Shown in pieces: positions 1-64,000 of a stretch of 64,000 nt of DNA. A model generated the notes under the pieces. The model saw only the letters and a program-made list of their open reading frames with translations, was not told the DNA's origin and did not search any database. The position numbers and the translations under genes are program-made. Origin of the DNA: an uncultured Alphaproteobacteria bacterium (GTDB taxonomy: Bacteria; Pseudomonadota; Alphaproteobacteria; Rhizobiales; Aestuariivirgaceae); assembly GCA_937872985.1 (NCBI GenBank), contig CALMUW010000042.1:1-64000 (forward strand). Direction: 5' to 3'. How positions within the stretch are numbered: position 1 is the stretch's first letter; the number at the start of each line of letters is the position of its first letter.

Positions 1-1827
1 GACCCGGCAGTCCAGCGCCTCGTTGCGTTCGCGAACCTTCTGCCATTCGGGCTTCTGGAAGCCACGCTTGGTCGTGATGGTCACAAGATGCTCGGCGACG
101 AGCTGCTTCACCCATTCGGCGTCGACGCCCTGCGGTAGGTGAACAAGTCCAGCCGGGCCCTGCGCTCCGTCCGCCGCATCCTCGTCTGTGGGCTTCGACA
201 ACCGGAGAAATCGATAGGTCTCGGCCTTGAAGGTCGAAACAGCGATGGTCCAGAGCCGCGCGCCGCGGCGGATCTTGCGGCCACCTTCCGTCGCATCGAC
301 GAAGGACGGACCGGTCACCGGTGCCGCGCGATTGAACCCCTCGACACCCTTGATGGGAACGACCTGCGCAAAGCCCTGCCTACGCGCCCATGCATAGACG
401 GCGGGCGCTTCGAACCCTGTGTCGATCGCGAGTTTCGACAGGCTCAGGCGAACGCCATGGGCGTGCGGCCATGTCTGGCCGAGCAGATCCGTCAAAGCGG
501 CCCACGCCTCGGCGCTGTCCGGGCCACCGGGGATGACGATGTGGTCGACGAGCCAGCTCGCGAGCCCGCGACCCCAAGCCCAGATCGAGACTTCGATGCG
601 ATCCTTCTGGATATCGGCGCCTGCCGTGAGAAACAGCCCGCCGCTCGGCACCTTGCCGATCCGCCATGCCTCACGCCGCTCGTAGAGCCGCTGCCAGTCC
701 GGCGCTTCGCCGGTCTCGATCCAGGTTTCGCCAAGGACGCCGTTCTTGAAGCTGCGCTTGGCCTCGTCACTCGTCTGCGCGGCCTCCCACATCCGGGCGA
801 TGTCGGCCCATGAGAGCCAGCCCACCGGCGAATAGAGCCCGGAGAGGTGGTACCCGACCGTTCCCGAGTGCGCATCGTCGCGCGTCGGCCGCCACTCGCC
901 GGACATCATCAGGGCCGTCTTGTGATGCTCCTCGATCCGGCCATCACAGGCTTCGCAAGAATAGTGCGCCATGTGCGGTTGGCCCTTCTCCCAGCGCAGG
1001 CGCTCGAAGCGGAGCCACTGGCGGTGATCGCAATGCGGGCAGGCCACGAAGTAGCGCCGCTGGTCGCTCGCTTCGAATTCGCGCTCGATCCGCGACACGC
1101 CATGGATCGTCGGCGTCGAGGTGAGAAAAACCTTCGACCGCCAGGAAAAGGTGCGCGTGCGCGCCTCGGCCAAGGCGACCGGATCGCCTTCCTCGTCGGC
1201 TGACGGCGGATAGGCATCCACCTCGTCGAGAAACAGGTAGCGCGCCGGCATGGAGCGCAGGCCGACCGCGCTGTTGGCGCCGGTGATGACTAGAAGCCCC
1301 GCCGGAAACTCCTTCGACAGAACCGTGTTGCCCGCGTCGCGCGAGCGTTGCGGCTTGACGCGCTCGCGCAGCACCGGGCTTTCCGCGATCAGCGGATCGA
1401 TGCGCTGGCGCGAGAAGCGCTTGGCCAGTTCCACCGTCGGCTGGACCGCGAGCATGGGCCCCGGAGCATGGTGGATGACATAACCGATCCAGTTGTTGCC
1501 AGCCTCGGTCGCGCCGACCTGCGCCGCCTTCATGAAGACGATGCGACGTGCGGCGTTGCCGGGCGACAGCGCATCCATGATGGCGCGCATGTAGGGCGTG
1601 CGATCCGTGCGATACCGTCCGGGCTCCGCCGAAGCACGCGGACTCAGGAACCGATGCCGATCCGCCCATTCCGAGACGTTGAGCGCAGGATCGGGCGTCA
1701 GCCCATCGCGCCAGGCCTGGACGAGCGCATCGACGCCTTCGAAGGCGAACAGCTCGTCAACCTGACGGTCCGCATCAGCGAAAATCTGTGGCGACCTCGG
1801 CGAGATCGGCGAGGTGCGCTCGGACAT
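1..1827 (-). CDS. Phage terminase large subunit, GpA family (3' end beyond window)
   Basis: This is the ATP-driven DNA packaging motor and head-filling nuclease. The reading frame is open from an ATG at 1827 to base 1 with no stop, giving 609 residues without the C-terminus. Visible features are a Walker A-like KAAQVGATEAG near residues 100-110 (the degenerate form seen in GpA proteins), Walker B YLFLDEVD near 197-204, an LTSTPT coupling motif near 235, two zinc-type pairs (CPHC and CEAC), and the RNase H-like nuclease acid in GADIQKDR. The ATG follows GGAG by five bases and overlaps the small-subunit gene by 53 bases in another frame, a usual packaging arrangement. Family membership is firm; phage type is not. 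Confidence 0.93.
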   Translation of the reverse strand, partial: MSERTSPISPRSPQIFADADRQVDELFAFEGVDALVQAWRDGLTPDPALNVSEWADRHRFLSPRASAEPGRYRTDRTPYMRAIMDALSPGNAARRIVFMKAAQVGATEAGNNWIGYVIHHAPGPMLAVQPTVELAKRFSRQRIDPLIAESPVLRERVKPQRSRDAGNTVLSKEFPAGLLVITGANSAVGLRSMPARYLFLDEVDAYPPSADEEGDPVALAEARTRTFSWRSKVFLTSTPTIHGVSRIEREFEASDQRRYFVACPHCDHRQWLRFERLRWEKGQPHMAHYSCEACDGRIEEHHKTALMMSGEWRPTRDDAHSGTVGYHLSGLYSPVGWLSWADIARMWEAAQTSDEAKRSFKNGVLGETWIETGEAPDWQRLYERREAWRIGKVPSGGLFLTAGADIQKDRIEVSIWAWGRGLASWLVDHIVIPGGPDSAEAWAALTDLLGQTWPHAHGVRLSLSKLAIDTGFEAPAVYAWARRQGFAQVVPIKGVEGFNRAAPVTGPSFVDATEGGRKIRRGARLWTIAVSTFKAETYRFLRLSKPTDEDAADGAQGPAGLVHLPQGVDAEWVKQLVAEHLVTITTKRGFQKPEWQKVRERNEALDCRV

Positions 1828-2338
1828 GGGTCTCCAGAACCTTCTGCATCGCGTGCGCTTCCAGACCGAGCTCCGCCGCCATCAATGCCGCGATCCGTGC
1901 GGGCCAGTTCGCCCACGCATCGCGCTCCTCCCGCGCCAGTCGAAAGATGAGCGCCGTCGCCCGCGCACGGTCGATGACCTCGCCCTTCATGCGCTGCAGA
2001 CGCAGACGCCGTTCCTGCGCCTTCAGCACCTCGTTGGCGGTCTTCGCTTGGAGGAACGTGGTTCCGCCACCAGCCGGGGACGCCGCGATTCCGCTTTCGC
2101 GCAGCGTGTCGCCGACTGCCGACAGCGCCGCATCGGGGACGGGCTTCAGCTTGGCCTCGCCGCCCTCGCGACGCTGCTTCGAGGGGTCGGTCATCGACGC
2201 GCGGCGCGCATCGCTGGCCCGTGCATCGATCGAACCATCGGCATGCAGGACGAGCCGTCCGGAAGTCTTCGCCTTCTGGATTGCGCCTCGCGACAAGCCG
2301 ACATGGGACGCGTACTGGCGCTCGCTCATGCCCTGCAT
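1775..2338 (-). CDS. Phage terminase small subunit-like DNA-packaging protein
   Basis: This protein of about 187 residues is predicted to recognise the packaging site and recruit the large subunit encoded directly downstream. The N-terminus SERQYASHVGLSRGAIQ looks like a helix-turn-helix of the Nu1/'element of external origin' type, followed by a charged linker and a helical C-terminal half with a conserved-looking RATALIFRLAREERDAW stretch. The ATG at 2338 was chosen because it has GGAG upstream; an ATG nine bases further in is possible. An upstream extension to 2422 is open but has no family-like sequence. The neighbouring gene on the other side diverges, so this ATG probably heads the packaging transcript. 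Confidence 0.8.
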   Translation of the reverse strand: MQGMSERQYASHVGLSRGAIQKAKTSGRLVLHADGSIDARASDARRASMTDPSKQRREGGEAKLKPVPDAALSAVGDTLRESGIAASPAGGGTTFLQAKTANEVLKAQERRLRLQRMKGEVIDRARATALIFRLAREERDAWANWPARIAALMAAELGLEAHAMQKVLETHVRAHLADLAEVATDFR

Positions 2339-2433
2339 GTCCGCTCCGAAAACATAATGTTTTGATGCACTTATTGCCTTGATAAGCGCGCCAGACAGAG
2401 CCTGTATGGGGTCACGAACCAAGGAGAATTCTG

Positions 2434-2655
2434 ATGACCCGCGCCACCCAGAACACCAAGGCCATCGACGCCTTCATCGCCCGTAAGGTCGAGATCGACG
2501 CCATGCTGGCGCGGCTTGCAGCCCTCAGCGACGAGCACTTCGATGTCCATCCGGACGAGGTGCATTGGGGCCACGTCGGGACACTCGCCCACTACGCCGA
2601 ACTCTTGAAGCGCATCACCGACAGCGCCTTCCGCGAAGGCGAACACGCCGAATGA
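2434..2655 (+). CDS. Small conserved-looking phage protein, unknown function
   Basis: A 73-residue acidic and helical protein divergent from the terminase genes. It has no signal peptide, membrane segment or recognisable motif. An AAGGAGAA ribosome site lies six bases before the ATG, which supports expression. It is followed on the same strand by the DUF3489 protein, so the two probably form a short rightward unit inside an otherwise leftward block. The middle is rich in His, Asp and Glu (DEHFDVHPDEVHWGH), which could bind metal, but this is only an impression. Function is not known to me. Confidence 0.7.
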   Translation: MTRATQNTKAIDAFIARKVEIDAMLARLAALSDEHFDVHPDEVHWGHVGTLAHYAELLKRITDSAFREGEHAE

Positions 2656-2747
2656 TCCGGCCGACCTCCGCGCCAGCCCCGCGATTGCGGGGCTTGGCCT
2701 CGTAGAAGCGCCGCGAGGGTCGCGCCGCTCTCGAACCGGAGGTTCCG

Positions 2748-3308
2748 ATGACCCAGCTTTCCGACACCCAAGCCATCATCCTGAGTGCTGCTGCGCAGCG
2801 CCCCGAACGCATTGCCCTGCCGCTGCCCGACAGCCTGCGCGGTGGCGCGGCCGCCAAGGTCGTCAGCACGATGATCGCGAAGGGCTTGCTGCAAGAAGTC
2901 GAAGTCAACGCACGACGGGGCGAACCGGTCTGGCGCGAAACTGGTGATGGCCACGGTACGACGCTGATCGCAACTGACGCGGGCCTTGCCGCCATCGGCA
3001 TAGAGCCGGATGAAACCGAAGCCGCGCCCGCGAGCGCGACAGAAGCGCCGCCGGAGGATCGCACGACGAACGCTCCTTCTGGAGCCGCGCAATCGACACG
3101 CACGCCACGCGCCGGGACCAAGCAGGCCGCGTTGATCGTCATGCTGCGCGCGCCGGATGGCGCGACCATCGAGGAGATCGCAGCCGCCACCGGCTGGCAG
3201 GCCCACACGGTGCGCGGGGCGATCGCCGGTGCGCTGAAGAAGAAGCTCGGTCTCGACGTGACCTCCGAGAAGGTCGAGGGACGCGGGCGGATTTACCGGA
3301 TCGCCTGA
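2748..3308 (+). CDS. DUF3489 domain protein
   Basis: A 186-residue protein with two winged-helix-like halves joined by an Ala/Thr/Glu-rich linker (about residues 85-125). The C-terminal half (TKQAALIVMLRAPDGATIEEIAAATGW, with the later HTVRGAIAGALKKK) is the DUF3489 signature as I recognise it, and it resembles a small winged helix that may bind DNA. Such genes are common in alphaproteobacterial prophages and plasmids; no biochemical role is established. A GGAGG-type site precedes the ATG. A strong hairpin directly follows the stop codon and probably ends the unit. Confidence 0.85.
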   Translation: MTQLSDTQAIILSAAAQRPERIALPLPDSLRGGAAAKVVSTMIAKGLLQEVEVNARRGEPVWRETGDGHGTTLIATDAGLAAIGIEPDETEAAPASATEAPPEDRTTNAPSGAAQSTRTPRAGTKQAALIVMLRAPDGATIEEIAAATGWQAHTVRGAIAGALKKKLGLDVTSEKVEGRGRIYRIA

Positions 3309-3320
3309 CTCGAACATCCC

Positions 3321-3352
3321 AAAGCCGTCGAGGTCAGGCCTCGGCGGCTTTC
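3321..3352. terminator. Bidirectional hairpin between convergent genes
   Basis: AAAGCCGTCGAGG (3321-3333) pairs with CCTCGGCGGCTTT (3339-3351) around a five-base loop, with one mismatch. It directly follows the DUF3489 stop and overlaps the last codons of the convergent membrane-protein gene. It probably stops rightward transcription; the T tract is short. Confidence 0.6.
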
Positions 3353-3576
3353 CTGCTCTCTCGGCATACGCGCAGCCCCTCGAATAGTCTTCGAAGGCAA
3401 TAGGATCGGCCAATCGACACCACAGTGAAGATCGCGCCAATCGTCAGGTTCTCGGCGAGTGTCGTGTGCAGCCCGAAGAGGGGAAAGACGAGAAGCTGGG
3501 TGACGACGGCCACTCCAAAGCCGACGATGACATTGGCGAGGGACTCGGCCAGCGACATGACGCGCGACTGAGCCAA
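3334..3576 (-). CDS. Small phage membrane protein
   Basis: About 80 residues with two hydrophobic segments: SLAESLANVIVGFGVAVVTQ followed by LLVFPLFG, then LTIGAIFTVVSIGRSYCL. It ends in a basic RRLFEGLR tail, so it is predicted to be a two-pass inner-membrane protein. I recall similar MSL-E--ANV-VG-G-AV-TQ proteins in alphaproteobacterial phages, but no function is known. The start is uncertain: TTG at 3576 has GGAG eight bases upstream, while the first ATG is at 3558. The open frame extends further upstream into the next gene without family-like sequence. Confidence 0.7.
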   Translation of the reverse strand: MAQSRVMSLAESLANVIVGFGVAVVTQLLVFPLFGLHTTLAENLTIGAIFTVVSIGRSYCLRRLFEGLRVCRESRKAAEA

Positions 3577-3596
3577 GAGCAATTCTCCAGTGGAAT

Positions 3597-4367
3597 TTAG
3601 AAGAGAGACGATTGTTTGACATCGTCGAGGCGGATCACACCATTGATCAGCCACGTATCAGGGTAAAGCGAGTGGGTGCCCATCGCGAGGAGCATCCCCT
3701 TTTTCGGGTACTCCTCGCCGAAAACACGCTGCAACTCGTCGAGCGCTTTGGTTTCCCCATACTGGTTCGACCAGTTGAAATACGTCGCCTCAATCTCCCA
3801 GTCCTGACAGGTGCCAAAGCGTTCACCGTCCTCGGTGCGATAACGGTATTTGAACCGATAGGGGCACGGTCGATATGGCGTTGCTTGTTTCGAGAAGAGA
3901 TCACCCTGCGCTCGTAGTGCATCGAAGCGGTTGGTTTCTTCATCGAGATCGGAAGAAGATTTTTTCTCGGTGACAAACTCGATTACGTCTGGTTTCAGCA
4001 ACGCGAGTGATCGACCGGCGTCGCGCTCCCGCTGAAGGCTGGTGACGATCGATTTCGCCAGAAACCGTTCGCGTTCCCCTCGCTTCAACTCACCAGCAAT
4101 TTCAATCGAGTCCTGATCGACGCGCCTGCTTTCCGGGCGCGGATCATCATTCGGGCGCCGCCACTTGAAACTGATGCGGTCCCACCGCCCAAATTTCTTG
4201 TTGGCATCAAGCAGTCGAAACGAAACCGGATAGAGACGGAGCCACTGGCCATACAGATCGAGACCGGCGCAGCAAACTGTTTCCCCATGTCGCTGACCGA
4301 CCTGGGGTGCTGCCTTGATGATGACGACCGCTTCGGTGTTACCCGACGAGGGCAAGTGCTCCGTCAT
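3597..4367 (-). CDS. Unrecognised protein partnered with DUF488
   Basis: A 256-residue protein that I do not recognise. It is mixed alpha/beta, rich in aromatic and basic residues (for example SFKWRRPNDDPRPESRRVD), and has no signal peptide or membrane helix. The beginning (NTEAVVIIKAAPQVGQRHGETVCCAGLD) and the middle (LYPVSFR, FGRWDRISF) look like beta-strands. The ATG at 4367 lies inside the 3' end of the DUF488 gene (29-base overlap), so the two are probably translationally coupled. Base composition is more AT-rich than the packaging and replication genes around it, as expected for acquired cargo. A nucleic-acid or defence role is possible but unproven. Confidence 0.7.
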   Translation of the reverse strand: MTEHLPSSGNTEAVVIIKAAPQVGQRHGETVCCAGLDLYGQWLRLYPVSFRLLDANKKFGRWDRISFKWRRPNDDPRPESRRVDQDSIEIAGELKRGERERFLAKSIVTSLQRERDAGRSLALLKPDVIEFVTEKKSSSDLDEETNRFDALRAQGDLFSKQATPYRPCPYRFKYRYRTEDGERFGTCQDWEIEATYFNWSNQYGETKALDELQRVFGEEYPKKGMLLAMGTHSLYPDTWLINGVIRLDDVKQSSLF

Positions 4368-4857
4368 GCGTGCGTTCACACCCCTTACCAATCTGGCTCT
4401 TCAATCCGCTTTGAACGCCGAGGTGAACGAGTCGAAACCCGCCGCGGCGAGCCATTTCCTCGGCAACGATGCAGCGATGGCAGTGAGCATGATCGCGCTC
4501 AAAGCAAAGGAGGCATGCCATCCTGTTCGAGGCGGCATCTAATCCGCGACGCATATCGGTCTGCGCGACTGAAGACTTCAGGTGCGTTCCAAAAATCTGC
4601 CGGAAGTCATCGTAACGCCCTTCGCGCGCAGCGATCCGTCCAGGCTTAGGATCTCCGAGACCCTTGAGGTGCAGGTACTCGATATCGCAGGTATCCAACC
4701 AGCCTGAAAGCGCGGTCTTTGAGAATCCTGGCTTTCTGGAGATCGGAACATCGCGCACATCGATCAGAAGGTCGATCCCGACTGCTTCCAGCGTAGCCAG
4801 AAAGTCGCCGATAGAACTTCCTTCGTATCCGATAGTATGCAGAGTTTTCTGCTTCAT
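4339..4857 (-). CDS. DUF488 family protein
   Basis: A 172-residue protein beginning KTLHTIGYEGSSIGDFLATL, the usual opening of DUF488, followed by LLIDVRDVPISRKPGFSK and the cysteine/histidine motif CLLCFERDHAHCHRCIVAEE near residues 115-135. The CxxC and HCHR pattern suggests a metal or redox site. DUF488 proteins have no agreed function and often sit in mobile cargo islands beside nucleases or restriction-like genes. It is first in a two-gene leftward unit with the overlapping unrecognised protein. The 170-base AT-rich gap upstream could hold its promoter, so it may be an independently expressed cargo module. Confidence 0.88.
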   Translation of the reverse strand: MKQKTLHTIGYEGSSIGDFLATLEAVGIDLLIDVRDVPISRKPGFSKTALSGWLDTCDIEYLHLKGLGDPKPGRIAAREGRYDDFRQIFGTHLKSSVAQTDMRRGLDAASNRMACLLCFERDHAHCHRCIVAEEMARRGGFRLVHLGVQSGLKSQIGKGCERTHDGALALVG

Positions 4858-4992
4858 TTACCTGCGAATCCCTCACGTCAGCATTTTTCTAGACCATGAC
4901 ACACATGATTAACAATTTCCTTCATGCCTTTGCGACTGCGTTTCCTGGGGCTGGCCGTACGGCGTGTAAAGTGAGCGGCAGGGCCATCGCCA

Positions 4993-6207
4993 TCATGGGT
5001 AACATAGATTTGGGTCTGCCAGCACCCGATCATCCATCGGCCAGCAGTTCAGCTGCGAGAGTTCTGAGCGCATGCGCCGCAACCAGCGGGACCACGCCAT
5101 TGCCACAGAGGCGAAGCCGGTCCACCCGGTGGGCCAGCCCATCAGCGCCTCGACGAACAGCGGGTTCAAGGTCCGGCTCGCATCGGAGGTATCGCTCCCA
5201 GCCATCGGCGTGGCCAGGACCTGGCGGCCAAGCAGGCCGTTCACCGGGGTGTTGGCCAGACTGGTCGCCCCGTCCTTGTGATCGCGCGCGGTCGGCGTCA
5301 TCCACATGCCCGCCGCATGCGTCAGATCGGCCGTCCGGCGGTTGCCCGCGCTCGGCTTGGCAAGCCCGTTCGCCATCGGCGTCGGCCAGTCGCGCGCCAT
5401 GCGGTCCAGACCCTTCTCGTTCTTCCGCTCGCCACCCCGGCTTCGGAAGCTGTCGATCTGCGGCGTAGGCCAAAGTGCTGCCGTCGTCGCGAGGTTCATC
5501 CCGTGCTGCCCTGCTTCCTGCGAGGGTGTCGGCTTCATCTGCCGGTTCTCGTTGGCACTGGCCCTCGGCGTCGGCCAAAGCCGCAGCAGTTCCGTCCGGT
5601 TGCCGCCACTCGACCGGGTCCCGGAGCAGGCGCGCGGGGTGGGCCAGTTCGTCTCCTTCGCGGATGGCGAGGATGAACAGCCGCTCGCGCTTGTGGGGCG
5701 CGCCGACTTCCGCCGCCGTGAAGAGGCCTGCCGCAAGGCGGTAGCCCATGCCGACCAGTCCGCTGGCGACTTCGGGGAAGCCGAGGCGGAGATGATGGGC
5801 GACATTCTCAAGAAAGATGAAGGGCGGCTCAATTTCGCCGATGATGCGGGCGACATGAGGCCAGAGGTGGCGCGGATCGTCCGCGCCGCGGCGCTTACCC
5901 GCAACGGAGAACGGCTGGCACGGATAGCCCGCAGAGAGGATGTCCACCGCGCCGCGCCATGGTTTGCCGTCGAAGCTGGCAACGTCGTCCCAGACAGGCG
6001 CGCGATCCAGGGACGCGTCTTCCATCCGCGCCACGATAATGGCTGCGGCGAAGGTTTCCCGTTCGACATAGCCCACAGAACGATATCTGGGCAGTGCGAT
6101 GGTGAGCCCGAGGTCGATCCCGCCTGCGCCGGAGCAGAGGGAGAAGCCGAAAAGGCATGCGTCTCCGGCTCCGGAAGCATCTCCGGAGGGATGTAGAGCC
6201 AGGTCAT
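4993..6207 (-). CDS. Candidate overlapping WPTP-repeat protein, in an alternative frame of the cytosine methyltransferase gene
   Basis: A 404-codon frame with no stop lies on the same strand as the C5 methyltransferase but in another frame. It starts (ATG ACC TGG) only four bases after the methyltransferase ATG and ends 37 bases beyond its stop. The product is rich in Ser, Trp and Pro. It carries spaced repeats NWPTPRA, LWPTPRAS, LWPTPQ, DWPTPMAN, WMTPTARD and ends with LNPLFVEALMGWPTGW. From memory, WPTP repeats and LNPxFVExLMGxPxGW endings occur in predicted phage proteins linked to methyltransferases. GC-rich DNA gives many false long frames, so this is a candidate only. Confidence 0.42.
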   Translation of the reverse strand: MTWLYIPPEMLPEPETHAFSASPSAPAQAGSTSGSPSHCPDIVLWAMSNGKPSPQPLSWRGWKTRPWIARLSGTTLPASTANHGAARWTSSLRAIRASRSPLRVSAAARTIRATSGLMSPASSAKLSRPSSFLRMSPIISASASPKSPADWSAWATALRQASSRRRKSARPTSASGCSSSPSAKETNWPTPRACSGTRSSGGNRTELLRLWPTPRASANENRQMKPTPSQEAGQHGMNLATTAALWPTPQIDSFRSRGGERKNEKGLDRMARDWPTPMANGLAKPSAGNRRTADLTHAAGMWMTPTARDHKDGATSLANTPVNGLLGRQVLATPMAGSDTSDASRTLNPLFVEALMGWPTGWTGFASVAMAWSRWLRRMRSELSQLNCWPMDDRVLADPNLCYP

Positions 6208-6211
6208 CCAT
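5030..6211 (-). CDS. DNA (cytosine-5) methyltransferase
   Basis: Transfers methyl groups from AdoMet to C5 of cytosine. Motif I SLCSGAGGIDLGL lies near residues 24-36, the catalytic Cys in AGYPCQPFSVAGKRRG near 95-110, ENV near 135-137, motif VIII-like GAPHKRERLFIL near 169-180, and a late motif LRLCGNGVVPLVAAHALR near the C-terminus. At 393 residues it is near family size. The region between motif VIII and the end, where the target-recognition domain belongs, is a low-complexity string of LADAxGxR-like blocks. The ATG lies one base after the stop of the other methyltransferase gene. No partner endonuclease is visible, so it probably protects element DNA or regulates. Confidence 0.92.
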   Translation of the reverse strand: MDDLALHPSGDASGAGDACLFGFSLCSGAGGIDLGLTIALPRYRSVGYVERETFAAAIIVARMEDASLDRAPVWDDVASFDGKPWRGAVDILSAGYPCQPFSVAGKRRGADDPRHLWPHVARIIGEIEPPFIFLENVAHHLRLGFPEVASGLVGMGYRLAAGLFTAAEVGAPHKRERLFILAIREGDELAHPARLLRDPVEWRQPDGTAAALADAEGQCQREPADEADTLAGSRAARDEPRDDGSTLAYAADRQLPKPGWRAEEREGSGPHGARLADADGERACQAERGQPPDGRSDACGGHVDDADRARSQGRGDQSGQHPGERPAWPPGPGHADGWERYLRCEPDLEPAVRRGADGLAHRVDRLRLCGNGVVPLVAAHALRTLAAELLADG

Positions 6212-6212
6212 G

Positions 6213-7580
6213 TCACGCGGTGGATTTGCACGTTCGCGCGGGTTCAGGAGAGGCGTCGGTGTCGGATATGTCGGGCGGACTGACCGCTCCGTCGCCCAGC
6301 CGCTCGGCCTTCACCTGCGCGAAGGTCCGTCCGTCGCCGTCAAGGATTGCCTCGCGTCCGGTGTCGGCCTGCCAGCGCTTGATGGCGACATCGACATAAG
6401 CCGGGCTGATCTCCATCGCGAAGACACGGCGGCCATTGGCTTCACCAGCCATGATCTGCGATCCCGAACCGGAAAACGGCTCGTAGCAAAGCCCGCCCCG
6501 CGCCACATGCTGGCGCATCGGGATCCCGAAGGCGTCGAGCGGCTTCGGCGTCGGGTGGTCGGGCCGGTCGTCCTTGGCGAAGCTGGGCAGCGCCCAAGTC
6601 GATGGAAGCGTTTCCTCGGCCACCTTCGGCGGGCGCTTGCCCTTGATCCAGCCCATGAAGCAGGGCTCGTGCTTCCAGAGGTAGTGCGATCGGGTCAGAA
6701 CCCCGCGGTCCTTCACCCAGATGATCTGCTGATGGACGAACGAGCCTGCCTTCTCCCAGCAGGCTTCCAGCATCGCCTGGCGGCGCGAGGCGTGCCAGCA
6801 ATACCAGGCGGCGTCTTCCGCGATCGCCTCGGCAACGGCCGCCGCGATGAAGCCGTCATAGAGCTCCGCGCCCTGGCTCGAGTCGTCCCAGGTGGTGCCG
6901 TACGATGCCGACCAGTCCTTGTTGCGGGTCGGATGGTTCGAGCCGTCGTAGTCGACGAGATAAGGCGGGTCGGTGGCGAACAGGATGGCCCGCTCGCCAT
7001 TCATCAGGCGGCGGACATCGGTGGCGCTGGTGCTGTCGCCGCAGAGCAGCCGGTGATCGCCAAGCAGCCACAGATCGCCGAGACGAGATGCCGGATTGCG
7101 CGGCGGCTCCGGGATCACGACGGGGGCTACGCCCGCAACGTCGGATGTCTCGGCGCCCGGTTCCAGCGCGAGCAGCCGGTCGAGTTCGCCATCGGAGAAG
7201 CCGATCAGCGACAGGTCGAATTCATCGGCGACGAGTTCCTGCAGTTCGCCGGAAAGCAGCGCTTCGTCCCAGGCCCCGAGTTCTGTCAGCTTGTTGTCGG
7301 CGATGCGATAGGCGCGACGCTGCGCTTCGGTGAGATGATCGAGCACGATGACCGGCGCTTCGGTGAGGCCGAGCTGCGCAGCAGCCATGATCCGGCCATG
7401 GCCGGCAATGACCTCGCCATCGCTCGATACCAGCACGGGGACCGTCCAGCCGAACTCCGCCATGCTCGCGGCGATCCTGGCGACCTGGTCCGCGCCATGG
7501 GTCTTGGCGTTGCGCGCATAGGGGCGCAGGCGGTCGAGCGGCCAGGTCTCGATCGCTTCGGGGGCGAAGCTGAGGGTCAT
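6213..7580 (-). CDS. ParB-domain plus amino-methyltransferase fusion
   Basis: A 455-residue protein. Residues 1-100 form a ParB/Srx-like domain with the phosphate-binding motif EVIAGHGRIMAA (about 56-67). The rest is a DNA N6-adenine or N4-cytosine methyltransferase of the N6_N4_Mtase type, with DPPY at 194-197 and the AdoMet-binding motif EPFSGSGSQ near 370. DPPY before the FxGxG motif indicates a beta-class order. This fusion is common in prophages and mobile elements, where it acts as an orphan methylase. It is directly upstream of the C5 methyltransferase and probably cotranscribed, so the element would carry two modification activities without restriction. Specificity cannot be read from sequence. 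Confidence 0.93.
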   Translation of the reverse strand: MTLSFAPEAIETWPLDRLRPYARNAKTHGADQVARIAASMAEFGWTVPVLVSSDGEVIAGHGRIMAAAQLGLTEAPVIVLDHLTEAQRRAYRIADNKLTELGAWDEALLSGELQELVADEFDLSLIGFSDGELDRLLALEPGAETSDVAGVAPVVIPEPPRNPASRLGDLWLLGDHRLLCGDSTSATDVRRLMNGERAILFATDPPYLVDYDGSNHPTRNKDWSASYGTTWDDSSQGAELYDGFIAAAVAEAIAEDAAWYCWHASRRQAMLEACWEKAGSFVHQQIIWVKDRGVLTRSHYLWKHEPCFMGWIKGKRPPKVAEETLPSTWALPSFAKDDRPDHPTPKPLDAFGIPMRQHVARGGLCYEPFSGSGSQIMAGEANGRRVFAMEISPAYVDVAIKRWQADTGREAILDGDGRTFAQVKAERLGDGAVSPPDISDTDASPEPARTCKSTA

Positions 7581-7953
7581 GATGTCCGGTGATGGCTAGG
7601 CGTGTTGCCGTGGATTGGCCGCTGGATGCCGGATGCCGAGCCGGACTCCGCGAAGGGTCCAGGCATGGCAGGCAACCACGCGGAAAAAAGCTTGTGCTCG
7701 TCGGGACTTCCGAGGGGCCGTGAAAGGCGCTGGACTCTCGCTGGCTTCCCAAAAAATCCGGCCTGCCGCTAGCGACGTTTCGCGCCGCGCCCTCCCGCAT
7801 ACGATAGGGGCCGGGAAGGAACCAAACTTGCGGGCAGATCGGGATGGCGAAGCTCATTGAGCGCGTCTGTCCCGAGGATAGCCCGAAATCTACCCTGAAC
7901 CGGCATTTCTGTCCGCGCGAAAACTGTCCGGCGGACATAGTTCTACCGATCGC
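7581..7953. other. 373-bp gap between DUF6362 and the methyltransferases
   Basis: I see no convincing gene here. Several short frames on both strands lack ribosome sites and family-like sequence. The part nearest DUF6362 has three CTGTCC copies (7869-7935 region), two inside a GTCCGC / GCGGAC inverted arrangement near 7908-7939, which may be a control site for the leftward methyltransferase genes. No clear promoter consensus was found. Confidence 0.4.
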
Positions 7954-8388
7954 TCAACGTTTCGCCGCGCCAGCCAGTGCGATTACTTTCTGCTTGGAAT
8001 GGCTGCGACTGAGCCGACGACCGTTGAGACGAAACGCGATGACGCACAGCGCGTAGAGCCAGTGCTGGTGAGCTGCCGAACGCTGAAGCCCGACCGTCCA
8101 GCAGATTGTCTTCCAGCGTTCCCCGTAGGCACGCATCCAGACGATCTTGCCGTCGATCGGGTCGAGACCCACGGTCCAGCTGAGTGTCTCCTCCATGCGG
8201 CTGATCGCGGCAGGCGATGGCAACACGCGCATCGGCTTCGGCTCCTGTCCGACGAGATCGCTGAACTCGTACAGCATGGTTGGCCAGGTGCTGAAATAGC
8301 CCTGCACCTTCTCCTCGGGCAGGCGCTTGAGAACATAGGCTGCTTCAGCCAGCCTCTCTTCGACCAGGCTCGGTGTCCATTCCGTCAT
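7954..8388 (-). CDS. DUF6362 family phage protein
   Basis: A 144-residue protein opening MTEWTPSLVEERLAEAAYVLKR, with a central LSWTVGLDPIDGKIVWMRAYG segment and a helix-turn-helix-like QRSAAHQHWLYALCVIAFRLNG. I recognise it as DUF6362, a family found in alphaproteobacterial prophages. The WMRA and RSxxxxHxxW features suggest a sigma-like or DNA-binding helical domain, but no function is established. The ATG overlaps the stop of the RuvC-like gene by four bases (ATGA), so the two are translationally coupled. It is the last gene before the 373-bp gap ahead of the methyltransferases. Confidence 0.82.
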   Translation of the reverse strand: MTEWTPSLVEERLAEAAYVLKRLPEEKVQGYFSTWPTMLYEFSDLVGQEPKPMRVLPSPAAISRMEETLSWTVGLDPIDGKIVWMRAYGERWKTICWTVGLQRSAAHQHWLYALCVIAFRLNGRRLSRSHSKQKVIALAGAAKR

Positions 8389-8918
8389 CGCACGCCTCCC
8401 TCGGTTTCGATGGCCCAGAGCAGGAGCGCGATCGCGTCGGCTTCGTTATCGTCAGCCGGTTGATACCCGCGCAGGCGAATGGCGGTCAGCACTGCGTCCT
8501 TGCCGGCGTTGCCCTTGCCAGTGGCAAAGCGCTTGATGGTGCCGACAGGGACACCCTGATAGGCGACCTGTTCGCGCTCGCACCATGAGGTCAGGGTGGC
8601 GAGGAAGCCGCCGTAGAGATGGGCGGCATCCGTGCCCACATGACGACGCACCTCTTCAAAGTAGATGGTGCCCAGTCCTCCGGTGTCATGAGCGAGTGTT
8701 TCGAGCCAGCGCTGGAAACGCAGATAGCGCATGCCACCGCCATCGTAGCGGCTGGGGCGGAAGGAGACCGTGCCGCTGTGCACGATGCCACCGATCCGGC
8801 TGGCCCAACCTGTCGTCGTGCCAAGGTCGAGCGCCAGGATGGCGGAGCTTCGTGTTGATGAAGCCAGAGCTGCCGGAAGACTGGCTGGCTCGGGAACAGG
8901 TGACGCAATCATGCTCAT
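8385..8918 (-). CDS. RuvC-like Holliday-junction resolvase (phage type)
   Basis: A 177-residue RNase H-fold nuclease predicted to cut branched DNA during phage recombination or before packaging. Residues 27-38 (ILALDLGTTTGW) hold the first catalytic Asp, YFEEV near 86-90 the Glu, and DDNEADAIALLLWA near the C-terminus the last acids. That spacing and length fit short phage RuvC-like proteins. The ATG at 8918 was chosen because everything upstream in the same frame is low-complexity leader sequence with no homology-like features. The gene ends in an ATGA overlap with DUF6362. A 407-bp non-coding stretch lies upstream. Confidence 0.85.
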   Translation of the reverse strand: MSMIASPVPEPASLPAALASSTRSSAILALDLGTTTGWASRIGGIVHSGTVSFRPSRYDGGGMRYLRFQRWLETLAHDTGGLGTIYFEEVRRHVGTDAAHLYGGFLATLTSWCEREQVAYQGVPVGTIKRFATGKGNAGKDAVLTAIRLRGYQPADDNEADAIALLLWAIETEGGVR

Positions 8919-8985
8919 GGGAACGGATCCTTCGTTTAGGGTGTCGTTGGGAGGAGTGTCGGCACGCCGCGCGCGCGAAGCCCCA

Positions 8986-9054
8986 GGGGTGGGGATGGGA
9001 GACCCCGCCTGCGGCGGTCTCCCCCACCCCTGAAAGGGGTGGCTTTCAGCCCCT
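8986..9054. promoter_or_regulatory. Cluster of competing inverted repeats upstream of the RuvC-like gene
   Basis: GGGGTGGGGATGGGAGACC (8986-9004) pairs with GGTCTCCCCCACCCC (9016-9030) with a four-base bulge. The same CCACCCC (9024-9030) can instead pair with GGGGTGG (9036-9042). CTGAAAG (9030-9036) pairs with CTTTCAG (9043-9049), and AGGGG (9035-9039) with CCCCT (9050-9054). These stems cannot all form together, as in an attenuator or a structured origin. The element lies 67-136 bases before the resolvase start codon on the leftward transcript. There is no T tract, so simple termination is unlikely. Confidence 0.5.
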
Positions 9055-9130
9055 AAACTTGTGGGCCATGACAAGGCATTGGCGATGTTGAGGAATTTCC
9101 AGTTTCGGGAGTTTCGACCAGCACTCGCCG

Positions 9131-9304
9131 CCCAATCTGATTGCCGCGCAGCCGATCTGGTCGAAGCGCAATTCCGAAGGGGCAGTTTGGGCATCGCACC
9201 CAATCTGATCTCGACGGGGTGGAGCGCAGTTCGGCGCGGGGATGACGGAGCAGTTTCGGGACCACGCCCCATCTGGCTCAATCTGGCCGGAGCGCAGGCC
9301 TGCG
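9131..9304. repeat. Iteron-like imperfect repeats beside the primase-helicase
   Basis: CCCAATCTGA occurs at 9131 and 9199, and CCCCATCTGG at 9267, an exact 68-base period. Further ATCTG copies lie at 9155 and 9281. Each group is followed by GAAGCGCA or GAGCGCA (9173, 9222 and 9290 areas). The period is not a multiple of three and the segment lies just after the stop of the primase-helicase gene, so a protein repeat is unlikely. Together with the hairpin cluster it fills a 407-bp non-coding stretch (8919-9325) and may be a replication origin or a regulator-binding array. Confidence 0.5.
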
Positions 9305-9325
9305 CGATAAGCGTCGCGAGGGCGA

Positions 9326-11614
9326 TCATGACGGTTCGCCCTCCGGATAGACCCAGACATGCGGGTTCTCGACCTCGAGCAACGCGCCGGTCTGGGGCGA
9401 TTTGTAGTGGGTCGGCAGGACCGCGATGGTGGCCTGCGAGACCTCGCCGGTTTCGGGATCGACTGCTTCTCCATCGGTCGGAATGGCCATCGCTTCGACG
9501 CACAGAAACCCGAAGCGGGACCGGGACGGGCCGAAGCCGTAGGGCGTACCGTCGCGGACGAATTTCACGAAGCCTTTGGTGGCGAGCACGTTCAGGCGGT
9601 CCCGGATCGTGTCCTTGCCGCCAAGCCCGCCGCGGTTCTCGAACGCCTCCGCGAACTGGTTGATGGTGTAGAGCCGTCCGGCCAGCGCTTCGTCGAGGAG
9701 AATGCCGAGGATGACATCATGCTTGCGCACGCGCTCGGCATCGAGCCGCTCACCCAGCGATCTGCGCACCAGCCGCTCGCCTGAACGGTCGACTTCCACC
9801 CAGCGTCCATCAGTCTTGTCGATCATCTTCGGCTCGATGCCCGGGCCGTTGCGCAGCTCGAAATGCAGCATCCGCTCGGGACGTTCTTCGTCGGGCCGAT
9901 GCATGATGATGCCGGAGGTATAGAAGCTGCGCAGGCTTCCAGCGCCCGAGAGCGCCATGAACGGATCCTCGGCCAACTGCTTCTTGGTGATCTTGCGGGT
10001 GTGATGGCAGAGGATCAGCCCGGCGTCCGGCGCCACTGAATCCCTGAATACCTCGACACGTTCCTGCAGGAAGAACAGCATCGCCGTGTTGTCGTTCTCT
10101 CCGCCACCGTCCGGGCCACCGTCGAAGAGGTTGCGGATCGGATCGATGCAGAGAATGTCAGGTGCGCCATGGCCGCAATGCGCCCGGGCGGCGGCCACGG
10201 CGCGCGAAACACCGCCCGCATCGAGCAGCATTCGGATCTTCGGCGTCGCGACCAGATTGTCGCGGGCGGCGGAGAGCAGCGCCGGGTCGAGCCGGATGCC
10301 CTGAAGCCGCTCGCGCAGATAGTGGTACTGGATCTCGGCCTGCAGATAGAAGATCCGTAACGGGCGGCAGGGCACGAAGCCGAGAAACGGAATGCCGGCC
10401 GCCATGTGCACCAGCAGGCAGATCAGGAAGTCGCTCTTGCCGACCTTGGGCGCGCCGCCGAGGACCAGCATTCCACCTGGCGTCAGCACGCGCGGCCCGA
10501 TGATGTCGTCCGGCATCGGGCTCCTGTCGTCGAGGAGCGTGCCGAGCGTGAAAGTCGGCAATGGCGACATCGGCGAAACCGCCAGCCGTTCCAGCGGCGG
10601 CCCGTGCCGTTCTTCGTGCAGCCGCCACAGGCGCTGCGCCTCCGATGCCAGCCGCTCCAGCGGCCAGCTCGGGCGCAGTATGGCGGCGTTGTACTGGCAG
10701 ATTGCCTCCCAGGCCTCGTCGCGGCCCATGCGCCCTTCATGGGCCAGCCGGATGAAATGGCCGATGGCAGCGCTCGCACCCTGAAACCGGGTCCATGTGT
10801 CCTCGCTGCCTTCCCGAACCGGCGTCGTCAGAACATCGGCGATCGACGGCTTCGAGGTGGTTGGTCCTGGTTCCGAACCAACACCGACGAGAGGCGGCAT
10901 GGCGTCGACCCGTTCCGCGAAATCTCGCAGGTCCACCTCGACATTCGGGTTGTGGCGACGGATGGTGACGAGGCGCTTGAAGCCGCCCTTGTGATAGATG
11001 GATCCCGCCAGCCGGATTGGCTGGTGCGCCGAACGAAAATGCGTGTCGCCGCCAACCTTGATCGCGATGTCGCCGCGCAGCCGGCAAAGCAGCGTGATGT
11101 CCTCGGCTTCGGCAGGCTCATTCAGGCGCCACCAGACATGCAGCTTGTCGAGACCGTCCTGCGTGCGGCCACCGCTTTCGACGATCAGGCTCGGCTCGCC
11201 GAGATGCCGGATCAGGTGGTCGAGTTTGGCCGCGATGTCGCCGGCATCGAGATCGACGAGCACCGTTTGCATCTGGCGCACATCGGCGGACTTGGCCTTT
11301 CCGCTCTCGGCCACCGTTCCCGGCACCACATAGAAGGCAGCACCCTCGCGCGCCGCCCAACCTGCAAAGGCGATCGCCTTCTCCAGCAGGCCGGTGTCGG
11401 CTTCGATCCAGGCATTGTGCGGGCGACCGTCGATCCCCTGGCCCTTGTCGATGAAGCCGCGCAGCGGAACCCAGCCGTCGCAATAGCCGAACACGACATC
11501 GAGAAAGACGGCGATCTGCTCACGATCGGGCTCGACGTCGAACGGATCGACCTGCGGCGTCGCATCGTTGAAGTCGCGCCAGGCGTCGAGGGAAACGACG
11601 TTGTGATCACTCAT
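9326..11614 (-). CDS. Primase-polymerase/RepA-type helicase fusion
   Basis: A 762-residue replication protein. The N-terminal third looks like a primase-polymerase domain: VLVDLDAGD (118-126) supplies paired acids, followed by IVESGGRTQDGLDKLHVWW and HQPIRLAGSIYHKGG. A linker leads to a RepA/RecA-like hexameric helicase ATPase with Walker A GGAPKVGKS (386-394) and a later ILCIDPIRNLFDG Walker B-like strand and LILCHHTRK motif. A winged-helix-like tail follows. The ATG at 11614 overlaps the stop of the nuclease gene (ATGA); an upstream in-frame start at 11659 is less likely. It should prime and unwind element DNA, and nearby repeats may be its origin. Confidence 0.88.
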   Translation of the reverse strand: MSDHNVVSLDAWRDFNDATPQVDPFDVEPDREQIAVFLDVVFGYCDGWVPLRGFIDKGQGIDGRPHNAWIEADTGLLEKAIAFAGWAAREGAAFYVVPGTVAESGKAKSADVRQMQTVLVDLDAGDIAAKLDHLIRHLGEPSLIVESGGRTQDGLDKLHVWWRLNEPAEAEDITLLCRLRGDIAIKVGGDTHFRSAHQPIRLAGSIYHKGGFKRLVTIRRHNPNVEVDLRDFAERVDAMPPLVGVGSEPGPTTSKPSIADVLTTPVREGSEDTWTRFQGASAAIGHFIRLAHEGRMGRDEAWEAICQYNAAILRPSWPLERLASEAQRLWRLHEERHGPPLERLAVSPMSPLPTFTLGTLLDDRSPMPDDIIGPRVLTPGGMLVLGGAPKVGKSDFLICLLVHMAAGIPFLGFVPCRPLRIFYLQAEIQYHYLRERLQGIRLDPALLSAARDNLVATPKIRMLLDAGGVSRAVAAARAHCGHGAPDILCIDPIRNLFDGGPDGGGENDNTAMLFFLQERVEVFRDSVAPDAGLILCHHTRKITKKQLAEDPFMALSGAGSLRSFYTSGIIMHRPDEERPERMLHFELRNGPGIEPKMIDKTDGRWVEVDRSGERLVRRSLGERLDAERVRKHDVILGILLDEALAGRLYTINQFAEAFENRGGLGGKDTIRDRLNVLATKGFVKFVRDGTPYGFGPSRSRFGFLCVEAMAIPTDGEAVDPETGEVSQATIAVLPTHYKSPQTGALLEVENPHVWVYPEGEPS

Positions 11615-12378
11615 GTCGGCAGGCCCCAGCAGCGCTGGCCCCAAGGGCACATCCGGCATTCATGAAAGTCGCTCGTGGTCGCGATCCGGGGCAGCAGTTC
11701 GCCCGCGTCCGTCGCCTGCAGGATCCGAACGGCGCGATCACTCATCCGTTGGGCAAGACCGGCATCGAAGGCCACAAGCTCGTGGTGCAGTTCGGCCGTG
11801 TCCTTGTTGATGGCGGTGAACAGCGCCGGATTGGAACAGATGCCGGGGACGATTCCTTCCATGTAGGCTTGGTAAAGGGCGATCTGCGCCGCATAGACCG
11901 GCTTGGCGATGACGACGCCTTTGGCGACGGTCTCGCGCCAGTTCCGGGCGTTCATGGTCTTGCATTCCCAGAGCGCGGGAACGGCGAGGCCCAACTGGCC
12001 GGGTGCTGCCGCGATGATCCCGTCGACATGACCGCGAACGCGGCCACCGGCGATCGAGAAGCCGAACTGCTGCCCGTCCGCGCGATTGCCCTTGCGGGTG
12101 TAAAGATCGAAGCCCGCACCACGGAGCCAGCGGATGGCCAGATCTTCGAGCGCGTGGCCGATCTCGAAAATCCGCAGCGTCTGGCCATCGAAGTCGAAGC
12201 CTCCGTCCTTCGGCGCACCGGCGAATTCGAACTGCAACGCCCGCTCGCAAGGCTGCCCAAGCCGCGATCCACCCAGATAGGTCCGGGGCGGCGTCACGGC
12301 GCGTGCGGCATCGAGGCTGCCGTCGATCAGCGCGTTGATGCGTTCGGCGATCAGGGAGGGGTGATTGAAGTCGAGCAT
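11611..12378 (-). CDS. Cas4/RecB-like PD-(D/E)XK nuclease
   Basis: A 255-residue predicted exonuclease. The catalytic pattern is GHVDG (Asp119) then ALWECKT (Glu138, Lys140), preceded by a helix with FEIGHALEDLAIRWL and followed by VYAAQIALYQAYM (QxxxY motif). Cys44 (GQPCERAL) together with the C-terminal CRMCPWGQRC gives four cysteines placed as in the iron-sulphur cluster of Cas4 and AddB nucleases. No cas genes or CRISPR array lie nearby, so a phage recombination or end-processing role with the adjacent primase-helicase, helicase and Sak4-like ATPase is the better reading. Its start overlaps the DUF6511 stop (TGATG). Confidence 0.87.
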   Translation of the reverse strand: MLDFNHPSLIAERINALIDGSLDAARAVTPPRTYLGGSRLGQPCERALQFEFAGAPKDGGFDFDGQTLRIFEIGHALEDLAIRWLRGAGFDLYTRKGNRADGQQFGFSIAGGRVRGHVDGIIAAAPGQLGLAVPALWECKTMNARNWRETVAKGVVIAKPVYAAQIALYQAYMEGIVPGICSNPALFTAINKDTAELHHELVAFDAGLAQRMSDRAVRILQATDAGELLPRIATTSDFHECRMCPWGQRCWGLPT

Positions 12379-12791
12379 CAGAACGGGATCTCCGCATCCC
12401 CGCGCGTTTCGGCAGAGCCTTGGGCGATGGCGCGCATGGCATCCTGAAATCCGCCGACGGCGGCTTCGATCAGGGTTCGAACCTGAGCTTCGGAAAGCTC
12501 GGCGAGCCGGGTCTGCCAGCCGATCTCCTCCATGATCTCGGCGATCGGCTTCATGCTGGCGCGGATGGCCGCCTTTTCCTGTTCGGTGAGGTCAACCATG
12601 GCCCAACGCTCCCGCGCCAAGCGCGTCCAGAAGCCTTGGCAGGCGATCGAGCAAAACCAGACCGAGGGGCGCGGCTGCCTCGATCGCACCGGGTCGAACC
12701 AGCCAAAGCCACGGGTCGGACACCGACACACGGCGCAAAGCGTCCCACGCGGATGCCAGAGGCGCAGACGGTCCGAGGATGTCATGTTCAT
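12378..12791 (-). CDS. DUF6511 family protein with N-terminal zinc-finger-like cysteines
   Basis: A 137-residue protein. The first 55 residues hold CAVCRCPTRGFGWFDP and, after about 25 residues, CSIACQGFW, which together form a likely Cys4 zinc site. The C-terminal 70 residues are helical (LTEQEKAAIRASMKPIAEIM, LSEAQVRTLIEAAVGGF). I recognise the layout as DUF6511, a family of uncharacterised phage and mobile-element proteins. It is translationally coupled to the Cas4-like nuclease gene and follows the helicase gene by twelve bases, so it is part of the replication/recombination operon. A role as an adaptor in nucleic-acid processing is only a guess from context. Confidence 0.8.
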   Translation of the reverse strand: MNMTSSDRLRLWHPRGTLCAVCRCPTRGFGWFDPVRSRQPRPSVWFCSIACQGFWTRLARERWAMVDLTEQEKAAIRASMKPIAEIMEEIGWQTRLAELSEAQVRTLIEAAVGGFQDAMRAIAQGSAETRGDAEIPF

Positions 12792-12803
12792 GGGGGCGCT
12801 CCA

Positions 12804-14495
12804 TCATGCAGCCCTCCCGATCAGGTCAGCGGGAGCGGTGTCCGCTGCGCTGAAGACGAGCGAGCGAATGGCATCGCGGTTGAAGCGGAACGCCAGGAGC
12901 GCCGATGCCTGGTAGCGCGTGAGCCCGAAGTCCCGCCGGTACTCGGGCGGCAGGAACGAGAGCTGCTTGTCGGTCGGCGGCTGGTTCAACCACCGCCTTG
13001 TCTTGTGGGCGCTCTCGTCGCTTTCGTGTTCGTTCAGCCAGTCATCGGCTGCCGCGAGACAGACCGTGCGTTCGCCGGCCGCCAGCAGATGGGGCCGCTG
13101 TTTCTGGACGCCACCGATGCCGTACCAGCGGCCATTGAGAAAGAAGACCCCGCCCCAGGCGTTGAAACCGCTGGCGATGAGCGCGGCATCGTCGCCGAAA
13201 AGATCGCACCACCGGAAACTCGACCGCTTTAGGAGATCGATCTCCGACATCACGAAATCGCCGAGCGGTTTGGCCTCGCCCGTCTCGCTCTTTTCCCAAT
13301 GGTGGCCGCAAAGGGGACACTCGGTGGTGGCGAGCGGCACGACGGCGCCGCATTCAGGGCAGTCCTTCGTCGGCGCCTCGCCAGTGGACTCGCAACCGTT
13401 CAGGTCAACGTCCTGTTCGAGCGATCCGTGAAGCAGCGTCGACGTGCCGAAATCGAGGACGATGCAGTCGGTCTTCAGAACCCCGGGATGTTCGTCCAGC
13501 GAGACCGTGCGCAGTCCGCGGCCGATCATCTGGATCATCGTCGACTTGTAGGAACTCGGCCTCAGCAGGACGACGCAGCTCGTGGGAGGATGATCCCAGC
13601 CTTCGGTCAGAACCGCGACGTTGACCACCACGCGAAGATCGCCCGCCGCATAGGCCGCGAGCAGGGATTTGCGCTCGGCATCCGGCATTTCGCCATGGAC
13701 GAGCCCGGCAGGAATTCCCGCGCCCTTGAATGCGCTGGCGACATTGCGGGCATGGTCGACGGTGGAGCAGAACACGACCGTCTGCCGGTTTCCGGCCTTT
13801 TCCTGCCATTGCCGAATCACGGCATCGGTCACCGGAGTCCGGTTCATGATCGCATCGACTTCGCTCATGTCGAAGTCGTCGGCGGTGCGCCGCACCTTGG
13901 TGAGCTGATCCTGGACACCGACGTCGATGACGAAGGTGCGCGGCGGCACGAGATGGCCGGAGGCGATCAGCTCGCCGATCCGGATCTGGTCCGCGACATT
14001 CGAAAAGATGCCGCGAAGACCACGCTTGTCGCCGCGGTTGGGCGTGGCAGTGACGCCATAGATCCTGCAGGCGGGATTGGTCTTCAGGGCCTGGTCGATG
14101 ATCCGGCGATAGCTGTCGGCAGCCGCATGATGCGCCTCGTCGATCACCAGAAGATCGAGCGCCGGCATGGCGTCGAGATTGCCGGACCGCGCCAGCGTCG
14201 GCACCATGGCGAAGGTCACCTGTCCCTTCCAGGACTTCTCGCGGGCATCGACGACGGATGTTGCAAGACCGGGAACGACACGGCGGAACTTGTCGCGGTT
14301 CTGGTCGGTGAGTTCATCGCGATGGGCGAGAACGCAGGCCTTGGCACCGGGATCGACGATCATGCGCCCCGCGACAGCCGAGAGCATGATCGTCTTGCCA
14401 GCCCCGGTCGGGGCCACGGCGAGCGTGTTTCCATGTTGCGAGAGCGCGCCGACGCTTCGCTCGACGAACAGTTTCTGGCGGGGTCGCAGCAACAT
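12804..14495 (-). CDS. Superfamily 2 DEAD/DEAH-box helicase
   Basis: A 563-residue helicase similar to the SSL2/RecQ-like phage helicases. Motifs are APTGAGKT (28-35), LAHRDE near 57-62, DLLVIDEAHH (114-123), GVTATPNRGD (motif III), then the second RecA lobe with TVVFCSTVDHA, VLTEGWDHP and QMIGRGLRT (motif VI). It is followed by a zinc ribbon CPECGAVVPLATTECPLCG and a C-terminal domain with RWYGIGGVQK. The ATG at 14495 starts just before the first helicase motif; the longer upstream frame is the antisense-like shadow of the preceding gene. It probably unwinds DNA for replication or recombination of the element. Confidence 0.92.
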   Translation of the reverse strand: MLLRPRQKLFVERSVGALSQHGNTLAVAPTGAGKTIMLSAVAGRMIVDPGAKACVLAHRDELTDQNRDKFRRVVPGLATSVVDAREKSWKGQVTFAMVPTLARSGNLDAMPALDLLVIDEAHHAAADSYRRIIDQALKTNPACRIYGVTATPNRGDKRGLRGIFSNVADQIRIGELIASGHLVPPRTFVIDVGVQDQLTKVRRTADDFDMSEVDAIMNRTPVTDAVIRQWQEKAGNRQTVVFCSTVDHARNVASAFKGAGIPAGLVHGEMPDAERKSLLAAYAAGDLRVVVNVAVLTEGWDHPPTSCVVLLRPSSYKSTMIQMIGRGLRTVSLDEHPGVLKTDCIVLDFGTSTLLHGSLEQDVDLNGCESTGEAPTKDCPECGAVVPLATTECPLCGHHWEKSETGEAKPLGDFVMSEIDLLKRSSFRWCDLFGDDAALIASGFNAWGGVFFLNGRWYGIGGVQKQRPHLLAAGERTVCLAAADDWLNEHESDESAHKTRRWLNQPPTDKQLSFLPPEYRRDFGLTRYQASALLAFRFNRDAIRSLVFSAADTAPADLIGRAA

Positions 14496-14505
14496 CGTGC
14501 GGCCC

Positions 14506-15087
14506 TCACTGCGCCCAGGAGGGACGGATGCCCGGCTGCGGCATCGAAGCCTGCGCGGTCTGCGACTGTGTTGCCGGCGCCCTGGCTGTTGCGCCCGCCA
14601 GCGGCGCGTACTCCTTGTGGTCCGGTGTGACAGCAGCGCGGATCTCGTTCTTTTCCTCGCCGTTGGTGTCGGTCCCGACATCGATGCGGGCCACGAACTC
14701 CAGGCCGTCGAGATCGGCGAAACCGCTGATGCGGCGCGCCGCCTGCGCCTGCGCCGAGGTATCCTTGTCGGAGATGCCGCGAGCGGAATTCAGCATGCCG
14801 CGGATCAGACTGCGGCCCATATTGGCCCAGTCCGGCCCCCTCGGGCTGTAGAGCCCGATCAGCGTGAAGATCTTGCGCCGTGCATAGGGCCCTTCAAGCA
14901 CGGTGAACTCGCCGGACAGGTACACCGAACCGGTCGTGCCACGCGTCGCATAGCCTCCGGTCCAGCCCTGAGCCGGATCGTCGAAACCGCCCGGGCGGAT
15001 GGTGAGGCGCACCTTGGCCAGCGTGCCCTTCGGAATGATGTTGCTGTTCTGCTTGGCGTCGTTGAAGTCGTTCCAGGATCCAGACAT
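14506..15087 (-). CDS. Conserved-looking phage protein of the recombination module, unknown function
   Basis: A 193-residue protein that I do not assign to a named family. The first 140 residues look like a compact beta-rich domain (GTLAKVRLTIRPGG, TGSVYLSGEFTVLEGPYARRK) with a later LEFVARIDVGTD strand. The C-terminal 50 residues are Ala/Gln/Pro-rich and disordered. A beta domain with an acidic or disordered tail, sitting between a Sak4-like ATPase and a helicase, resembles single-strand binding proteins in layout, but the tail lacks the typical acidic tip. This is context-based inference only. The gene follows the ATPase gene by 16 bases. Confidence 0.72.
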   Translation of the reverse strand: MSGSWNDFNDAKQNSNIIPKGTLAKVRLTIRPGGFDDPAQGWTGGYATRGTTGSVYLSGEFTVLEGPYARRKIFTLIGLYSPRGPDWANMGRSLIRGMLNSARGISDKDTSAQAQAARRISGFADLDGLEFVARIDVGTDTNGEEKNEIRAAVTPDHKEYAPLAGATARAPATQSQTAQASMPQPGIRPSWAQ

Positions 15088-15103
15088 GGCTGGTTGCTCC
15101 TCT

Positions 15104-15982
15104 TCAGGCGTTTTCGGGATGAGTGATGTCAGCGGTGGGGTTCGCGGCGTCCGGCCGGTTGAAGGCCAGTCGCTCGGCGGCGGGCTTCACGGGGCCGCGG
15201 ATCTTCGTCATCAGCCGACCGAGATGCGGCTCTTCGACGGGCGACAGACGCCCTGACCGGTCCTTGGCGGGAAAGCCCCACGGATTGATCGTGTGGCAGA
15301 CGAAGGCGCGATAGGGCGTGCCCGCGTCGTCCTTGATCTCCGCCATCGTCAGGACTTCATCGACGATGCCGGGCAGTTCGAGACCGGTCTTCGAACCGTC
15401 GATCTGAGGCTGAAAGATGCGCCGGTTGAAGTCGTCCAGCTTCTCGTCGAGGATGCCGACGAACCAGACGTTCTTCGCCCGTGTGTGCTGGAGATGGGTG
15501 AGCCACGCGATCATCTCGCGACCGTGCAGGCCGTAGGCGCCGCGAATGTCGGGCTTGCCGGTCTTCTCGGAGAAGGCGTCGGGCTGGCCCTTGCACCACT
15601 GGAAGCACAGACGGCCGGCAACCGTGATCGAGTCGATGAAGATCGTCCGGTAGCGATCCATGACACCGGGATCGCCGAAGCGTTCAGAAACCGCCGCGAA
15701 ATGCGCGGGGCTGTAGGCTTGGTCGTCGCGCAGCGCCGGGTTCGGCCCGCCGATGAACACGGCGAAGTCGCGGCACTCGGGCCAGGTGCGCGGCCGCACC
15801 GTGTCGCCGGGCCATCCTTCGATGGCAAGGTCGCCCGCCTCGAGGTCCATGAACAGCGTCGTCTCGGCATCAAGCGTCCACAGCAGGCTGGTTTTTCCGA
15901 TGCCGGACTTGCCGAAGATCGTGCCCTTGATGCCGCGTGGCTCCGCGAGCCGCTGGTCGGCGGTGATGATGGGGAGCGCCAT
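15104..15982 (-). CDS. Sak4-like AAA/RecA-fold ATPase of phage recombination
   Basis: A 292-residue nucleotide-binding protein with Walker A GKSGIGKTSLL (24-34), a strand TLFMDLEAGDLAIEG typical of phage AAA_24/Sak4 ATPases, and a Walker B-like TIFIDSITVAGRL near 128-140. The middle WLTHLQHTRAKNVWFVG carries sensor-like residues. Sak4 proteins are RecA-core single-strand annealing proteins, and phage members of this size often sit beside exonucleases and single-strand binding proteins, as here. The start at 15982 overlaps or abuts the next upstream gene. Annealing activity is inferred from family and context, not shown. Confidence 0.75.
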   Translation of the reverse strand: MALPIITADQRLAEPRGIKGTIFGKSGIGKTSLLWTLDAETTLFMDLEAGDLAIEGWPGDTVRPRTWPECRDFAVFIGGPNPALRDDQAYSPAHFAAVSERFGDPGVMDRYRTIFIDSITVAGRLCFQWCKGQPDAFSEKTGKPDIRGAYGLHGREMIAWLTHLQHTRAKNVWFVGILDEKLDDFNRRIFQPQIDGSKTGLELPGIVDEVLTMAEIKDDAGTPYRAFVCHTINPWGFPAKDRSGRLSPVEEPHLGRLMTKIRGPVKPAAERLAFNRPDAANPTADITHPENA

Positions 15983-15984
15983 GG

Positions 15985-16308
15985 TCAGCGCTCCGTCCTG
16001 GCGCGGGCCGCAGCCTCGACGGCACGTTGCGCGCCGAGAGCGCCGGCATCGCGCGCGATCTGGCTGAGCTTGCGCAGGGCGTACATCTGATCGATGAGGG
16101 CGCTGGACGCCGCCTCCAGTCCGCGCAGCGCGAAGGCGATGTCGTCGATCGTCGCTTCGGTGATCGGCTTGGCGCCGGTCTCGCCGCGCTCCGGCACTGC
16201 CGGGATCCGGATCGTCTCGGGCAAAGAGGAGAGGCTGTAGTGCGCCTTCTTCAGCGCCTCGATGGCCGTCAGAGTGGTTTCGGGTTTGGATTTGCCGAAC
16301 GGGAACAT
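15985..16308 (-). CDS. Small helical phage protein, unknown function
   Basis: A 107-residue protein that is helical and charged, with ETTLTAIEALKKAHYSLSSL at the start and a long Ala/Arg-rich C-terminal helix ending AARARTER. No recognisable domain, signal peptide or membrane segment. The ATG at 16308 has a GAAAGGATC ribosome site upstream, and the stop is two bases before the start of the Sak4-like ATPase gene, so it is within the leftward replication/recombination operon. A longer frame upstream to 16653 is a shadow of the next gene. Confidence 0.65.
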   Translation of the reverse strand: MFPFGKSKPETTLTAIEALKKAHYSLSSLPETIRIPAVPERGETGAKPITEATIDDIAFALRGLEAASSALIDQMYALRKLSQIARDAGALGAQRAVEAAARARTER

Positions 16309-16319
16309 GGGTGATCCTT

Positions 16320-16793
16320 TCAGTCGCGGATGAGGCGGAAGGTCTGCTTGCCGGTCTTCAGCGTGCGGGCCAGGGTGAAGACGCGGCGGATCGACTCCGG
16401 CCATGCGCCGTAGGCGCGCTCGGAGACGCCGAACGTGATCTCGACATAGTCGGTGGGGTCCTCGCCCTCGGCGCGGATGGTCTCGACGAGCGCTGCGAGC
16501 TTCGCCTGATCCCACTCGACCTTCTTGGGCAGATCGGCGACGACCGTCACCGCGCCGTCGGCAAAGCGGATCGTGCCGGTATCCTTCGCCATGGCCATCC
16601 GCGCCTGCGAAGCGCGCTCGCCGTAGCGGAGCCCGATGGCGCCATCGAGCCAATCCTTGAGGGTCTTGGCGGCCTTCAGCGCGGCGTCGGCTTCTTCATG
16701 GAGGAGCGCCAGCTGCTCGGCGGGCAAGGCCACGATGTCGCCGATCGGCATCTGCCGGAGCGCGTCGAGTGTGACGTGATTGGGGATCGTCAT
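16320..16793 (-). CDS. Conserved-looking phage protein, unknown function
   Basis: A 157-residue acidic protein that starts MTIPNHVTLDALRQMPIGDI, with a coiled-coil-like helix QLALLHEEADAALKAAKTLKDWL (about 28-50) and a beta-rich middle (TGTIRFADGAVTVVADLPKKVEWDQ). The C-terminal part VEITFGVSERAYGAWPESIRRVFTLAR is distinctive. I recall similar sequences in alphaproteobacterial prophage early regions but no named function. Eight bases separate it from the regulator gene upstream and eleven from the small helical gene downstream, so it is the second gene of the early leftward operon. Confidence 0.7.
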   Translation of the reverse strand: MTIPNHVTLDALRQMPIGDIVALPAEQLALLHEEADAALKAAKTLKDWLDGAIGLRYGERASQARMAMAKDTGTIRFADGAVTVVADLPKKVEWDQAKLAALVETIRAEGEDPTDYVEITFGVSERAYGAWPESIRRVFTLARTLKTGKQTFRLIRD

Positions 16794-16801
16794 CGCCACC
16801 C

Positions 16802-17011
16802 TCACGCCGACTTGAGGGCAGGCTTGTCGGCAGTGCTCTTGCAGAGCTGGACCGCCTCGAATTCTTCGATGTCTTCCAGCCGGTAAACCACCCGGCCGCC
16901 GATCTTGATGAAACGGGGACCTTCCCCGGACCACCGCCAACGCTCAAGCGTGCGGTGGCTGATGTTCCAGCGAGCGGCGAGCTCGATCTGGTTCAGATGC
17001 CTGACGGTCAT
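16802..17011 (-). CDS. AlpA/excisionase-like helix-turn-helix protein
   Basis: A 69-residue DNA-binding protein with the pattern QIELAARWNISHRTLERWRWSGEGPRFIKIGGRVVYRLEDIEEF, the usual MerR-like winged helix of AlpA and excisionase proteins (HTH_17). The ATG at 17011 has a strong AAGGAG site seven bases upstream, which decides the start. It is the first gene of the leftward replication/recombination operon. An intrinsic terminator at 17131-17152 separates it from the operon upstream, so it probably has its own promoter in the 120-base gap. It may control excision or early gene expression. Confidence 0.85.
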   Translation of the reverse strand: MTVRHLNQIELAARWNISHRTLERWRWSGEGPRFIKIGGRVVYRLEDIEEFEAVQLCKSTADKPALKSA

Positions 17012-17130
17012 ATTCGTCTCCTTGGGTTTGTGTCGAAAACCTGCGGAGACGATGGCGGTCAGGCGGGAAGGAGCCGGGGAGGAGAAAGGGAGGAGCCAGC
17101 GGAGGAATCGCAATTCCGTGCGCTGAAATG

Positions 17131-17152
17131 AAAAAACCGCCCGAAGGCGGTT
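17131..17152 (-). terminator. Intrinsic terminator after the two unrecognised genes
   Basis: On the leftward strand AACCGCC, loop TTCG, GGCGGTT is followed by a run of Ts (AAAAAA at 17131-17136 on the + strand). It lies 22 bases past the stop of the 315-residue protein gene. It separates the DUF2188 operon from the AlpA-headed operon. Confidence 0.85.
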
Positions 17153-17173
17153 CAGCGATGGGTCAGATGGGCA

Positions 17174-18121
17174 TCAGATGTCGATCCAGCATCGACCGCG
17201 CTCTTCCTTGATGAATTCGCGCCAGTCGGCGCGCCCCTTGAACGCTTTGCCGAGTGTCCGGACCTGGTCACCAGAGTCGGCGGCTTCCAAGACAGCAGCT
17301 GTCAGGCATTCGCGTTCGCCCCGCTGCCACGCCTCGAAGAGGTGACGAATGATGGCGCGCTGCTTCGTGCCGGTGAACGCGTAACTCTTGCCCATGACCG
17401 TGATCGAAGCTCCATCCGCAGCCATCGATACGGGCTGGCCGTCGTCGCGCCCATGCGCCAGGCGTGCGGCGAGAATCTGCGGATCGATCCGGAAACCATC
17501 GCTTGCATGGATGACGGATTGAACCGCGATGATTTCGTGCCCGCTGACATAGGTCTTTGGGAGCTTCGCCTCGGCTGTCAGCGACAGAACTATGCGCAAT
17601 CCCGGAGATGGACGCTGCTGGAACTGTTGAAGAAGCAAGGCCCATGTCGCCGAGTCTGAAAGGCGGCGGCCGATCCAGACCGGCACACGGGCCGAGCGCC
17701 CCGGCAAACGGGCGCCTCCGACCTCCCAGAGCAACCCGGGTAGCAGTTGCACTGGACGGGAGACCAACGGGCAGTCGAGCCCATCAAGGAGCTTCGGCAG
17801 AAGGGTCTCAAAATTAAGGGCAAAGACCGATTGATCGTCCGGCGATGCCGTCACCCATCCCGCCTGCGGGCTGAAATACCCAAAAGAACGACCATCAGGC
17901 GAGCGCACAAGGGCGACCGGCGTATCCTCATGATCGGCCAAAGACGTCGCCGCCGCCTCATCGCCCACCCGGGTCAGCACGCCGAGCGACTGAAGCTGCG
18001 CGCCGGCTGCCGGGTGGTGGTTCGACAAGGCCGCGGAGGTGATGCGCGCATCACGGGTCTGGGCAATCGCGCAGATCAGGGCCAGCGCGTCGTGATCAGA
18101 ACTTCGGAGAGAGTGCGTCAT
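17174..18121 (-). CDS. Unrecognised protein, possible C-terminal winged helix
   Basis: A 315-residue soluble protein that I do not recognise. The N-terminal half holds a SDHDALALICAIAQ helix and mixed alpha/beta sequence without known motifs. The last 70 residues (GKSYAFTGTKQRAIIRHLFEAWQRG, then ECLTAAVLEAADS and LGKAFKGRADWREFI) look like a winged-helix DNA-binding domain. The ATG overlaps the end of the 395-residue protein gene by 26 bases, so the two are translated together. It is the last gene of the unit, ahead of an intrinsic terminator. The pair stands under what appears to be phage repressor control. Function unknown. Confidence 0.75.
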   Translation of the reverse strand: MTHSLRSSDHDALALICAIAQTRDARITSAALSNHHPAAGAQLQSLGVLTRVGDEAAATSLADHEDTPVALVRSPDGRSFGYFSPQAGWVTASPDDQSVFALNFETLLPKLLDGLDCPLVSRPVQLLPGLLWEVGGARLPGRSARVPVWIGRRLSDSATWALLLQQFQQRPSPGLRIVLSLTAEAKLPKTYVSGHEIIAVQSVIHASDGFRIDPQILAARLAHGRDDGQPVSMAADGASITVMGKSYAFTGTKQRAIIRHLFEAWQRGERECLTAAVLEAADSGDQVRTLGKAFKGRADWREFIKEERGRCWIDI

Positions 18122-19283
18122 CGGCGAGGATTCCCCATCGGCGGAGATACTTCTCGCCGATCATCTGTTCTTCCTCGGTCTGGTCCCTGAGATTGCAGCC
18201 ATGCGGCATGGTGATCGTCAGCGGGAGTGTCCGGCCGCGCTTCGCGTCGCCTTTGGGGTGGAACTTGATGGCCAGCTTGGCCTGCGTGGCAACCCATCCG
18301 CCGTCGATCGGATTGCCCGGCCCGAGCCGCTCCTCCGCCATGCTCCAGATGGTACGGCCCGCCTTGGCCATGCACTCAAGCGTCACGCGCTCGCCGACAG
18401 TGTCGAGCGGCATCAGCCGCAGCAGGCGGACATCGACCCGCTCGATGCCATCTTCGAGGTCGGTCGGAAAATCGTAGGGCGAAAGCAAAACGTCGAGATC
18501 ATAGCGGCGAACCGGCACCTTCTCGTTCTGGAAGTCGACGCCGAGGAGATCGCGGGCCAGGAACATCGCCATCTCGGCCCGGTTCTCCCGGTCGCTTGCC
18601 ACAACCTCGACCACTCCGGTCGCGGGCTCATATGTCATCGCGGCCTCGAATACCGGGCGATAGGCACGCCGCACGAGGGAGCCGCCATCGTCGAACGTCA
18701 GAAGATCGTCCGGCAGGCCTTCCCGGTACACCGTGATCTGAACCAGATCGCAGTCCTCACCTTCGAAGGTCGCCCGCACACGCTCGAAAACATCGACGTG
18801 GACGTTGGCCGAGGCAAAGCGCGTCCGCAGCGACGCTTTGAATGCGTCGATGGCGACCGGATCGCGGCTGACCGTGCAGCCGGCTTCGATGATGAAGCCA
18901 TCCCAACTGCGCCCGCGACGCTTTTCATCCGTGAACCGCACCTCCTCGGCGTGGCGGAACAGGATCGGCGCGTTCAAGAACATCCAGAGCGATCGGGCAT
19001 GGCCGTTCGCGAGAACGTCGAGAAGGGCACGGTCATTGACCACGCTGTAGAGCGCGGTCTGGCCAGCATCGTCAGCGAGCCCGCTGACGCGCTCGGCATC
19101 GTTGAGGACGCGAGCCTTCGCTTCGTCGTCCATTTCATCGACAGCGCGAAGCGCGACCCGGACGACCTCCGGCTCGGGCGCGGTCCAGTCGACTGTCGTC
19201 GGCAACGCGATGCCGGTGTGGTCGAAATAGGCCTGCAGCGACGAGGCAGGCATGTTGCGGATGAAGCTCGTCACTGACGCCAT
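18096..19283 (-). CDS. Unrecognised 395-residue protein of the repressor-linked unit
   Basis: A 395-residue soluble protein without a domain I can name. It begins SVTSFIRNMPASSLQAYFDHTGI and has a long helical N-terminal part (about 1-110), then a strand-rich middle (VHVDVFERVRATFEGEDCDLVQITVYREGLPDDLL) and a C-terminal part with GGWVATQAKLAIKFHP and LTITMPHGCNLRDQT. There is no Walker motif, signal peptide or membrane helix. It is second in the unit DUF2188, this protein, winged-helix-like protein. The layout is compatible with a regulator/effector pair carried by the element, but this is a guess from position only. Confidence 0.75.
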   Translation of the reverse strand: MASVTSFIRNMPASSLQAYFDHTGIALPTTVDWTAPEPEVVRVALRAVDEMDDEAKARVLNDAERVSGLADDAGQTALYSVVNDRALLDVLANGHARSLWMFLNAPILFRHAEEVRFTDEKRRGRSWDGFIIEAGCTVSRDPVAIDAFKASLRTRFASANVHVDVFERVRATFEGEDCDLVQITVYREGLPDDLLTFDDGGSLVRRAYRPVFEAAMTYEPATGVVEVVASDRENRAEMAMFLARDLLGVDFQNEKVPVRRYDLDVLLSPYDFPTDLEDGIERVDVRLLRLMPLDTVGERVTLECMAKAGRTIWSMAEERLGPGNPIDGGWVATQAKLAIKFHPKGDAKRGRTLPLTITMPHGCNLRDQTEEEQMIGEKYLRRWGILADDALSPKF

Positions 19284-19295
19284 AATCAGACCTCC

Positions 19296-19532
19296 TCAGC
19301 CCTTGATGTGGCGCGGGTCGTTCCCGTGCGAATCGGACTGCCCGATGCGGCCGTCCTGGTTGTGGATCTTCAGTTCGGTGCGGGCATTGCTGCTGATTTC
19401 CCGCGCTCGCTCGACCGCGTCGGACTTGCGGTCGAAGTGGGCGCTGGCGCGATCCGCACCGCCGCGACGAATGTCCCAGCCGCCGTTGGAGTTGGGCACG
19501 ACATGATGTGTTCCGGGGTTGCGCTTGGTCAT
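19296..19532 (-). CDS. DUF2188 domain protein
   Basis: A 78-residue hydrophilic protein: THHVVPNSNGGWDIRRGGADRASAHFDRKSDAVERAREISSNARTELKIHNQDGRIGQSDSHGNDPRHIKG in segments matches DUF2188, whose marks are H-VVP---GGW-V---GA-RA and F--K--A---ARE followed by a ELxIHxxDGRI strand. DUF2188 proteins are small, widespread and of unknown function. An AAGGAGATTCCC site precedes the ATG. It is the first gene of the leftward unit reading away from the two-operator region, so its expression is probably controlled by the adjacent XRE repressor. Confidence 0.88.
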   Translation of the reverse strand: MTKRNPGTHHVVPNSNGGWDIRRGGADRASAHFDRKSDAVERAREISSNARTELKIHNQDGRIGQSDSHGNDPRHIKG

Positions 19533-19557
19533 GGGAATCTCCTTATGGGCACGTTTC

Positions 19558-19627
19558 TGTTCGATCTATATCGAACACACGCGCTAATCTCTTGTCAAGT
19601 ACGTTCCTGTTCGCCATACACCGAACA
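19558..19627. promoter_or_regulatory. Divergent promoter with two repressor operators
   Basis: Two palindromes share the pattern TGTTCG-N8-CGAACA: TGTTCGATCTATATCGAACA (19558-19577) and TGTTCGCCATACACCGAACA (19608-19627), 50 bases apart. Between them TTGTCA (19592-19597) is a -35 for a rightward promoter whose -10 CATACA (19615-19620) lies inside operator 2. On the other strand TTGACA (19598-19593) is a -35 for a leftward promoter whose -10 position lies inside operator 1. One repressor dimer per operator could switch off both the XRE/ImmA and the DUF2188 units. Confidence 0.72.
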
Positions 19628-19657
19628 GAAAAATGCGAAACGCATGAGGTGAGTTGA

Positions 19658-19975
19658 ATGGCATCCTTGGGAGAGAAGCTTCGTAAGCATCGGCAGGAAA
19701 AGGGATATTCCTTGGACAAGCTCGCGGAGATTACGGACTCGAGCAAGAGCTACCTGTGGGAGCTGGAGAACCGGGACACCCGTAAGCCGTCCGCAGAAAA
19801 GCTGACGAAAATTGCTGAGGCCCTGTCTGTCACCACGGATTATCTGCTGGATGATTCGTCCGAGCCTGATGAGGAGGTGGTCAAGGAGGCGTTCTTCCGT
19901 AAGTTCAACAAACTGGATCCTGACGACAAAAAGAAAATCGAGCAGATGGTCGACATGTGGAGAAAGAAAGATTGA
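19658..19975 (+). CDS. XRE/Cro-CI family repressor
   Basis: A 105-residue helix-turn-helix regulator: LGEKLRKHRQEKGYSLDKLAEITDSSKSYLWELENRDTRKPS (about 4-45) is a full HTH_3 domain, followed by LTKIAEALSVTTDYLLDDS and a short acidic, lysine-rich tail for dimer or partner contact. It overlaps an ImmA/IrrE peptidase gene, the usual ImmR/ImmA pairing of integrative elements, in which the peptidase cleaves or inactivates the repressor after DNA damage or a cell signal. The two palindromes just upstream are its likely operators, giving autorepression and control of the divergent unit. Confidence 0.93.
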   Translation: MASLGEKLRKHRQEKGYSLDKLAEITDSSKSYLWELENRDTRKPSAEKLTKIAEALSVTTDYLLDDSSEPDEEVVKEAFFRKFNKLDPDDKKKIEQMVDMWRKKD

Positions 19976-20904
19976 AGTTGCCGACGACGCCCGAAGGCTG
20001 GGCGATCCACCTATCGAAACTTGTTCGCGCGTTTCACGACGCGCACGGCTCCCCACGTTTTCCGATCAAGGTCGCCGACATCGCGATTGAATATTCGCGG
20101 AACGTTTTCCCGGATGCCCCGATCACCAGAGTTGGCGGCCTCGATCTCACACGCAAGTTCGAAGGCATGCTGATGCCGATCGATTTAGGCGCCGGCGAAT
20201 GGGGCATCATCTATAACAGCGCCATCACGTCGAAGGGGCGGATCAACTTCACCCTGGCCCATGAGCTCGGCCACTATCTCCTTCATCGGCACAGATCGCC
20301 CGACGGCATTCGTTGCTCCAGCCGCGATATGGGCGACTGGCGTTCAGAGCATGGTCAGATCGAATCCCAGGCGAACACGTTTGCGTCGTTCCTGCTGATG
20401 CCGCTGGATGATTTTCGACAGCAGACGGATGGTCAGAAATTCGACATGGATCTGGTCCGTCATCTGTCGAACCGCTACGAAGTGTCCATCACAGCGGCCA
20501 TCCTGAAATGGCTTGGGATCACCCGCCAACGGGCAATGATCGTCGTCAGCAGGGATGGCTTCATCGACTGGACGTGGTCGAGTGAGCGCCTTTTCAAATC
20601 CGGCATCTACTATGCAGCCCGGCAGCAAACGGTGGAATTACCGAGCCAGTCCCTTGCAGCCCTCCGAGTTGACGACGCTGCCGCCAGAGCCGGTATCATG
20701 CATAAGAAGGGCGTGTGGAAAGGGGACGAGGACGTCTTCGAGATGACGATCTTCTCACCCAAGAACGAGATGACCGTCACGCTGCTGATCTACCCGAATG
20801 AGGGGCCAGACCGATTCCATGGTCGCCGGGAACTCGACGATGTCGGAATCGATGACACCTACGAGCGCTTCATGGGAACGCGAATAACCGAAAGCCGAGA
20901 CTAG
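19957..20904 (+). CDS. ImmA/IrrE-family metallopeptidase
   Basis: A 315-residue protein with the zinc motif HELGH at 102-106 and a downstream ESQANTFASFLLMP helix that provides the third ligand. This is the IrrE/ImmA (COG2856) domain. About 130 C-terminal residues of unknown fold follow. In ICEBs1-type systems ImmA cleaves the paired repressor; the same role is inferred here because the gene overlaps the XRE gene by 19 bases. The start is uncertain: GTG at 19957 is used, while TTG at 19972 has a GGAG site eight bases upstream. Both keep the whole domain. Confidence 0.92.
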   Translation: MEKERLKLPTTPEGWAIHLSKLVRAFHDAHGSPRFPIKVADIAIEYSRNVFPDAPITRVGGLDLTRKFEGMLMPIDLGAGEWGIIYNSAITSKGRINFTLAHELGHYLLHRHRSPDGIRCSSRDMGDWRSEHGQIESQANTFASFLLMPLDDFRQQTDGQKFDMDLVRHLSNRYEVSITAAILKWLGITRQRAMIVVSRDGFIDWTWSSERLFKSGIYYAARQQTVELPSQSLAALRVDDAAARAGIMHKKGVWKGDEDVFEMTIFSPKNEMTVTLLIYPNEGPDRFHGRRELDDVGIDDTYERFMGTRITESRD

Positions 20905-21027
20905 ATTCGGCACGATCTTGCTCGGCGATCAGAACGACGACAGAGAAATGCTTGCGCAGCATTTCAAAAGACTTCGCAGATATACGATAACATATTGATT
21001 TGTATTGCGTATTTCGGGTTTACGACT

Positions 21028-21061
21028 ACCGTTCGCTCATCGGCAACTCAATGCGAACGGT
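21028..21061. promoter_or_regulatory. Perfect inverted repeat before the DUF2924 unit
   Basis: ACCGTTCGC (21028-21036) and GCGAACGGT (21053-21061) are perfect nine-base arms separated by 16 bases, ending five bases before the proposed ATG at 21066. The upstream 120 bases are AT-rich compared with the surroundings. The core GTTCG/CGAAC resembles the half-sites of the XRE operators, so the same repressor may act here, but the spacing differs. Confidence 0.5.
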
Positions 21062-21065
21062 CTCC

Positions 21066-21281
21066 ATGCACGACTCACGATCAGGTCCAAATCCCTTGCC
21101 GCCCGACAACATGTCGGCGAACGAGCGCCTCTCCGAGGTTGGGCGCATCCTAGCGGCCGGCATAGGGCGCATTCTCCCGCAGCAGGCCACGACGTCGTCG
21201 AAAGCCACTGACGGCTTCGACATTCTCGCCATGAAGAATGGCCGTCGTCGCCCGCGCGCTCGCTCGGGGGACATCCGATGA
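21066..21281 (+). CDS. Small protein upstream of DUF2924
   Basis: About 71 residues with the segment NMSANERLSEVGRILAAGIGRIL, which I recall in small proteins that precede DUF2924 and serine recombinases in alphaproteobacterial elements. The rest is polar and probably disordered, ending in an Arg-rich tail RRRPRARSGDIR. Its stop overlaps the DUF2924 start (ATGA). Start choice is open: ATG at 21051 is also in frame and lies inside the inverted repeat, while 21066 lies just past it. Function unknown; it may act with the recombinase as an accessory DNA-binding protein. Confidence 0.65.
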   Translation: MHDSRSGPNPLPPDNMSANERLSEVGRILAAGIGRILPQQATTSSKATDGFDILAMKNGRRRPRARSGDIR

Positions 21282-21784
21282 CGAGCATGAACCGAAAAGA
21301 GTCGCGTCCGGCGCGCCCCGGAGACGTCGCTGAAACCGACGCGAGCGTCCTCAGGCAGTTGTCGGACCTGAAGCGGATGACAGTCAGCGAGCTGAAATCG
21401 AAGTGGGAGGCTTTGTTCGCCACCGCCGCCCCGAACAACAGTAGGGGCTACCTTGAACTCCGGATCGGGCACCGCATTCAGGAGCTGACCTATGGTGGTC
21501 CATCGCGCGAGACGCGACGGATGCTGGATCTGCTAGCCGATGAAACGGAAGGCAAGATCAACCGCAAGTCCATCATTGCGGATGATCGCAATCCGGTGGT
21601 CGGGACGCGGCTGATCCGGGAATGGGATGGGATCGAGCACACCGTCACCATCCTGCGGGATGGATTCGACTGGCAGGGCCGAAAGTTCAAGTCGCTCTCG
21701 GCGGTGGCCCGGACCATCACCGGCGTCAACTGGAACGGCTACCGATTCTTTGGGCTGGGTGAAGCGCGGAGGAGCGAGCGATGA
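21278..21784 (+). CDS. DUF2924 family protein
   Basis: A 168-residue basic protein with the DUF2924 signature: LSDLKRMTVSELKSKWEALF (about 28-47), YLELRIGHRIQELTYGG, then GTRLIREWDGIEHTVTIL and GFDWQGRKFKSLSAVARTITG. The C-terminal half resembles a small DNA-binding domain of the RNA-polymerase-inhibitor or Tudor-like type described for related families. It almost always lies directly before a large serine recombinase in alphaproteobacterial elements, and here the two genes overlap (ATGA at 21781). It may be a recombination directionality or accessory factor, which is unproven. Confidence 0.9.
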   Translation: MTSMNRKESRPARPGDVAETDASVLRQLSDLKRMTVSELKSKWEALFATAAPNNSRGYLELRIGHRIQELTYGGPSRETRRMLDLLADETEGKINRKSIIADDRNPVVGTRLIREWDGIEHTVTILRDGFDWQGRKFKSLSAVARTITGVNWNGYRFFGLGEARRSER

Positions 21785-23115
21785 GCACGTCACCGTCAGC
21801 CACCATCGCCATCCGGCGTCAGCGCTGTGCGATCTATACACGCAAGTCGAGCGAAGAAGGGCTCGACATGGAATTCAATTCACTCGACGCGCAGCGCGAT
21901 GCCTGCGAGGCCTATGTCGCCAGCCAGCGCGCCGAAGGCTGGGCCGCGATCCGCGAGCGGTATGACGATGGCGGCTTCTCTGGCGGAACGCTGGAACGAC
22001 CCGGCCTGAAACGGCTCATCGCCGATGTCGAGGCTGGGCTTATCGACGTCATCGTCGTCTACAAGATCGACCGGCTCAGCCGGTCGCTGATGGACTTCGC
22101 GAAGCTGGTCGAGATCCTGGATCGGAATGGGGTGACCTTCGTCTCAGTGACGCAGTCCTTCAACACGACGACCTCGATGGGGCGACTGACGCTCAACATC
22201 CTCCTCTCGTTCGCGCAGTTCGAGCGCGAGGTCATCGGCGAGCGCATTCGCGACAAGGTCGCGGCCTCACGCAAGCGCGGCATGTGGATGGGTGGCTTTG
22301 TCCCCTTGGGCTACAATGCCAAGGACCGAAAGCTGGTCATCAACGAGGCGGAAGCAGCAATTGTCCGCATGATCTTCGAACGCTTCTCGACGATCGGATC
22401 AGCCACCGTCCTGACGAAGACGTTGGTGGCCGAAGGCGTCTGCAACAAGCGCGGCAAGCGCATCGACAAGGGCTACCTCTACAAGGTCCTGAACAACCGC
22501 GTCTATCTCGGCGAAGCCGTGCACAAAGGCACGGCCTATCCGGGCGAACATGCGCCGATTGTCAGCCGCGAATTGTGGGACAAGGTCCAGAGCATCCTGC
22601 AGGAGAACCGCCACGTCCGGGCCGCCCATACCCGTTGCCAGACACCGTCGCTGCTGAAGGGGATGATCTTCACGGATACCGGCACGGCGATGACGCCGAC
22701 AGCCACTAAGAAGGCGTCGCGGCTGTATCGCTACTATGCTTCGATGGACCTGATCAAATGCCGCCCAACATCGGACTCGACGTCCATCCAGCGTCTGCCC
22801 GCCGGAATGGTCGAGGATGCGGTCGTAGGTGAGGTCCGGCGAATGATCCGGGCTCCAGAGATCGCGGCTCGTACCATCGATGCCATTCGACACGAAGTCC
22901 CAAATGCGGATGAACGGGCCGTCGTTTCAGCCCTTGGTAGCTTCGACCAGCTATGGACGGCGCTGTTTCCTTCTGAGCAGACCCGCATCGTCCAGCTCCT
23001 CGTCGAGCGCGTCACTGTCGGGGCCGGCGGCATCGCCATCGATCTGCGTCAGGACGGTCTGACGTCGCTCATCCGGGACATGGTCACGCCGCGTGAGGGA
23101 AAGGCGACAGCATGA
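21781..23115 (+). CDS. Large serine recombinase (integrase)
   Basis: A 444-residue recombinase. The resolvase catalytic domain carries AIYTRKSSEEG (nucleophile Ser near 23), DGGFSGGTLERPGL, VVYKIDRLSRSLMDF and LLSFAQFEREVIGERIRDK (about 10-150). A recombinase domain follows (GGFVPLGY to GEAVHKGTAYPGEHAPIVS) and a C-terminal domain. The usual zinc-ribbon cysteines near the position LLKGMIFTDTGTAMTP are absent, as in many alphaproteobacterial members. It is the last but one gene of the element and should integrate and excise it. At 444 residues it is shorter than typical 500-residue members. Confidence 0.93.
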   Translation: MSTSPSATIAIRRQRCAIYTRKSSEEGLDMEFNSLDAQRDACEAYVASQRAEGWAAIRERYDDGGFSGGTLERPGLKRLIADVEAGLIDVIVVYKIDRLSRSLMDFAKLVEILDRNGVTFVSVTQSFNTTTSMGRLTLNILLSFAQFEREVIGERIRDKVAASRKRGMWMGGFVPLGYNAKDRKLVINEAEAAIVRMIFERFSTIGSATVLTKTLVAEGVCNKRGKRIDKGYLYKVLNNRVYLGEAVHKGTAYPGEHAPIVSRELWDKVQSILQENRHVRAAHTRCQTPSLLKGMIFTDTGTAMTPTATKKASRLYRYYASMDLIKCRPTSDSTSIQRLPAGMVEDAVVGEVRRMIRAPEIAARTIDAIRHEVPNADERAVVSALGSFDQLWTALFPSEQTRIVQLLVERVTVGAGGIAIDLRQDGLTSLIRDMVTPREGKATA

Positions 23116-23495
23116 CGAACCCTGACAATACGATCCGCGTCGTCATCCCTTTTACGATCCGCAAGCGCAATGGGCGGCCTCGGATCGTGGCTCCCTCAGA
23201 AAACGAGTCCGCCGACGACAGGGTGCAGGATGCGCGCTTGCTGCGCGCGCTCGCGCGGGCATGGAACTGGCGGCGGCAGTTGGAGAGCGGTGCCGCCACG
23301 ACCATCCACGACATCGCTGCCGTTGAGAATGTCACCGACCGCTTTATCGGAAGGATGATCCGGCTGGCCTATCTGTCGCCGGACGTTTTGGAGGAGTTGG
23401 TCATCGCGCGCCGCCCGTCGAGCATCACGATCAATGATCTGACCGGGATCGCCGACCTGCCGTGGGCCGAGCAGAAAGCCCGCGTCTTTGCCTGA
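23112..23495 (+). CDS. Recombinase-companion helix-turn-helix protein
   Basis: A 127-residue basic protein whose start overlaps the recombinase stop (ATGA). The N-terminus RVVIPFTIRKRNGRPRIV resembles companions of serine recombinases. Residues 50-105 (ARAWNWRRQLESGAATTIHDIAAVENVTDRFIGRMIRLAYLSPDVLEELV) contain a clear helix-turn-helix, and the end LTGIADLPWAEQKARVF is typical. It is probably translationally coupled and may guide recombination direction. The family has no agreed name that I can give. Confidence 0.82.
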   Translation: MTNPDNTIRVVIPFTIRKRNGRPRIVAPSENESADDRVQDARLLRALARAWNWRRQLESGAATTIHDIAAVENVTDRFIGRMIRLAYLSPDVLEELVIARRPSSITINDLTGIADLPWAEQKARVFA

Positions 23496-23822
23496 GCCGT
23501 GGCGGAGGGAGGCGTTCCTGCTCTGAGCCACCCTTGACCGCGCTCGGGAACGACTACCTCGCGTTCTCAGACTGCTTTGCAAGGCGGAGTTTTGGTCAGA
23601 ATCGCGTGGTCGTCCGATCTTGGCAACATGCTGGAAAAATTGAGAATTCTCGTCGGAACCGTAAACGTCGAGGTTCGTGCAGAATGAGACGGAAGGCCAT
23701 TCAGAGACTGTGAGCCACCACCCAGTCGGTCTCAGAGGTTCGGTTCCGTCCCGCAAACCCCTTTGGACGCAAAAGGAATTTCGAGCGCGAAGGCGCAGGT
23801 CTTGGAGTTTGCGACGGGATAA
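23496..23822. other. 327-bp gap between the mobile element and tRNA-Ser
   Basis: No convincing gene is present. The right end of the element must lie within or next to this stretch. TGAGCCACC occurs twice (near 23524 and 23711), and CCGTCCCGCAAAC (near 23746) is an imperfect inverted copy of GTTTGCGACGGG (near 23808), which flanks the tRNA 3' end. Either could belong to an attachment site. Without the left junction the true core sequence cannot be chosen. Confidence 0.45.
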
Positions 23823-23913
23823 TGGCGGAGAGAGGGGGATTCGAACCCCCGTTACGCTATTAACGTAAACACGCTTTCCAGGCGTGCGCCTTAAACCACT
23901 CGGCCACCTCTCC
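23823..23913 (-). tRNA. tRNA-Ser(GGA)
   Basis: A 91-base class II tRNA on the leftward strand with CCA encoded (TGG at 23823-23825). The acceptor stem pairs GGAGAGG with TCTCTCC, the anticodon loop is CTGGAAA (anticodon GGA), the long variable arm is present, and GGTTCGAATCC forms the T arm. Its 3' end faces the mobile element, so it marks the chromosome side of the junction. Confidence 0.97.
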
Positions 23914-24088
23914 TGTCGCAAGCGGGGCGCACTATAGCCAGCAAAGCACCTGTGGCAAGCCCCCCGGCCAGGTATTTATTGGCACCAACGGGGCCAGGCG
24001 CGGCCCCTCCCTCGCAAAGGCGTGACGGAACCGAAGCTGACCATAACGCTTGAAACTGCTATGGCATGGTGACACGAAAGGAATAGGC

Positions 24089-24715
24089 ATGATTGGCGAG
24101 ATCAAGGCGCTGTGGGCGCGGAAAATGGGACCTCTGCCGGGCCGCGCCGAACCCATTCCCACTGCCGCATTCCACGTCGTCAATGGCCATCCCCTGAAGG
24201 GGCCTTATCCTGAGGGCATGGAGCAGATCATCTTCGCCATGGGCTGTTACTGGGGGGCGGAGCGCCGCCTGTGGCAGGTTCCCGGCGTCTGGGTGACGGC
24301 GGTGGGCAATTGCGGCGGCGAAACCCCCAATCCCACCTATGAGGAAGTCTGCACCGGCCGCACCGGACATGCTGAGAGCGTGCTGGTGGTCTTCGATCCC
24401 AGGGTGACCAGCCTCGATGCCCTGCTCAAAACCTTCTGGGAGGGTCATGACCCCACCCAGGGCGACCGTCAGGGCAACGATGTCGGCAGCCAATACCGCT
24501 CCGCCATCTACTGGACCGACCCCGCGCAGGAAGCGGCCATTCTGGCCTCGCGTGCGTCCTATCAGGCCAAGCTGAAGGCGGCGGGCCTTGGCGCCATCAC
24601 CACCGAGATCGGACCCGCCGGCCCCTTCTACTTCGCCGAGACCTACCACCAGCAATATCTGGCGAAAAACCCCAATGGCTATTGCGGTCTGGGCGGCACC
24701 GGTGTCACCTGCTGA
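24089..24715 (+). CDS. msrA: Peptide methionine sulfoxide reductase MsrA
   Basis: Reduces methionine-S-sulfoxide in oxidised proteins. The 208-residue product has the catalytic Cys53 in [11 protein letters not shown] (a Tyr variant of the common GCFWG), followed by [20 protein letters not shown], the [23 protein letters not shown] block, [12 protein letters not shown] and a C-terminal [12 protein letters not shown] whose cysteines may resolve the disulphide. The ATG at 24089 was chosen for its AAAGGAA site; an upstream frame to 24050 adds no homologous sequence. It precedes a MarR regulator gene by 18 bases, which suggests a redox-linked pair. Confidence 0.96.
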
Positions 24716-24733
24716 GCAGGATTGGATGGGGTG

Positions 24734-25330
24734 ATGGCCAGGGACAGCGACGAGGAGAGCGAACGCGACCTCTCCACCGATGAAAGCCTGACGCAATTGG
24801 AGCGGCTGGCGCGACTCATGCGCGGGGCCGCCCATGTCGAAGGCTTGAACCCGGCGCAATGGGAGGCGCTGCGCTATCTCGCCCGCGCCAACCGCTTCTC
24901 CAATGCGCCCGGTTCGCTCACCAGATATCTCGGCGCCACCAAGGGCACCATCTCGCAGACCGTCATCGCGCTGGCGCGCAAGGGCCTCATCACCAAGACG
25001 GCGCGCGTGGGCGAGGCGCGCTCGGTGGCGCTCGCCCTCACGCCGGAAGGAACCGCCGTGCTGGCGCGCGATCCCCTTGCCGCCGTGGGCAAGGACATCG
25101 AAGGGCTGGGGCCAAAGACCAGACGGCGCTTCAATCGCGCCGTGACCGAACTTCTGGCCGCCGGGGTAAAGCGCGGCCAGGAGACACTCTTCGGCACCTG
25201 TCTGGGCTGCCGCCATTTCCGCGCGCGGGGGGCGGAGGACAAGCCCGGCGGCCCCCATGCCTGCCTGTTGTTCCAGGCCGCCCTCGGCAAGCCGGAAACC
25301 TCGCGCCTCTGCGCCCACCATCTGCCGTAA
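24734..25330 (+). CDS. MarR-family regulator with a C-terminal cysteine cluster
   Basis: A 198-residue winged-helix regulator. LNPAQWEALRYLARANRFSNAPGSLTRYLGATKGTISQTVIALARKGLI, read in parts, is the MarR DNA-binding core (about 36-85), followed by the wing ARVGEARSVALALTPEG. After residue 140 the protein has CLGCRHF, then HACLLF and RLCAHH: four cysteines and several histidines, beyond the usual MarR length. They look like a metal or iron-sulphur site, or a redox switch. Position next to msrA supports oxidant sensing, which is inference. The start is the ATG preceded by GGGGTG. Confidence 0.85.
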   Translation: MARDSDEESERDLSTDESLTQLERLARLMRGAAHVEGLNPAQWEALRYLARANRFSNAPGSLTRYLGATKGTISQTVIALARKGLITKTARVGEARSVALALTPEGTAVLARDPLAAVGKDIEGLGPKTRRRFNRAVTELLAAGVKRGQETLFGTCLGCRHFRARGAEDKPGGPHACLLFQAALGKPETSRLCAHHLP

Positions 25331-25333
25331 TGA

Positions 25334-25359
25334 AAACCCCGGCGTGCGGGCCGGGGTTT
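25334..25359. terminator. Bidirectional terminator between MarR gene and pckA
   Basis: AAACCCCGGC (25334-25343) pairs with GCCGGGGTTT (25350-25359) over a six-base loop, four bases past the MarR stop. T-rich sequence follows on the + strand, and AAA precedes on it. It probably serves both the rightward MarR gene and the leftward pckA gene. Confidence 0.8.
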
Positions 25360-25394
25360 CAGTCTTTTCGAAAGGTGCGGAAGGGCGGGGGGGG

Positions 25395-26987
<1,593 letters not shown>

Positions 26988-27284
26988 GGCAGCTCCTTGA
27001 AGGCTCGGCGCGAGGCAAAGATGTCGTCTTTCCCATAGGGTGTAGCGCCCACCAGCCGCAAGAGGAATGATGCTAAATGATAAAATGTCGTCACACATTT
27101 GCGGTAACGAAAATCAGCGAATGATGTAAAGCAATCAAACTCTGGCTTGGCGCGAAGTGGTCATCATTGCACCAATTTTTTCCGCCAGGAGACCTGTCGG
27201 CGAAACCTTCACCAATGCGCAAGGCCCCTGCCCTTAGGACGGGGGCAGCGGACCGGGGTACCGCCAGGGGGACGGACACTTTTC

Positions 27285-29372
27285 ATGGCGAAACGAGCAC
27301 CATCATCCGGCCGGGAGCGTAGCGAGCCCCAGCTCTTTGCCGATGCCGGCCAGCGTCGTTCCGCACCGCGCAAGGGACCGGCGCCGCGCGGCCGCCGCTC
27401 GCTTCTGGGCCGCCTCGTTTCTCTCTCCGTCACGCTTGCCCTTTTCGGGGTTCTCGCCTTTGCCCTGGCCTTCGGCTGGACCTGGCATTCGCTGAACGGC
27501 AAGGGCCTGCTTCATATTCCCGAGCGCGAACCCGGCATCATGATGCTGGCCGCCGATGGCTCGGTGCTGGCCGAGCAGGGTGCCTTCCTCGGTGATGCCG
27601 TCAAGGTCAGTGAACTGCCGGACTATGTGCCCAATGCCGTCATCGCCATCGAGGACCGCCGCTTCCGCCAGCATTTCGGCGTGGACCCCATCGGCCTCGC
27701 CCGCGCCATGGGCCGCAACATCCTTTCCGGCCGCCTGGTGCAGGGCGGCTCCACCCTCACCCAGCAATTGGCCAAGAACCTCTTCCTCTCGCCGGAGCGC
27801 ACCTTCCGCCGCAAGTTTCAGGAGATGGTGCTGGCCATCTGGCTGGAGATGCGATTCAGCAAGGACGAGATTCTCCAGCTCTATCTCAACCGCGTCTATT
27901 TCGCCGGCAACACCTATGGCATCGAGCGCGCCGCGCAGCTCTTCTACGGCAAGCACGCCAATGAGCTGAACATCGGCGAGGCGGCAACACTGGCGGGCAT
28001 GCTCAAGGCCCCCCCCACCTATAATCCCATGACCCACCCGGCGGAATCCGCCGCCCGCGCCAGGCTCGTGCTCCAGGCCATGACCGATCAGGGCTACATC
28101 AGCGGCGACGAGGAGGAAACCGCCATCACCCAGCCTGCGGCGGTGGCGGCCTCGGACTATGTGCCGGCCAAGCAATATGCCGTGGACTGGGTCATGGCGC
28201 AGTTGCCGCTGCTGGTGAAGGGCTATGACCAGTCCATCGTCATCGAAACCACCATTGACCCAGCCCTTCAGGCCAATGCCGAGCAGGCCTTGCGCAAGCG
28301 CCTGGCCGGTGATGGCAAGAAGCTCCATGTCGGTGAAGGGGCCGTGGTCATCATGGATGGCGAAGGCAGGGTGAAGGCCATGGTCGGTGGCCGCTCCTAC
28401 AAGAAGAGCCAATATAACCGCGCCACCCAGGCCCGCCGCCAGCCGGGGTCCGCCTTCAAGCCCTTCGTCTATCTCGCCGCCTTCGAACAGGGCTATGAGC
28501 CCGACATGGTGGCAACCGACGCCCCCATCACCATCGGCAACTGGTCGCCCGACAACTACAAGCACAAGTATCTGGGCGAGGTGACGCTGGAACAGGCCTA
28601 TGCCCAGTCGCTCAACACCATCGCCGCCAAGCTCGGCCAGGATGTGGGCATCGCCGCCGTCATCAAGGCGGCGCGCAAGCTCGGCATCACCTCGCCGCTC
28701 TCCGAAGACGCCTCCCTCGCCCTGGGCACCTCGGAAGTGTCGCCCCTGGAAATGGCCACTGCCATCACCCCCTTCGCCAATGGCGGCCATGCCGTGCAGG
28801 CCTTTGTGGTCACCCGCATCACCACCCGCGACGGCAAGCTGCTCTATGAACGCCAGGGTTCCGGCCTCGGCCAGGTCGTCGATCCCCTGACCCTGGGCGA
28901 GATGAACCGCCTGATGCGCGCCGTGGTGAACGAGGGCACGGGCCGCAAGGCCGCCATTGCGGGCTTTGACATCGGCGGCAAGACCGGCACCAGTCAGGAC
29001 AGCCGCGACGCCTGGTTCGTGGGCTACTCGACCTATCTCACCGGCGTGGTCTGGCTGGGCAATGATGACAACAGCCCGACCAAGAGCGTCACCGGCGGCA
29101 GCCTGCCGGCTCTGCTGTGGCACGACATCATGGCTCCGGCCCACCTTGGCCTTGCGCCCCGGCGCCTGCCCGGCGAAGTGGTGGTGGCCGCAGGCCCGCA
29201 ACGCGCCGGTGATCACCCGGTCTATGGCGGCGCGATGGACTCCGAGAATCCTGTGCCGCCGCGTCGCCGGGGAGGCGGGTTCTTCGGCGACATCTTCGGC
29301 GGCGGCGAGGAGCCCGTGGATCCCGTGCCGCCGCAACGGCCTGCCGCGCCCGCCTCCAACGGTCTTTATTGA
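27285..29372 (+). CDS. Class A penicillin-binding protein (PBP1a-like)
   Basis: A bifunctional peptidoglycan synthase of 695 residues. A basic cytoplasmic tail (1-40) precedes one membrane helix (about 43-68, LVSLSVTLALFGVLAFALAFGW). The glycosyltransferase-51 domain holds EDRRFRQHFGVDPIGLARA and GGSTLTQQLAKNLFL. The transpeptidase domain carries SAFK (serine nucleophile in RQPGSAFKPF), SLN and KTGT. The C-terminal 50 residues are a Gly/Pro-rich extension with RRRGGGFFGDIFGGG. The ATG at 27285 is preceded by GGGGACGGAC, a weak ribosome site; the upstream frame extension is low in homology. The assignment to the PBP1a/MrcA group is by layout. Confidence 0.93.
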   Translation: MAKRAPSSGRERSEPQLFADAGQRRSAPRKGPAPRGRRSLLGRLVSLSVTLALFGVLAFALAFGWTWHSLNGKGLLHIPEREPGIMMLAADGSVLAEQGAFLGDAVKVSELPDYVPNAVIAIEDRRFRQHFGVDPIGLARAMGRNILSGRLVQGGSTLTQQLAKNLFLSPERTFRRKFQEMVLAIWLEMRFSKDEILQLYLNRVYFAGNTYGIERAAQLFYGKHANELNIGEAATLAGMLKAPPTYNPMTHPAESAARARLVLQAMTDQGYISGDEEETAITQPAAVAASDYVPAKQYAVDWVMAQLPLLVKGYDQSIVIETTIDPALQANAEQALRKRLAGDGKKLHVGEGAVVIMDGEGRVKAMVGGRSYKKSQYNRATQARRQPGSAFKPFVYLAAFEQGYEPDMVATDAPITIGNWSPDNYKHKYLGEVTLEQAYAQSLNTIAAKLGQDVGIAAVIKAARKLGITSPLSEDASLALGTSEVSPLEMATAITPFANGGHAVQAFVVTRITTRDGKLLYERQGSGLGQVVDPLTLGEMNRLMRAVVNEGTGRKAAIAGFDIGGKTGTSQDSRDAWFVGYSTYLTGVVWLGNDDNSPTKSVTGGSLPALLWHDIMAPAHLGLAPRRLPGEVVVAAGPQRAGDHPVYGGAMDSENPVPPRRRGGGFFGDIFGGGEEPVDPVPPQRPAAPASNGLY

Positions 29373-29382
29373 TCAGAATTGA

Positions 29383-30381
29383 TCAGACCTTCCTGACCTT
29401 CTCCCACTTGCCGCTCTTGGCGGCCCGCGCAATGGCGTCCAGTGCCGCCATGTTGGCGATGGCATTGTCCACGCCATAGGCCAGCTTCTCGGCCTTGCGC
29501 ACCGCGCGCGAGAAGGCCTCGCCCTGCAACTGGTATTGGTCACTCGCCGGAAATGTGCGCCATTCCCCCTCATAGAGTTTCGGCCCCTGCACGAAAATGC
29601 GCGTGGGGCGGTCGATGGGCGCGTTGAAGGGGATCTCCACGTCGATGCGGCCCTTGCTGCCGATGATGTTGAGGCGCTGGCTCTGGGCCAGTTGGGTGGA
29701 AATGGCGAAGGACAGTTGCCGCCCCCGGCCGAAGTCGGCCAGCGCGCTCAGCACCCGGTCGGTCTTGAAGGCGGGATCGCGCTCCAGCACGGATGCCACG
29801 CGCAGCGGTTCCGCGCCGAAGATGAAGCGGGCCGCCGTCATGGGATAGCAGCCGATGTCGAGCAACCCGCCGCCGCCGATGGCGGCCATGTTGCGCACGT
29901 TCTTCGGGTCGCGGTTGAAATAGCTGAAATAGGCCTGCACCAGCTTCACCTCGCCGATGGCGCGCGCCTTGACGAGGCGCTTCACCTCCAGCCATTGCGG
30001 GGCATGGCGGATCATGAAGGCCTCCTGGATGAGGCGGCCCTTCGGCGCCTGGCGCAGGGCCCGGGCTTCCGCCGCCGTCATGGCCATGGGCTTTTCGCAC
30101 AGCACATGCTTGCCTGCCCGGGCTGCGGCCAGCGTCAGCGCCACATGCAGATGGTTGGGCAGGGGATTATAGATGACCTCGATCTCCGGGTCGGCCAGCA
30201 GCGCCTCATAGGAGCCATAGGCCTTGGCGATACCCAGCGCCGCCGCTACCCGCTTTGCCTTGGCGAGCGAGCGCGAGGCGATGGCCGCCACCTCGATGCC
30301 GGGACTTTTTTGCAGCGCCGGAATGACCAGATCCGTGCCGATTTTGGCGGTAGAGAGAATGCCCCATTTCACCCGTGTCAT
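29383..30381 (-). CDS. Gfo/Idh/MocA-family NAD(P)-dependent oxidoreductase
   Basis: A 332-residue sugar or cyclitol dehydrogenase-like protein. The Rossmann domain opens VKWGILSTAKIGTDLVIPAL (glycine-poor nucleotide loop), followed by VIYNPLPNHLHVALTLAAARAGKHVLCEKPMA (CEKP is the family hallmark, about 85-100). The C-terminal domain holds GGGGLLDIGCYPM, with the conserved DxGxH/Y-like substrate residues. The ATG at 30381 has an AGGGAAAGGTC site. It converges head-on with the penicillin-binding protein gene (11 bases apart) and diverges from choX. The substrate cannot be predicted from sequence. Confidence 0.93.
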   Translation of the reverse strand: MTRVKWGILSTAKIGTDLVIPALQKSPGIEVAAIASRSLAKAKRVAAALGIAKAYGSYEALLADPEIEVIYNPLPNHLHVALTLAAARAGKHVLCEKPMAMTAAEARALRQAPKGRLIQEAFMIRHAPQWLEVKRLVKARAIGEVKLVQAYFSYFNRDPKNVRNMAAIGGGGLLDIGCYPMTAARFIFGAEPLRVASVLERDPAFKTDRVLSALADFGRGRQLSFAISTQLAQSQRLNIIGSKGRIDVEIPFNAPIDRPTRIFVQGPKLYEGEWRTFPASDQYQLQGEAFSRAVRKAEKLAYGVDNAIANMAALDAIARAAKSGKWEKVRKV

Positions 30382-30433
30382 GATTACGACCTTTCCCTGA
30401 AACAACGCGGCATAAAGCACGACAATATGCCCC

Positions 30434-30463
30434 TTGACGGTTCCGCGCAAAAGCAGGTTAGCT
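30434..30463 (+). promoter_or_regulatory. Possible sigma-70 promoter of the choline operon
   Basis: TTGACG (30434-30439) matches an alphaproteobacterial -35 element, with a weak TTAGCT-like -10 17-18 bases downstream (30457-30463), about 85 bases before the choX ATG. No BetI or other operator was identified in the 166-base gap. Confidence 0.35.
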
Positions 30464-30547
30464 TGCGCTCAATCCGTGGCCAGCCGGAAACAAGGCGTTG
30501 CGGCCGCGTGGTCGTGGAAAACGCGTAGACAACAGGGAGAAGGCTCG

Positions 30548-31483
30548 ATGAAGAAATTTGTGATGTCTCTGGCGCTCGGCGCCTCGGTTCTGGGCTTTGC
30601 CAGCACGGCCCAGGCGGGTGATGCCGCCTCGTGCCAGGCGGTGCGCTTTTCCGATGTGACCTGGACCGACATTCAGGTGACGACCGGCGTTGCCACCGTG
30701 CTGCTGGAAGCCCTGGGCTACAAGCCCGAGGTCAAGACGCTCTCCGTTCCCGTCACCTATGCCTCGCTCAAGAACAAGGACATCGACGTCTTCCTCGGCT
30801 ACTGGAAGCCCTCCATGAATACCGACATCAAGCCCTATCTCGATGACAAGTCGGTGGAGGAACTAGCGACCAACCTCGACGGTGCGGGCTATGGCATCGT
30901 GGTGCCGCAGTATGTCGCTGACGGGGGCATCAAGTCCATCGCCGACCTCGCCGCCAACAAGGACAAGTTCGACGGCAAGTTCTACGGCATCGAGGCGGGC
31001 AACGACGGCAACCGCATCATCCAGACCATCATCGACGACGCCAAGAACAACCTGAAGGGCTGGACCGTGGTGGAAAGCTCGGAAGCGGGCATGCTGACCG
31101 AGGCCGAAAAGGCCATGAAGAAGAATGAGCCCATTCTCTTCCTCGGCTGGGCGCCGCACCCGGTCATGGGCGCCATGAAGCTGCATTACCTCGACGGCGT
31201 GGTCGATTACGGCTTCGGCCCGGCCACGGTCGCCACCGTGGTGCGTCAGGGCTACACCGGGGAATGCCCCAATGCCGGCAAGTTCATCGGCAACCTCAAG
31301 TTCGATCTCGCCATGGAAGGCGCCATGATGGATCCGATCCTGAGCAAGGGTGCCGATCCCAAGATCGTCGCCACCGACTGGCTCAAGGCCAACCCGGACC
31401 GCGTGAAGCCCTGGCTGGAGGGTGTCACCACCTTTGACGGCGGCGATGCTGCTGCCGCCGTGGCCAAGGTTCTGGCCAAGTAA
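30548..31483 (+). CDS. choX: Choline ABC transporter substrate-binding protein
   Basis: Periplasmic receptor of 311 residues with a clean Sec signal peptide (MKKFVMSLALGASVLGFASTAQA, cleavage after AQA) and the OpuAC fold. VRFSDVTWTDIQVTTGVATVLLEALGY and DVFLGYWKPSMN hold the tryptophans and aspartate that form the aromatic choline box; ILFLGWAPHPVMG supplies another. This layout matches ChoX from Rhizobium. It heads choXWV and is separated from choW by a strong hairpin. It probably delivers choline as a carbon source and for osmoprotectant synthesis. Confidence 0.95.
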   Translation: MKKFVMSLALGASVLGFASTAQAGDAASCQAVRFSDVTWTDIQVTTGVATVLLEALGYKPEVKTLSVPVTYASLKNKDIDVFLGYWKPSMNTDIKPYLDDKSVEELATNLDGAGYGIVVPQYVADGGIKSIADLAANKDKFDGKFYGIEAGNDGNRIIQTIIDDAKNNLKGWTVVESSEAGMLTEAEKAMKKNEPILFLGWAPHPVMGAMKLHYLDGVVDYGFGPATVATVVRQGYTGECPNAGKFIGNLKFDLAMEGAMMDPILSKGADPKIVATDWLKANPDRVKPWLEGVTTFDGGDAAAAVAKVLAK

Positions 31484-31491
31484 GACGGTTG

Positions 31492-31520
31492 AAGGCCCGG
31501 GGCTGAACCCCGGGCCTTTT
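31492..31520 (+). terminator. Intra-operon hairpin between choX and choW
   Basis: AAGGCCCGGGG (31492-31502) and CCCCGGGCCTT (31508-31518) form a perfect 11-bp stem with a five-base loop, followed by four Ts. It lies nine bases past choX and 66 before choW. It is probably a partial terminator or a 3' mRNA stabiliser that leaves more choX than choWV message. Confidence 0.8.
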
Positions 31521-31585
31521 CGTTTGGCGGGCTGGCCCGCCATCCGGCAAGCCCCGCGTCAGACGGGTATCCGGGGAGGGAAAAC

Positions 31586-32440
31586 ATGGATCCGCTTTCG
31601 CAGGCCATCACCCAGTGGAAAATTCCGGTGGGCGCCATGGGCAAGGCCGCCATCGACTGGGTGGTGGAATATTTCCAGTGGTTCTTCGACGGTCTTTCCA
31701 CCGTGCTGGAATGGCTGGTGGTGGGCCTGACCGATCTCCTGCTGTTCTTTCCACCGGTGGCGCTGGCTCTGGCGCTGGCGGGCTTCGCCTGGTGGTATCA
31801 GCGCTCATGGAAGCTGGCGCTTGGCGTGCTTGCAGGCCTTCTTTTCATCCTGAACCAGAACCTCTGGGAACAGACGGTGCAGACCCTGGTGCTGGTGCTG
31901 GCCGCCACCATTCTTTCCATGGCCATCGGCGTGCCGCTTGGCATCTGGGCGGCGCACAAGCCCAAGGTCTGGCAGATCACCCAGCCGACGCTCGACCTGA
32001 TGCAGACGCTGCCCACCTTCGTCTATCTCATCCCCATTCTCATTCTCTTCGGCCTCGGGGCTGCCCCCGCCCTCATCGTCACCATCATCTTCGCCATGCC
32101 GGCCCCCGTGCGCATGACCTATCTCGGCCTCACCACCATCCCCAAGCCCATGCTGGAGGCGGGCGAAAGCTTCGGTGCCACCAAGCGCCAGTTGTTGTGG
32201 AAGGTGGAACTGCCCGCCGCCCTCCCGTCCATCATGGCGGGCCTGACCCAATGCATCATGCTGTCGCTCTCCATGGTGGTCTTCGCCACCCTCATCGGCG
32301 CGCCCTCGCTGGGTAATCCCGTCAACAAGGCCCTGGCCAACCGCAACATTCCCCTCGGCATCGAGGCAGGCCTTGCCATTGTCATCCTCGCCATCATCCT
32401 CGACCGGGTGCTGGCCGCGCAGCGGAGCCGCAAAGCATGA
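31586..32440 (+). CDS. choW: Choline ABC transporter permease
   Basis: A 284-residue OpuAB/ProW-type permease with about seven hydrophobic segments and the EAA loop AGESFGATKRQLLWKVELPAALPSI near residues 190-215, which docks the ATPase. The start is the ATG after GGAGGGAAAAC. Its end overlaps choV by four bases (ATGA). With choX and choV it forms the cytoplasmic-membrane choline import complex. Confidence 0.94.
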   Translation: MDPLSQAITQWKIPVGAMGKAAIDWVVEYFQWFFDGLSTVLEWLVVGLTDLLLFFPPVALALALAGFAWWYQRSWKLALGVLAGLLFILNQNLWEQTVQTLVLVLAATILSMAIGVPLGIWAAHKPKVWQITQPTLDLMQTLPTFVYLIPILILFGLGAAPALIVTIIFAMPAPVRMTYLGLTTIPKPMLEAGESFGATKRQLLWKVELPAALPSIMAGLTQCIMLSLSMVVFATLIGAPSLGNPVNKALANRNIPLGIEAGLAIVILAIILDRVLAAQRSRKA

Positions 32441-33627
32441 CCGCCGTTGTTGATTTCCGCGCCGTGGATATCGTTTTTGGCGACGCCACCGGCGACGCCC
32501 TCGCCATGCTCGACGCCGGGGCCTCGCGCGGCGAGATTCTCGAGCGCACCGGTTCGGTCCTGGGCGCGGCCAATTGTTCGCTCACCATCAACGAAGGCGA
32601 GATCAGCGTGCTCATGGGCCTGTCCGGCTCCGGCAAGTCCACCCTGCTGCGCGCCGTCAACGGCTTGAACAAGGTGACCCGCGGCGAGGTGCTGGTGCGC
32701 GACGGCGAGCGCATGGTGAACGTGGTCAATTGCTCCGCCGCCGATCTCCGCCATGTGCGCCAGCACGCGGTCGCCATGGTCTTCCAGCAATTTGCCCTGC
32801 TGCCCTGGCGCACGGTGGCCGAGAATGTCGGCTTCGGGCTGGAACTGGCAGGCGTGCCCGAGACCGAGCGCAAGGCCCGCGTCATGAAGCAGCTTGAACT
32901 GGTTGGCCTGGCGCAATGGAAGGACAAATATGCCCATGAACTGTCGGGCGGCATGCAGCAGCGCGTGGGGCTGGCCCGCGCCTTCGCCACCGAGGCGCCC
33001 ATCCTGCTCATGGATGAACCCTTCTCGGCGCTCGATCCCCTCATCCGCACCAAGTTGCAGGATGAATTGCTCCAGCTTCAGAAGACCCTGAAGAAGACCA
33101 TCATCTTCGTGTCGCATGATCTGGAGGAGGCGCTGAAACTGGGCAGCCACATCTCCATCATGGAGGGCGGGCGCATTGTCCAGACCGGCCGGCCCGAGGA
33201 CATCGTGCTCCGCCCCGCCAACGACTACGTGCGCGACTTCATCTCCAACGTGAATCCGCTCTCCGTGCTCACCGCCTGGAACGTCATGCGGCTGAAGCAC
33301 GAGTTGGAACCGGCGGGCCGTGGCTGGACCTGGCTGGACCGCAAGAAGACCACGCGCTTCCGGCTGGATGGCGGCGGCAAGGTCGCCGCCGTGGAGCGCG
33401 ACGGCCAGAAGGCCAAGTGGGTGCCCTGCGCCGAGGCGGAAAAACCCATCGGCCCCAAGGAGCGGCCAGTGTTCTGGGCCACGCCGGGCACGCCCTTGCG
33501 CACCGTCATGCTGGCCATGCACCAGTCGGAGACGGCACCCCTGGCCCTGTTCAACGAGGACGACACCTTCGCCGGGGCCATCAGTGTCGCCGATGTGGTG
33601 GCCGCGGTCCTGCGCCGCAAGAACTAG
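32437..33627 (+). CDS. choV: Choline ABC transporter ATP-binding protein
   Basis: A 396-residue ATPase. Residues 1-35 are an N-terminal extension characteristic of ChoV/ProV-type proteins. Walker A LSGSGKST lies near 64-71, the Q-loop VFQQFALLPW, the signature LSGGMQQRVGLARA near 170, and Walker B ILLMDEPFSALDP. The C-terminal 110 residues contain a divergent CBS region (TPLRTVMLAMHQSETAPLALFNEDDTFAGAISVADVV) that in OpuA-like ATPases senses ionic strength. The stop codon lies at the edge of a palindromic repeat cluster shared with the convergent deoB gene. Confidence 0.94.
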   Translation: MTAVVDFRAVDIVFGDATGDALAMLDAGASRGEILERTGSVLGAANCSLTINEGEISVLMGLSGSGKSTLLRAVNGLNKVTRGEVLVRDGERMVNVVNCSAADLRHVRQHAVAMVFQQFALLPWRTVAENVGFGLELAGVPETERKARVMKQLELVGLAQWKDKYAHELSGGMQQRVGLARAFATEAPILLMDEPFSALDPLIRTKLQDELLQLQKTLKKTIIFVSHDLEEALKLGSHISIMEGGRIVQTGRPEDIVLRPANDYVRDFISNVNPLSVLTAWNVMRLKHELEPAGRGWTWLDRKKTTRFRLDGGGKVAAVERDGQKAKWVPCAEAEKPIGPKERPVFWATPGTPLRTVMLAMHQSETAPLALFNEDDTFAGAISVADVVAAVLRRKN

Positions 33628-33841
33628 AGCAACCGGCGGTCAGTTGGAATCAACTGCCGCCGACAAGTTGCTCGAAAATCAATATGTTGGCGCAACTTTT
33701 CTCGCTCAAATCGTTCCGATTTGATCGTCCGTTGCGCTAGAGCGGAATGGGCTTTGATTGCATCTAAAGCATCCGCTCTAACTTCTTGTTGGCGAGCAAC
33801 TTGTCTGACTTTTGACGGTTCCGTCAAAAGTCAGGTTGCTC
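33624..33841. repeat. Mosaic of four palindromic repeats between choV and deoB
   Basis: The 213-base gap consists of palindromes. Module 1: GAGCAAC ... GTTGCTC (33627-33672) with an inner CAGTTG/CAACTG stem. Module 2: GCGCAAC ... GTTGCGC (33690-33737) around AAATCG-TTC-CGATTT. Module 3: TAGAGCGGA ... TCCGCTCTA (33738-33780). Module 4: GAGCAAC ... GTTGCTC (33794-33841) around GACTTTTGACGG and its complement. Modules 1 and 2 recur at 62728-62842. The cluster lies between convergent genes and reaches into both stop codons. Confidence 0.88.
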
Positions 33842-35028
33842 TAAAGAAAGCTCCGGCCGTTCTTGAGCGCGGGCAGGCCGAGGTGACGGGCGATGCTCTG
33901 GCCCATGTCGGCAAAACTGTCGCGCACCCCGAGCGAGCCGGGCGCAATGCCGGGACCGGCCACCAGCACCGGCACCTGCTCGCGCGTATGGTCGGTGCCG
34001 CGCCAGGTGGGGTCGCAGCCATGATCGGCTGAAATCATCACGAGGTCGCCAGGCTGCAACAGGGCAAGGGCCGAGGGCAGCCAGCGGTCAAAGGCTTCGA
34101 GTGCTGCGCCATAGCCAAAGGCGTCGCGGCGGTGGCCATAGACCATGTCGAAATCGACGAAGTTGGCCATGAGGAAACCGCCATCGGCCAGCTTCGGCAT
34201 TTCGGCCAGCGTGGTGGCCATCAAGGCCTCATTGCCCGAGGCCTTGATCTCGCGGCCCGTGCCGGAATGGGCGTAGATGTCGCCGATCTTGCCGATGGTG
34301 ACGACCGCGCGCCCCGCCTGGCTCGCGACATCGAGCAGGGTGGCTGCGGGCGGCAGCACCGAATAGTCCTTGCGGTTGCCGGTGCGGGTGAAACTTGCCG
34401 GCGATGCACCCGTGAAGGGCCGCGCGATGACCCGGCCGATGTTCATGTCGCGGGACAGTTCACGCGCGATGGCGCAGACGTCGTAGAGGCGGCGCAGGCC
34501 GAAGCTCTCCTCGTGCGCGGCAATCTGGATGACGCTGTCGGCCGAGGTGTAAATGATGGGCTTGCCCGAGCGCATGTGCTCCTCGCCCAGCTCGGCAATG
34601 ATCTCTGTGCCCGAGGCATGCTTGTTGCCGAGGAAGCCCGGCAGCCCGGCCTTCAGCATCAGCGCATCGGTGAACGCCTTGGGGAAGGTCGGAATGGTCG
34701 CAGGGAAATAACCCCAGTCGAAGAGCACCGGCACCCCGGCGATTTCCCAATGGCCGGAGGGCGTGTCCTTGCCCCTGGACACCTCGCAGGCCGACCCGCA
34801 GCGCCCGGCCAGAGGCACATCACCGAGAGGGTTTTTTCCGGTGGCCAGTTCCGCCGCCCGTCCCAGACCGAGCGCATTCAGATGGGGCAGGTGAAGGCTC
34901 CTGCCCTGCGCGGCATAATGGTCGGCGATGTGGCCCAATGTATTCGCCCCCGTATCGCCGAAGGCTTCCGCATCGGGGGCACCGCCGATGCCGAAACTGT
35001 CGAGGATGAAGAGATAGGCCCGCGCCAT
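33841..35028 (-). CDS. deoB: Phosphopentomutase
   Basis: Interconverts ribose/deoxyribose 1- and 5-phosphates after nucleoside phosphorolysis. The 395-residue protein opens [33 protein letters not shown], with the metal-binding [11 protein letters not shown], and carries [11 protein letters not shown] (the phosphothreonine region, Thr near 89), [13 protein letters not shown] and [19 protein letters not shown], which supplies further metal ligands. It belongs to the alkaline phosphatase superfamily. The ATG overlaps the deoA stop by one base; a GTG directly before it is possible. It is the last gene of the nucleoside operon. Confidence 0.97.
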
Positions 35029-36341
35029 CACGGCACCCCCACCCGTTCCACGATGGGCGACTGATGCGGCGGGGCCATGCCGAGATGATAGGCCGCCCGG
35101 ACGATGTCGGCGGCCCGGGCGAAGCCCGCCTCGTCGCGCGCATGAACCAGGGCGAGCGGCGTTGCCGCATCCACCGCGGCACCCTTGCCCGCCAGCTGCG
35201 TCAGGCCCACGGCGGGATCGATCCTGTCGCTGGTGATGCGCCGCCCGCCACCCAGTTCAATGACGGCAAGGCCAAGCTGCCGCGTGTCGATGCGCTCCAC
35301 CGTGCCGCTTTCTGCGGCGTGAACCGGGCGGATGATCGGTGCCTGGGGCAGATGGTGTGCGGCGCGCGAAATGAAATCCCCGGGCCCGCCCAGCAGTGTC
35401 ACCATCTTCTGAAAGCGCTCCGCCGCTTCGCCGGAGGACAGTGTCACCAGCAGGCGCTGCTCCGCCGTGGCCGCATCGGGGTGCAGCCCCGCTGCCACCA
35501 GAAGTTCGGCACCCAGCGCCAGCGTCACCCGGTGCAGCCGGTCATCGCGCCGCTGGCCGGTGAGATAGTCCACGGCATTCTGCACCTCGACGGCATTGCC
35601 CGCCGCGGCAGCCAGGGGCTCGTCCATGTCGGTCAGCAGGGCGGTTGTCCGCATGCCTGCGCCATTGGCCACCGCCACCAGAGATTCCGCCAGTTTCTTG
35701 GCCTCCGCCAGTTCCGGCATGAAGGCCCCGGATCCGGTCTTCACGTCGAGCACCAGATAGTGCAGCCCCGCCGCCAGCTTCTTGGCCAGGATAGAGGCGG
35801 TGATGAGCGGCACCGATTCCACCGTGGCCGTGACATCGCGCAGGGCATAGAGCTGCTTGTCGGCAGGCGCGAGGTCAGCCGTCTGGCCGATGATGGCGCA
35901 GCCCGCTTCCGCCACCGTGCGGCGGAAGAGGTCAAGGCCGGGCTGCGTGGCATAGCCCGGCACGGCGTCGAGCTTGTCCAGCGTGCCGCCGGTGTGGCCC
36001 AGGCCCCGGCCGGAAATCATCGGCACGAAGCCGCCCGCCGCCGCCAGCATGGGGGCCAGCATGAGCGAGACATTGTCGCCGATGCCGCCGGTGGAATGCT
36101 TGTCCATGACGGGGCCGGAGAGCTGCCAGTCCAGCACCGTGCCGGAATCGCGCATGGCCAGCGTCAGCCCCACCGCCTCCTCGCGCGCCATGCCCCGGAA
36201 GAATACCGCCATGGCGAAGGCCGCGCCTTGCGCCTCCGACACCGAACCGTCCGTCAGCCCACGGATGAAATCCTTGATTTCAGACTGCGCCAGGGTCTGG
36301 CCGTCCCGCTTGCGGCGGATGATTTCCTGAGCCAGCATCAT
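35028..36341 (-). CDS. deoA: Thymidine phosphorylase
   Basis: Splits thymidine to thymine and deoxyribose 1-phosphate. The 437-residue protein has the DeoA layout: a helical N-terminal domain ([30 protein letters not shown]), the signature [20 protein letters not shown] near 115-134, the phosphate-binding [25 protein letters not shown] near 84-107, and [10 protein letters not shown]. The gene is coupled to punA (ATGA overlap) and to deoB (TGATG). It probably acts together with both for salvage of deoxynucleosides as carbon source. Confidence 0.97.
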
Positions 36342-37123
36342 GATCCTCCGGCAAAAAATTCGGCAAGCAGCAGGCGCATGTTGTGGGCGGCCTTCTCGCC
36401 CTCGCGCTTGGTCTCCTCGTGGCTGGGGGAAGCGCCTTCGATGCCCGCCGCCAGATTGGTGATGACCGAAAGACCCGCCACCGTAAGCCCATGCCGCCGC
36501 GCCAGAATGGTTTCCGGCACGGTGGACATGCCCACCGCCGTGCCGCCGATCATTTGCAGCATGCGGATTTCGGCAGGCGTCTCGAAGGACGGTCCCGACA
36601 GCCAGACATAGACGCCGCGGTGGAGATCGACATGGGCCTTCACCGCCGCCTTGAGCAGCCCGCGCCGCATCTTCTCGTCATAGGCCTCGGTCAGCGGCAC
36701 GAAGTTTTCATCGCCCGTGCGGCCCAGGAGCGGGTTCATGCCCGAGAGATTGATATGGTCATCGATCATCATGATCGAACCGGGGCGCATGGACGCGGTG
36801 AGCGAGCCCGCCGCATTGGTGAGGATAAGCCGCGAGATGCCCGCTTCCCGCAACTGAATGATGACCGGCTCCATGGCATCGGCCCGGCCGGTTTCATAAG
36901 GATGCGCCCGGCCCATGAGCACGGCGACATCGCGCCCGCCCAATTTGCCGGCCACCAGTTTTCCGGCATGGCCGGAAACGCGCGGCACGGGAAAACCGGG
37001 CAAGCTGTGATAGGGCAGTTCGATGCGCTCGCTCACCGCTTCGGCCACCGGTCCGAGCGAGGAGCCGAGAATGATGGCGGTGTCGGGCCTGCGGCCCTGA
37101 AGGCGCTGGAGCAGGAGGCTCAT
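36338..37123 (-). CDS. punA: Purine-nucleoside phosphorylase (trimeric PNP type)
   Basis: A 261-residue enzyme of the PNP/MTAP family that phosphorolyses inosine and guanosine. Visible motifs are [14 protein letters not shown] (about 16-29, phosphate loop), [22 protein letters not shown] near 70, [10 protein letters not shown] near 100, [15 protein letters not shown] and VITNLAAG. The length and GMSTVPE motif distinguish it from the hexameric DeoD type. Coupled by overlaps to cdd upstream (ATGA at 37120) and deoA downstream. Also called xapA in some genomes. Confidence 0.94.
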
Positions 37124-37509
37124 GCCAGGTTCTCCGGTCCGAAGGAATGGGGCAGCAATTCGGATAACGTGAAGCTGCGGGTCACGGTTCCATCCGGCGC
37201 GCAGATGTGAATCGTGAGATCAGGCCCGCCGAATTCGCGCAGCTTCTGGCGGCAGCCGCCGCAGGGCGTGCACAGGCCCGCGCCCGCCACGGCCACCTCG
37301 GTGACGCGCCTGCCGCCCGCCAGCACCAGGGCCGAAAGCGCGCCCGCTTCGGCGCAGACCCCCTGCGGATAGGCGGCATTCTCGACATTGCAGCCCGCGA
37401 AGATGTGCCCGCGCTCATCGCGGAGCGCGGCGCCCACGGAAAAATTGGAATAGGGCGCATAGGCCCGGGCGCGGGCCGCCACGGCGGCAGCCACCAGAGG
37501 ATCGGTCAT
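37120..37509 (-). CDS. cdd: Cytidine deaminase
   Basis: A 129-residue zinc enzyme that converts cytidine and deoxycytidine to uridine forms. AGCNVENAAYPQGVCAEAGAL holds the CxE catalytic motif (C50 area, with Glu in CAE), and TPCGGCRQKLREF supplies the two further zinc cysteines. Small homotetrameric type (length near 130). Gene order cdd, punA, deoA, deoB matches a complete pyrimidine/purine nucleoside breakdown pathway. Overlaps punA by four bases. Confidence 0.97.
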   Translation of the reverse strand: MTDPLVAAAVAARARAYAPYSNFSVGAALRDERGHIFAGCNVENAAYPQGVCAEAGALSALVLAGGRRVTEVAVAGAGLCTPCGGCRQKLREFGGPDLTIHICAPDGTVTRSFTLSELLPHSFGPENLA

Positions 37510-37510
37510 G

Positions 37511-38479
37511 TCAGCGGTCCTTGCTGTAGGGCAGGCCGGAGGCCTTGGGCGGGATCGACTTGCCGATGAAGCCCGCCAGCAGCACCACGGTCAGCACATA
37601 GGGCAGCATGTTGATGAATTGCACCGGCACCGGAACACCGGCAATGGTGGTGCCCTGCAGCACATTGCCCAGCGCCGACAGGAAACCGAAGAGCAGGCAG
37701 GCCCAGAGCGCGGGCCAGGTGCGCCAATTGGCGAAGATGAGCGCGGCGAGCGCCATGAAGCCGCGCCCCGCCGACATGTCCTTGATGAAACCGGCGGCCA
37801 GCGAGGTCGACAGGAAGGCCCCGGCAATGCCGCAGAGGATGCCGGCGATCAGCACGGCGCGATAGCGCAGGCCCGAGACCGAGATGCCCGCCGTGTCCAC
37901 CGCGTGGGGATTTTCGCCTGCTGCCCGCAGCCTGAGACCGAAGCGCGTGTGGGTCATGGCCCAGGCCGAAAGCGGCACCAGCGCGAAGGTGAGATAGGTG
38001 AGGAGCGAATGACCGGACAGCACCTGATAGAGGAAGCCCAGGACGGGCACCTCGCGCAGGGCCGCTTCACCCGGCAGGGAAAGCGGCATGAAGCGCAGCG
38101 TGTCGGGCAGCGGCGGCGTGCGCCCGCCCTCGTGGAACCAGTTGTTGCCGAGCACCAGGGCAAGCCCCGCGGCGAGCATGTTGATGGCCACGCCCGAGAC
38201 CACCTGATTGCCGTTCTGGGCAATGGCGGCATAGCCATGGATATAGGAAAAGGCGATGGAGACCAGAATGGCCAGGGCCAGCCCCATCCACGCCGACTGG
38301 AAGAAGATGGCGCCCGCCGCCGCCGCGAAGGCGCCTGCCAGCATCTTGCCCTCAAGGCCGATGTCGACGATGCCGGAGCGCTCCGACCACAGGCCGGCCA
38401 GGCAGCACAGAATGAGCGGCGTCGACAGCCGGATGGTCGAGGCCAGCACTTCGCCGATGAGGTGAATCTGCTCCATCAT
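37511..38479 (-). CDS. Nucleoside ABC transporter permease, second
   Basis: A 322-residue permease of the BPD_transp_2 family (NupQ/YufQ-like) with eight to ten hydrophobic segments. The conserved GLWSERSGIVDIGLEGKMLAGAFAAAAGAI near 29-58 and RAAGENPHAVDTAGISV near 187-203 (the EAA-like coupling helix) identify it. It overlaps the first permease gene by four bases (ATGA) and precedes cdd by one base. With the first permease it should form the heterodimeric channel of a nucleoside importer. Confidence 0.92.
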   Translation of the reverse strand: MMEQIHLIGEVLASTIRLSTPLILCCLAGLWSERSGIVDIGLEGKMLAGAFAAAAGAIFFQSAWMGLALAILVSIAFSYIHGYAAIAQNGNQVVSGVAINMLAAGLALVLGNNWFHEGGRTPPLPDTLRFMPLSLPGEAALREVPVLGFLYQVLSGHSLLTYLTFALVPLSAWAMTHTRFGLRLRAAGENPHAVDTAGISVSGLRYRAVLIAGILCGIAGAFLSTSLAAGFIKDMSAGRGFMALAALIFANWRTWPALWACLLFGFLSALGNVLQGTTIAGVPVPVQFINMLPYVLTVVLLAGFIGKSIPPKASGLPYSKDR

Positions 38480-39546
38480 GCCTTCTCCGGCGCAAAGAAG
38501 AAGGCCGCCAGCACAGGCCGGAAGGCCTGTTCCAGCGCGCCCATGAACAGGATGACCAGTCCCTGGATCACCACGATCATGTCGCGCGTGATGGCGGGCT
38601 TGGCGAAGGACAATTCCGCCCCGCCCTGATAGAGCAGCCCGAAGAGCAGCGCGGCCAGCACCACGCCCACGGGATGCGACCGGCCCATCAGGGCCACCGC
38701 GATGCCGACGAAGCCCGCGCCCCCGGCAAACTCCAGAATGAGGCGGTGATGCACGCCCAGCACCTCATTGACCGCCATGAGCCCGGCGAGCGCCCCGGAG
38801 ATCGCCATGGTGATCATGATGACGCGTTGCGGCTTGATCCCGGCATAGACGGCGGCTTCCGGGTTCGCCCCCACCGCGCGGATCTCATAGCCAAGCCGTG
38901 TGCGCCACAGCAGATACCAGGTGAACCAGGCGGCAAGCCCGGCCAGAAACACCGCGGCATTGAGCGGCGAGGGCGGCAGCAGGTTGACGAGTGAGATATG
39001 GGTGATCTCGCGGCTTTCCACCGCCATGCGCCCCGCCGGGCGGAACCAGTTGTTGATGAGATAGACCATCAGGCTCGCCGCAATGAAGTTGAACATGATG
39101 GTGGTGATGACGATGTGGCTGCCGCGCCGGGCCTGCAGGTAGCCCGGAATGAAGCCCCAGAGCGCGCCGAAGGCCATGGCGGCCATGATGCCGATGAGAA
39201 GGGCGATGGGCCAGGGCAGGAACTCAAGGCCAAGACCGGCGAGGGCCGCCCCCAGGCCCGCCACATAGGCCTGGCCCTCGCCGCCGATGTTGAACAGACC
39301 GGCATGAAAGGCCACCGCCACGGCCAGGCCGGTGAAGGTGAAATTGGTGGCGTAATAGAGCATGTAGCTCCAGCCGCGCACCGAACCCAGCGCCCCCTTG
39401 AGCAGGATGCCCAGCGCCTCCAGCGGGTTTTCGCCGATGATCAGCACGACCAGACCGGCAACCAGCAGCGCCACCACCAGATTGACGGCGGGGATGAGGG
39501 CTGTGTCCACCCAATGCGGCAATTCACCATGAACCTTCTTCATCAT
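38476..39546 (-). CDS. Nucleoside ABC transporter permease, first
   Basis: A 356-residue permease of the same type (NupP/YufP-like). LPHWVDTALIPAVNLVVALLVAGLVVLIIGENPLEAL near the start, GLFNIGGEGQAYVAGLGAAL near 95-114, and RAVGANPEAAVYAGIKP near 222-238 (coupling helix) are the family signatures. It overlaps the ATPase gene by four bases and the second permease gene by four bases, so the transporter genes are translationally linked. Confidence 0.92.
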   Translation of the reverse strand: MMKKVHGELPHWVDTALIPAVNLVVALLVAGLVVLIIGENPLEALGILLKGALGSVRGWSYMLYYATNFTFTGLAVAVAFHAGLFNIGGEGQAYVAGLGAALAGLGLEFLPWPIALLIGIMAAMAFGALWGFIPGYLQARRGSHIVITTIMFNFIAASLMVYLINNWFRPAGRMAVESREITHISLVNLLPPSPLNAAVFLAGLAAWFTWYLLWRTRLGYEIRAVGANPEAAVYAGIKPQRVIMITMAISGALAGLMAVNEVLGVHHRLILEFAGGAGFVGIAVALMGRSHPVGVVLAALLFGLLYQGGAELSFAKPAITRDMIVVIQGLVILFMGALEQAFRPVLAAFFFAPEKA

Positions 39547-41129
39547 GATGCCGTGGCCTCTGGCCTGTCGCCCGGCTGCACGCCCGCCATGAGCAGGCCA
39601 AGCTCGCGCTCGTCGGTTTCCGGCGGCCTCTCGCCCATGACCTCGCCGGCGAACATGACGAGGATGCGGTCCGAGAGCGAACGGATTTCATCGAGTTCCA
39701 CCGAGACGAGCAATATGGCCTTGCCCTGGTCGCGCAACTCGAGCAGGCGGCGGGGGATGAATTCGATGGCGCCGACATCAACCCCGCGCGTCGGCTGGCC
39801 GACGATGAGCAGTTTGGGATCGCGCCCGATTTCGCGCGCCAGCACGATTTTCTGCTGGTTGCCGCCGGAGAACTTGGCCGACTTCAGGTGACAGTCCTGG
39901 GGCCGCACGTCAAAGGCGGCCATGTCGGCGGCCGCCCGCCCCTCGACCTTGCCGCGGTCGAGCCACAGGGCCGAGCCGAGAGCCGGATCATCGTGCCAGC
40001 CGAGAATGGCGGATTCGCATTCCTCGAAGGGCATGATGAGGCCGCGCGCCTGCCGGTCCTCGGGCACATGGGCCACGCCCAGATCGCGCAACCGCGCCGG
40101 ATCGGCGAGGTGGCCGATCTCCTGCCCGTCGAGACGGATGGTGCCCGCGCTGGGCCGCTTCAGGCCCGCGATGAGATCGAGGAGTTCCGACTGGCCATTG
40201 CCGGAGACCCCGGCAATGCCGACGATCTCGCCCGCCCGCACGGCGAAGGAGACGTCCTTGACCCGGGCCACGTTCTTGCTGTCGCGCCAGGTGAGCTTCT
40301 CGACCGCGAGCACCACCGCGCCGGGCTTGCCTTCGCCCTTTTCCACCTCGAGCAGCACGCTGCGCCCCACCATGAGTTCGGCGAGGGCCGCCGCACTCGT
40401 ATCCCTGGTGTCGACGGTGGCCACCAGCTCGCCCCGCCGCATCACCGAGACGCGGTCGGTCACTTCCATGATCTCGTTGAGCTTGTGGGTGATGATGATG
40501 ACGGTTTTGCCCTGATCCCGAAGACCGCGCAGGATGTGGAACAGATGATCGGCCTCATTGGGCGTCAACACGCCGGTCGGCTCGTCGAGGATCAGCACAT
40601 CAGCGCCCTTGAACAGGGCCTTGAGAATTTCCACCCGCTGCTGCAGGCCCACCGGCAGGGTGCCGACGATGGCGTCAGGGTCAACATCGAGTTCATAGTC
40701 GCGCGCCAGCCGCTCCAAGACCCCGCGCGCCCGCGCCAGCGCCGGACCGATGAGCGCGCCGCCCTCCGCCCCGAGAACGACATTTTCCAGAACCGTGAAG
40801 GGCTCCACCAGCATGAAGTGCTGATGCACCATGCCGATGCCCTGGGCGATGGCATCGCCCGATGACGTGATGTCGACTTTCCTGCCGTTGACCCGGATTT
40901 CCCCGGCGTCGGCGGCATAGAAGCCGAAGAGGATGGACATGAGCGTCGATTTGCCTGCGCCGTTCTCGCCGATGATGCCGTGGATCGACCCCTTGGCGAT
41001 GGCCAGCGAGACATGGCGATTGGCGTGAACCGGCCCGAAGCGCTTGTCGATGCCGATGAGTTCAACGGCGGGCGGCGCTGAAGCCCCCGGTGCTGATCTG
41101 TCCTGCCTGGCTGGGCGGTCGCTCACCAT
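39543..41129 (-). CDS. Nucleoside ABC transporter ATPase (two fused ABC domains)
   Basis: A 528-residue ATPase of the NupO/YufO type. The N-terminal ABC domain has Walker A GENGAGKST (about 56-64) and ILDEPTGVLTPNE; the C-terminal domain has GVSGNGQSELLD (a degenerate Walker A) and FSGGNQQKIVLARE with LIVGQPTRGVD. This pairing of one normal and one degenerate site is typical. It energises both permeases. A hairpin between its gene and the binding-protein gene may lower its expression relative to the receptor. Confidence 0.94.
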   Translation of the reverse strand: MVSDRPARQDRSAPGASAPPAVELIGIDKRFGPVHANRHVSLAIAKGSIHGIIGENGAGKSTLMSILFGFYAADAGEIRVNGRKVDITSSGDAIAQGIGMVHQHFMLVEPFTVLENVVLGAEGGALIGPALARARGVLERLARDYELDVDPDAIVGTLPVGLQQRVEILKALFKGADVLILDEPTGVLTPNEADHLFHILRGLRDQGKTVIIITHKLNEIMEVTDRVSVMRRGELVATVDTRDTSAAALAELMVGRSVLLEVEKGEGKPGAVVLAVEKLTWRDSKNVARVKDVSFAVRAGEIVGIAGVSGNGQSELLDLIAGLKRPSAGTIRLDGQEIGHLADPARLRDLGVAHVPEDRQARGLIMPFEECESAILGWHDDPALGSALWLDRGKVEGRAAADMAAFDVRPQDCHLKSAKFSGGNQQKIVLAREIGRDPKLLIVGQPTRGVDVGAIEFIPRRLLELRDQGKAILLVSVELDEIRSLSDRILVMFAGEVMGERPPETDERELGLLMAGVQPGDRPEATAS

Positions 41130-41147
41130 GGCCCCCGCGGAGAAAGG

Positions 41148-41176
41148 GCCGCCCCGTCCACACGGAACAGGGCGGC
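41148..41176 (-). promoter_or_regulatory. Hairpin between the BmpA-type gene and the ATPase gene
   Basis: On the leftward transcript GCCGCCC (41176-41170) pairs with GGGCGGC (41154-41148), loop about 15 bases. It lies 14 bases after the receptor stop codon and 19 before the ATPase start. No proper T tract follows, so it is more likely a message stabiliser or attenuator than a full terminator. Confidence 0.5.
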
Positions 41177-41189
41177 GTTGAGGGTTGGG

Positions 41190-42221
41190 TTATTGCACCG
41201 GGCACTTCTCGTCGGTCATGTAGTCATGAACCTGCAAGGTGCCGGCCACGATGGCTGCCTTGGCCGCATCCGCCGCCGCGATCATGGGCGGGGAGACCAG
41301 GGCCTTGTTGTTGTCGTCCATGGCATAGCCGACGCCGTCCTGGGCCAGGCCGAGCGAGGTGGTGCCCGCCTTGAAGCTGCCGTCCTTGGCCGACTTCATG
41401 ACGTTGTAGACCGCCACATCCACGCGCTTCAGCATGGAGGTGAGCACCTTGCCGGGATGGAGGCCGTTCTGGTTGGAATCGACGCCAATGCCGAGCGCGC
41501 CGTTGTCGGCCGCTGCCTGCAACACGCCAACTCCCGTGCCGCCCGCCGCGTGATAGATCACGTCCGCGCCCTGGGCGATCTGGGCCTTGGTCAACTCGCC
41601 GCCCTTCACCGGATCATTCCAGGCCGCGCCCGTGTCGCCGGTCATGTTCTGGAACACGGTGGCCGCCGGATTGGTGGCCTTCACGCCCTGCACATAGCCG
41701 CAGGCAAACTTGCGGATCAGCGGAATGTCCATGCCGCCGACGAAGCCCACCTTGCCGGTCTTGGAGGCCATGGCCGCCAGCAGGCCGACCAGATAGGAGC
41801 CTTCCTCTTCCTTGAACACGATGGACTGCACGTTGGGCAGCGTGATCGAACTGTCGTCGATGATGGCGAACTTGATGTTGGGATATTCCGCCGCCACCTT
41901 GCCGAGAGCCGCCGCCTGGGCGAAGCCCGCCGCGATGATCGGGCTATAGCCCTTGTCGGCGAAGTTGCGCAGCGCCTGTTCGCGCTGGGCCTCATTGGTG
42001 ATTTCAAACTCACCATAGGCCTGGCTGGTTTCCGTCTTGAACTTCTCGGCACCGTTATAGATGCCCTCGTTGAAGGACTTGTCGAACTTGCCGCCGGTGT
42101 CGAACACCACCGCCGGAGTGCCCGGCGCGGGCTTGTCCGAAGAGCCGCCGCCGCTGCCGTAGAAATAGTAGCCCGCCGCCGCGAGCGCCGCCAAGGCGAC
42201 CAGAAGTGTCCGTTTGTTCAT
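41190..42221 (-). CDS. BMP-family nucleoside-binding protein
   Basis: A 343-residue periplasmic receptor of the Bmp/PnrA family. Strands AVVFDTGGKFDKSFNEGIYNGA near 37-58, FAIIDDSSITLPNVQSIVFKEEEGSYLVGLLAAMASKTGKVGFVGGMD and VIYHAAGGTGVGVLQAA are the family core. The N-terminus MNKRTLLVALAALAAAGYYFYGSGGGSS is hydrophobic but has no lipobox cysteine and no clean AxA site, so it may remain membrane-anchored. It heads the operon of transporter, cdd, punA, deoA and deoB, so uptake of nucleosides is a sound inference. The ATG follows CAGGGAACAC. Confidence 0.93.
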   Translation of the reverse strand: MNKRTLLVALAALAAAGYYFYGSGGGSSDKPAPGTPAVVFDTGGKFDKSFNEGIYNGAEKFKTETSQAYGEFEITNEAQREQALRNFADKGYSPIIAAGFAQAAALGKVAAEYPNIKFAIIDDSSITLPNVQSIVFKEEEGSYLVGLLAAMASKTGKVGFVGGMDIPLIRKFACGYVQGVKATNPAATVFQNMTGDTGAAWNDPVKGGELTKAQIAQGADVIYHAAGGTGVGVLQAAADNGALGIGVDSNQNGLHPGKVLTSMLKRVDVAVYNVMKSAKDGSFKAGTTSLGLAQDGVGYAMDDNNKALVSPPMIAAADAAKAAIVAGTLQVHDYMTDEKCPVQ

Positions 42222-42345
42222 GATAAGTGTTCCCTGTTGCTTGGCCTCTTGATGGGGCCAATCCCGGCACACAATTGACGCCAAACGACCTCCTTTGGCA
42301 AGGGGCGGGGAGCGCTTGTCAACGGCCCCCGGACAGGCCCGCAAC

Positions 42346-42371
42346 CTTGAAATGCGGCAAAGCCCCCACAT
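42346..42371 (+). promoter_or_regulatory. Sigma-32 (RpoH)-like promoter upstream of hsp20
   Basis: CTTGAAA (42346-42352), an 11-base spacer and CCCCACAT (42364-42371) fit the heat-shock consensus CTTGAA-N11-16-CCCCATNT with one mismatch. It lies 69 bases before the hsp20 ATG and is the best match in the 219-base gap. Confidence 0.75.
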
Positions 42372-42440
42372 ATGTAGCCTGTCCGTCGGTGCCATTCGGG
42401 CCGGAGGATAAGGGCTGCTTGTCACAAGGGCTTAAGAGAA

Positions 42441-42884
42441 ATGACCCGGATCTCGTATTTTTCCTCGCCGCTGCTGCTGGGCTTTGACAGCCTGGAGCGC
42501 CTGCTTGACCGGGCGGTCAAGACTTCGGGCGAGGGCTATCCGCCCTATAACATCGAGCGCTTTCCGCCGCCGGAGGGCGAGGGCGCCACCGCGGGCGAAA
42601 GGCTGCGCATCACCATCGCGGTGGCCGGCTTCTCCGCCGCCGAGCTGGAAGTGACGGTGGAGGATAACCAGCTCACGGTAAAGGGCCGCCAGCGCGACGA
42701 AGAGGCTCGCGACTATCTCCACCGCGGCATTGCCGGACGGCAGTTCCAGCGCGCCTTCGTGCTGGCCGACGGCATGGAGGTCACCGGCGCGAGCCTCGCC
42801 CATGGGCTGCTTGCCGTCGATCTCCGCCGACTGATCCCCGAGCGGGTTTTCCGCCACATCGCCATCCGGGAGGACAAGTCATGA
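42441..42884 (+). CDS. Small heat-shock protein, Hsp20/IbpA family
   Basis: A 147-residue holdase chaperone that binds unfolding proteins. The N-terminal segment SYFSSPLLLGFDSLERLLDRA is typical of IbpA-like HspD proteins of rhizobia. YNIERFPP then the alpha-crystallin domain (about 45-140): LRITIAVAGFSAAELEVTVEDNQLTVKGRQ and YLHRGIAGRQFQRAFVLADGMEV. It is followed by DUF1150 with a four-base overlap. A sigma-32-like promoter upstream supports heat-shock induction. Confidence 0.95.
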   Translation: MTRISYFSSPLLLGFDSLERLLDRAVKTSGEGYPPYNIERFPPPEGEGATAGERLRITIAVAGFSAAELEVTVEDNQLTVKGRQRDEEARDYLHRGIAGRQFQRAFVLADGMEVTGASLAHGLLAVDLRRLIPERVFRHIAIREDKS

Positions 42885-43153
42885 ACAAGACCATGGACAA
42901 CAAGATCATGGACCGGCCCATGCTGACGCCGGAGGAACTGGCCCGCCTCGGCGGTGGTGTCCTCGCCTATGTGCGCGAGATCGGCTCCAGCGAGGCGTTG
43001 AAGCTGCTGGGTGAGAAGGTCATCCTGCCCAGGGGCCAGAAACTCTTCTGCCTGTGCAATGCCGATGGCACGCCCATTTCCATTTCCGACAGCCGCGAGG
43101 CCGCCATTGGCCAGGCGCTGGAAAACGAACTGGTGCCCGCCAGTCTGCACTGA
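42881..43153 (+). CDS. DUF1150 family protein
   Basis: A 90-residue protein with LTPEELARLGGGVLAYVREIGSSEALKLLGE and LFCLCNADGTPISISDSREAAIGQALENEL. I recognise it as DUF1150, an alphaproteobacterial family that usually follows an Hsp20 gene and whose function is unknown. The ATG overlaps the hsp20 stop (ATGA), so the two are made together and it is probably heat-induced. A strong terminator follows. Confidence 0.92.
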   Translation: MNKTMDNKIMDRPMLTPEELARLGGGVLAYVREIGSSEALKLLGEKVILPRGQKLFCLCNADGTPISISDSREAAIGQALENELVPASLH

Positions 43154-43170
43154 CCATTTGACCAGAAAAA

Positions 43171-43198
43171 AAGCCGCCGGATCATCGCCGGCGGCTTT
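43171..43198. terminator. Terminator after DUF1150, shared with ptsN
   Basis: AAGCCGCCGG (43171-43180) pairs with CCGGCGGCTT (43188-43197) over a seven-base loop. It lies 18 bases after the DUF1150 stop with T residues downstream and a run of A upstream, so it can act in both directions. Confidence 0.85.
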
Positions 43199-43216
43199 GC
43201 CGTCTGAAAGCCGCGA

Positions 43217-43690
43217 TCAGTTGGCCTGAGATCCCATGCCGGCCTGCGGCTCGGTGAGAATGGCGTAAAGCCCCTCCGGCGTATCGGTGCCGCGCAGCTT
43301 GGCGATGGTGTCCTTCTCGCGCAGCAGGCGCGAAATCCGCGCCAGGGCCTTCAGCGCATCGGCCCCGGCGTGATCCGGCGCCAGCAGCACGAAGACAAGA
43401 TCAACCGGCTCCCCGTCCAGGCTGTCATAGAGAATGGGCTGGGCCAGCTTGGCAAAGAGACCATAGACCCGGGTCAGGCCCGGCATCTTGCCATGGGGAA
43501 TGGCCAGCCCCTGGCCAATGCCGGTGGAGCCCAGCTTCTCGCGGGTCAGCAGGGTTTCGAAGATGATGCGCTGGTCCACGGCCACCAGCCCCGCCATGGT
43601 CTGGGCCAGATCCTGCAGCAGCTGCTTCTTGTTCTGCGCCTTCACATTGGCAAGCACGGCACGCGAGTCGATGATTTCTGCGAGATCCAT
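43217..43690 (-). CDS. ptsN: Nitrogen PTS enzyme IIA
   Basis: A 157-residue EIIA-Ntr. The phosphorylated His66 lies in GQGLAIPHGKMPGL. The fold (IIDSRAVLANVKAQNKKQLLQDLAQTMAGL and LKALARISRLLREKDTIAKL) matches PtsN. It regulates nitrogen, potassium and carbon processes by protein contacts rather than sugar transport. The ATG at 43690 was chosen from the usual family length; the frame upstream to 43942 has no family sequence. It sits in the standard rpoN-hpf-ptsN order. Confidence 0.95.
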   Translation of the reverse strand: MDLAEIIDSRAVLANVKAQNKKQLLQDLAQTMAGLVAVDQRIIFETLLTREKLGSTGIGQGLAIPHGKMPGLTRVYGLFAKLAQPILYDSLDGEPVDLVFVLLAPDHAGADALKALARISRLLREKDTIAKLRGTDTPEGLYAILTEPQAGMGSQAN

Positions 43691-43718
43691 GATGGAAAGA
43701 AACCTTGCGAAGGGAGGG

Positions 43719-44297
43719 TCAAACGGCGGGGCTTGGGTCGATCCAGCCGATATGGCCATCAGGACGGCGATAAACAACATTGAGACGCTGGTTGCCGGCA
43801 TTGCGGAACAGCACGAAGGGCTTGGTCGAGAGATCGAGCTGCATGACCGCCTCGCCCACCGTGATCTCGGCCAGGCTGGTGGCGCTCTCGGCGATGACCA
43901 CGGGATTGGCGTCTTCGGGCTCCGGCGCCTCGGGCAGTTCATCGGCCGCGCGGATGACGTGCTCCTGGGCCGCCAGCATGGGGGGCGGTTCGCGCCGCGC
44001 CTTGAAGTGATCCTTGAGGCGCTGCTTGTAGCGGCGGAGCTGGCGTTCCAGATGTTCGGCCGCCGCCTCGAAGGACTTGGTGGCGTCGTCCGACTTGCCC
44101 TCGGCCTGGATGACGAGGCCGGTGGCGAGATGGAGCGTGCAGTCGGTGGCGAAGCGCTTGCCCTGCTTCTCCAGCGTCACATGGCCGTGCACGGTGCTTT
44201 CGAAATATTTCTGCCGGAAGGCCTTGAGCCGTTCGTCGATGCGGGCGCGGAGAGCGTCGCCGACATCAAAATTCTTGCCGGTCACCTTGATGTGCAT
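43719..44297 (-). CDS. hpf: Ribosome hibernation-promoting factor, long form
   Basis: A 192-residue factor that dimerises 70S ribosomes in stationary phase. The N-terminal S30AE domain (IKVTGKNFDVGDALRARIDERLKAFRQKYF and HLATGLVIQAEGKSDDATKSFEAAAEHLERQLRRYKQRLKDH) is followed by a linker and the C-terminal dimerisation domain ESATSLAEITVGEAVMQLDLSTKPFVLFRNAGNQRLNVVYRRPDGHIGWI. The length is that of long HPF. It is between rpoN and ptsN and is probably expressed with them. Confidence 0.95.
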   Translation of the reverse strand: MHIKVTGKNFDVGDALRARIDERLKAFRQKYFESTVHGHVTLEKQGKRFATDCTLHLATGLVIQAEGKSDDATKSFEAAAEHLERQLRRYKQRLKDHFKARREPPPMLAAQEHVIRAADELPEAPEPEDANPVVIAESATSLAEITVGEAVMQLDLSTKPFVLFRNAGNQRLNVVYRRPDGHIGWIDPSPAV

Positions 44298-44442
44298 TGG
44301 CTTTCCCTGTTGTCAGTGGGGCCGAAACGCAAGACGCCATCGACCCGGCGTCGATTGCTGGCAGTCTAAACTGCTTCGTGGAGGTGTTCAAATCGGGGCG
44401 GAACCTACTTTCAGGCCTCCCCCAAGTCAACCCCGGAAGAGC

Positions 44443-45978
44443 CTATACGCGGGCGTCCCGCCGGCGTTGCACTGATGACGGAATACCAAGTGATTCCCGA
44501 TATTTGGCAACGGTCCGCCGGGCAATATCCACACCCTGGGCGCGCAGCCGCTCGACGATGGTGTCATCCGACAGAATGGCCTGAAGCTCCTCCTTCGCCA
44601 CCATCTCCTTGATGCGGTGGCGCACCGCTTCCGCCGAATGGTCCGCACCCTCGCCATTGGTGGCGGCAAGGGCCGTGGTGAAGAAATATTTGAGTTCGAA
44701 GGTGCCGCGCGGCGTGGCCATGTACTTGTTGGAGGTGACGCGGCTCACGGTTGATTCATGCATGCCGATGGCATCGGCGACGGTGCGCAGATTGAGCGGG
44801 CGCAGGTGCTGCACCCCGAGAACCAGGAAGGCATCCTGCTGGCGCACGATCTCCTGCGCCACCTTGAGAATGGTGCGGGCGCGCTGGTCCAGGCTCTTCA
44901 CCAGCCAGGTGGCGTTGGCATGGGCCTCGGACAGGAAGGTCTTGCCCGCCGGGGTCTGGGTGTCGCGGCTGACCCGCGCCATGTATTGCGTATTGATGAG
45001 AAGGCGCGGCAGGGTGTCGTTGTTGAGTTCCACCTGCCATGAGCCGTCGGGCGCGGCACGCACGAAGACATCCGGCACCACCGGCACCACCGGCTCCGAG
45101 CCGAAGGCATGGCCGGGCTTGGGGTTCAGCCGCTTCAGTTCCGCCACCATGTCGCGGATGTCGTCCATATCCACCCGGCACAGGGTCTTGAGCGCGGCGA
45201 AGTCACGCTTGGCCACCAGCGGCAGGTGCTCCAGCAGGGATTTCATGCAGGGGTCCAGCCGGTCGCGCTCCTGCAATTGCAGCGCCAGGCAATCCGCCAG
45301 GTCGGCGGCGAAGACCCCCGCCGGGTCGAAGCCCCTGAGCACGCCGAGCACCTGTTCCACATGGGCGACATCGGTGCCCAGCTGTTCGGCAATGGTGGCG
45401 CTGTCGGCGGTGAGATAGCCCGCCTCGTTGACCATGCCGATGAGATGCTGGCCGATGAGCCGGTCGGCCTCGCTCATGGTCTCCATGTGCAACTGGTCGG
45501 TCAGATGTTCGGTCAGGGTTTCCGCCCGGGTCAGGTTGGCGCCGAAGTCGAGGTCATCGCTGTCCAGCGACAGGCTGCTCGCCGGCTTCAGCGAAGCCCA
45601 GGAACTGTCGCTCTGGCCATGGGCCTGGCGCTGGTCGGCGTCCGCCCTGGCCTCATGGGTGAAGACATTGTCGAGGTCGGTGTCAAGCGTGCGCAGCTGG
45701 TCTTCCTGCGGCAGGGGCGAGGTCAGGTTGGACACCGTGTCCATCTGGGTCAGCGCCTCGCTGTCGATCTCTGGGCCGCCCTCGTCATCACGCGCCGGTT
45801 GCGGCAAGTCCTCGCTGCGGTCATCGCGTTCCAGCAGCGGGTTGCGCTCCAGCTCGGCATCGACATAGGCCTGCAGATCGATGTTCGACATCTGCAACAG
45901 CTTGATCGCCTGTTGCAGTTGCGGCGTCATGACCAGTTGCTGGCTAAGCCGGATGTCCAGTCGTTGCGTGAGTGCCAC
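44443..45978 (-). CDS. rpoN: RNA polymerase sigma-54 factor
   Basis: A 511-residue sigma factor for -24/-12 promoters. Region I ALTQRLDIRLSQQLVMTPQLQQAIKLLQMSNIDLQAY is glutamine-rich as expected; an acidic region II (about 60-150) follows. The core-binding part holds DLADCLALQLQERDRLDP and FDPAGVFAADL. The helix-turn-helix is near LRTVADAIGMHESTVSRVTSNKYMATPRG, and the RpoN box is ARRTVAKYRESLGIPSS near the end. It lies upstream of hpf and ptsN and downstream of lptB, the usual alphaproteobacterial order. Confidence 0.97.
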   Translation of the reverse strand: MALTQRLDIRLSQQLVMTPQLQQAIKLLQMSNIDLQAYVDAELERNPLLERDDRSEDLPQPARDDEGGPEIDSEALTQMDTVSNLTSPLPQEDQLRTLDTDLDNVFTHEARADADQRQAHGQSDSSWASLKPASSLSLDSDDLDFGANLTRAETLTEHLTDQLHMETMSEADRLIGQHLIGMVNEAGYLTADSATIAEQLGTDVAHVEQVLGVLRGFDPAGVFAADLADCLALQLQERDRLDPCMKSLLEHLPLVAKRDFAALKTLCRVDMDDIRDMVAELKRLNPKPGHAFGSEPVVPVVPDVFVRAAPDGSWQVELNNDTLPRLLINTQYMARVSRDTQTPAGKTFLSEAHANATWLVKSLDQRARTILKVAQEIVRQQDAFLVLGVQHLRPLNLRTVADAIGMHESTVSRVTSNKYMATPRGTFELKYFFTTALAATNGEGADHSAEAVRHRIKEMVAKEELQAILSDDTIVERLRAQGVDIARRTVAKYRESLGIPSSVQRRRDARV

Positions 45979-46080
45979 GGCAATCTCCCCTTCCGCCGCC
46001 AGCCTAGATCACCTGTGGTGAAAGGGAAGTGACATTGCGGCAAGGACCGTGCCTGAACCCCGGGTCAAGATGCGATTTCG

Positions 46081-46101
46081 CCGGCCATGGCTAATGGCCG
46101 G
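46081..46101. terminator. Short hairpin between lptB and rpoN
   Basis: CCGGCCAT (46081-46088) and ATGGCCGG (46094-46101) form a perfect eight-base stem without a T tract. It lies 40 bases past the lptB stop on the leftward transcript and may be a weak terminator or a processing site. Confidence 0.4.
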
Positions 46102-46140
46102 TGAAGAGCACGGCAGCACGGAAACGTGCAGCCCGGGATC

Positions 46141-46983
46141 CTACAGCGAGAATTCCTGGCCGAGGTAATGGCGGCGCACGTCCGGGTTGGCGACGATCTC
46201 CGCCGGTGTGCCCTGGGTCAGGACCTTGCCCTCATGGATGATGAGCGCCCGGTCGATGAGCTCGAGTGTCTCTCGTACGTTGTGATCCGTAATAAGCACC
46301 CCGATTCCCCGAGCGGTGAGCTGTCGCACCAGCTGGCGAATATCACCGATTGCGATCGGATCGATGCCGGCAAAGGGTTCGTCGAGGAGCATGAACTGGG
46401 GCTTGGCAACGAGGGCGCGGGCGATTTCCACCCGGCGACGCTCTCCCCCAGAGAGCGCAAAAGCCGGCGAATGCCGGAGATGGGAGATTGAGAACTCATC
46501 GTACAACTCACGCAACACACGCTCGCGCGCCGGTTTGCTGGGCTCGACGAGTTCCAGCACCGCACGCAAATTGTCTTCCACCGTGAGGCCGCGGAAAATC
46601 GAACTTTCCTGCGGCAGATAGCCAATCCCCAGCCTGGCCCGCCGGTAGAGCGGGAGGTGGGTGATGTCCACCCCGTCCAGCCTGATCGTTCCCTGGTCCG
46701 CCGCCACAAGGCCGGTGATCATGTAGAACACCGTGGTCTTGCCAGCGCCGTTGGGTCCGAGAAGACCGACGGCCTCACCCCGCCGCACCCTGAGCGAAAC
46801 ATCACGGACCACCTGCCGGCGCTTGTAGCTCTTGGCGAGCTGCTCAACGCTGAGGCCTTCGTCCGCGCCATCTGCGGTGCCGTTGCCGGCGGCGGCCTTG
46901 GGCTTGCCCTTGGGGGGCGCGCCCGCACCCGTCATCCTCTGGCCCGACCGGGGCCCGGATCCGCTGTCAGAATGCTGCGTCAC
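46141..46983 (-). CDS. lptB: LPS export ABC transporter ATP-binding protein
   Basis: A 280-residue ATPase that drives lipopolysaccharide export with LptFG. The first 40 residues are a low-complexity basic, Gly/Ala-rich extension. Walker A GPNGAGKT (about 74-81), signature [16 protein letters not shown] and Walker [14 protein letters not shown] are intact; [14 protein letters not shown] and [21 protein letters not shown] are LptB-specific. It is downstream of lptA with a 47-base gap. Confidence 0.96.
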
Positions 46984-47030
46984 GTGATTACGACCTATTT
47001 ATCTTAATTTTGAATGAAACGGCCCGGGCC

Positions 47031-47510
47031 TCAGCGCGGCACGAAGGTGCCCTTGACCCGCCCGCCGCTCATCACCGAATGGCCGCCCTTCAGGTCGGTC
47101 GTCAGTTTCTCGCCGCGCAGCACCGTCTTGCCCTGCACCACCTTGACATTGCCGCTGGCCACCAGCTTGTCGCTGCCGATGTTGATGCGCGCCTGGGCCG
47201 CGGTGATGGTCTGCTTGGCGGTGGTGATGGTCACCCCGCCGGTGGCATCCAGCACATCGGCCTGGGTCTTGGTGGTGCCGTCGGGCTGCTTCACATCGGT
47301 GTAGGTGACGGTCATTTCCTGCGAGCGCAGGGTCTCGCCGCCGCGCGTTGCCACCACGTCGCCCCGGAACACCGCCGTCTTGTTGGCGTCGATGATCTCC
47401 ATTTCGGCGGCCTCGATGTTGACCTCCTCCGCCGTTTGCGCCAGGGCGATGGGCGCTGGCACACCGAGCAGCACCAGAGCCAGTGCCGCTGCCGTGATGG
47501 TTCTGGTCAT
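47031..47510 (-). CDS. lptA: LPS transport periplasmic protein LptA
   Basis: A 159-residue periplasmic bridge protein with a signal peptide (MTRTITAAALALVLLGVPAPIALA). The OstA-like beta-jellyroll shows in EEVNIEAAEMEIIDANKTAVFRGDVVATRGGETLRSQEMTVTY and RINIGSDKLVASGNVKVVQGKTVLRGEKLTTDL. The ATG overlaps the lptC stop by four bases, and the lptC-lptA-lptB order is standard for the Lpt pathway. Confidence 0.93.
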   Translation of the reverse strand: MTRTITAAALALVLLGVPAPIALAQTAEEVNIEAAEMEIIDANKTAVFRGDVVATRGGETLRSQEMTVTYTDVKQPDGTTKTQADVLDATGGVTITTAKQTITAAQARINIGSDKLVASGNVKVVQGKTVLRGEKLTTDLKGGHSVMSGGRVKGTFVPR

Positions 47511-48160
47511 GGAGTCTTGTCTCCCTTGTTCGCCGTTGTGGTGCCGAAACGCGCCTTGACCGCGCCCCGGAACAGGATGCGGCTGCCTTCCGCGCCCACA
47601 TTCATCTCATTGGCGGTAATCTGGCCCTGGGGCAAGGTCACCGTCACCGGACTGGTGGATTGGATGGTCTTGTCGTCTACCCCGACCTTGGCCCGGTCCG
47701 TGATGGCTGTAAAGCGGCTGCCGTCATGGATCGTCACCCCGCCCTCCAGTTCCATCTGCCGGGCCTTGGTGTCATAGCGTCCCCTGGGGGCGGCAATGGC
47801 AATGGCCTCGCCCGCCGGACGGCGGAAGGTGCTGGCCACCTCCTCCAGGTGAATGAGACTGGCCACATCCTTGTCCTGAACCCCGGTCCGGGCGGCGATG
47901 TCATAGGGCTGGCCGGAATTGTCCAGGCCGGAATAATGCGCCTCCGAACCGGTGACCTGGGTGGGCAGGGGCATGGCCACCTCCGGCCTCTTAGGCTGCG
48001 GCATGAGGGCCGAAAGGACGCCGGATTGAATGGCAAAGGCCAGCGCCAGGCCAAGGGCCACCAGCGCCAGAACCGCGCCAAGCCCGCGCAGCAGGCGCGC
48101 CCGCGCCTGCATCTGTTCGGCAGCAGAACGCTGGGAGGATGGTTCAGTGGGCGAAGACAT
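47507..48160 (-). CDS. lptC: LPS export protein LptC
   Basis: A 217-residue inner-membrane protein with a cytoplasmic start, a single membrane helix (LLRGLGAVLALVALGLALAFAIQSGVL, about 24-50) and a periplasmic jellyroll (YSGLDNSGQPYDIAARTGVQD, GGVTIHDGSRFTAITDRAKV, GQITANEMNVGAEGSRILFRGAVKARF). It passes lipopolysaccharide to LptA. The start at 48160 overlaps the 3' end of the ribonuclease D-like gene by 17 bases; the longer upstream frame is a shadow of that gene. Confidence 0.92.
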   Translation of the reverse strand: MSSPTEPSSQRSAAEQMQARARLLRGLGAVLALVALGLALAFAIQSGVLSALMPQPKRPEVAMPLPTQVTGSEAHYSGLDNSGQPYDIAARTGVQDKDVASLIHLEEVASTFRRPAGEAIAIAAPRGRYDTKARQMELEGGVTIHDGSRFTAITDRAKVGVDDKTIQSTSPVTVTLPQGQITANEMNVGAEGSRILFRGAVKARFGTTTANKGDKTP

Positions 48161-48755
48161 CTTCTTCGCCCCAGCCAGCGAGGTCGAGGGCGGCGCGCGC
48201 CGGAATGAAGGTGAAGCAGGCCTGGGCCAGGCCCTCGCGCGCCTCACGCTTCAGCATCTGGTCGAGCCGCGCCTTCACCTCATGCAGATACAGCACATCC
48301 TGGGCGGCGTATTGCTTCTGGGCATCGCTCAGCACATGGGCACCCCAGTCCGAGCTTTGCTGAAGCTTGTTGATCTCGATGCCGAGCAGCTCACGCACCA
48401 GATCCTTGAGGCCATGGCGGTCGGTATAGGTGCGGGTGAGCCTGGAGGCGATCTTGGTGCAGTAGAGCGGGGCCACATCGACGCCGAGGTAATGCTTGAG
48501 CGCGGCCACATCGAAGCGGGCGAAATGGAAGATCTTGGTGACCGCCGGATCGGTCAAGAGCGCCTTGAGATTGGGGCAGTCATAGGTGGCGCGGTCGAGC
48601 TGGACGAGATGGGCGTTGCCATCACCGGCGGAAAGCTGCACCAGACAGAGCTTGTCGCGGCGCGGGTTCAGCCCCAGCGTCTCGGTGTCCACGGCCACGG
48701 AGGTTCCGAAGGAAAGGCCCGCCGGCAGGTCGCCCTTGTAAAGCTTGATCGCCAT
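48144..48755 (-). CDS. Ribonuclease D-like 3'-5' exonuclease
   Basis: A 203-residue DEDD exonuclease without the HRDC domain of full RNase D (E. coli RNase D is about 375 residues). Motif I VAVDTETLGL (about 21-30), motif II HFARFDVAALKHYL and motif III YAAQDVLYLHEV are present. This short form is common next to lptC in alphaproteobacteria. It probably trims RNA 3' ends. Located upstream of lptC on the same strand, with overlap. Confidence 0.92.
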   Translation of the reverse strand: MAIKLYKGDLPAGLSFGTSVAVDTETLGLNPRRDKLCLVQLSAGDGNAHLVQLDRATYDCPNLKALLTDPAVTKIFHFARFDVAALKHYLGVDVAPLYCTKIASRLTRTYTDRHGLKDLVRELLGIEINKLQQSSDWGAHVLSDAQKQYAAQDVLYLHEVKARLDQMLKREAREGLAQACFTFIPARAALDLAGWGEEDVFAH

Positions 48756-48772
48756 GCCGCCTCATAAAAAGA

Positions 48773-48857
<85 letters not shown>

Positions 48858-48998
48858 TTGGGGCGTCTCTTAGTAGGCCGGACGGGAGATTGTCAACCGG
48901 CGGCTGCTGCGGGCGGCACAGGCAGCACGCCCGACCCTTGGCAGATGGGACGACCCGGCCTAAAACGGCGGCCCAATCACGCTATCCGGGTGAAGGAC

Positions 48999-50015
48999 AT
49001 GGGCAACAGCAAACTGGTGACGGTCATCGGCGGGTCGGGCTTCGTGGGCCGCCATGTGGTGCGGGCCCTGGCCAAGGCCGGGCATCGGGTCCGGGTGGCC
49101 TGCCGCAGGCCCGATCTGGCGGGCTTCACCCAGCCCACCGGCGGCGTGGGCCAGGTCATGCCGGTGCAGGCCAACCTGCGCTATCCTGAGTCGCTCGCCG
49201 CCGCCTGCGAAGGGGCGGATACGGTCATCAACCTGGTCGGCGTGCTGTTTGATTCGGGCGCCCAGGGCTTTGACCATATCCATGTGGAAGGGGCCGAAGC
49301 CGCCGCCCAGGCCGCGCGCGCGACCGGAGCCAGCCAGTTCATTCACATGTCGGCCCTGGGGGCGGACGCCCACTGGGACAGCGACTATGCCAGGTCCAAG
49401 GCCGAGGGCGAGGCCCGGGTGGCGCAAGCCTTCCCCGGAGCGGTCATGCTGCGGCCCTCGGTCATCTTCGGGCCGGAGGACAAGCTCTTTAACACCTTCG
49501 GCGCCATGGCGCGCTATTCGCCCTTTGTGGTGCTGATCGGTGACGGCGTCACCAAGTTCCAGCCGGTCTATGTAGGCGATGTGGCGCTGGCCATCACCCA
49601 CCTGGTGAGCCGCGGCGAAGCCTCCGGCAAGGTCTATGAGCTGGGTGGGCCGGAAGTGGTCAGCATGAAAGAGATGGCCCGGATGGTGCTGGATGTGACG
49701 GGCCGCAACCGGGGCTTCATGGACCTGACCTGGAGCGAATCGCGCTTCCTCGGCCACATGTTCAATCTCTGGCAGAGGCCCTGGTTCCGCAAGGTCACGC
49801 TGGGCCTCATGCCCTGGCCGCCCTTCACCGCCGATCAGGTGCGCACGCTGCGCCGTGACAATGTGGTGAGTGCGGAAGCCGTGGCCGAAGGCCGCGATCT
49901 CGCTGGCCTTGGGGTCGCCCCGCGCAATCTCGCCGCCATCCTGCCGAGCTATCTCTACCGCTACCGCAAGGCGGGCCAGTTCACCGCGCCCACCACCAGC
50001 GGCGAAAACGTCTAG
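48999..50015 (+). CDS. NAD-dependent epimerase/dehydratase, complex I NDUFA9 subunit-like
   Basis: A 338-residue atypical short-chain dehydrogenase. The Rossmann start LVTVIGGSGFVGRHVVRALAKAGHRVRVACRRPDLA holds GGxGFxG. The partly conserved FIHMSALGADAHWDSDYARSKAEGE has the YxxxK-like motif, and LRPSVIFGPEDKLFNTFGAMARYSP is typical of the NDUFA9 group. In alphaproteobacteria these proteins accompany respiratory complex I. The ATG at 48999 has an AAGGA site; the longer upstream frame overlaps the tRNA gene. Confidence 0.92.
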   Translation: MGNSKLVTVIGGSGFVGRHVVRALAKAGHRVRVACRRPDLAGFTQPTGGVGQVMPVQANLRYPESLAAACEGADTVINLVGVLFDSGAQGFDHIHVEGAEAAAQAARATGASQFIHMSALGADAHWDSDYARSKAEGEARVAQAFPGAVMLRPSVIFGPEDKLFNTFGAMARYSPFVVLIGDGVTKFQPVYVGDVALAITHLVSRGEASGKVYELGGPEVVSMKEMARMVLDVTGRNRGFMDLTWSESRFLGHMFNLWQRPWFRKVTLGLMPWPPFTADQVRTLRRDNVVSAEAVAEGRDLAGLGVAPRNLAAILPSYLYRYRKAGQFTAPTTSGENV

Positions 50016-50130
50016 ATGTGCGCTTTGAGGAATCAAAGCCATCGCCCTGGCCTATGGCTGGCGAGAATCCCATCTGGCCTTTGCTGAGGGCAGCAAAAGT
50101 CAGGATGCTCCGGGGCACCATCGCGGGCGG

Positions 50131-50952
50131 TTACGGTGCGGCGACCAGTTGCGTGCCGGAATAGATCAGGCCGATAATGGCCCCGCCCAGGATCATGCGA
50201 TAGATGACGAAGGGCAGGAAGCTCATGCTGCGGACCCAGCGCATGAGCAGGCTGATGGTGCCCAGTGCCACAAAGAAGGTGAGAAGCCCGGTGATGATGA
50301 CATCCGTGGTCATGGGCTGGCCCGACTTCAGCGCATCGCCGATGACCAGCACCGAGGCCGCGCCATTGGCCGGAATGGACAGCAGGAAGGAAAAGCGCGC
50401 CGCTTCCGGCCGGGTGAAGCCAAGGGCGCGCGCCGCCGTCATGGTCACGCCGGAGCGGCTGGTGCCGGGGGAGAGCGCGAAGGCCTGGGCCGTGCCGATG
50501 ATGGCGGCGGCCCGCCAGTTCATGTCGGCCATGGTGCGCTTGAACAGCCCATAGGCGTCCGCCGCATAGAGCAGCAGGCCGAAGACGATGGCATTGACCG
50601 CCACCAGCATCGGACTGCGGATGAGATCGTCGAGGTGCAGCACTTTCATCACCAGGCCCACCGCGAAGATCGGGATGGAGCCGATGATGATGTGGAAGGC
50701 GAGGCGCGCATCCGCCGTGTCCTCGCGCCGTGCCAGGTCCAGCGTGCCGCGCAGGATGCGCATCACATCGCGCCAGAAATAGATGATGACGGCGGTCACC
50801 GTGCCGACATTGGTCACCATGTCGGTGAGCAGGCCCTGATCGTGCCAGCCCATGACGACCGGAGCCAGAATGAGATGGCCCGAGGACGAGATCGGCAGGA
50901 ATTCGGTGATGCCCTGAATGAGGGCGAGGACGATGATCTGGATGAACGGCAT
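50131..50952 (-). CDS. uppP: Undecaprenyl-diphosphatase
   Basis: A 273-residue inner-membrane enzyme that recycles the lipid carrier for cell-wall synthesis by hydrolysing undecaprenyl diphosphate. About eight hydrophobic segments. Both family motifs are present: ALIQGITEFLPISSSGHLIL near 11-30 and QAFALSPGTSRSGVTMTAARALG near 155-177. The ATG at 50952 is used; a GTG is directly upstream. It converges with the NDUFA9-like gene. Confidence 0.96.
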   Translation of the reverse strand: MPFIQIIVLALIQGITEFLPISSSGHLILAPVVMGWHDQGLLTDMVTNVGTVTAVIIYFWRDVMRILRGTLDLARREDTADARLAFHIIIGSIPIFAVGLVMKVLHLDDLIRSPMLVAVNAIVFGLLLYAADAYGLFKRTMADMNWRAAAIIGTAQAFALSPGTSRSGVTMTAARALGFTRPEAARFSFLLSIPANGAASVLVIGDALKSGQPMTTDVIITGLLTFFVALGTISLLMRWVRSMSFLPFVIYRMILGGAIIGLIYSGTQLVAAP

Positions 50953-51077
50953 CACGGGACCTGGGTGAAGGCGGGATCAAATTGCTTGCCGCCCGAAGGG
51001 CCGGGTTCTATAGGACCACTCCATGGGCGGCAACGGCAAAGACTTGTGTCACGTAAACTGTTAACGGCCTGTCAACC

Positions 51078-51761
51078 ATGCCCCGACTCCTGCATTTCTC
51101 CCTCGATCCCGCAAGCCGCCGCATCAGGCTGGCCCTCGCCGAATATGGCGTGACCCATGACGCCACCGAGGAACGCCCCTGGCAGGCGGGCCCCGATCTC
51201 TTTGCCGCCAATCCCGCCGGCACCGTGCCGGTCTTCATCGAGGACGATGGCAGTGCTGTCTGCGGCAGCGAGGCGGTGAGCGAATATCTGGAAGAGACGC
51301 GCGGCGCCGACCAGCCCCTGATTCCCGGTGATGCGCTGGCCCGGGCCGAGGTGCGCCGGCTGGTGTCGTGGTTCGACACCAAGTTCTATGCCGAAGTGTC
51401 GGAGCCGGTGCTGACCGAAAAAGTGATCCGCCGCTTCCTGCCGCGCGCGGCGGGCGGCGGTGCCCCCGACATGAGCCGCATCCGTCACGGGCTCTCCCTG
51501 CTGCGCGGCCATCTCGACTATATCGCGGCCCTGGCCGATGCCCGGCCCTTCCTGGCGGGGCCGGACCTGTCCATGGCCGATCTCGCCGCCGCCGCCCATC
51601 TCTCGGCCATCGACTATCTCGGTGATATTCCGTGGGCGGATCATTCCGGCGCCAAGAGCTGGTATCAGCGTCTGAAATCCAGACCCTCCTTCCGCAGCCT
51701 GCTGGCCGATCAATTGCCCGGCATGGCACCTGCGGGGTCCTATGCCGACCTCGACTTCTGA
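51078..51761 (+). CDS. Glutathione S-transferase-like protein
   Basis: A 227-residue two-domain GST: the N-terminal thioredoxin-like part [22 protein letters not shown] and [30 protein letters not shown] (cis-Pro and SxE motif for glutathione), then an all-helical C-terminal part with [21 protein letters not shown]. The usual catalytic Ser/Tyr position carries Ser in HFSLDP. The ATG is adjacent to queG, with a 20-base overlap at the end, a pairing I recall from other alphaproteobacteria. Substrate unknown. Confidence 0.92.
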
Positions 51762-52890
51762 GCCGGCTGAACGGGTCGCCGCGCTGAAGCGGGCGGCCAG
51801 CGCCGAAGGCTTTGATCTCTGCCGCATCACATCAGCCCATCTGCCGCTGGCGGTGCGGAATGATCTTCAGGCCTTTGTCGCCCAGGGCCGGCACGGCGGC
51901 ATGGCCTGGCTGGCCGACACCGCGCCGCGCCGCGCCACGCCGCAGGCCATGTGGCCGGAGGCGCGATCGGCCATCGTGCTGGCCCTGTCCTATCATCAAG
52001 GGCTGGACCATCAGCAACGTCTCGCCCGCCGTGAACGCGGCGTCATTTCCGTCTACGCCCTGAACCGCGACTATCACGATGTCATCAAGGGCAAGCTCAA
52101 GCGTCTGGCCCAGGGCTTCGCGCGCGCCAGCGGGGCTCAGGTGAAGGTCTTCGTCGACACGGCCCCCCTCATGGAAAAGCCGCTGGCCCAGCAGGCGGGC
52201 CTGGGCTGGCAGGGCAAGCATACCAACCTCCTGTCGCGCGATCTGGGATCATGGTTCTTTCTCGGCGTCATTCTCACCAGCGCCGACCTGCCGCCCGATG
52301 CAGCGGAGAACGATCATTGTGGTGCCTGCCGCGCCTGTCTCGAGGCCTGCCCGACCCAGGCCTTCACCGCGCCCCATGAGATCGATGCCCGGCGCTGCCT
52401 GTCCTATCTCACCATCGAGCACCCGGGTCACATCGCCCGCGAGTTTCGAACCGCCATGGGCAACCGCATCTATGGCTGCGATGACTGCCTGGCCGTCTGC
52501 CCCTGGAACAAGTTTGCGCGTGCCGCCCGCGAAGCGAAACTTGCCGCCCGGGCCGATCTCCTGGCCCCCGATCTGGCGGCGCTTCTGGCGCTCGATGATG
52601 CGGCCTTCCGGGCGCTCTTTTCCGGCTCGCCGGTCAAGCGCGTCGGCCATGCCCGCTTCCTGCGCAATACCCTGATCGCGGCGGGCAACAGCGGCGCTGC
52701 GGCCCTTGTCCCGCGCATTGCGCCGCATCTTGCCCATGCCTCGCCCCTGGTGCGGGCCATGGCCGTCTGGGCCCTGATGCAGCTTGTGGCGCCCGTGGCA
52801 TTCGCCAGCCTGCGCGCCGCCCATCGTCCGGCGGAAACCGATCCCGATGTCCGCGCCGAGTGGGATGCACCTGATACGGTCAGGGACTGA
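51742..52890 (+). CDS. queG: Epoxyqueuosine reductase
   Basis: A 382-residue enzyme that reduces epoxyqueuosine to queuosine in tRNA using cobalamin and two [4Fe-4S] clusters. [32 protein letters not shown] (about 136-172) is the cobalamin-binding signature. [12 protein letters not shown] and the later [14 protein letters not shown] supply the cluster cysteines. The C-terminal part with HEAT-like helices ([24 protein letters not shown]) is the substrate-binding domain. It overlaps the GST gene by 20 bases and converges with the hydrolase gene by 11 bases. Confidence 0.96.
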
Positions 52891-53671
52891 TCCCGTCGCT
52901 CCGCTCACACAGGCTGTTCACCGTCTCCTTGATGATGGCAAGTTGCGTCGGCGTCGACAGGCGGTGATCGCCGCCCTTGATATAGGTCAGCGTCACATCC
53001 GGCCCGGTCAGCATCTCGAAGGTCCGGACCGCGTGATCGGGCGGCACGTCCTTGTCCTCGCCGCCCTGGATGATGCGCACCGGAAAGGGCAGGGCGAGGC
53101 CATCCTGGAACAGGAGGTGGCGCCGGCCATCCTCGATGAGCTGCGCGGTGATGTGATAGCCGCCGCCGTAGTCTGACGGCAGGTCCCAATGGCCGCGCTC
53201 CAGAATGGTCTGGCGCACGCTGAAGGGAAACTGCTCCCACATGAGAGCCTCGGTCATGTCGGTGGCGGGCGCAATCAGCACCAGCCCGGCGATGCGGCGG
53301 AAGTGGGCGGGGTCTTCCCGGCTGAGCGCCCGCGCCAGCAGCAGCGCCAGCCAGCCCCCCATGCTGGAGCCCACCACCACGCGCCGCCCCGTGGTGTGGC
53401 TGATGAACATATGCACCGCCTGATCGAGCCAGAGGGAAATGGTGCCGTCCTCGAAGGCCCCCGATGACGCGCCATGCCCGGAATAGTCGAAGCGCAGGCA
53501 ATTGCGCCGGGTGGCCCGCGCCATGGCGGCCAGGGCGGCGGCCTTGCTGCCCGTCATGTCGGACTTGAGGCCCCCCAGCCAGAAGATCCCGGTCTGGGCC
53601 ATGTCGGTATCCGGCCCATCGGTGCGATAGGCGAGACGGTGGTGGGCAAGGGCGGTGTCGAACTGCGGCAT
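52880..53671 (-). CDS. Alpha/beta hydrolase
   Basis: A 263-residue serine hydrolase. [21 protein letters not shown] (oxyanion region) and [19 protein letters not shown] precede the nucleophile [16 protein letters not shown] (GSSMGG, Ser near 100). Later [17 protein letters not shown] gives the Asp and IKGGDHRLS the His of the triad. This is the BioH/AbHD10-like esterase type. The ATG at 53671 follows a perfect AGGAGGGTC site; a longer frame to 53860 is a non-coding extension. Substrate is not predictable. Confidence 0.92.
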
Positions 53672-53832
53672 GACCCTCCTATAGACGATTCGCCCGGCGG
53701 CGGCCCGGCGGGCCTGCCAAAATGGGTGGTTCACCCGGCAAAAAATCTGGGCTAAAGGGCGCGGGGTCAAACCGGCGGTCCCGGATCCGTGACCACCACC
53801 TCCCCCCCGCCCCAACAGGAGATGAAGACCAC

Positions 53833-54393
53833 TTGAGCATACCACCCCGGAGGCCGTCACTATCGCGCGGAGCCGCCCCCCCGCAAAAGGAAGAAGGACA
53901 CAGGATCAATCACCGCATCGACGCCCGCGAAGTCCGCCTCATTGACGCGGAAGGGCAGAATCTCGGTGTCGTGCCCACCCGTCAGGCCATGATCATGGCC
54001 GAGGAGGCCAACCTCGATCTCGTCGAGGTGTCGCCGGACGCCAAGCCGCCGGTGGCCAAGATCCTCGACTACGGCAAATTCAAGTTTCAGGAACAGAAGA
54101 AGGCTGCCGAAGCCCGCAAGAAGCAGAAGGTCATCGAGATCAAGGAGATCAAGATGCGCCCGATGATCGACGACCACGACTATGACGTGAAGATGAAGGC
54201 CATCCGCCGCTTCTTCGAGGAAGGTGACAAGGTCAAGATCACACTGCGCTTCCGGGGCCGCGAAATGGCCCACCAGGAATTGGGCCACCAGCTCCTGAAC
54301 CGGCTCAAGGCCGACCTCGGCGACGCCGTGAAGGTGGAGTCCGATGCCCGCTTCGAGGGCCGCCAGATCGTCATGATCCTGGCGCCGAAGTAA
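53833..54393 (+). CDS. infC: Translation initiation factor IF-3
   Basis: A factor of about 186 residues, close to the 180 of E. coli. [31 protein letters not shown] begins the N-terminal domain. The linker [16 protein letters not shown] and C-terminal [48 protein letters not shown] follow. No ATG or GTG occurs in frame before the conserved start, so TTG at 53833 is chosen; an ATA four codons... later in frame is a further rare possibility. The TTG overlaps the stop of a tiny frame ATG AAG ACC ACT TGA (53822-53836). Rare start codons in infC allow feedback control by IF-3, as in E. coli. AGGAG lies 11 bases upstream. Confidence 0.95.
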
Positions 54394-54412
54394 GCGCCGC
54401 CTGCGTGATTTC

Positions 54413-54452
54413 AAAAGCTGGCAGGTCCGTCAGGGGCCTGTCAGCTTTTTTG
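54413..54452 (+). terminator. Intrinsic terminator after infC
   Basis: AAAAGCTGGCAGG (54413-54425) pairs with CCTGTCAGCTTTT (54437-54449), one mismatch, loop about 11 bases, followed by Ts (six-T run 54446-54451). It ends the infC transcript, so infC is not cotranscribed with rpmI and rplT here. Confidence 0.85.
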
Positions 54453-54509
54453 TGGCAGGATGCGGGTTCAGGGGCTGGACTTGCGGCCCCGCGGTGACGG
54501 TGATTGACT

Positions 54510-54857
54510 ATGGCCATGATTTCCCGGCGGCACTTTCTGGTTTGGGCGGCGGCAGCGGCAAGCCTGGCCCCCGGCGTGGGCCTGGCCGATGACGGCGACC
54601 ACGACCGTGATGATGACCACGACGAGCACGAGCAGGCCGAAATCCGCCGCGCCGTGAAGGAGGGCCGCGCCGCCCCCTTGCGCGACATTCTCGACCTCGT
54701 GGCCAGGGACTATCCCGGCGAGGTGGTGCGGGTGAAGGCGGAAGTGAAGGATGGCGTGGTGGTCTACAAGATCAAGGTTCTGGCGGCAGATGGCGGCATC
54801 ACCGAGGTCCGCGTCGATGCTGCCACCCGGCAGATCATCAGGGCCCGGAGGATCTGA
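54510..54857 (+). CDS. PepSY-domain exported protein
   Basis: A 115-residue periplasmic protein. The signal region AMISRRHFLVWAAAAASLAPGVGLA has a twin-arginine-like SRRHFL motif and cleaves near GLA. A strongly acidic, His-rich stretch (DDGDHDRDDDHDEHEQ) follows, which may bind metal. One PepSY unit (LRDILDLVARDYPGEVVRVKAEVKDGVVVYKIKVLAADGGITEVRVDAATRQII) completes it. The stop lies three bases before the response-regulator start, so it belongs to the same operon and may modulate the sensor. Alternative start: ATG at 54516. Confidence 0.88.
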   Translation: MAMISRRHFLVWAAAAASLAPGVGLADDGDHDRDDDHDEHEQAEIRRAVKEGRAAPLRDILDLVARDYPGEVVRVKAEVKDGVVVYKIKVLAADGGITEVRVDAATRQIIRARRI

Positions 54858-54860
54858 GCC

Positions 54861-55523
54861 ATGCGGGTTCTGGTGGTGGAGGACGAAGCCCGGATCAGGG
54901 ACAGCCTGTGTGACGCCCTGGGCCGCGCCGGTTATGTGGCCGAAAGCGTCAGCGACGGCGAGCAGGCCTGGTTTCAGGGCGGCACCGGCAATTACGGTGC
55001 CATCGTGCTCGATCTCGGCCTGCCCCGGCTCGACGGCCTCACCGTCCTGAAGCGCTGGCGGCAGGAGGGGCTGACCACGCCCATCCTCATCCTCACGGCG
55101 CGCGGCTCATGGGCCGAGCGGGTGGAGGGCATCGATTCCGGTGCCGATGATTATCTGCCCAAGCCCTTCCGCATGGAGGAATTGCTGGCCCGCCTGCGCG
55201 CCCTGCTGCGCCGGTCGGCAGGCCAGGTGCAGCCGGTCATCACCCACGGCGATCTGACGCTCGATCCGCGCCTGCGCGTGGTGACGCGGGCCGGCGCGCC
55301 CCTGAACCTCACACCGCTGGAATTCCGCCTGCTTTCGGCCCTGCTGCATCATCGCGGCGAAGCCCTGTCGCAGATGGAACTGGCCGAACATCTCTATGCC
55401 CATGACCATGACCGCGATGCCAATGCCATCGAGGCGCTGGTGACCCGCCTGCGGCGCAAGGTCGGCCCCGGCGTCATCGCAACCCGGCGCGGCTTCGGCT
55501 ACACCATCACCGGACCGGCCTGA
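54861..55523 (+). CDS. OmpR/PhoP-family response regulator
   Basis: A 220-residue regulator. Receiver domain: RVLVVEDEARIRD, phospho-acceptor Asp51 in VLDLGLPRLDGL, ILTARGS and Lys in PKPF near 101. The C-terminal OmpR-type winged helix: LTPLEFRLLSALLHHRGEALSQMELAEHLYAHDHDRDANAIEALVTRLRRKVG and a final RRGFGYTI. Closest in layout to PhoP-like regulators. It is in the operon PepSY, regulator, sensor kinase. Target genes are unknown. Confidence 0.95.
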   Translation: MRVLVVEDEARIRDSLCDALGRAGYVAESVSDGEQAWFQGGTGNYGAIVLDLGLPRLDGLTVLKRWRQEGLTTPILILTARGSWAERVEGIDSGADDYLPKPFRMEELLARLRALLRRSAGQVQPVITHGDLTLDPRLRVVTRAGAPLNLTPLEFRLLSALLHHRGEALSQMELAEHLYAHDHDRDANAIEALVTRLRRKVGPGVIATRRGFGYTITGPA

Positions 55524-55526
55524 ACC

Positions 55527-56840
55527 ATGGTGCGCTCGCTTCGCCTGCGCTTGCTGGTGGCGGCGGCGGCCTCGATTTTCCTGGCGCTGGCGCTGGCAGG
55601 CTTTGCCCTGTCGCAGCTCTTCGAGCGCCATGTCGCGGCCCTGCTCGATCAGGAATTGCAGCGCGACCTCCGGCAATTGGCGGGCAGCCTCGCCATCGCG
55701 CCCGACGGCAGTTTCACGGCCGGGGCCAATCTCGCCAATGTCGAATATGGCCAGCCCCTCAGCGGTGCCTATTGGTGGGTGATGGAGGATACGGCGGCCG
55801 GCCCCGCCGAGCGCATTCACTCGCGCTCCATCTGGGACGCGCCCATTCCCGATGGCGTTAAGGGTCTCGGGCCGGAGGGCGAGCCGCTCATCATCTCCAG
55901 CCGGGCCATCACCCTGGGCGAGGGCGCGGCGGCGCGCCATTTCACCCTCTATGCCGCCCGCCATGATACGGCTCTGTCACAGCCGCTCGCCGCCTTCCAG
56001 AGCCGGCTGCTGCTCTATCTCCTGCCCCTGGGTCTGGCGCTGATGCTGGCCTCCTGGGCGCAGGTAGCGGTGGGCTTGCGGCCGCTGCGGGCGCTGCGCC
56101 GCGAGGTCCAGGCCCTGGGCTCCGACCCGGCCACGGGCAAGCGCATCACAGGAACCTTCCCCGCCGAGGTCGCCCCCCTCGTTTCCGAGTTCAACACCGT
56201 GCTCGACCGGCGCGACCAGTCGCTGGAGCGCGCCCGCAAGCGCGCCGGTGATCTCGCCCACGGCCTCAAGACGCCGCTCACCATTCTCGGCAGCCTGGCC
56301 GAGGGCCTGCGCCAGACGGGCAAGGCCCAGGCGGCAGACACCATCGACGAGGCGGCCTCGGCCATGGTGCGTCAGGTCGATCACGCCCTGGCCCGCGCCC
56401 GCCTGTCCACCGGTCATGGCACGGCTGCCGCCGACCTGCCGGCGGTGGCGGCCCGCGTGGTCGCCACCCTGAAGAAACTGCCGGGCACCGAGGACCTGAC
56501 CTGGCAGGTTGATGTGCCGCCCGGCACGCGCATGGCCATGGAGGAGGGCGACCTGACCGAGCTTCTCGGCATCCTTCTGGACAATGCCCGCAAATGGGCG
56601 CGCGGCACCGTCAGGCTCGCCCATGAAGGAGGCCGCCTCATCGTGGAAGATGACGGACCGGGCGTGCCCGACGGCGCGCTTGCCACCATTGCCCAGCGCG
56701 GCCTGCGTCTCGATGAATCAAAGCAGGGGTCCGGCCTCGGTCTTGCCATCATCGCCGATATCGCCGATCTTTATGGTCTGGCGCTGCATTTTGGCAAAAG
56801 CCCGCTGGGCGGCCTGCGCGTCAGCCTGGGCGGCAGCTGA
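55527..56840 (+). CDS. Sensor histidine kinase
   Basis: A 437-residue kinase with two membrane helices (about 5-32 and 167-189) around a periplasmic sensor part of about 135 residues. The dimerisation helix holds the phospho-accepting His in AGDLAHGLKTPLTILGSLAEGLRQ. The ATP-binding domain has the N box ILLDNARKWA, VEDDGPGVPD (G1) and SKQGSGLGLAIIADIADLY (G2). Layout resembles PhoQ-type kinases. The start is three bases past the regulator stop. The stimulus is unknown; an acidic PepSY partner suggests metal or cation sensing. Confidence 0.93.
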   Translation: MVRSLRLRLLVAAAASIFLALALAGFALSQLFERHVAALLDQELQRDLRQLAGSLAIAPDGSFTAGANLANVEYGQPLSGAYWWVMEDTAAGPAERIHSRSIWDAPIPDGVKGLGPEGEPLIISSRAITLGEGAAARHFTLYAARHDTALSQPLAAFQSRLLLYLLPLGLALMLASWAQVAVGLRPLRALRREVQALGSDPATGKRITGTFPAEVAPLVSEFNTVLDRRDQSLERARKRAGDLAHGLKTPLTILGSLAEGLRQTGKAQAADTIDEAASAMVRQVDHALARARLSTGHGTAAADLPAVAARVVATLKKLPGTEDLTWQVDVPPGTRMAMEEGDLTELLGILLDNARKWARGTVRLAHEGGRLIVEDDGPGVPDGALATIAQRGLRLDESKQGSGLGLAIIADIADLYGLALHFGKSPLGGLRVSLGGS

Positions 56841-56957
56841 CCACCCCAAGCTATTGCCTTTCCTGCGCAATTCTGCTTTACCACCGGCTTCGACCAGCCG
56901 CCTGGCCTGTAAAGGGCATGCCATGGCGGCGTTAATGCTTTGAAAGGACTAAGCAAA

Positions 56958-57158
56958 ATGCCCAAGATGAAAACCAAGTCCGCGTGCAAGAAGCGGTTCA
57001 AGATGACGGCTTCGGGCCGCGTCAAGGCCGCCGGCGCCGGCAAGCGCCACGGCATGATCAAGCGCACCAACAAGCAGATCCGCAACCAGCGCGGCACGAT
57101 GGTTCTGGCCCCGGGCGATGAAGGCCTGGTCAAGATCCACATGCCCTACGCCCGCTAA
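56958..57158 (+). CDS. rpmI: 50S ribosomal protein L35
   Basis: A 66-residue basic ribosomal protein: [65 protein letters not shown] in segments is the full L35. The ATG follows an AAGGACTAAG site. It lies 19 bases before rplT and is separated from infC by 2.5 kb, unlike the common infC-rpmI-rplT operon. Confidence 0.98.
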
Positions 57159-57177
57159 TCTGTAAGGAGCCTGAGCC

Positions 57178-57531
57178 ATGCCTCGCGCCAAAGGCGGCGT
57201 TGTCGCCCGCCGTTCCCACAAGAAGACCCTCAAGCAGGCGAAGGGTTATTTCTCCCGCCGCAAGAACATTTTCCGCGTTGCCGTGCAGGCGGTGGAGAAG
57301 GCGGATCAATACGCCTATCGTGACCGCCGCACCAAGAAGCGCAATTTCCGCGCCCTGTGGATCCAGCGCATCAACGCCGCCACCCGCAGCCTCGGCCTCA
57401 CCTATGGCCGATTTATCAACGGCCTGAGCAAGGCCGGCATCGAAGTGGACCGCAAGGTTCTCTCCGATCTCGCGATCAATGATCCGGTGGCCTTCGCCGC
57501 CCTGGTGGACAAGGCCAAGGCCGCGCACTAG
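57178..57531 (+). CDS. rplT: 50S ribosomal protein L20
   Basis: A 117-residue ribosomal protein: [94 protein letters not shown], in parts, is L20 with its basic N-terminal rRNA-binding helix. L20 often represses its own operon at the message level; no matching leader fold was checked here. Preceded by TAAGGAGCC. Confidence 0.98.
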
Positions 57532-57555
57532 GCGCGGCTTGACCGACCAGTCATT

Positions 57556-57602
57556 GACCGGGCCTTCTCCAGCTCAGCCGCTGTGAGGGGCCCGGTCTTT
57601 TC
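57556..57602 (+). terminator. Hairpin between rplT and pheS
   Basis: GACCGGGCC (57556-57564) pairs with GGCCCGGTC (57589-57597) with a long 24-base loop, followed by TTTTCATTTT. It ends the rpmI-rplT transcript or acts as an attenuator ahead of pheS, whose ATG is 18 bases further on. Confidence 0.75.
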
Positions 57603-57619
57603 ATTTTGACGAGGGGTTC

Positions 57620-58690
57620 ATGTCTCTCTCCACACTCGAACAAACCATTCTGGCCGATGTCGCCGCCGCCACGGACGAGGCGGCCCTTGAGGCGCTGCGG
57701 GTTTCCGCCCTGGGCAAGAAGGGTTCCATCTCCGAGCGCATGAAGACGCTGGGCGCCATGTCGCCGGAGGAGCGCAAGGCGGCGGGCGCTGCCCTGAACC
57801 TCCTGAAGGACAGGGTGGCGGACGCCCTTGCCGCGCGCAAAGCCGTGCTGGTGGAGGAAGCGCTGAACCGTCGCCTCGCCGCCGAGCGGGTCGATGTCAC
57901 CCTGCCGCCGCGCGCCGAACTGAAGGGCACGGTCCATCCGGTCAGCCAGGTCTGGGAAGAGGTGGTGCAGATCTTCGGCGACCTCGGCTTTGCCGTGGCC
58001 GAGGGTCCGCACATCGAGGACGACTTCCATAATTTCGACGCCCTCAATATTCCGCCGGAACATCCCGCGCGTCAGGAACACGACACCTTCTTCTTCAACG
58101 AGAAGCAGGACGGCAGCCGCATGCTGCTGCGCACCCATACGAGTCCGGTGCAGATCCGCACCATGCTGGCCGAGAAGCCGCCCATCCGCATCATCGCGCC
58201 GGGCCGCACCTTCCGCTGCGACAGCGACATGACCCACACGCCCATGTTCAATCAGGTGGAGGGTCTGGTCATCGACGACAGGACGCATCTCGGGAACCTG
58301 AAGTGGGTGCTGCATGAATTCTGCAAGGCCTTCTTCGAGGTCGATGACGTGAAGATGCGCTTCCGCGCCTCGCACTTCCCCTTCACCGAACCCTCCATGG
58401 AAGTGGACATCAACTGCTCCTGGGAAGGCGGTCAGGTGAAGATCGGCCAGGGCAGTTCCTGGCTCGAGATTCTGGGCTCCGGCATGGTGCACCCCAATGT
58501 CATCCGCGCCGGGGGGCATGATCCCGATCAGGTGCAGGGCTTTGCTTTCGGCATGGGATTGGATCGCATCTGCATGCTGAAATACGGCATCCCGGATCTG
58601 CGCGCCTTCTTCGAGGCCGATCTGCGCTGGCTCCGCCACTATGGCTTCCGCGCCGTCAATGTCCCCACCCTTGCGGGAGGCCTGTCATGA
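57620..58690 (+). CDS. pheS: Phenylalanyl-tRNA synthetase alpha subunit
   Basis: A 356-residue catalytic subunit of the heterotetrameric enzyme that charges tRNA-Phe. An N-terminal coiled-coil arm (1-85) precedes the class II core: motif 1 [26 protein letters not shown], motif 2 [25 protein letters not shown], and motif 3 [21 protein letters not shown]. The stop overlaps the pheT start by four bases (ATGA), so the subunits are made together. Confidence 0.98.
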
Positions 58691-61080
58691 AATTCACCCT
58701 CTCCTGGCTCAAGGACTATCTCGACACCTCGGCCACGCTCGACGAGATCGTGCAGGGCCTCATCGGCATTGGCCTCGAGGTCGAGGACGTGTCGAACCGC
58801 GCCCGGCAATTGGAAGCCTTCACCACCGGCCATGTGGTGGCGGCGGACAAACACCCCAATGCCGACAAGCTCCGCCTGTGCACGGTGGAAACCAGGGATG
58901 GCGTGAAGCAGGTGGTCTGCGGCGCGCCCAACGCGCGCGCCGGCATCACCGCCATCATCGCCCTTCCCGGCGTCACCATCCCCGCCACGGGGGCGGTCTT
59001 CGCGCCCGCCACCATTCGCGGCGTGGAAAGCCAGGCCATGCTGTGCTCCGAGCGCGAGCTGCTGATCTCCGATGAACACAACGGCATCATCGAGGTTGCG
59101 GGCGACTGGCCGGTGGGCACGCCGGCGGCGGCGGCCCTCGGCCTCGACGATCCGATGATCTATATCAAGGTGACGCCCAACCGCCCTGACGCGCTGGGGC
59201 TTTACGGCATTGCCCGCGACCTCGCCGCCAAGGGCCTGGGCCGATTGAAGCCGCTCGATGCCGCTCCGGTGAAGGGCAGCTTCGACTCGCCCATCGCCGT
59301 CACGCTGGATTTCCCCGATGGCGACAACAAGCCCTGTCCGCTCTTCGTCGGCCGCTACATCCGCGGCGTGAAGAACGGCCCCTCGCCGCAATGGCTGCAA
59401 CGGCGGCTCAGCGCCATCGGGCTCCGCCCCATTTCAGCACTGGTGGACATCACCAACTACATCACCTTTGCCTTCGCCCGCCCCCTCCACGTCTTCGACG
59501 CCGACAAGGTGAAGGGGCCGATCCGCCCGCGGCCCGCGCGCGACGGCGAGGTCATGGCAGCCCTCGACAACAAGACCTATACGCTCTCGGCCGGCATGAC
59601 CGTCATCGCCGATGACGCGGGGCCGGAGGCCATCGGCGGCATCATCGGCGGCGTGCCTTCAAGCTGCACCGAGGAGACGAAGAACGTCTTCCTCGAAGCC
59701 GCCTGGTTCGATCCTCTCATGACGGCGGCCACGGGCCGCAAGCTCGCCATCCAGTCCGATGCGCGCTATCGCTTCGAGCGCGGCGTAGACCCCGCCTTCA
59801 CCGCCACGGGATCCGAAATCGCCACCCGCATGATCCTCGATCTCTGCGGCGGCGAGGCCTCGCATGTCATCACCGCCGGCACCGTGCCGGAGACGGCGCG
59901 GAGCTACACCCTGCGCGGCAGCCGCGTGCGGACGCTGGGCGGCATCGATGTGGCGCTCGCCGACCAGAAGCGCATCCTCGAAGCCCTGGGCTTCGGCGTC
60001 ACCGAAATGGCGGGCGATCTCGTCTGCGCCGTGCCCTCCTGGCGGCCCGATGTGAAGGGCGAGGCCGATCTGGTGGAGGAGGTCTGTCGCATCGTGGGTC
60101 TGGAGAACGTGCCCTTCGCCGCCATGGCAAGGCCCCACGATGTGGCCCGCCCGGTGCTCACCCCCCTGCAGCGCCGCATGCTGGCGGCACGCCGGGTTCT
60201 GGCCGCGCGCGGCTTCAACGAGGCCGTCACCTGGGCCTTCCTGTCGGAGGCGGAGGCCAGGCGCTTCGGCGGCGGCCAGCCGGAATTGAAACTGGCCAAT
60301 CCCATTTCCTCGGAACTGACCGACATGCGGCCCTCGCTGCTGCCCAACCTTCTGGCCGCCATGGCGCGCAATCAGGCGCGGGGCTTTGCCGACTTTGCCC
60401 TCTCGGAAGTGGGCCATGCCTATGCCGGCGACCAGCCCAGGGACGAAACCCTGCGCGCCTGCGGGTTGCGCCAGGGCCGCGCCGTGCCGCGCCAGTGGCA
60501 GGGCGGTGCCCGCGCCGTCGATGCCTTCGACGCCAAGGCCGACATGCTGGCCGTGCTGGAGGCGGCGGGTGCCAATGTCGCGACGCTGCAAGTGGTGGCG
60601 GGCGCGGCCCCCTGGTTCCACCCCGGCCGTTCCGGCACCATTCAAATGGGGCCGCAGAACAAGCTTGGTTTCTTCGGAGAGATCCATCCGAAGATCCTGA
60701 ACGCGATGGATGTGAAGGGGCCGGTCGTCGGCTTTGAACTGATCCTCAACGCCATCCCGGGCGCCAAGTCCAAGAGTGCCACGCGCGCCGCCCTCGTCAC
60801 CTCCGACCTCCTGCCCCTGTCGCGCGACTTCGCCTTCGTGTCGGACAAGGCGATCGAGGCGGCAGCCGTGGTCAAGGCAGTGAAGGGCGTGGACAAGGCG
60901 CTGATCAGCGAGGCCCAGGTCTTTGACGTCTTCCAGCTCGCCGATGGCCGCCAGTCGCTGGCGCTGGAGGTGACGCTGCAACCCAAGGACAAGACGCTCA
61001 CCGATCAGGAAATCGAGATCGTCGCCACCAGGATTGTGCAGGCCGTGACCAAGGCCACGGGTGCCACACTCAGGACCTGA
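58687..61080 (+). CDS. pheT: Phenylalanyl-tRNA synthetase beta subunit
   Basis: A 797-residue structural and editing subunit. The N-terminal EMAP-like tRNA-binding domain ([26 protein letters not shown] and [23 protein letters not shown]) is followed by the B3/B4 editing region (about 200-400), the B5 domain, a class II-like catalytic fold and the C-terminal anticodon-binding domain ([38 protein letters not shown]). Length and domain order are normal for bacteria. Confidence 0.98.
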
Positions 61081-61091
61081 AGGAGGCCCGC

Positions 61092-62726
61092 ATGGCTGAC
61101 ACCGTATCGTCGCTCATCCGCGACATGAAGCGGCTGGCGAAGACGCCCGCCCTTGCCGATCTGCGGCGGCTCAATGCCAAGGCTGACCGCTTTCAGGTCT
61201 TTTCGGCGCGGCAGGATGACCTGCTGCTCGATTATTCCAAGGTGGCGCTGAACGGCCCGGTCATGAAGCTTCTGGTGCGGCTCAGCAAGGCGGCTGAGGT
61301 GGCCGGAAAACGCGGCGCCATGTTCGCGGGCGAGAAGATCAACCGCACCGAAGGCCGCGCCGTGCTGCATACGGCGCTGCGCCGTCCCGCCACCGACGAG
61401 GTCATGGTCGACGGCAAGGATGTCATCCCCGAGGTGCACGGCGTGCTCGCGGCCATGACGCGCTTTGCCGAGGGTGTGCGCCAGGGTGACATCTCGGGTG
61501 AGGGGGGACGCTTCACCGATGTGGTGAACATCGGCATCGGCGGGTCCGACCTTGGCCCCGCCATGACCACGCTGGCCCTTGCGCCCTATCACGATGGCCC
61601 CCGCCTGCATTATGTCTCGAACGTCGACAGCGCCCATCTCGCCGACACGCTGAAGGTGCTGAACCCGGCGACCACGCTGTTTCTCATCGCGTCCAAAACC
61701 TTCACCACCATCGAAACCATGACCAATGCCGCCGCGGCACGGCGCTGGATCGTGGCGGGGCTGGGCGAAAAGGCGGTGGGCCGGCACTTCGCCGCCATCT
61801 CCACCGCTCTCGACAAGGTGGCGGCCTTCGGCATCGACACGGCCCGCGCCTTCGGCTTCTGGGACTGGGTGGGCGGCCGCTATTCCATCTGGTCGGCCAT
61901 CGGCCTGCCGCTGATGATCGCCATTGGCCCCGCCAATTTCCGCGCCTTCCTCATGGGCGGGCACGAGATGGACCGCCACTTCCAGACGGCCCCCGTGCTG
62001 GAGAACCTGCCCATGCTGATGGGTTTGATCGGCGTGTGGCACCGCAACGTGCTGGACCATCCGGCGCGCGCCATCATTCCCTATGACCAGCGCCTCGCGC
62101 GCTTTCCCGCCTATCTCCAGCAATTGGACATGGAGTCCAACGGCAAGCATGTGACGCTCGCGGGCGCGGCAGTGAAGATGGCAACCGGCCCCCTTGTCTG
62201 GGGCGAACCCGGCACCAATGGCCAGCACGCCTTCTTCCAGCTGCTGCATCAGGGCACGGATGTGATCCCGGTGGAATTCCTGGTGGGGGCAGAATCACAT
62301 GAGCCGGACATGGCGCTGCATCAGACCCTGCTCATGGCCAATTGCCTGGCCCAGTCGCAGGCCCTGATGAAGGGCCGCACCTTGAAGGAAGCGAAAGCAC
62401 AACTCAGCGCCATGGGCAAGTCGGCGGCGGAGGCAAAGCGCCTTGCGCCCCACCGCGTCTTCACCGGTAACCGGCCCTCGCTCACGCTGGCCTATCGCAT
62501 CCTTGACCCGCGCACACTCGGGCGGCTCATCGCGCTCTACGAGCATCGCGTCTTCGTCGAGGCCGCCATCTGGAATATCAACGCCTTCGATCAATGGGGC
62601 GTGGAACTGGGCAAGGAACTGGCCACTGGGCTTCAGCCGGTGCTGGACGGAAAGAAGCCCACTGACGGCCTCGATTCCTCCACCGCCGGGCTGCTGCGTT
62701 ACCTGAGAAATCTGCGGCGTCCCTGA
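61092..62726 (+). CDS. pgi: Glucose-6-phosphate isomerase
   Basis: A 544-residue enzyme that interconverts glucose 6-phosphate and fructose 6-phosphate. Signatures [16 protein letters not shown] near 140-155, the [20 protein letters not shown] block near 255-275, and GANAxxxF-like and [21 protein letters not shown] near 375-395 are present, with a C-terminal [26 protein letters not shown]. The ATG is 11 bases after the pheT stop with AAGGAGG. Followed by a palindromic repeat and a terminator. Confidence 0.98.
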
Positions 62727-62727
62727 C

Positions 62728-62842
62728 CTAGAGCAACCGCCGGTCAATTAGAATCAACTGCCGCCGATAAGTTGCTCGAAAATCAATATGTTGGCGCAAC
62801 TTTTTATCTCTCAAATCGTTCCGATTTGATCGTCCGTTGCGC
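62728..62842. repeat. Second copy of the palindromic repeat (modules 1 and 2)
   Basis: This 115-base stretch starts two bases after the pgi stop and matches 33624-33737 at nearly every position, with a few substitutions and one short insertion in the T run after GGCGCAACTTT. The CTAGAGCAAC start and GTTGCGC end are the same. Modules 3 and 4 of the first locus are absent; a plain terminator follows instead. Confidence 0.9.
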
Positions 62843-62849
62843 CAAACAG

Positions 62850-62875
62850 AAACCCCACCCTTGCGGGTGGGGTTT
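62850..62875. terminator. Terminator after pgi
   Basis: AAACCCCACCC (62850-62860) pairs with GGGTGGGGTTT (62865-62875) over loop TTGC. It is the main stop for pgi and probably for the convergent BA14K gene, whose end lies 21 bases away. Confidence 0.88.
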
Positions 62876-62895
62876 CATTCCGGTCAGTGTGCACC

Positions 62896-63399
62896 TTATG
62901 GGCAGGGGCGATACTGGCCGGAATAGGCGAGATACATGCCGGTTGACGGATTGTAAGACCGGAAACGCGCCATGCAGTAATCCACCTCCGACTGTGACGC
63001 GCGATATCTTCCGCGATAATCGCCATAGCCGCTGTAGCCCATGCGGCGGCCATCATTCATGCAGTTCCAATAGGCGTCATTATAGGCACCCTCATCGACA
63101 TAGCTGCCGCGCCGGTTCGCCGCGCCGATGGCCGTGCCGGTGACGCCGCCGATGAGCGCGCCCGCACCGATGTTCTTGGCCTTGCCGTGACCAACGAGAC
63201 CACCGATGACACCGCCCGCCACCGCGCCGCCGATGGCACCTGCCGCCGGATTGCCACGGTGACGATCGCGCCACGCTTCCTGTGTCGCCACATCGCGGCA
63301 ATAGGCGGCGCGCGAGCGGGCCTCAGCCGGAGCATTGATGGTGAATGCGCTGCCAAGCATGGCGATCGCGCCAGCCGCAAGCATGATACGTGCAGTCAT
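62896..63399 (-). CDS. BA14K-family exported protein with glycine-zipper segment
   Basis: A 167-residue protein with a signal peptide (MTARIMLAAGAIAMLGSAFTINAPAEA). A glycine-rich segment GAIGGAVAGGVIGGLVGHGKAKNIGAGALIGGVTGTAIGAA (about 55-95) is a glycine zipper that may insert in or cross the outer membrane. The C-terminus VDYCMARFRSYNPSTGMYLAYSGQYRPCP is the BA14K signature of rhizobial surface lectin-like proteins. The family is nearly limited to Hyphomicrobiales, which helps identify the host. Confidence 0.9.
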   Translation of the reverse strand: MTARIMLAAGAIAMLGSAFTINAPAEARSRAAYCRDVATQEAWRDRHRGNPAAGAIGGAVAGGVIGGLVGHGKAKNIGAGALIGGVTGTAIGAANRRGSYVDEGAYNDAYWNCMNDGRRMGYSGYGDYRGRYRASQSEVDYCMARFRSYNPSTGMYLAYSGQYRPCP

Positions 63400-63472
63400 G
63401 ATGAACCTCCACTTGTCACTGGAGGGGAAAGGAGCAGCCGAAGGTCACGGTTCCCTCAAGAAATCGTGTGCC

Positions 63473-64000
63473 TCAGCACTCCACCACATTGACGGCAAGC
63501 CCGCCGGTGGAGGTCTCCTTGTAACGCGCGCTCATGTCGAGGCCGGTCTGGCGCATGGTCTCGATGCAGCTGTCCAGCGGCACGAAATGCGTGCCGTCGC
63601 CGCGCAGGGCAAGCGAAGCCGCCGCCACCGCCTTCACCGCGCCAAAGGCATTACGCTCGATGCAGGGCACCTGCACCAGGCCCCCCACCGGATCACAGGT
63701 CATGCCCAGGTGATGTTCCAGCGCGATCTCGGCGGCATTCTCCACCTGCTCATTGGTGCCGCCCAGGGCCGCGCACAGGCCCGCCGCCGCCATGGCCGAG
63801 GCCGAGCCCACCTCCCCCTGGCAGCCCACCTCGGCCCCGGAGATCGAGGCATTGTGCTTGATGATGGTGCCAATGGCCGAAGAGGCCAGCAGGAAGGTGC
63901 GCACCCCGTCCTGATCCGCCCCCTGACAATGGTCGAGGTAATAGCGCATGACAGCGGGGACGACACCTGCAGCGCCGTTGGTGGGGGCCGTCACCACCTT
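63473..64000 (-). CDS. L-serine dehydratase, C-terminal part (5' end beyond window)
   Basis: The last 175 residues of an iron-sulphur L-serine ammonia-lyase that deaminates L-serine to pyruvate. [44 protein letters not shown] (cluster cysteine), [32 protein letters not shown] (two further cysteines) and the end [14 protein letters not shown] are typical of the SdaA/SdaB alpha domain. The reading frame is open to base 64000. The N-terminal beta domain is outside the window. Confidence 0.95.

Follow-up and report, generated by a model that had tools for sequence, protein, structure and literature searches.

In the window, by which we mean the whole 64,000-nucleotide stretch of DNA that was analysed, two selected proteins from one locus divide between them the motifs of a single C5-cytosine DNA methyltransferase. 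Taking the sequences together with structure models, we consider it very probable (about 0.88) that the locus encodes a two-subunit C5-cytosine DNA methyltransferase, the two subunits being encoded over each other.

Overlapping frames and the selection acting on them

Both frames lie on the minus strand. The alpha gene (5030-6211, 393 aa) is the predicted catalytic subunit and carries motifs I-VIII, a low-complexity linker and motif X; the beta gene (4993-6207, 404 aa), read in +1 against alpha, carries a candidate target-recognition array and motif IX. The two starts are paired in the sequence ATGGATG (6205-6211), with the alpha ATG at 6209-6211 and the beta ATG at 6205-6207, 4 nt after the alpha start, and beta ends 37 nt past the end of alpha. 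A GTG at 6231, upstream of the beta ATG, would give a beta of 412 aa. An earlier note on this DNA had reported two long same-strand frames with a four-base offset at the start and a 37-base overhang, and both were found as it described them.

Stop codons were counted in 90 non-identical full-length sequences, made up of the window itself plus homologues found on viral contigs, in which alpha is 1179 nt throughout and the mean nucleotide difference is about 10%. The beta (+1) frame was open in 89 of the 90, a true internal stop being found in one sequence alone (L056); in four other sequences with a +1 stop, this lay upstream of the beta ATG. Over the same set the +2 frame held 926 stops, present in every sequence, and the antisense frames of the gene held 208-522. 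Stops thus did not arise freely in the beta frame among close homologues, with one against the 926 of the +2 frame. The paired ATGs (+0 and +4) were kept in 86 of 89 homologues, and also in 71 of 73 loci from named genomes of Alphaproteobacteria, among them Paracoccus, Rhodobacter, Jannaschia, Devosia and Erythrobacter.

Three individual loci departed from this picture. In L056 (stop at alpha codon 179) and L208 (stop between 2142 and 2146) beta is interrupted within its N-terminal half, with the WPTP array intact; as the WPTP region is kept in both, beta may sometimes start internally, and the two are either broken copies or cases of beta with an internal start. In L005 (624-1542) it is the alpha frame that stops early, leaving an open frame of 306 codons, with beta intact.

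For each region of the gene, changes silent in one frame but altering the other were scored as sites seen over sites possible; because sites are not phylogenetically independent, the p values are to be read as guides, but the direction is not in doubt. Over alpha codons 21-190, beta-silent, alpha-altering changes were seen at 104 of 418 sites and the converse at 230 of 365 (p 2e-27), and the third codon position was the most variable over most of this region. The direction was the opposite over alpha codons 199-320, where beta-silent, alpha-altering changes were seen at 208 of 241 sites and the converse at only 60 of 276 (Fisher p 2e-52); here (codons 201-320) most of the variation fell on first positions of alpha, equivalent to third positions of beta (0.22-0.30), with the other two at 0.01-0.08. 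Both classes were low over codons 321-360 (46/89 and 19/94), with beta still favoured, and over codons 361-393, the motif X region, alpha was favoured again (p 0.003). The substitution pattern therefore indicates selection on the alpha frame over codons 21-190, on the beta frame over 199-320, on both to about codon 360 and on alpha again at motif X. Purifying selection on the methyltransferase frame throughout was not what was found, and the expectation of the earlier note, that the WPTP frame might be the one selected in the shared middle and the methyltransferase frame the one carrying the ends, was upheld in both its parts.

Two stretches of the catalytic region, at 5732-5791 and 6032-6091 of the window (alpha codons 141-160 and 41-60, respectively), showed less variation at alpha-silent, beta-changing sites (0.23-0.25) than most of the rest of that region, where about 0.5-0.7 of such opportunities are used. 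Beta-frame ATGs at alpha codons 48 and 136 are conserved, which makes internal starts, or a second constraint, possible explanations for these low-variation stretches.

Division of the methyltransferase motifs

Searches with alpha gave a Pfam match to PF00145 (E 7e-32) limited to aa 23-190, the span of motifs I-VIII (5642-6148), and a match to phrog_363 (E 2e-55). Motifs I, IV (PCQ), VI (ENV) and VIII (RxR) of the C5 methyltransferases could all be located in alpha, and residues P97, C98, Q99, E135, R175 and R177 are invariant. At the C terminus, GNGVVP fits the motif X pattern GNxxxP, with G370 and P375 invariant and N371 nearly so; this motif (HRVDRLRLCGNGVVPLVAA, 5072-5128) overlaps the end of the beta motif IX. 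AlphaFold modelled the catalytic domain with pLDDT mostly above 85, and the alpha model could be superposed on M.HhaI over 211 residues (Z 22.0). Residues 199-326 had no structure (pLDDT 30-40), and motif X was again ordered, with pLDDT 82-94 from residue 371. The structureless part corresponds to the LADA-type linker (alpha codons 199-326, 5234-5617), whose LADA blocks are WPTP codons shifted by one base (cTGGCCGACGCC). Being the target-recognition region read in the wrong frame, the blocks would be a by-product, staying free of stops so that translation of alpha can run on to motif X. By sequence and model, alpha is thus best described as a catalytic domain joined to motif X by a disordered linker.

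The C-terminal half of beta contains four WPTP units and one WMTP unit in tandem (5170-5646), and beta ends with LNPLFVEALMGWPTGWT, the putative motif IX (5119-5169), which was kept in 36 aligned beta tails. Neither Pfam nor profile searching against PDB sequences recognised motif IX in isolated beta; phmmer aligned it to residues 270-301 of M.HhaI, a match that is not significant on its own. Beta did match phrog_1008, named 'DNA methyltransferase', and phrog_27243, and the alpha tail matched the end of the same phrog_1008 profile; it was this shared profile that first pointed to both frames belonging to a single enzyme.

Single-chain relatives allowed the order of these parts to be compared directly. 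In mycobacteriophage ShiLan gp70 and in prophiGD91-2 gp27, motifs I-VIII, LPTP repeats, motif IX (in ShiLan LAPAFSEWMMGWPAGW) and motif X follow one another in one frame, and the beta array is collinear with the LPTP repeats, which places it between motifs VIII and IX. Judged by the same collinearity, a motif IX following the target-recognition region is present in beta and absent from alpha. An AlphaFold model of a natural single-chain relative (L304) superposed on M.HhaI at full length (Z 26.2, 242 residues), with the recognition repeats themselves at low confidence. From this comparison, beta appears to belong to the same methyltransferase as alpha, as its target-recognition region together with motif IX. 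In Mycobacterium phage Jarcob (gp69/gp70, L299), a relative of the single-chain enzymes has been annotated as a pair of overlapping genes for DNA methyltransferases and is perhaps a recent split.

The number of modules varies between loci. The window has five in tandem, and the beta arrays of its relatives have 1-6 units with a median of 39 residues; in two relatives of the window, L208 and L214, whole modules are absent. Certain units, such as WPTPRAGNPGSRPNGKGGKILAEE and WPTPTVCGNYNRKGASATSGDGLATAV, share 74-89% identity across loci with alpha parts only 35-45% identical, and sit at different array positions. We tentatively suggest that beta may be an interchangeable specificity subunit, in which phages gain, lose and exchange in-frame WPTP modules, each reading its own target, with both frames staying open, although on present evidence we would not favour this. 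If true, one catalytic subunit would be re-aimed by module swaps, and the same modules would also form its linker. Stand-alone beta genes without an overlapping alpha were sought among the phrog_1008 loci, and none was found.

Alternatives to two overlapping subunits

The alternative that survives best, though improbable, is a programmed +1 frameshift near alpha codon 190, which would put motifs I-VIII, the array and motif IX into one chain and leave no separate beta. An artificial chain of this kind (P0003), in which residues 17-186 of the window alpha were joined to beta via a four-base step (GGAG), gave one unbroken alignment with ShiLan gp70 and one with prophiGD91-2 gp27 (32 and 35% identity; 125 and 138 bits), each covering about 370 residues and spanning the repeats and motif IX. 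This end-to-end agreement with natural single-chain enzymes supports the two-subunit reading and would fit a frameshift as well. The N-terminal half of beta, ahead of the array, is moreover under little amino-acid selection, its residues being mostly free to change. A frameshift would, however, leave unexplained that beta stays open across this half. Alpha-silent changes that create beta stops were seen at 2 sites over alpha codons 8-190, where matched mutation types predict 20.0, an approximately tenfold depletion; in the control, changes creating stops in the +2 frame were seen at 16 sites against 17.1 expected. It would also not account for the conservation of the beta ATG at +4 and, as motif X is selected in the alpha frame, would need a second shift back. 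Since stop-creating changes are missing from its N-terminal half, translation of beta most probably begins close to the alpha start.

Considerably less probable still is a beta with no relation to the methyltransferase that it overprints, such as an anti-restriction factor or a homing endonuclease hidden there. Published cases exist of HNH endonucleases encoded out of frame within methylase genes of mycobacteriophages (PMC11855218), but beta alone matched no family in Pfam, NCBIfam or the PDB-sequence profile search, and a hidden HNH endonuclease was rejected, as Pfam detected no HNH domain. Overprinting by an unrelated protein would also leave alpha without any motif IX, and would not account for the agreement, in both order and spacing, between the array and motif IX of beta and the VIII-to-X region of the single-chain enzymes.

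A beta frame that is never expressed and merely follows from high G+C content and conserved methyltransferase codons can be dismissed: long spurious open frames are common within the window, but the other frames of this gene are full of stops in homologues, substitutions over codons 199-320 favour beta, and the beta frame is kept in phages whose alpha is at just 31-43% identity, so that a chance open frame is rejected by stop counts and substitution classes alike. The proposal that a real second protein starts inside the first is borne out by the stop counts and substitution pattern in homologues, and the two-subunit methyltransferase remains the preferred reading of the locus.

Spread among phages, proposed mechanism and significance

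The +1 layout was also found in unrelated phages that infect Synechococcus, Komagataeibacter, Acidovorax and Microcystis, where alpha is just 31-43% identical, which confirms the remark in the earlier note that WPTP proteins recur in phages. In the Paenibacillus larvae phage Shelly, a 'g55 internal gene' is annotated +1 within a cytosine methyltransferase gene; it is nested in the same way and has the same motifs as the window beta, and its record calls it a hypothetical protein and gives no role. Across 299 Proteobacteria genomes, all 21 places matching phrog_1008 sit +1 inside a C5 methyltransferase. We also sorted by motif 160 distant loci, most of them viral; as these had been collected with queries from this family, the proportions are not a census of phage methyltransferases. 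Of the 160, 96 are nested like the window, with motif IX in the +1 frame and motif X in the alpha frame; 26 resemble M.AquI in that +1 holds IX as well as X (e.g. L233, L267 and L287); and 13 are single-chain, with motif IX in the catalytic frame (motif X was not located in 3 of these), the remainder being unresolved or truncated. Motif IX was counted in these loci with a looser pattern and manual reading, a stricter first regular expression having missed about one third. In three viral contigs (L374, L375 and L376) the catalytic domain seems to switch frame midway, with motif IX in a further frame; these may be additional split forms or sequencing errors.

The nearest known case is M.EcoHK31I (YGGCCR), an E. 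coli restriction-modification enzyme, whose smaller gene is reportedly nested within the larger one in another frame; the window beta, +1 in alpha with its 37-nt overhang, fits this arrangement. The large subunit of M.EcoHK31I has motifs I-VIII and X and the small subunit motif IX (PMC3404938), the same division between two chains as in the window. Its predicted target-recognition domain was assigned to the large subunit (PMC3404938), whereas in the window a multi-module array occupies beta, and the alpha region matching the array position is freely changing and predicted to be disordered. The window gene also differs from this restriction-modification enzyme in lying in a prophage-like region. 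M.AquI (CYCGRG) is a naturally split C5 methyltransferase with its C-terminal part on a second chain (PMC3404938); it has motif X in the small subunit, unlike the window, where motif X is in the large one, and corresponds to the 26 distant loci with both late motifs in +1. Multispecific Bacillus phage methyltransferases, such as that of phage H2, carry tandem target-recognition domains for several target sites (PMC8936443). Tandem recognition modules are thus shared with the window, but the Bacillus phage enzymes are single chains, whereas the candidate specificity modules of the window are on a separate, out-of-frame subunit. A split between catalysis and DNA reading over two frames, known from one or two enzymes, proves on these sequence comparisons to be common in phages. 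No description of nested phage methyltransferases was found in the open-access literature. Three features appear to be new: the wide distribution among phages, the modular nature of the beta array and the shift of motif X from one frame to the other.

Directly upstream of the pair lies a gene for an N6/N4 methyltransferase with a ParB-like N terminus (6213-7580, minus strand; PF01555, E 2e-8). Its TGA abuts the paired ATGs, an arrangement common among homologues, which suggests translational coupling. Ribosomes ending the upstream methyltransferase at the TGA at 6213 would re-initiate at either of the two ATGs, four bases apart. From the first they would make alpha, with motifs I-VIII, the disordered low-complexity stretch and motif X, and from the second beta, with the tandem WPTP modules and then motif IX in its C-terminal half. 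The two would assemble into a complete methyltransferase, beta docking at the position of the M.HhaI small domain and each module contributing specificity, and the complex would methylate phage DNA. It would probably serve to shield phage or prophage DNA from restriction by the host through self-methylation. Genes for a serine recombinase (21781-23115, plus strand), a DEAD/ResIII helicase (12804-14681, minus strand) and DUF6362 (7954-8388, minus strand) nearby suggest that the locus is in a prophage, and a DUF488 gene (4339-4857, minus strand) lies just downstream of the overlapping pair; a non-exhaustive search of this prophage-like neighbourhood identified no restriction enzyme. The likely course of evolution, in an order that we infer, is from a single chain, through a split after motif VIII, to motif X being regained by the large frame.

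To our knowledge, long dual-coding genes have seldom been proven in prokaryotes. The present locus offers a dual-coding case with a clear selection switch, repeated in many phages, and with a reason for both frames. The families phrog_1008, phrog_27243 and phrog_26627, so far 'hypothetical' or loosely named, become probable DNA-reading methyltransferase subunits, and methylome predictions made from the annotated catalytic frame only would overlook the part that determines the target. Taken together, the single-chain, M.AquI-like and nested forms trace a path by which an enzyme may be split and re-nested through frame changes, and the modular array would provide a natural set for learning the recognition code.
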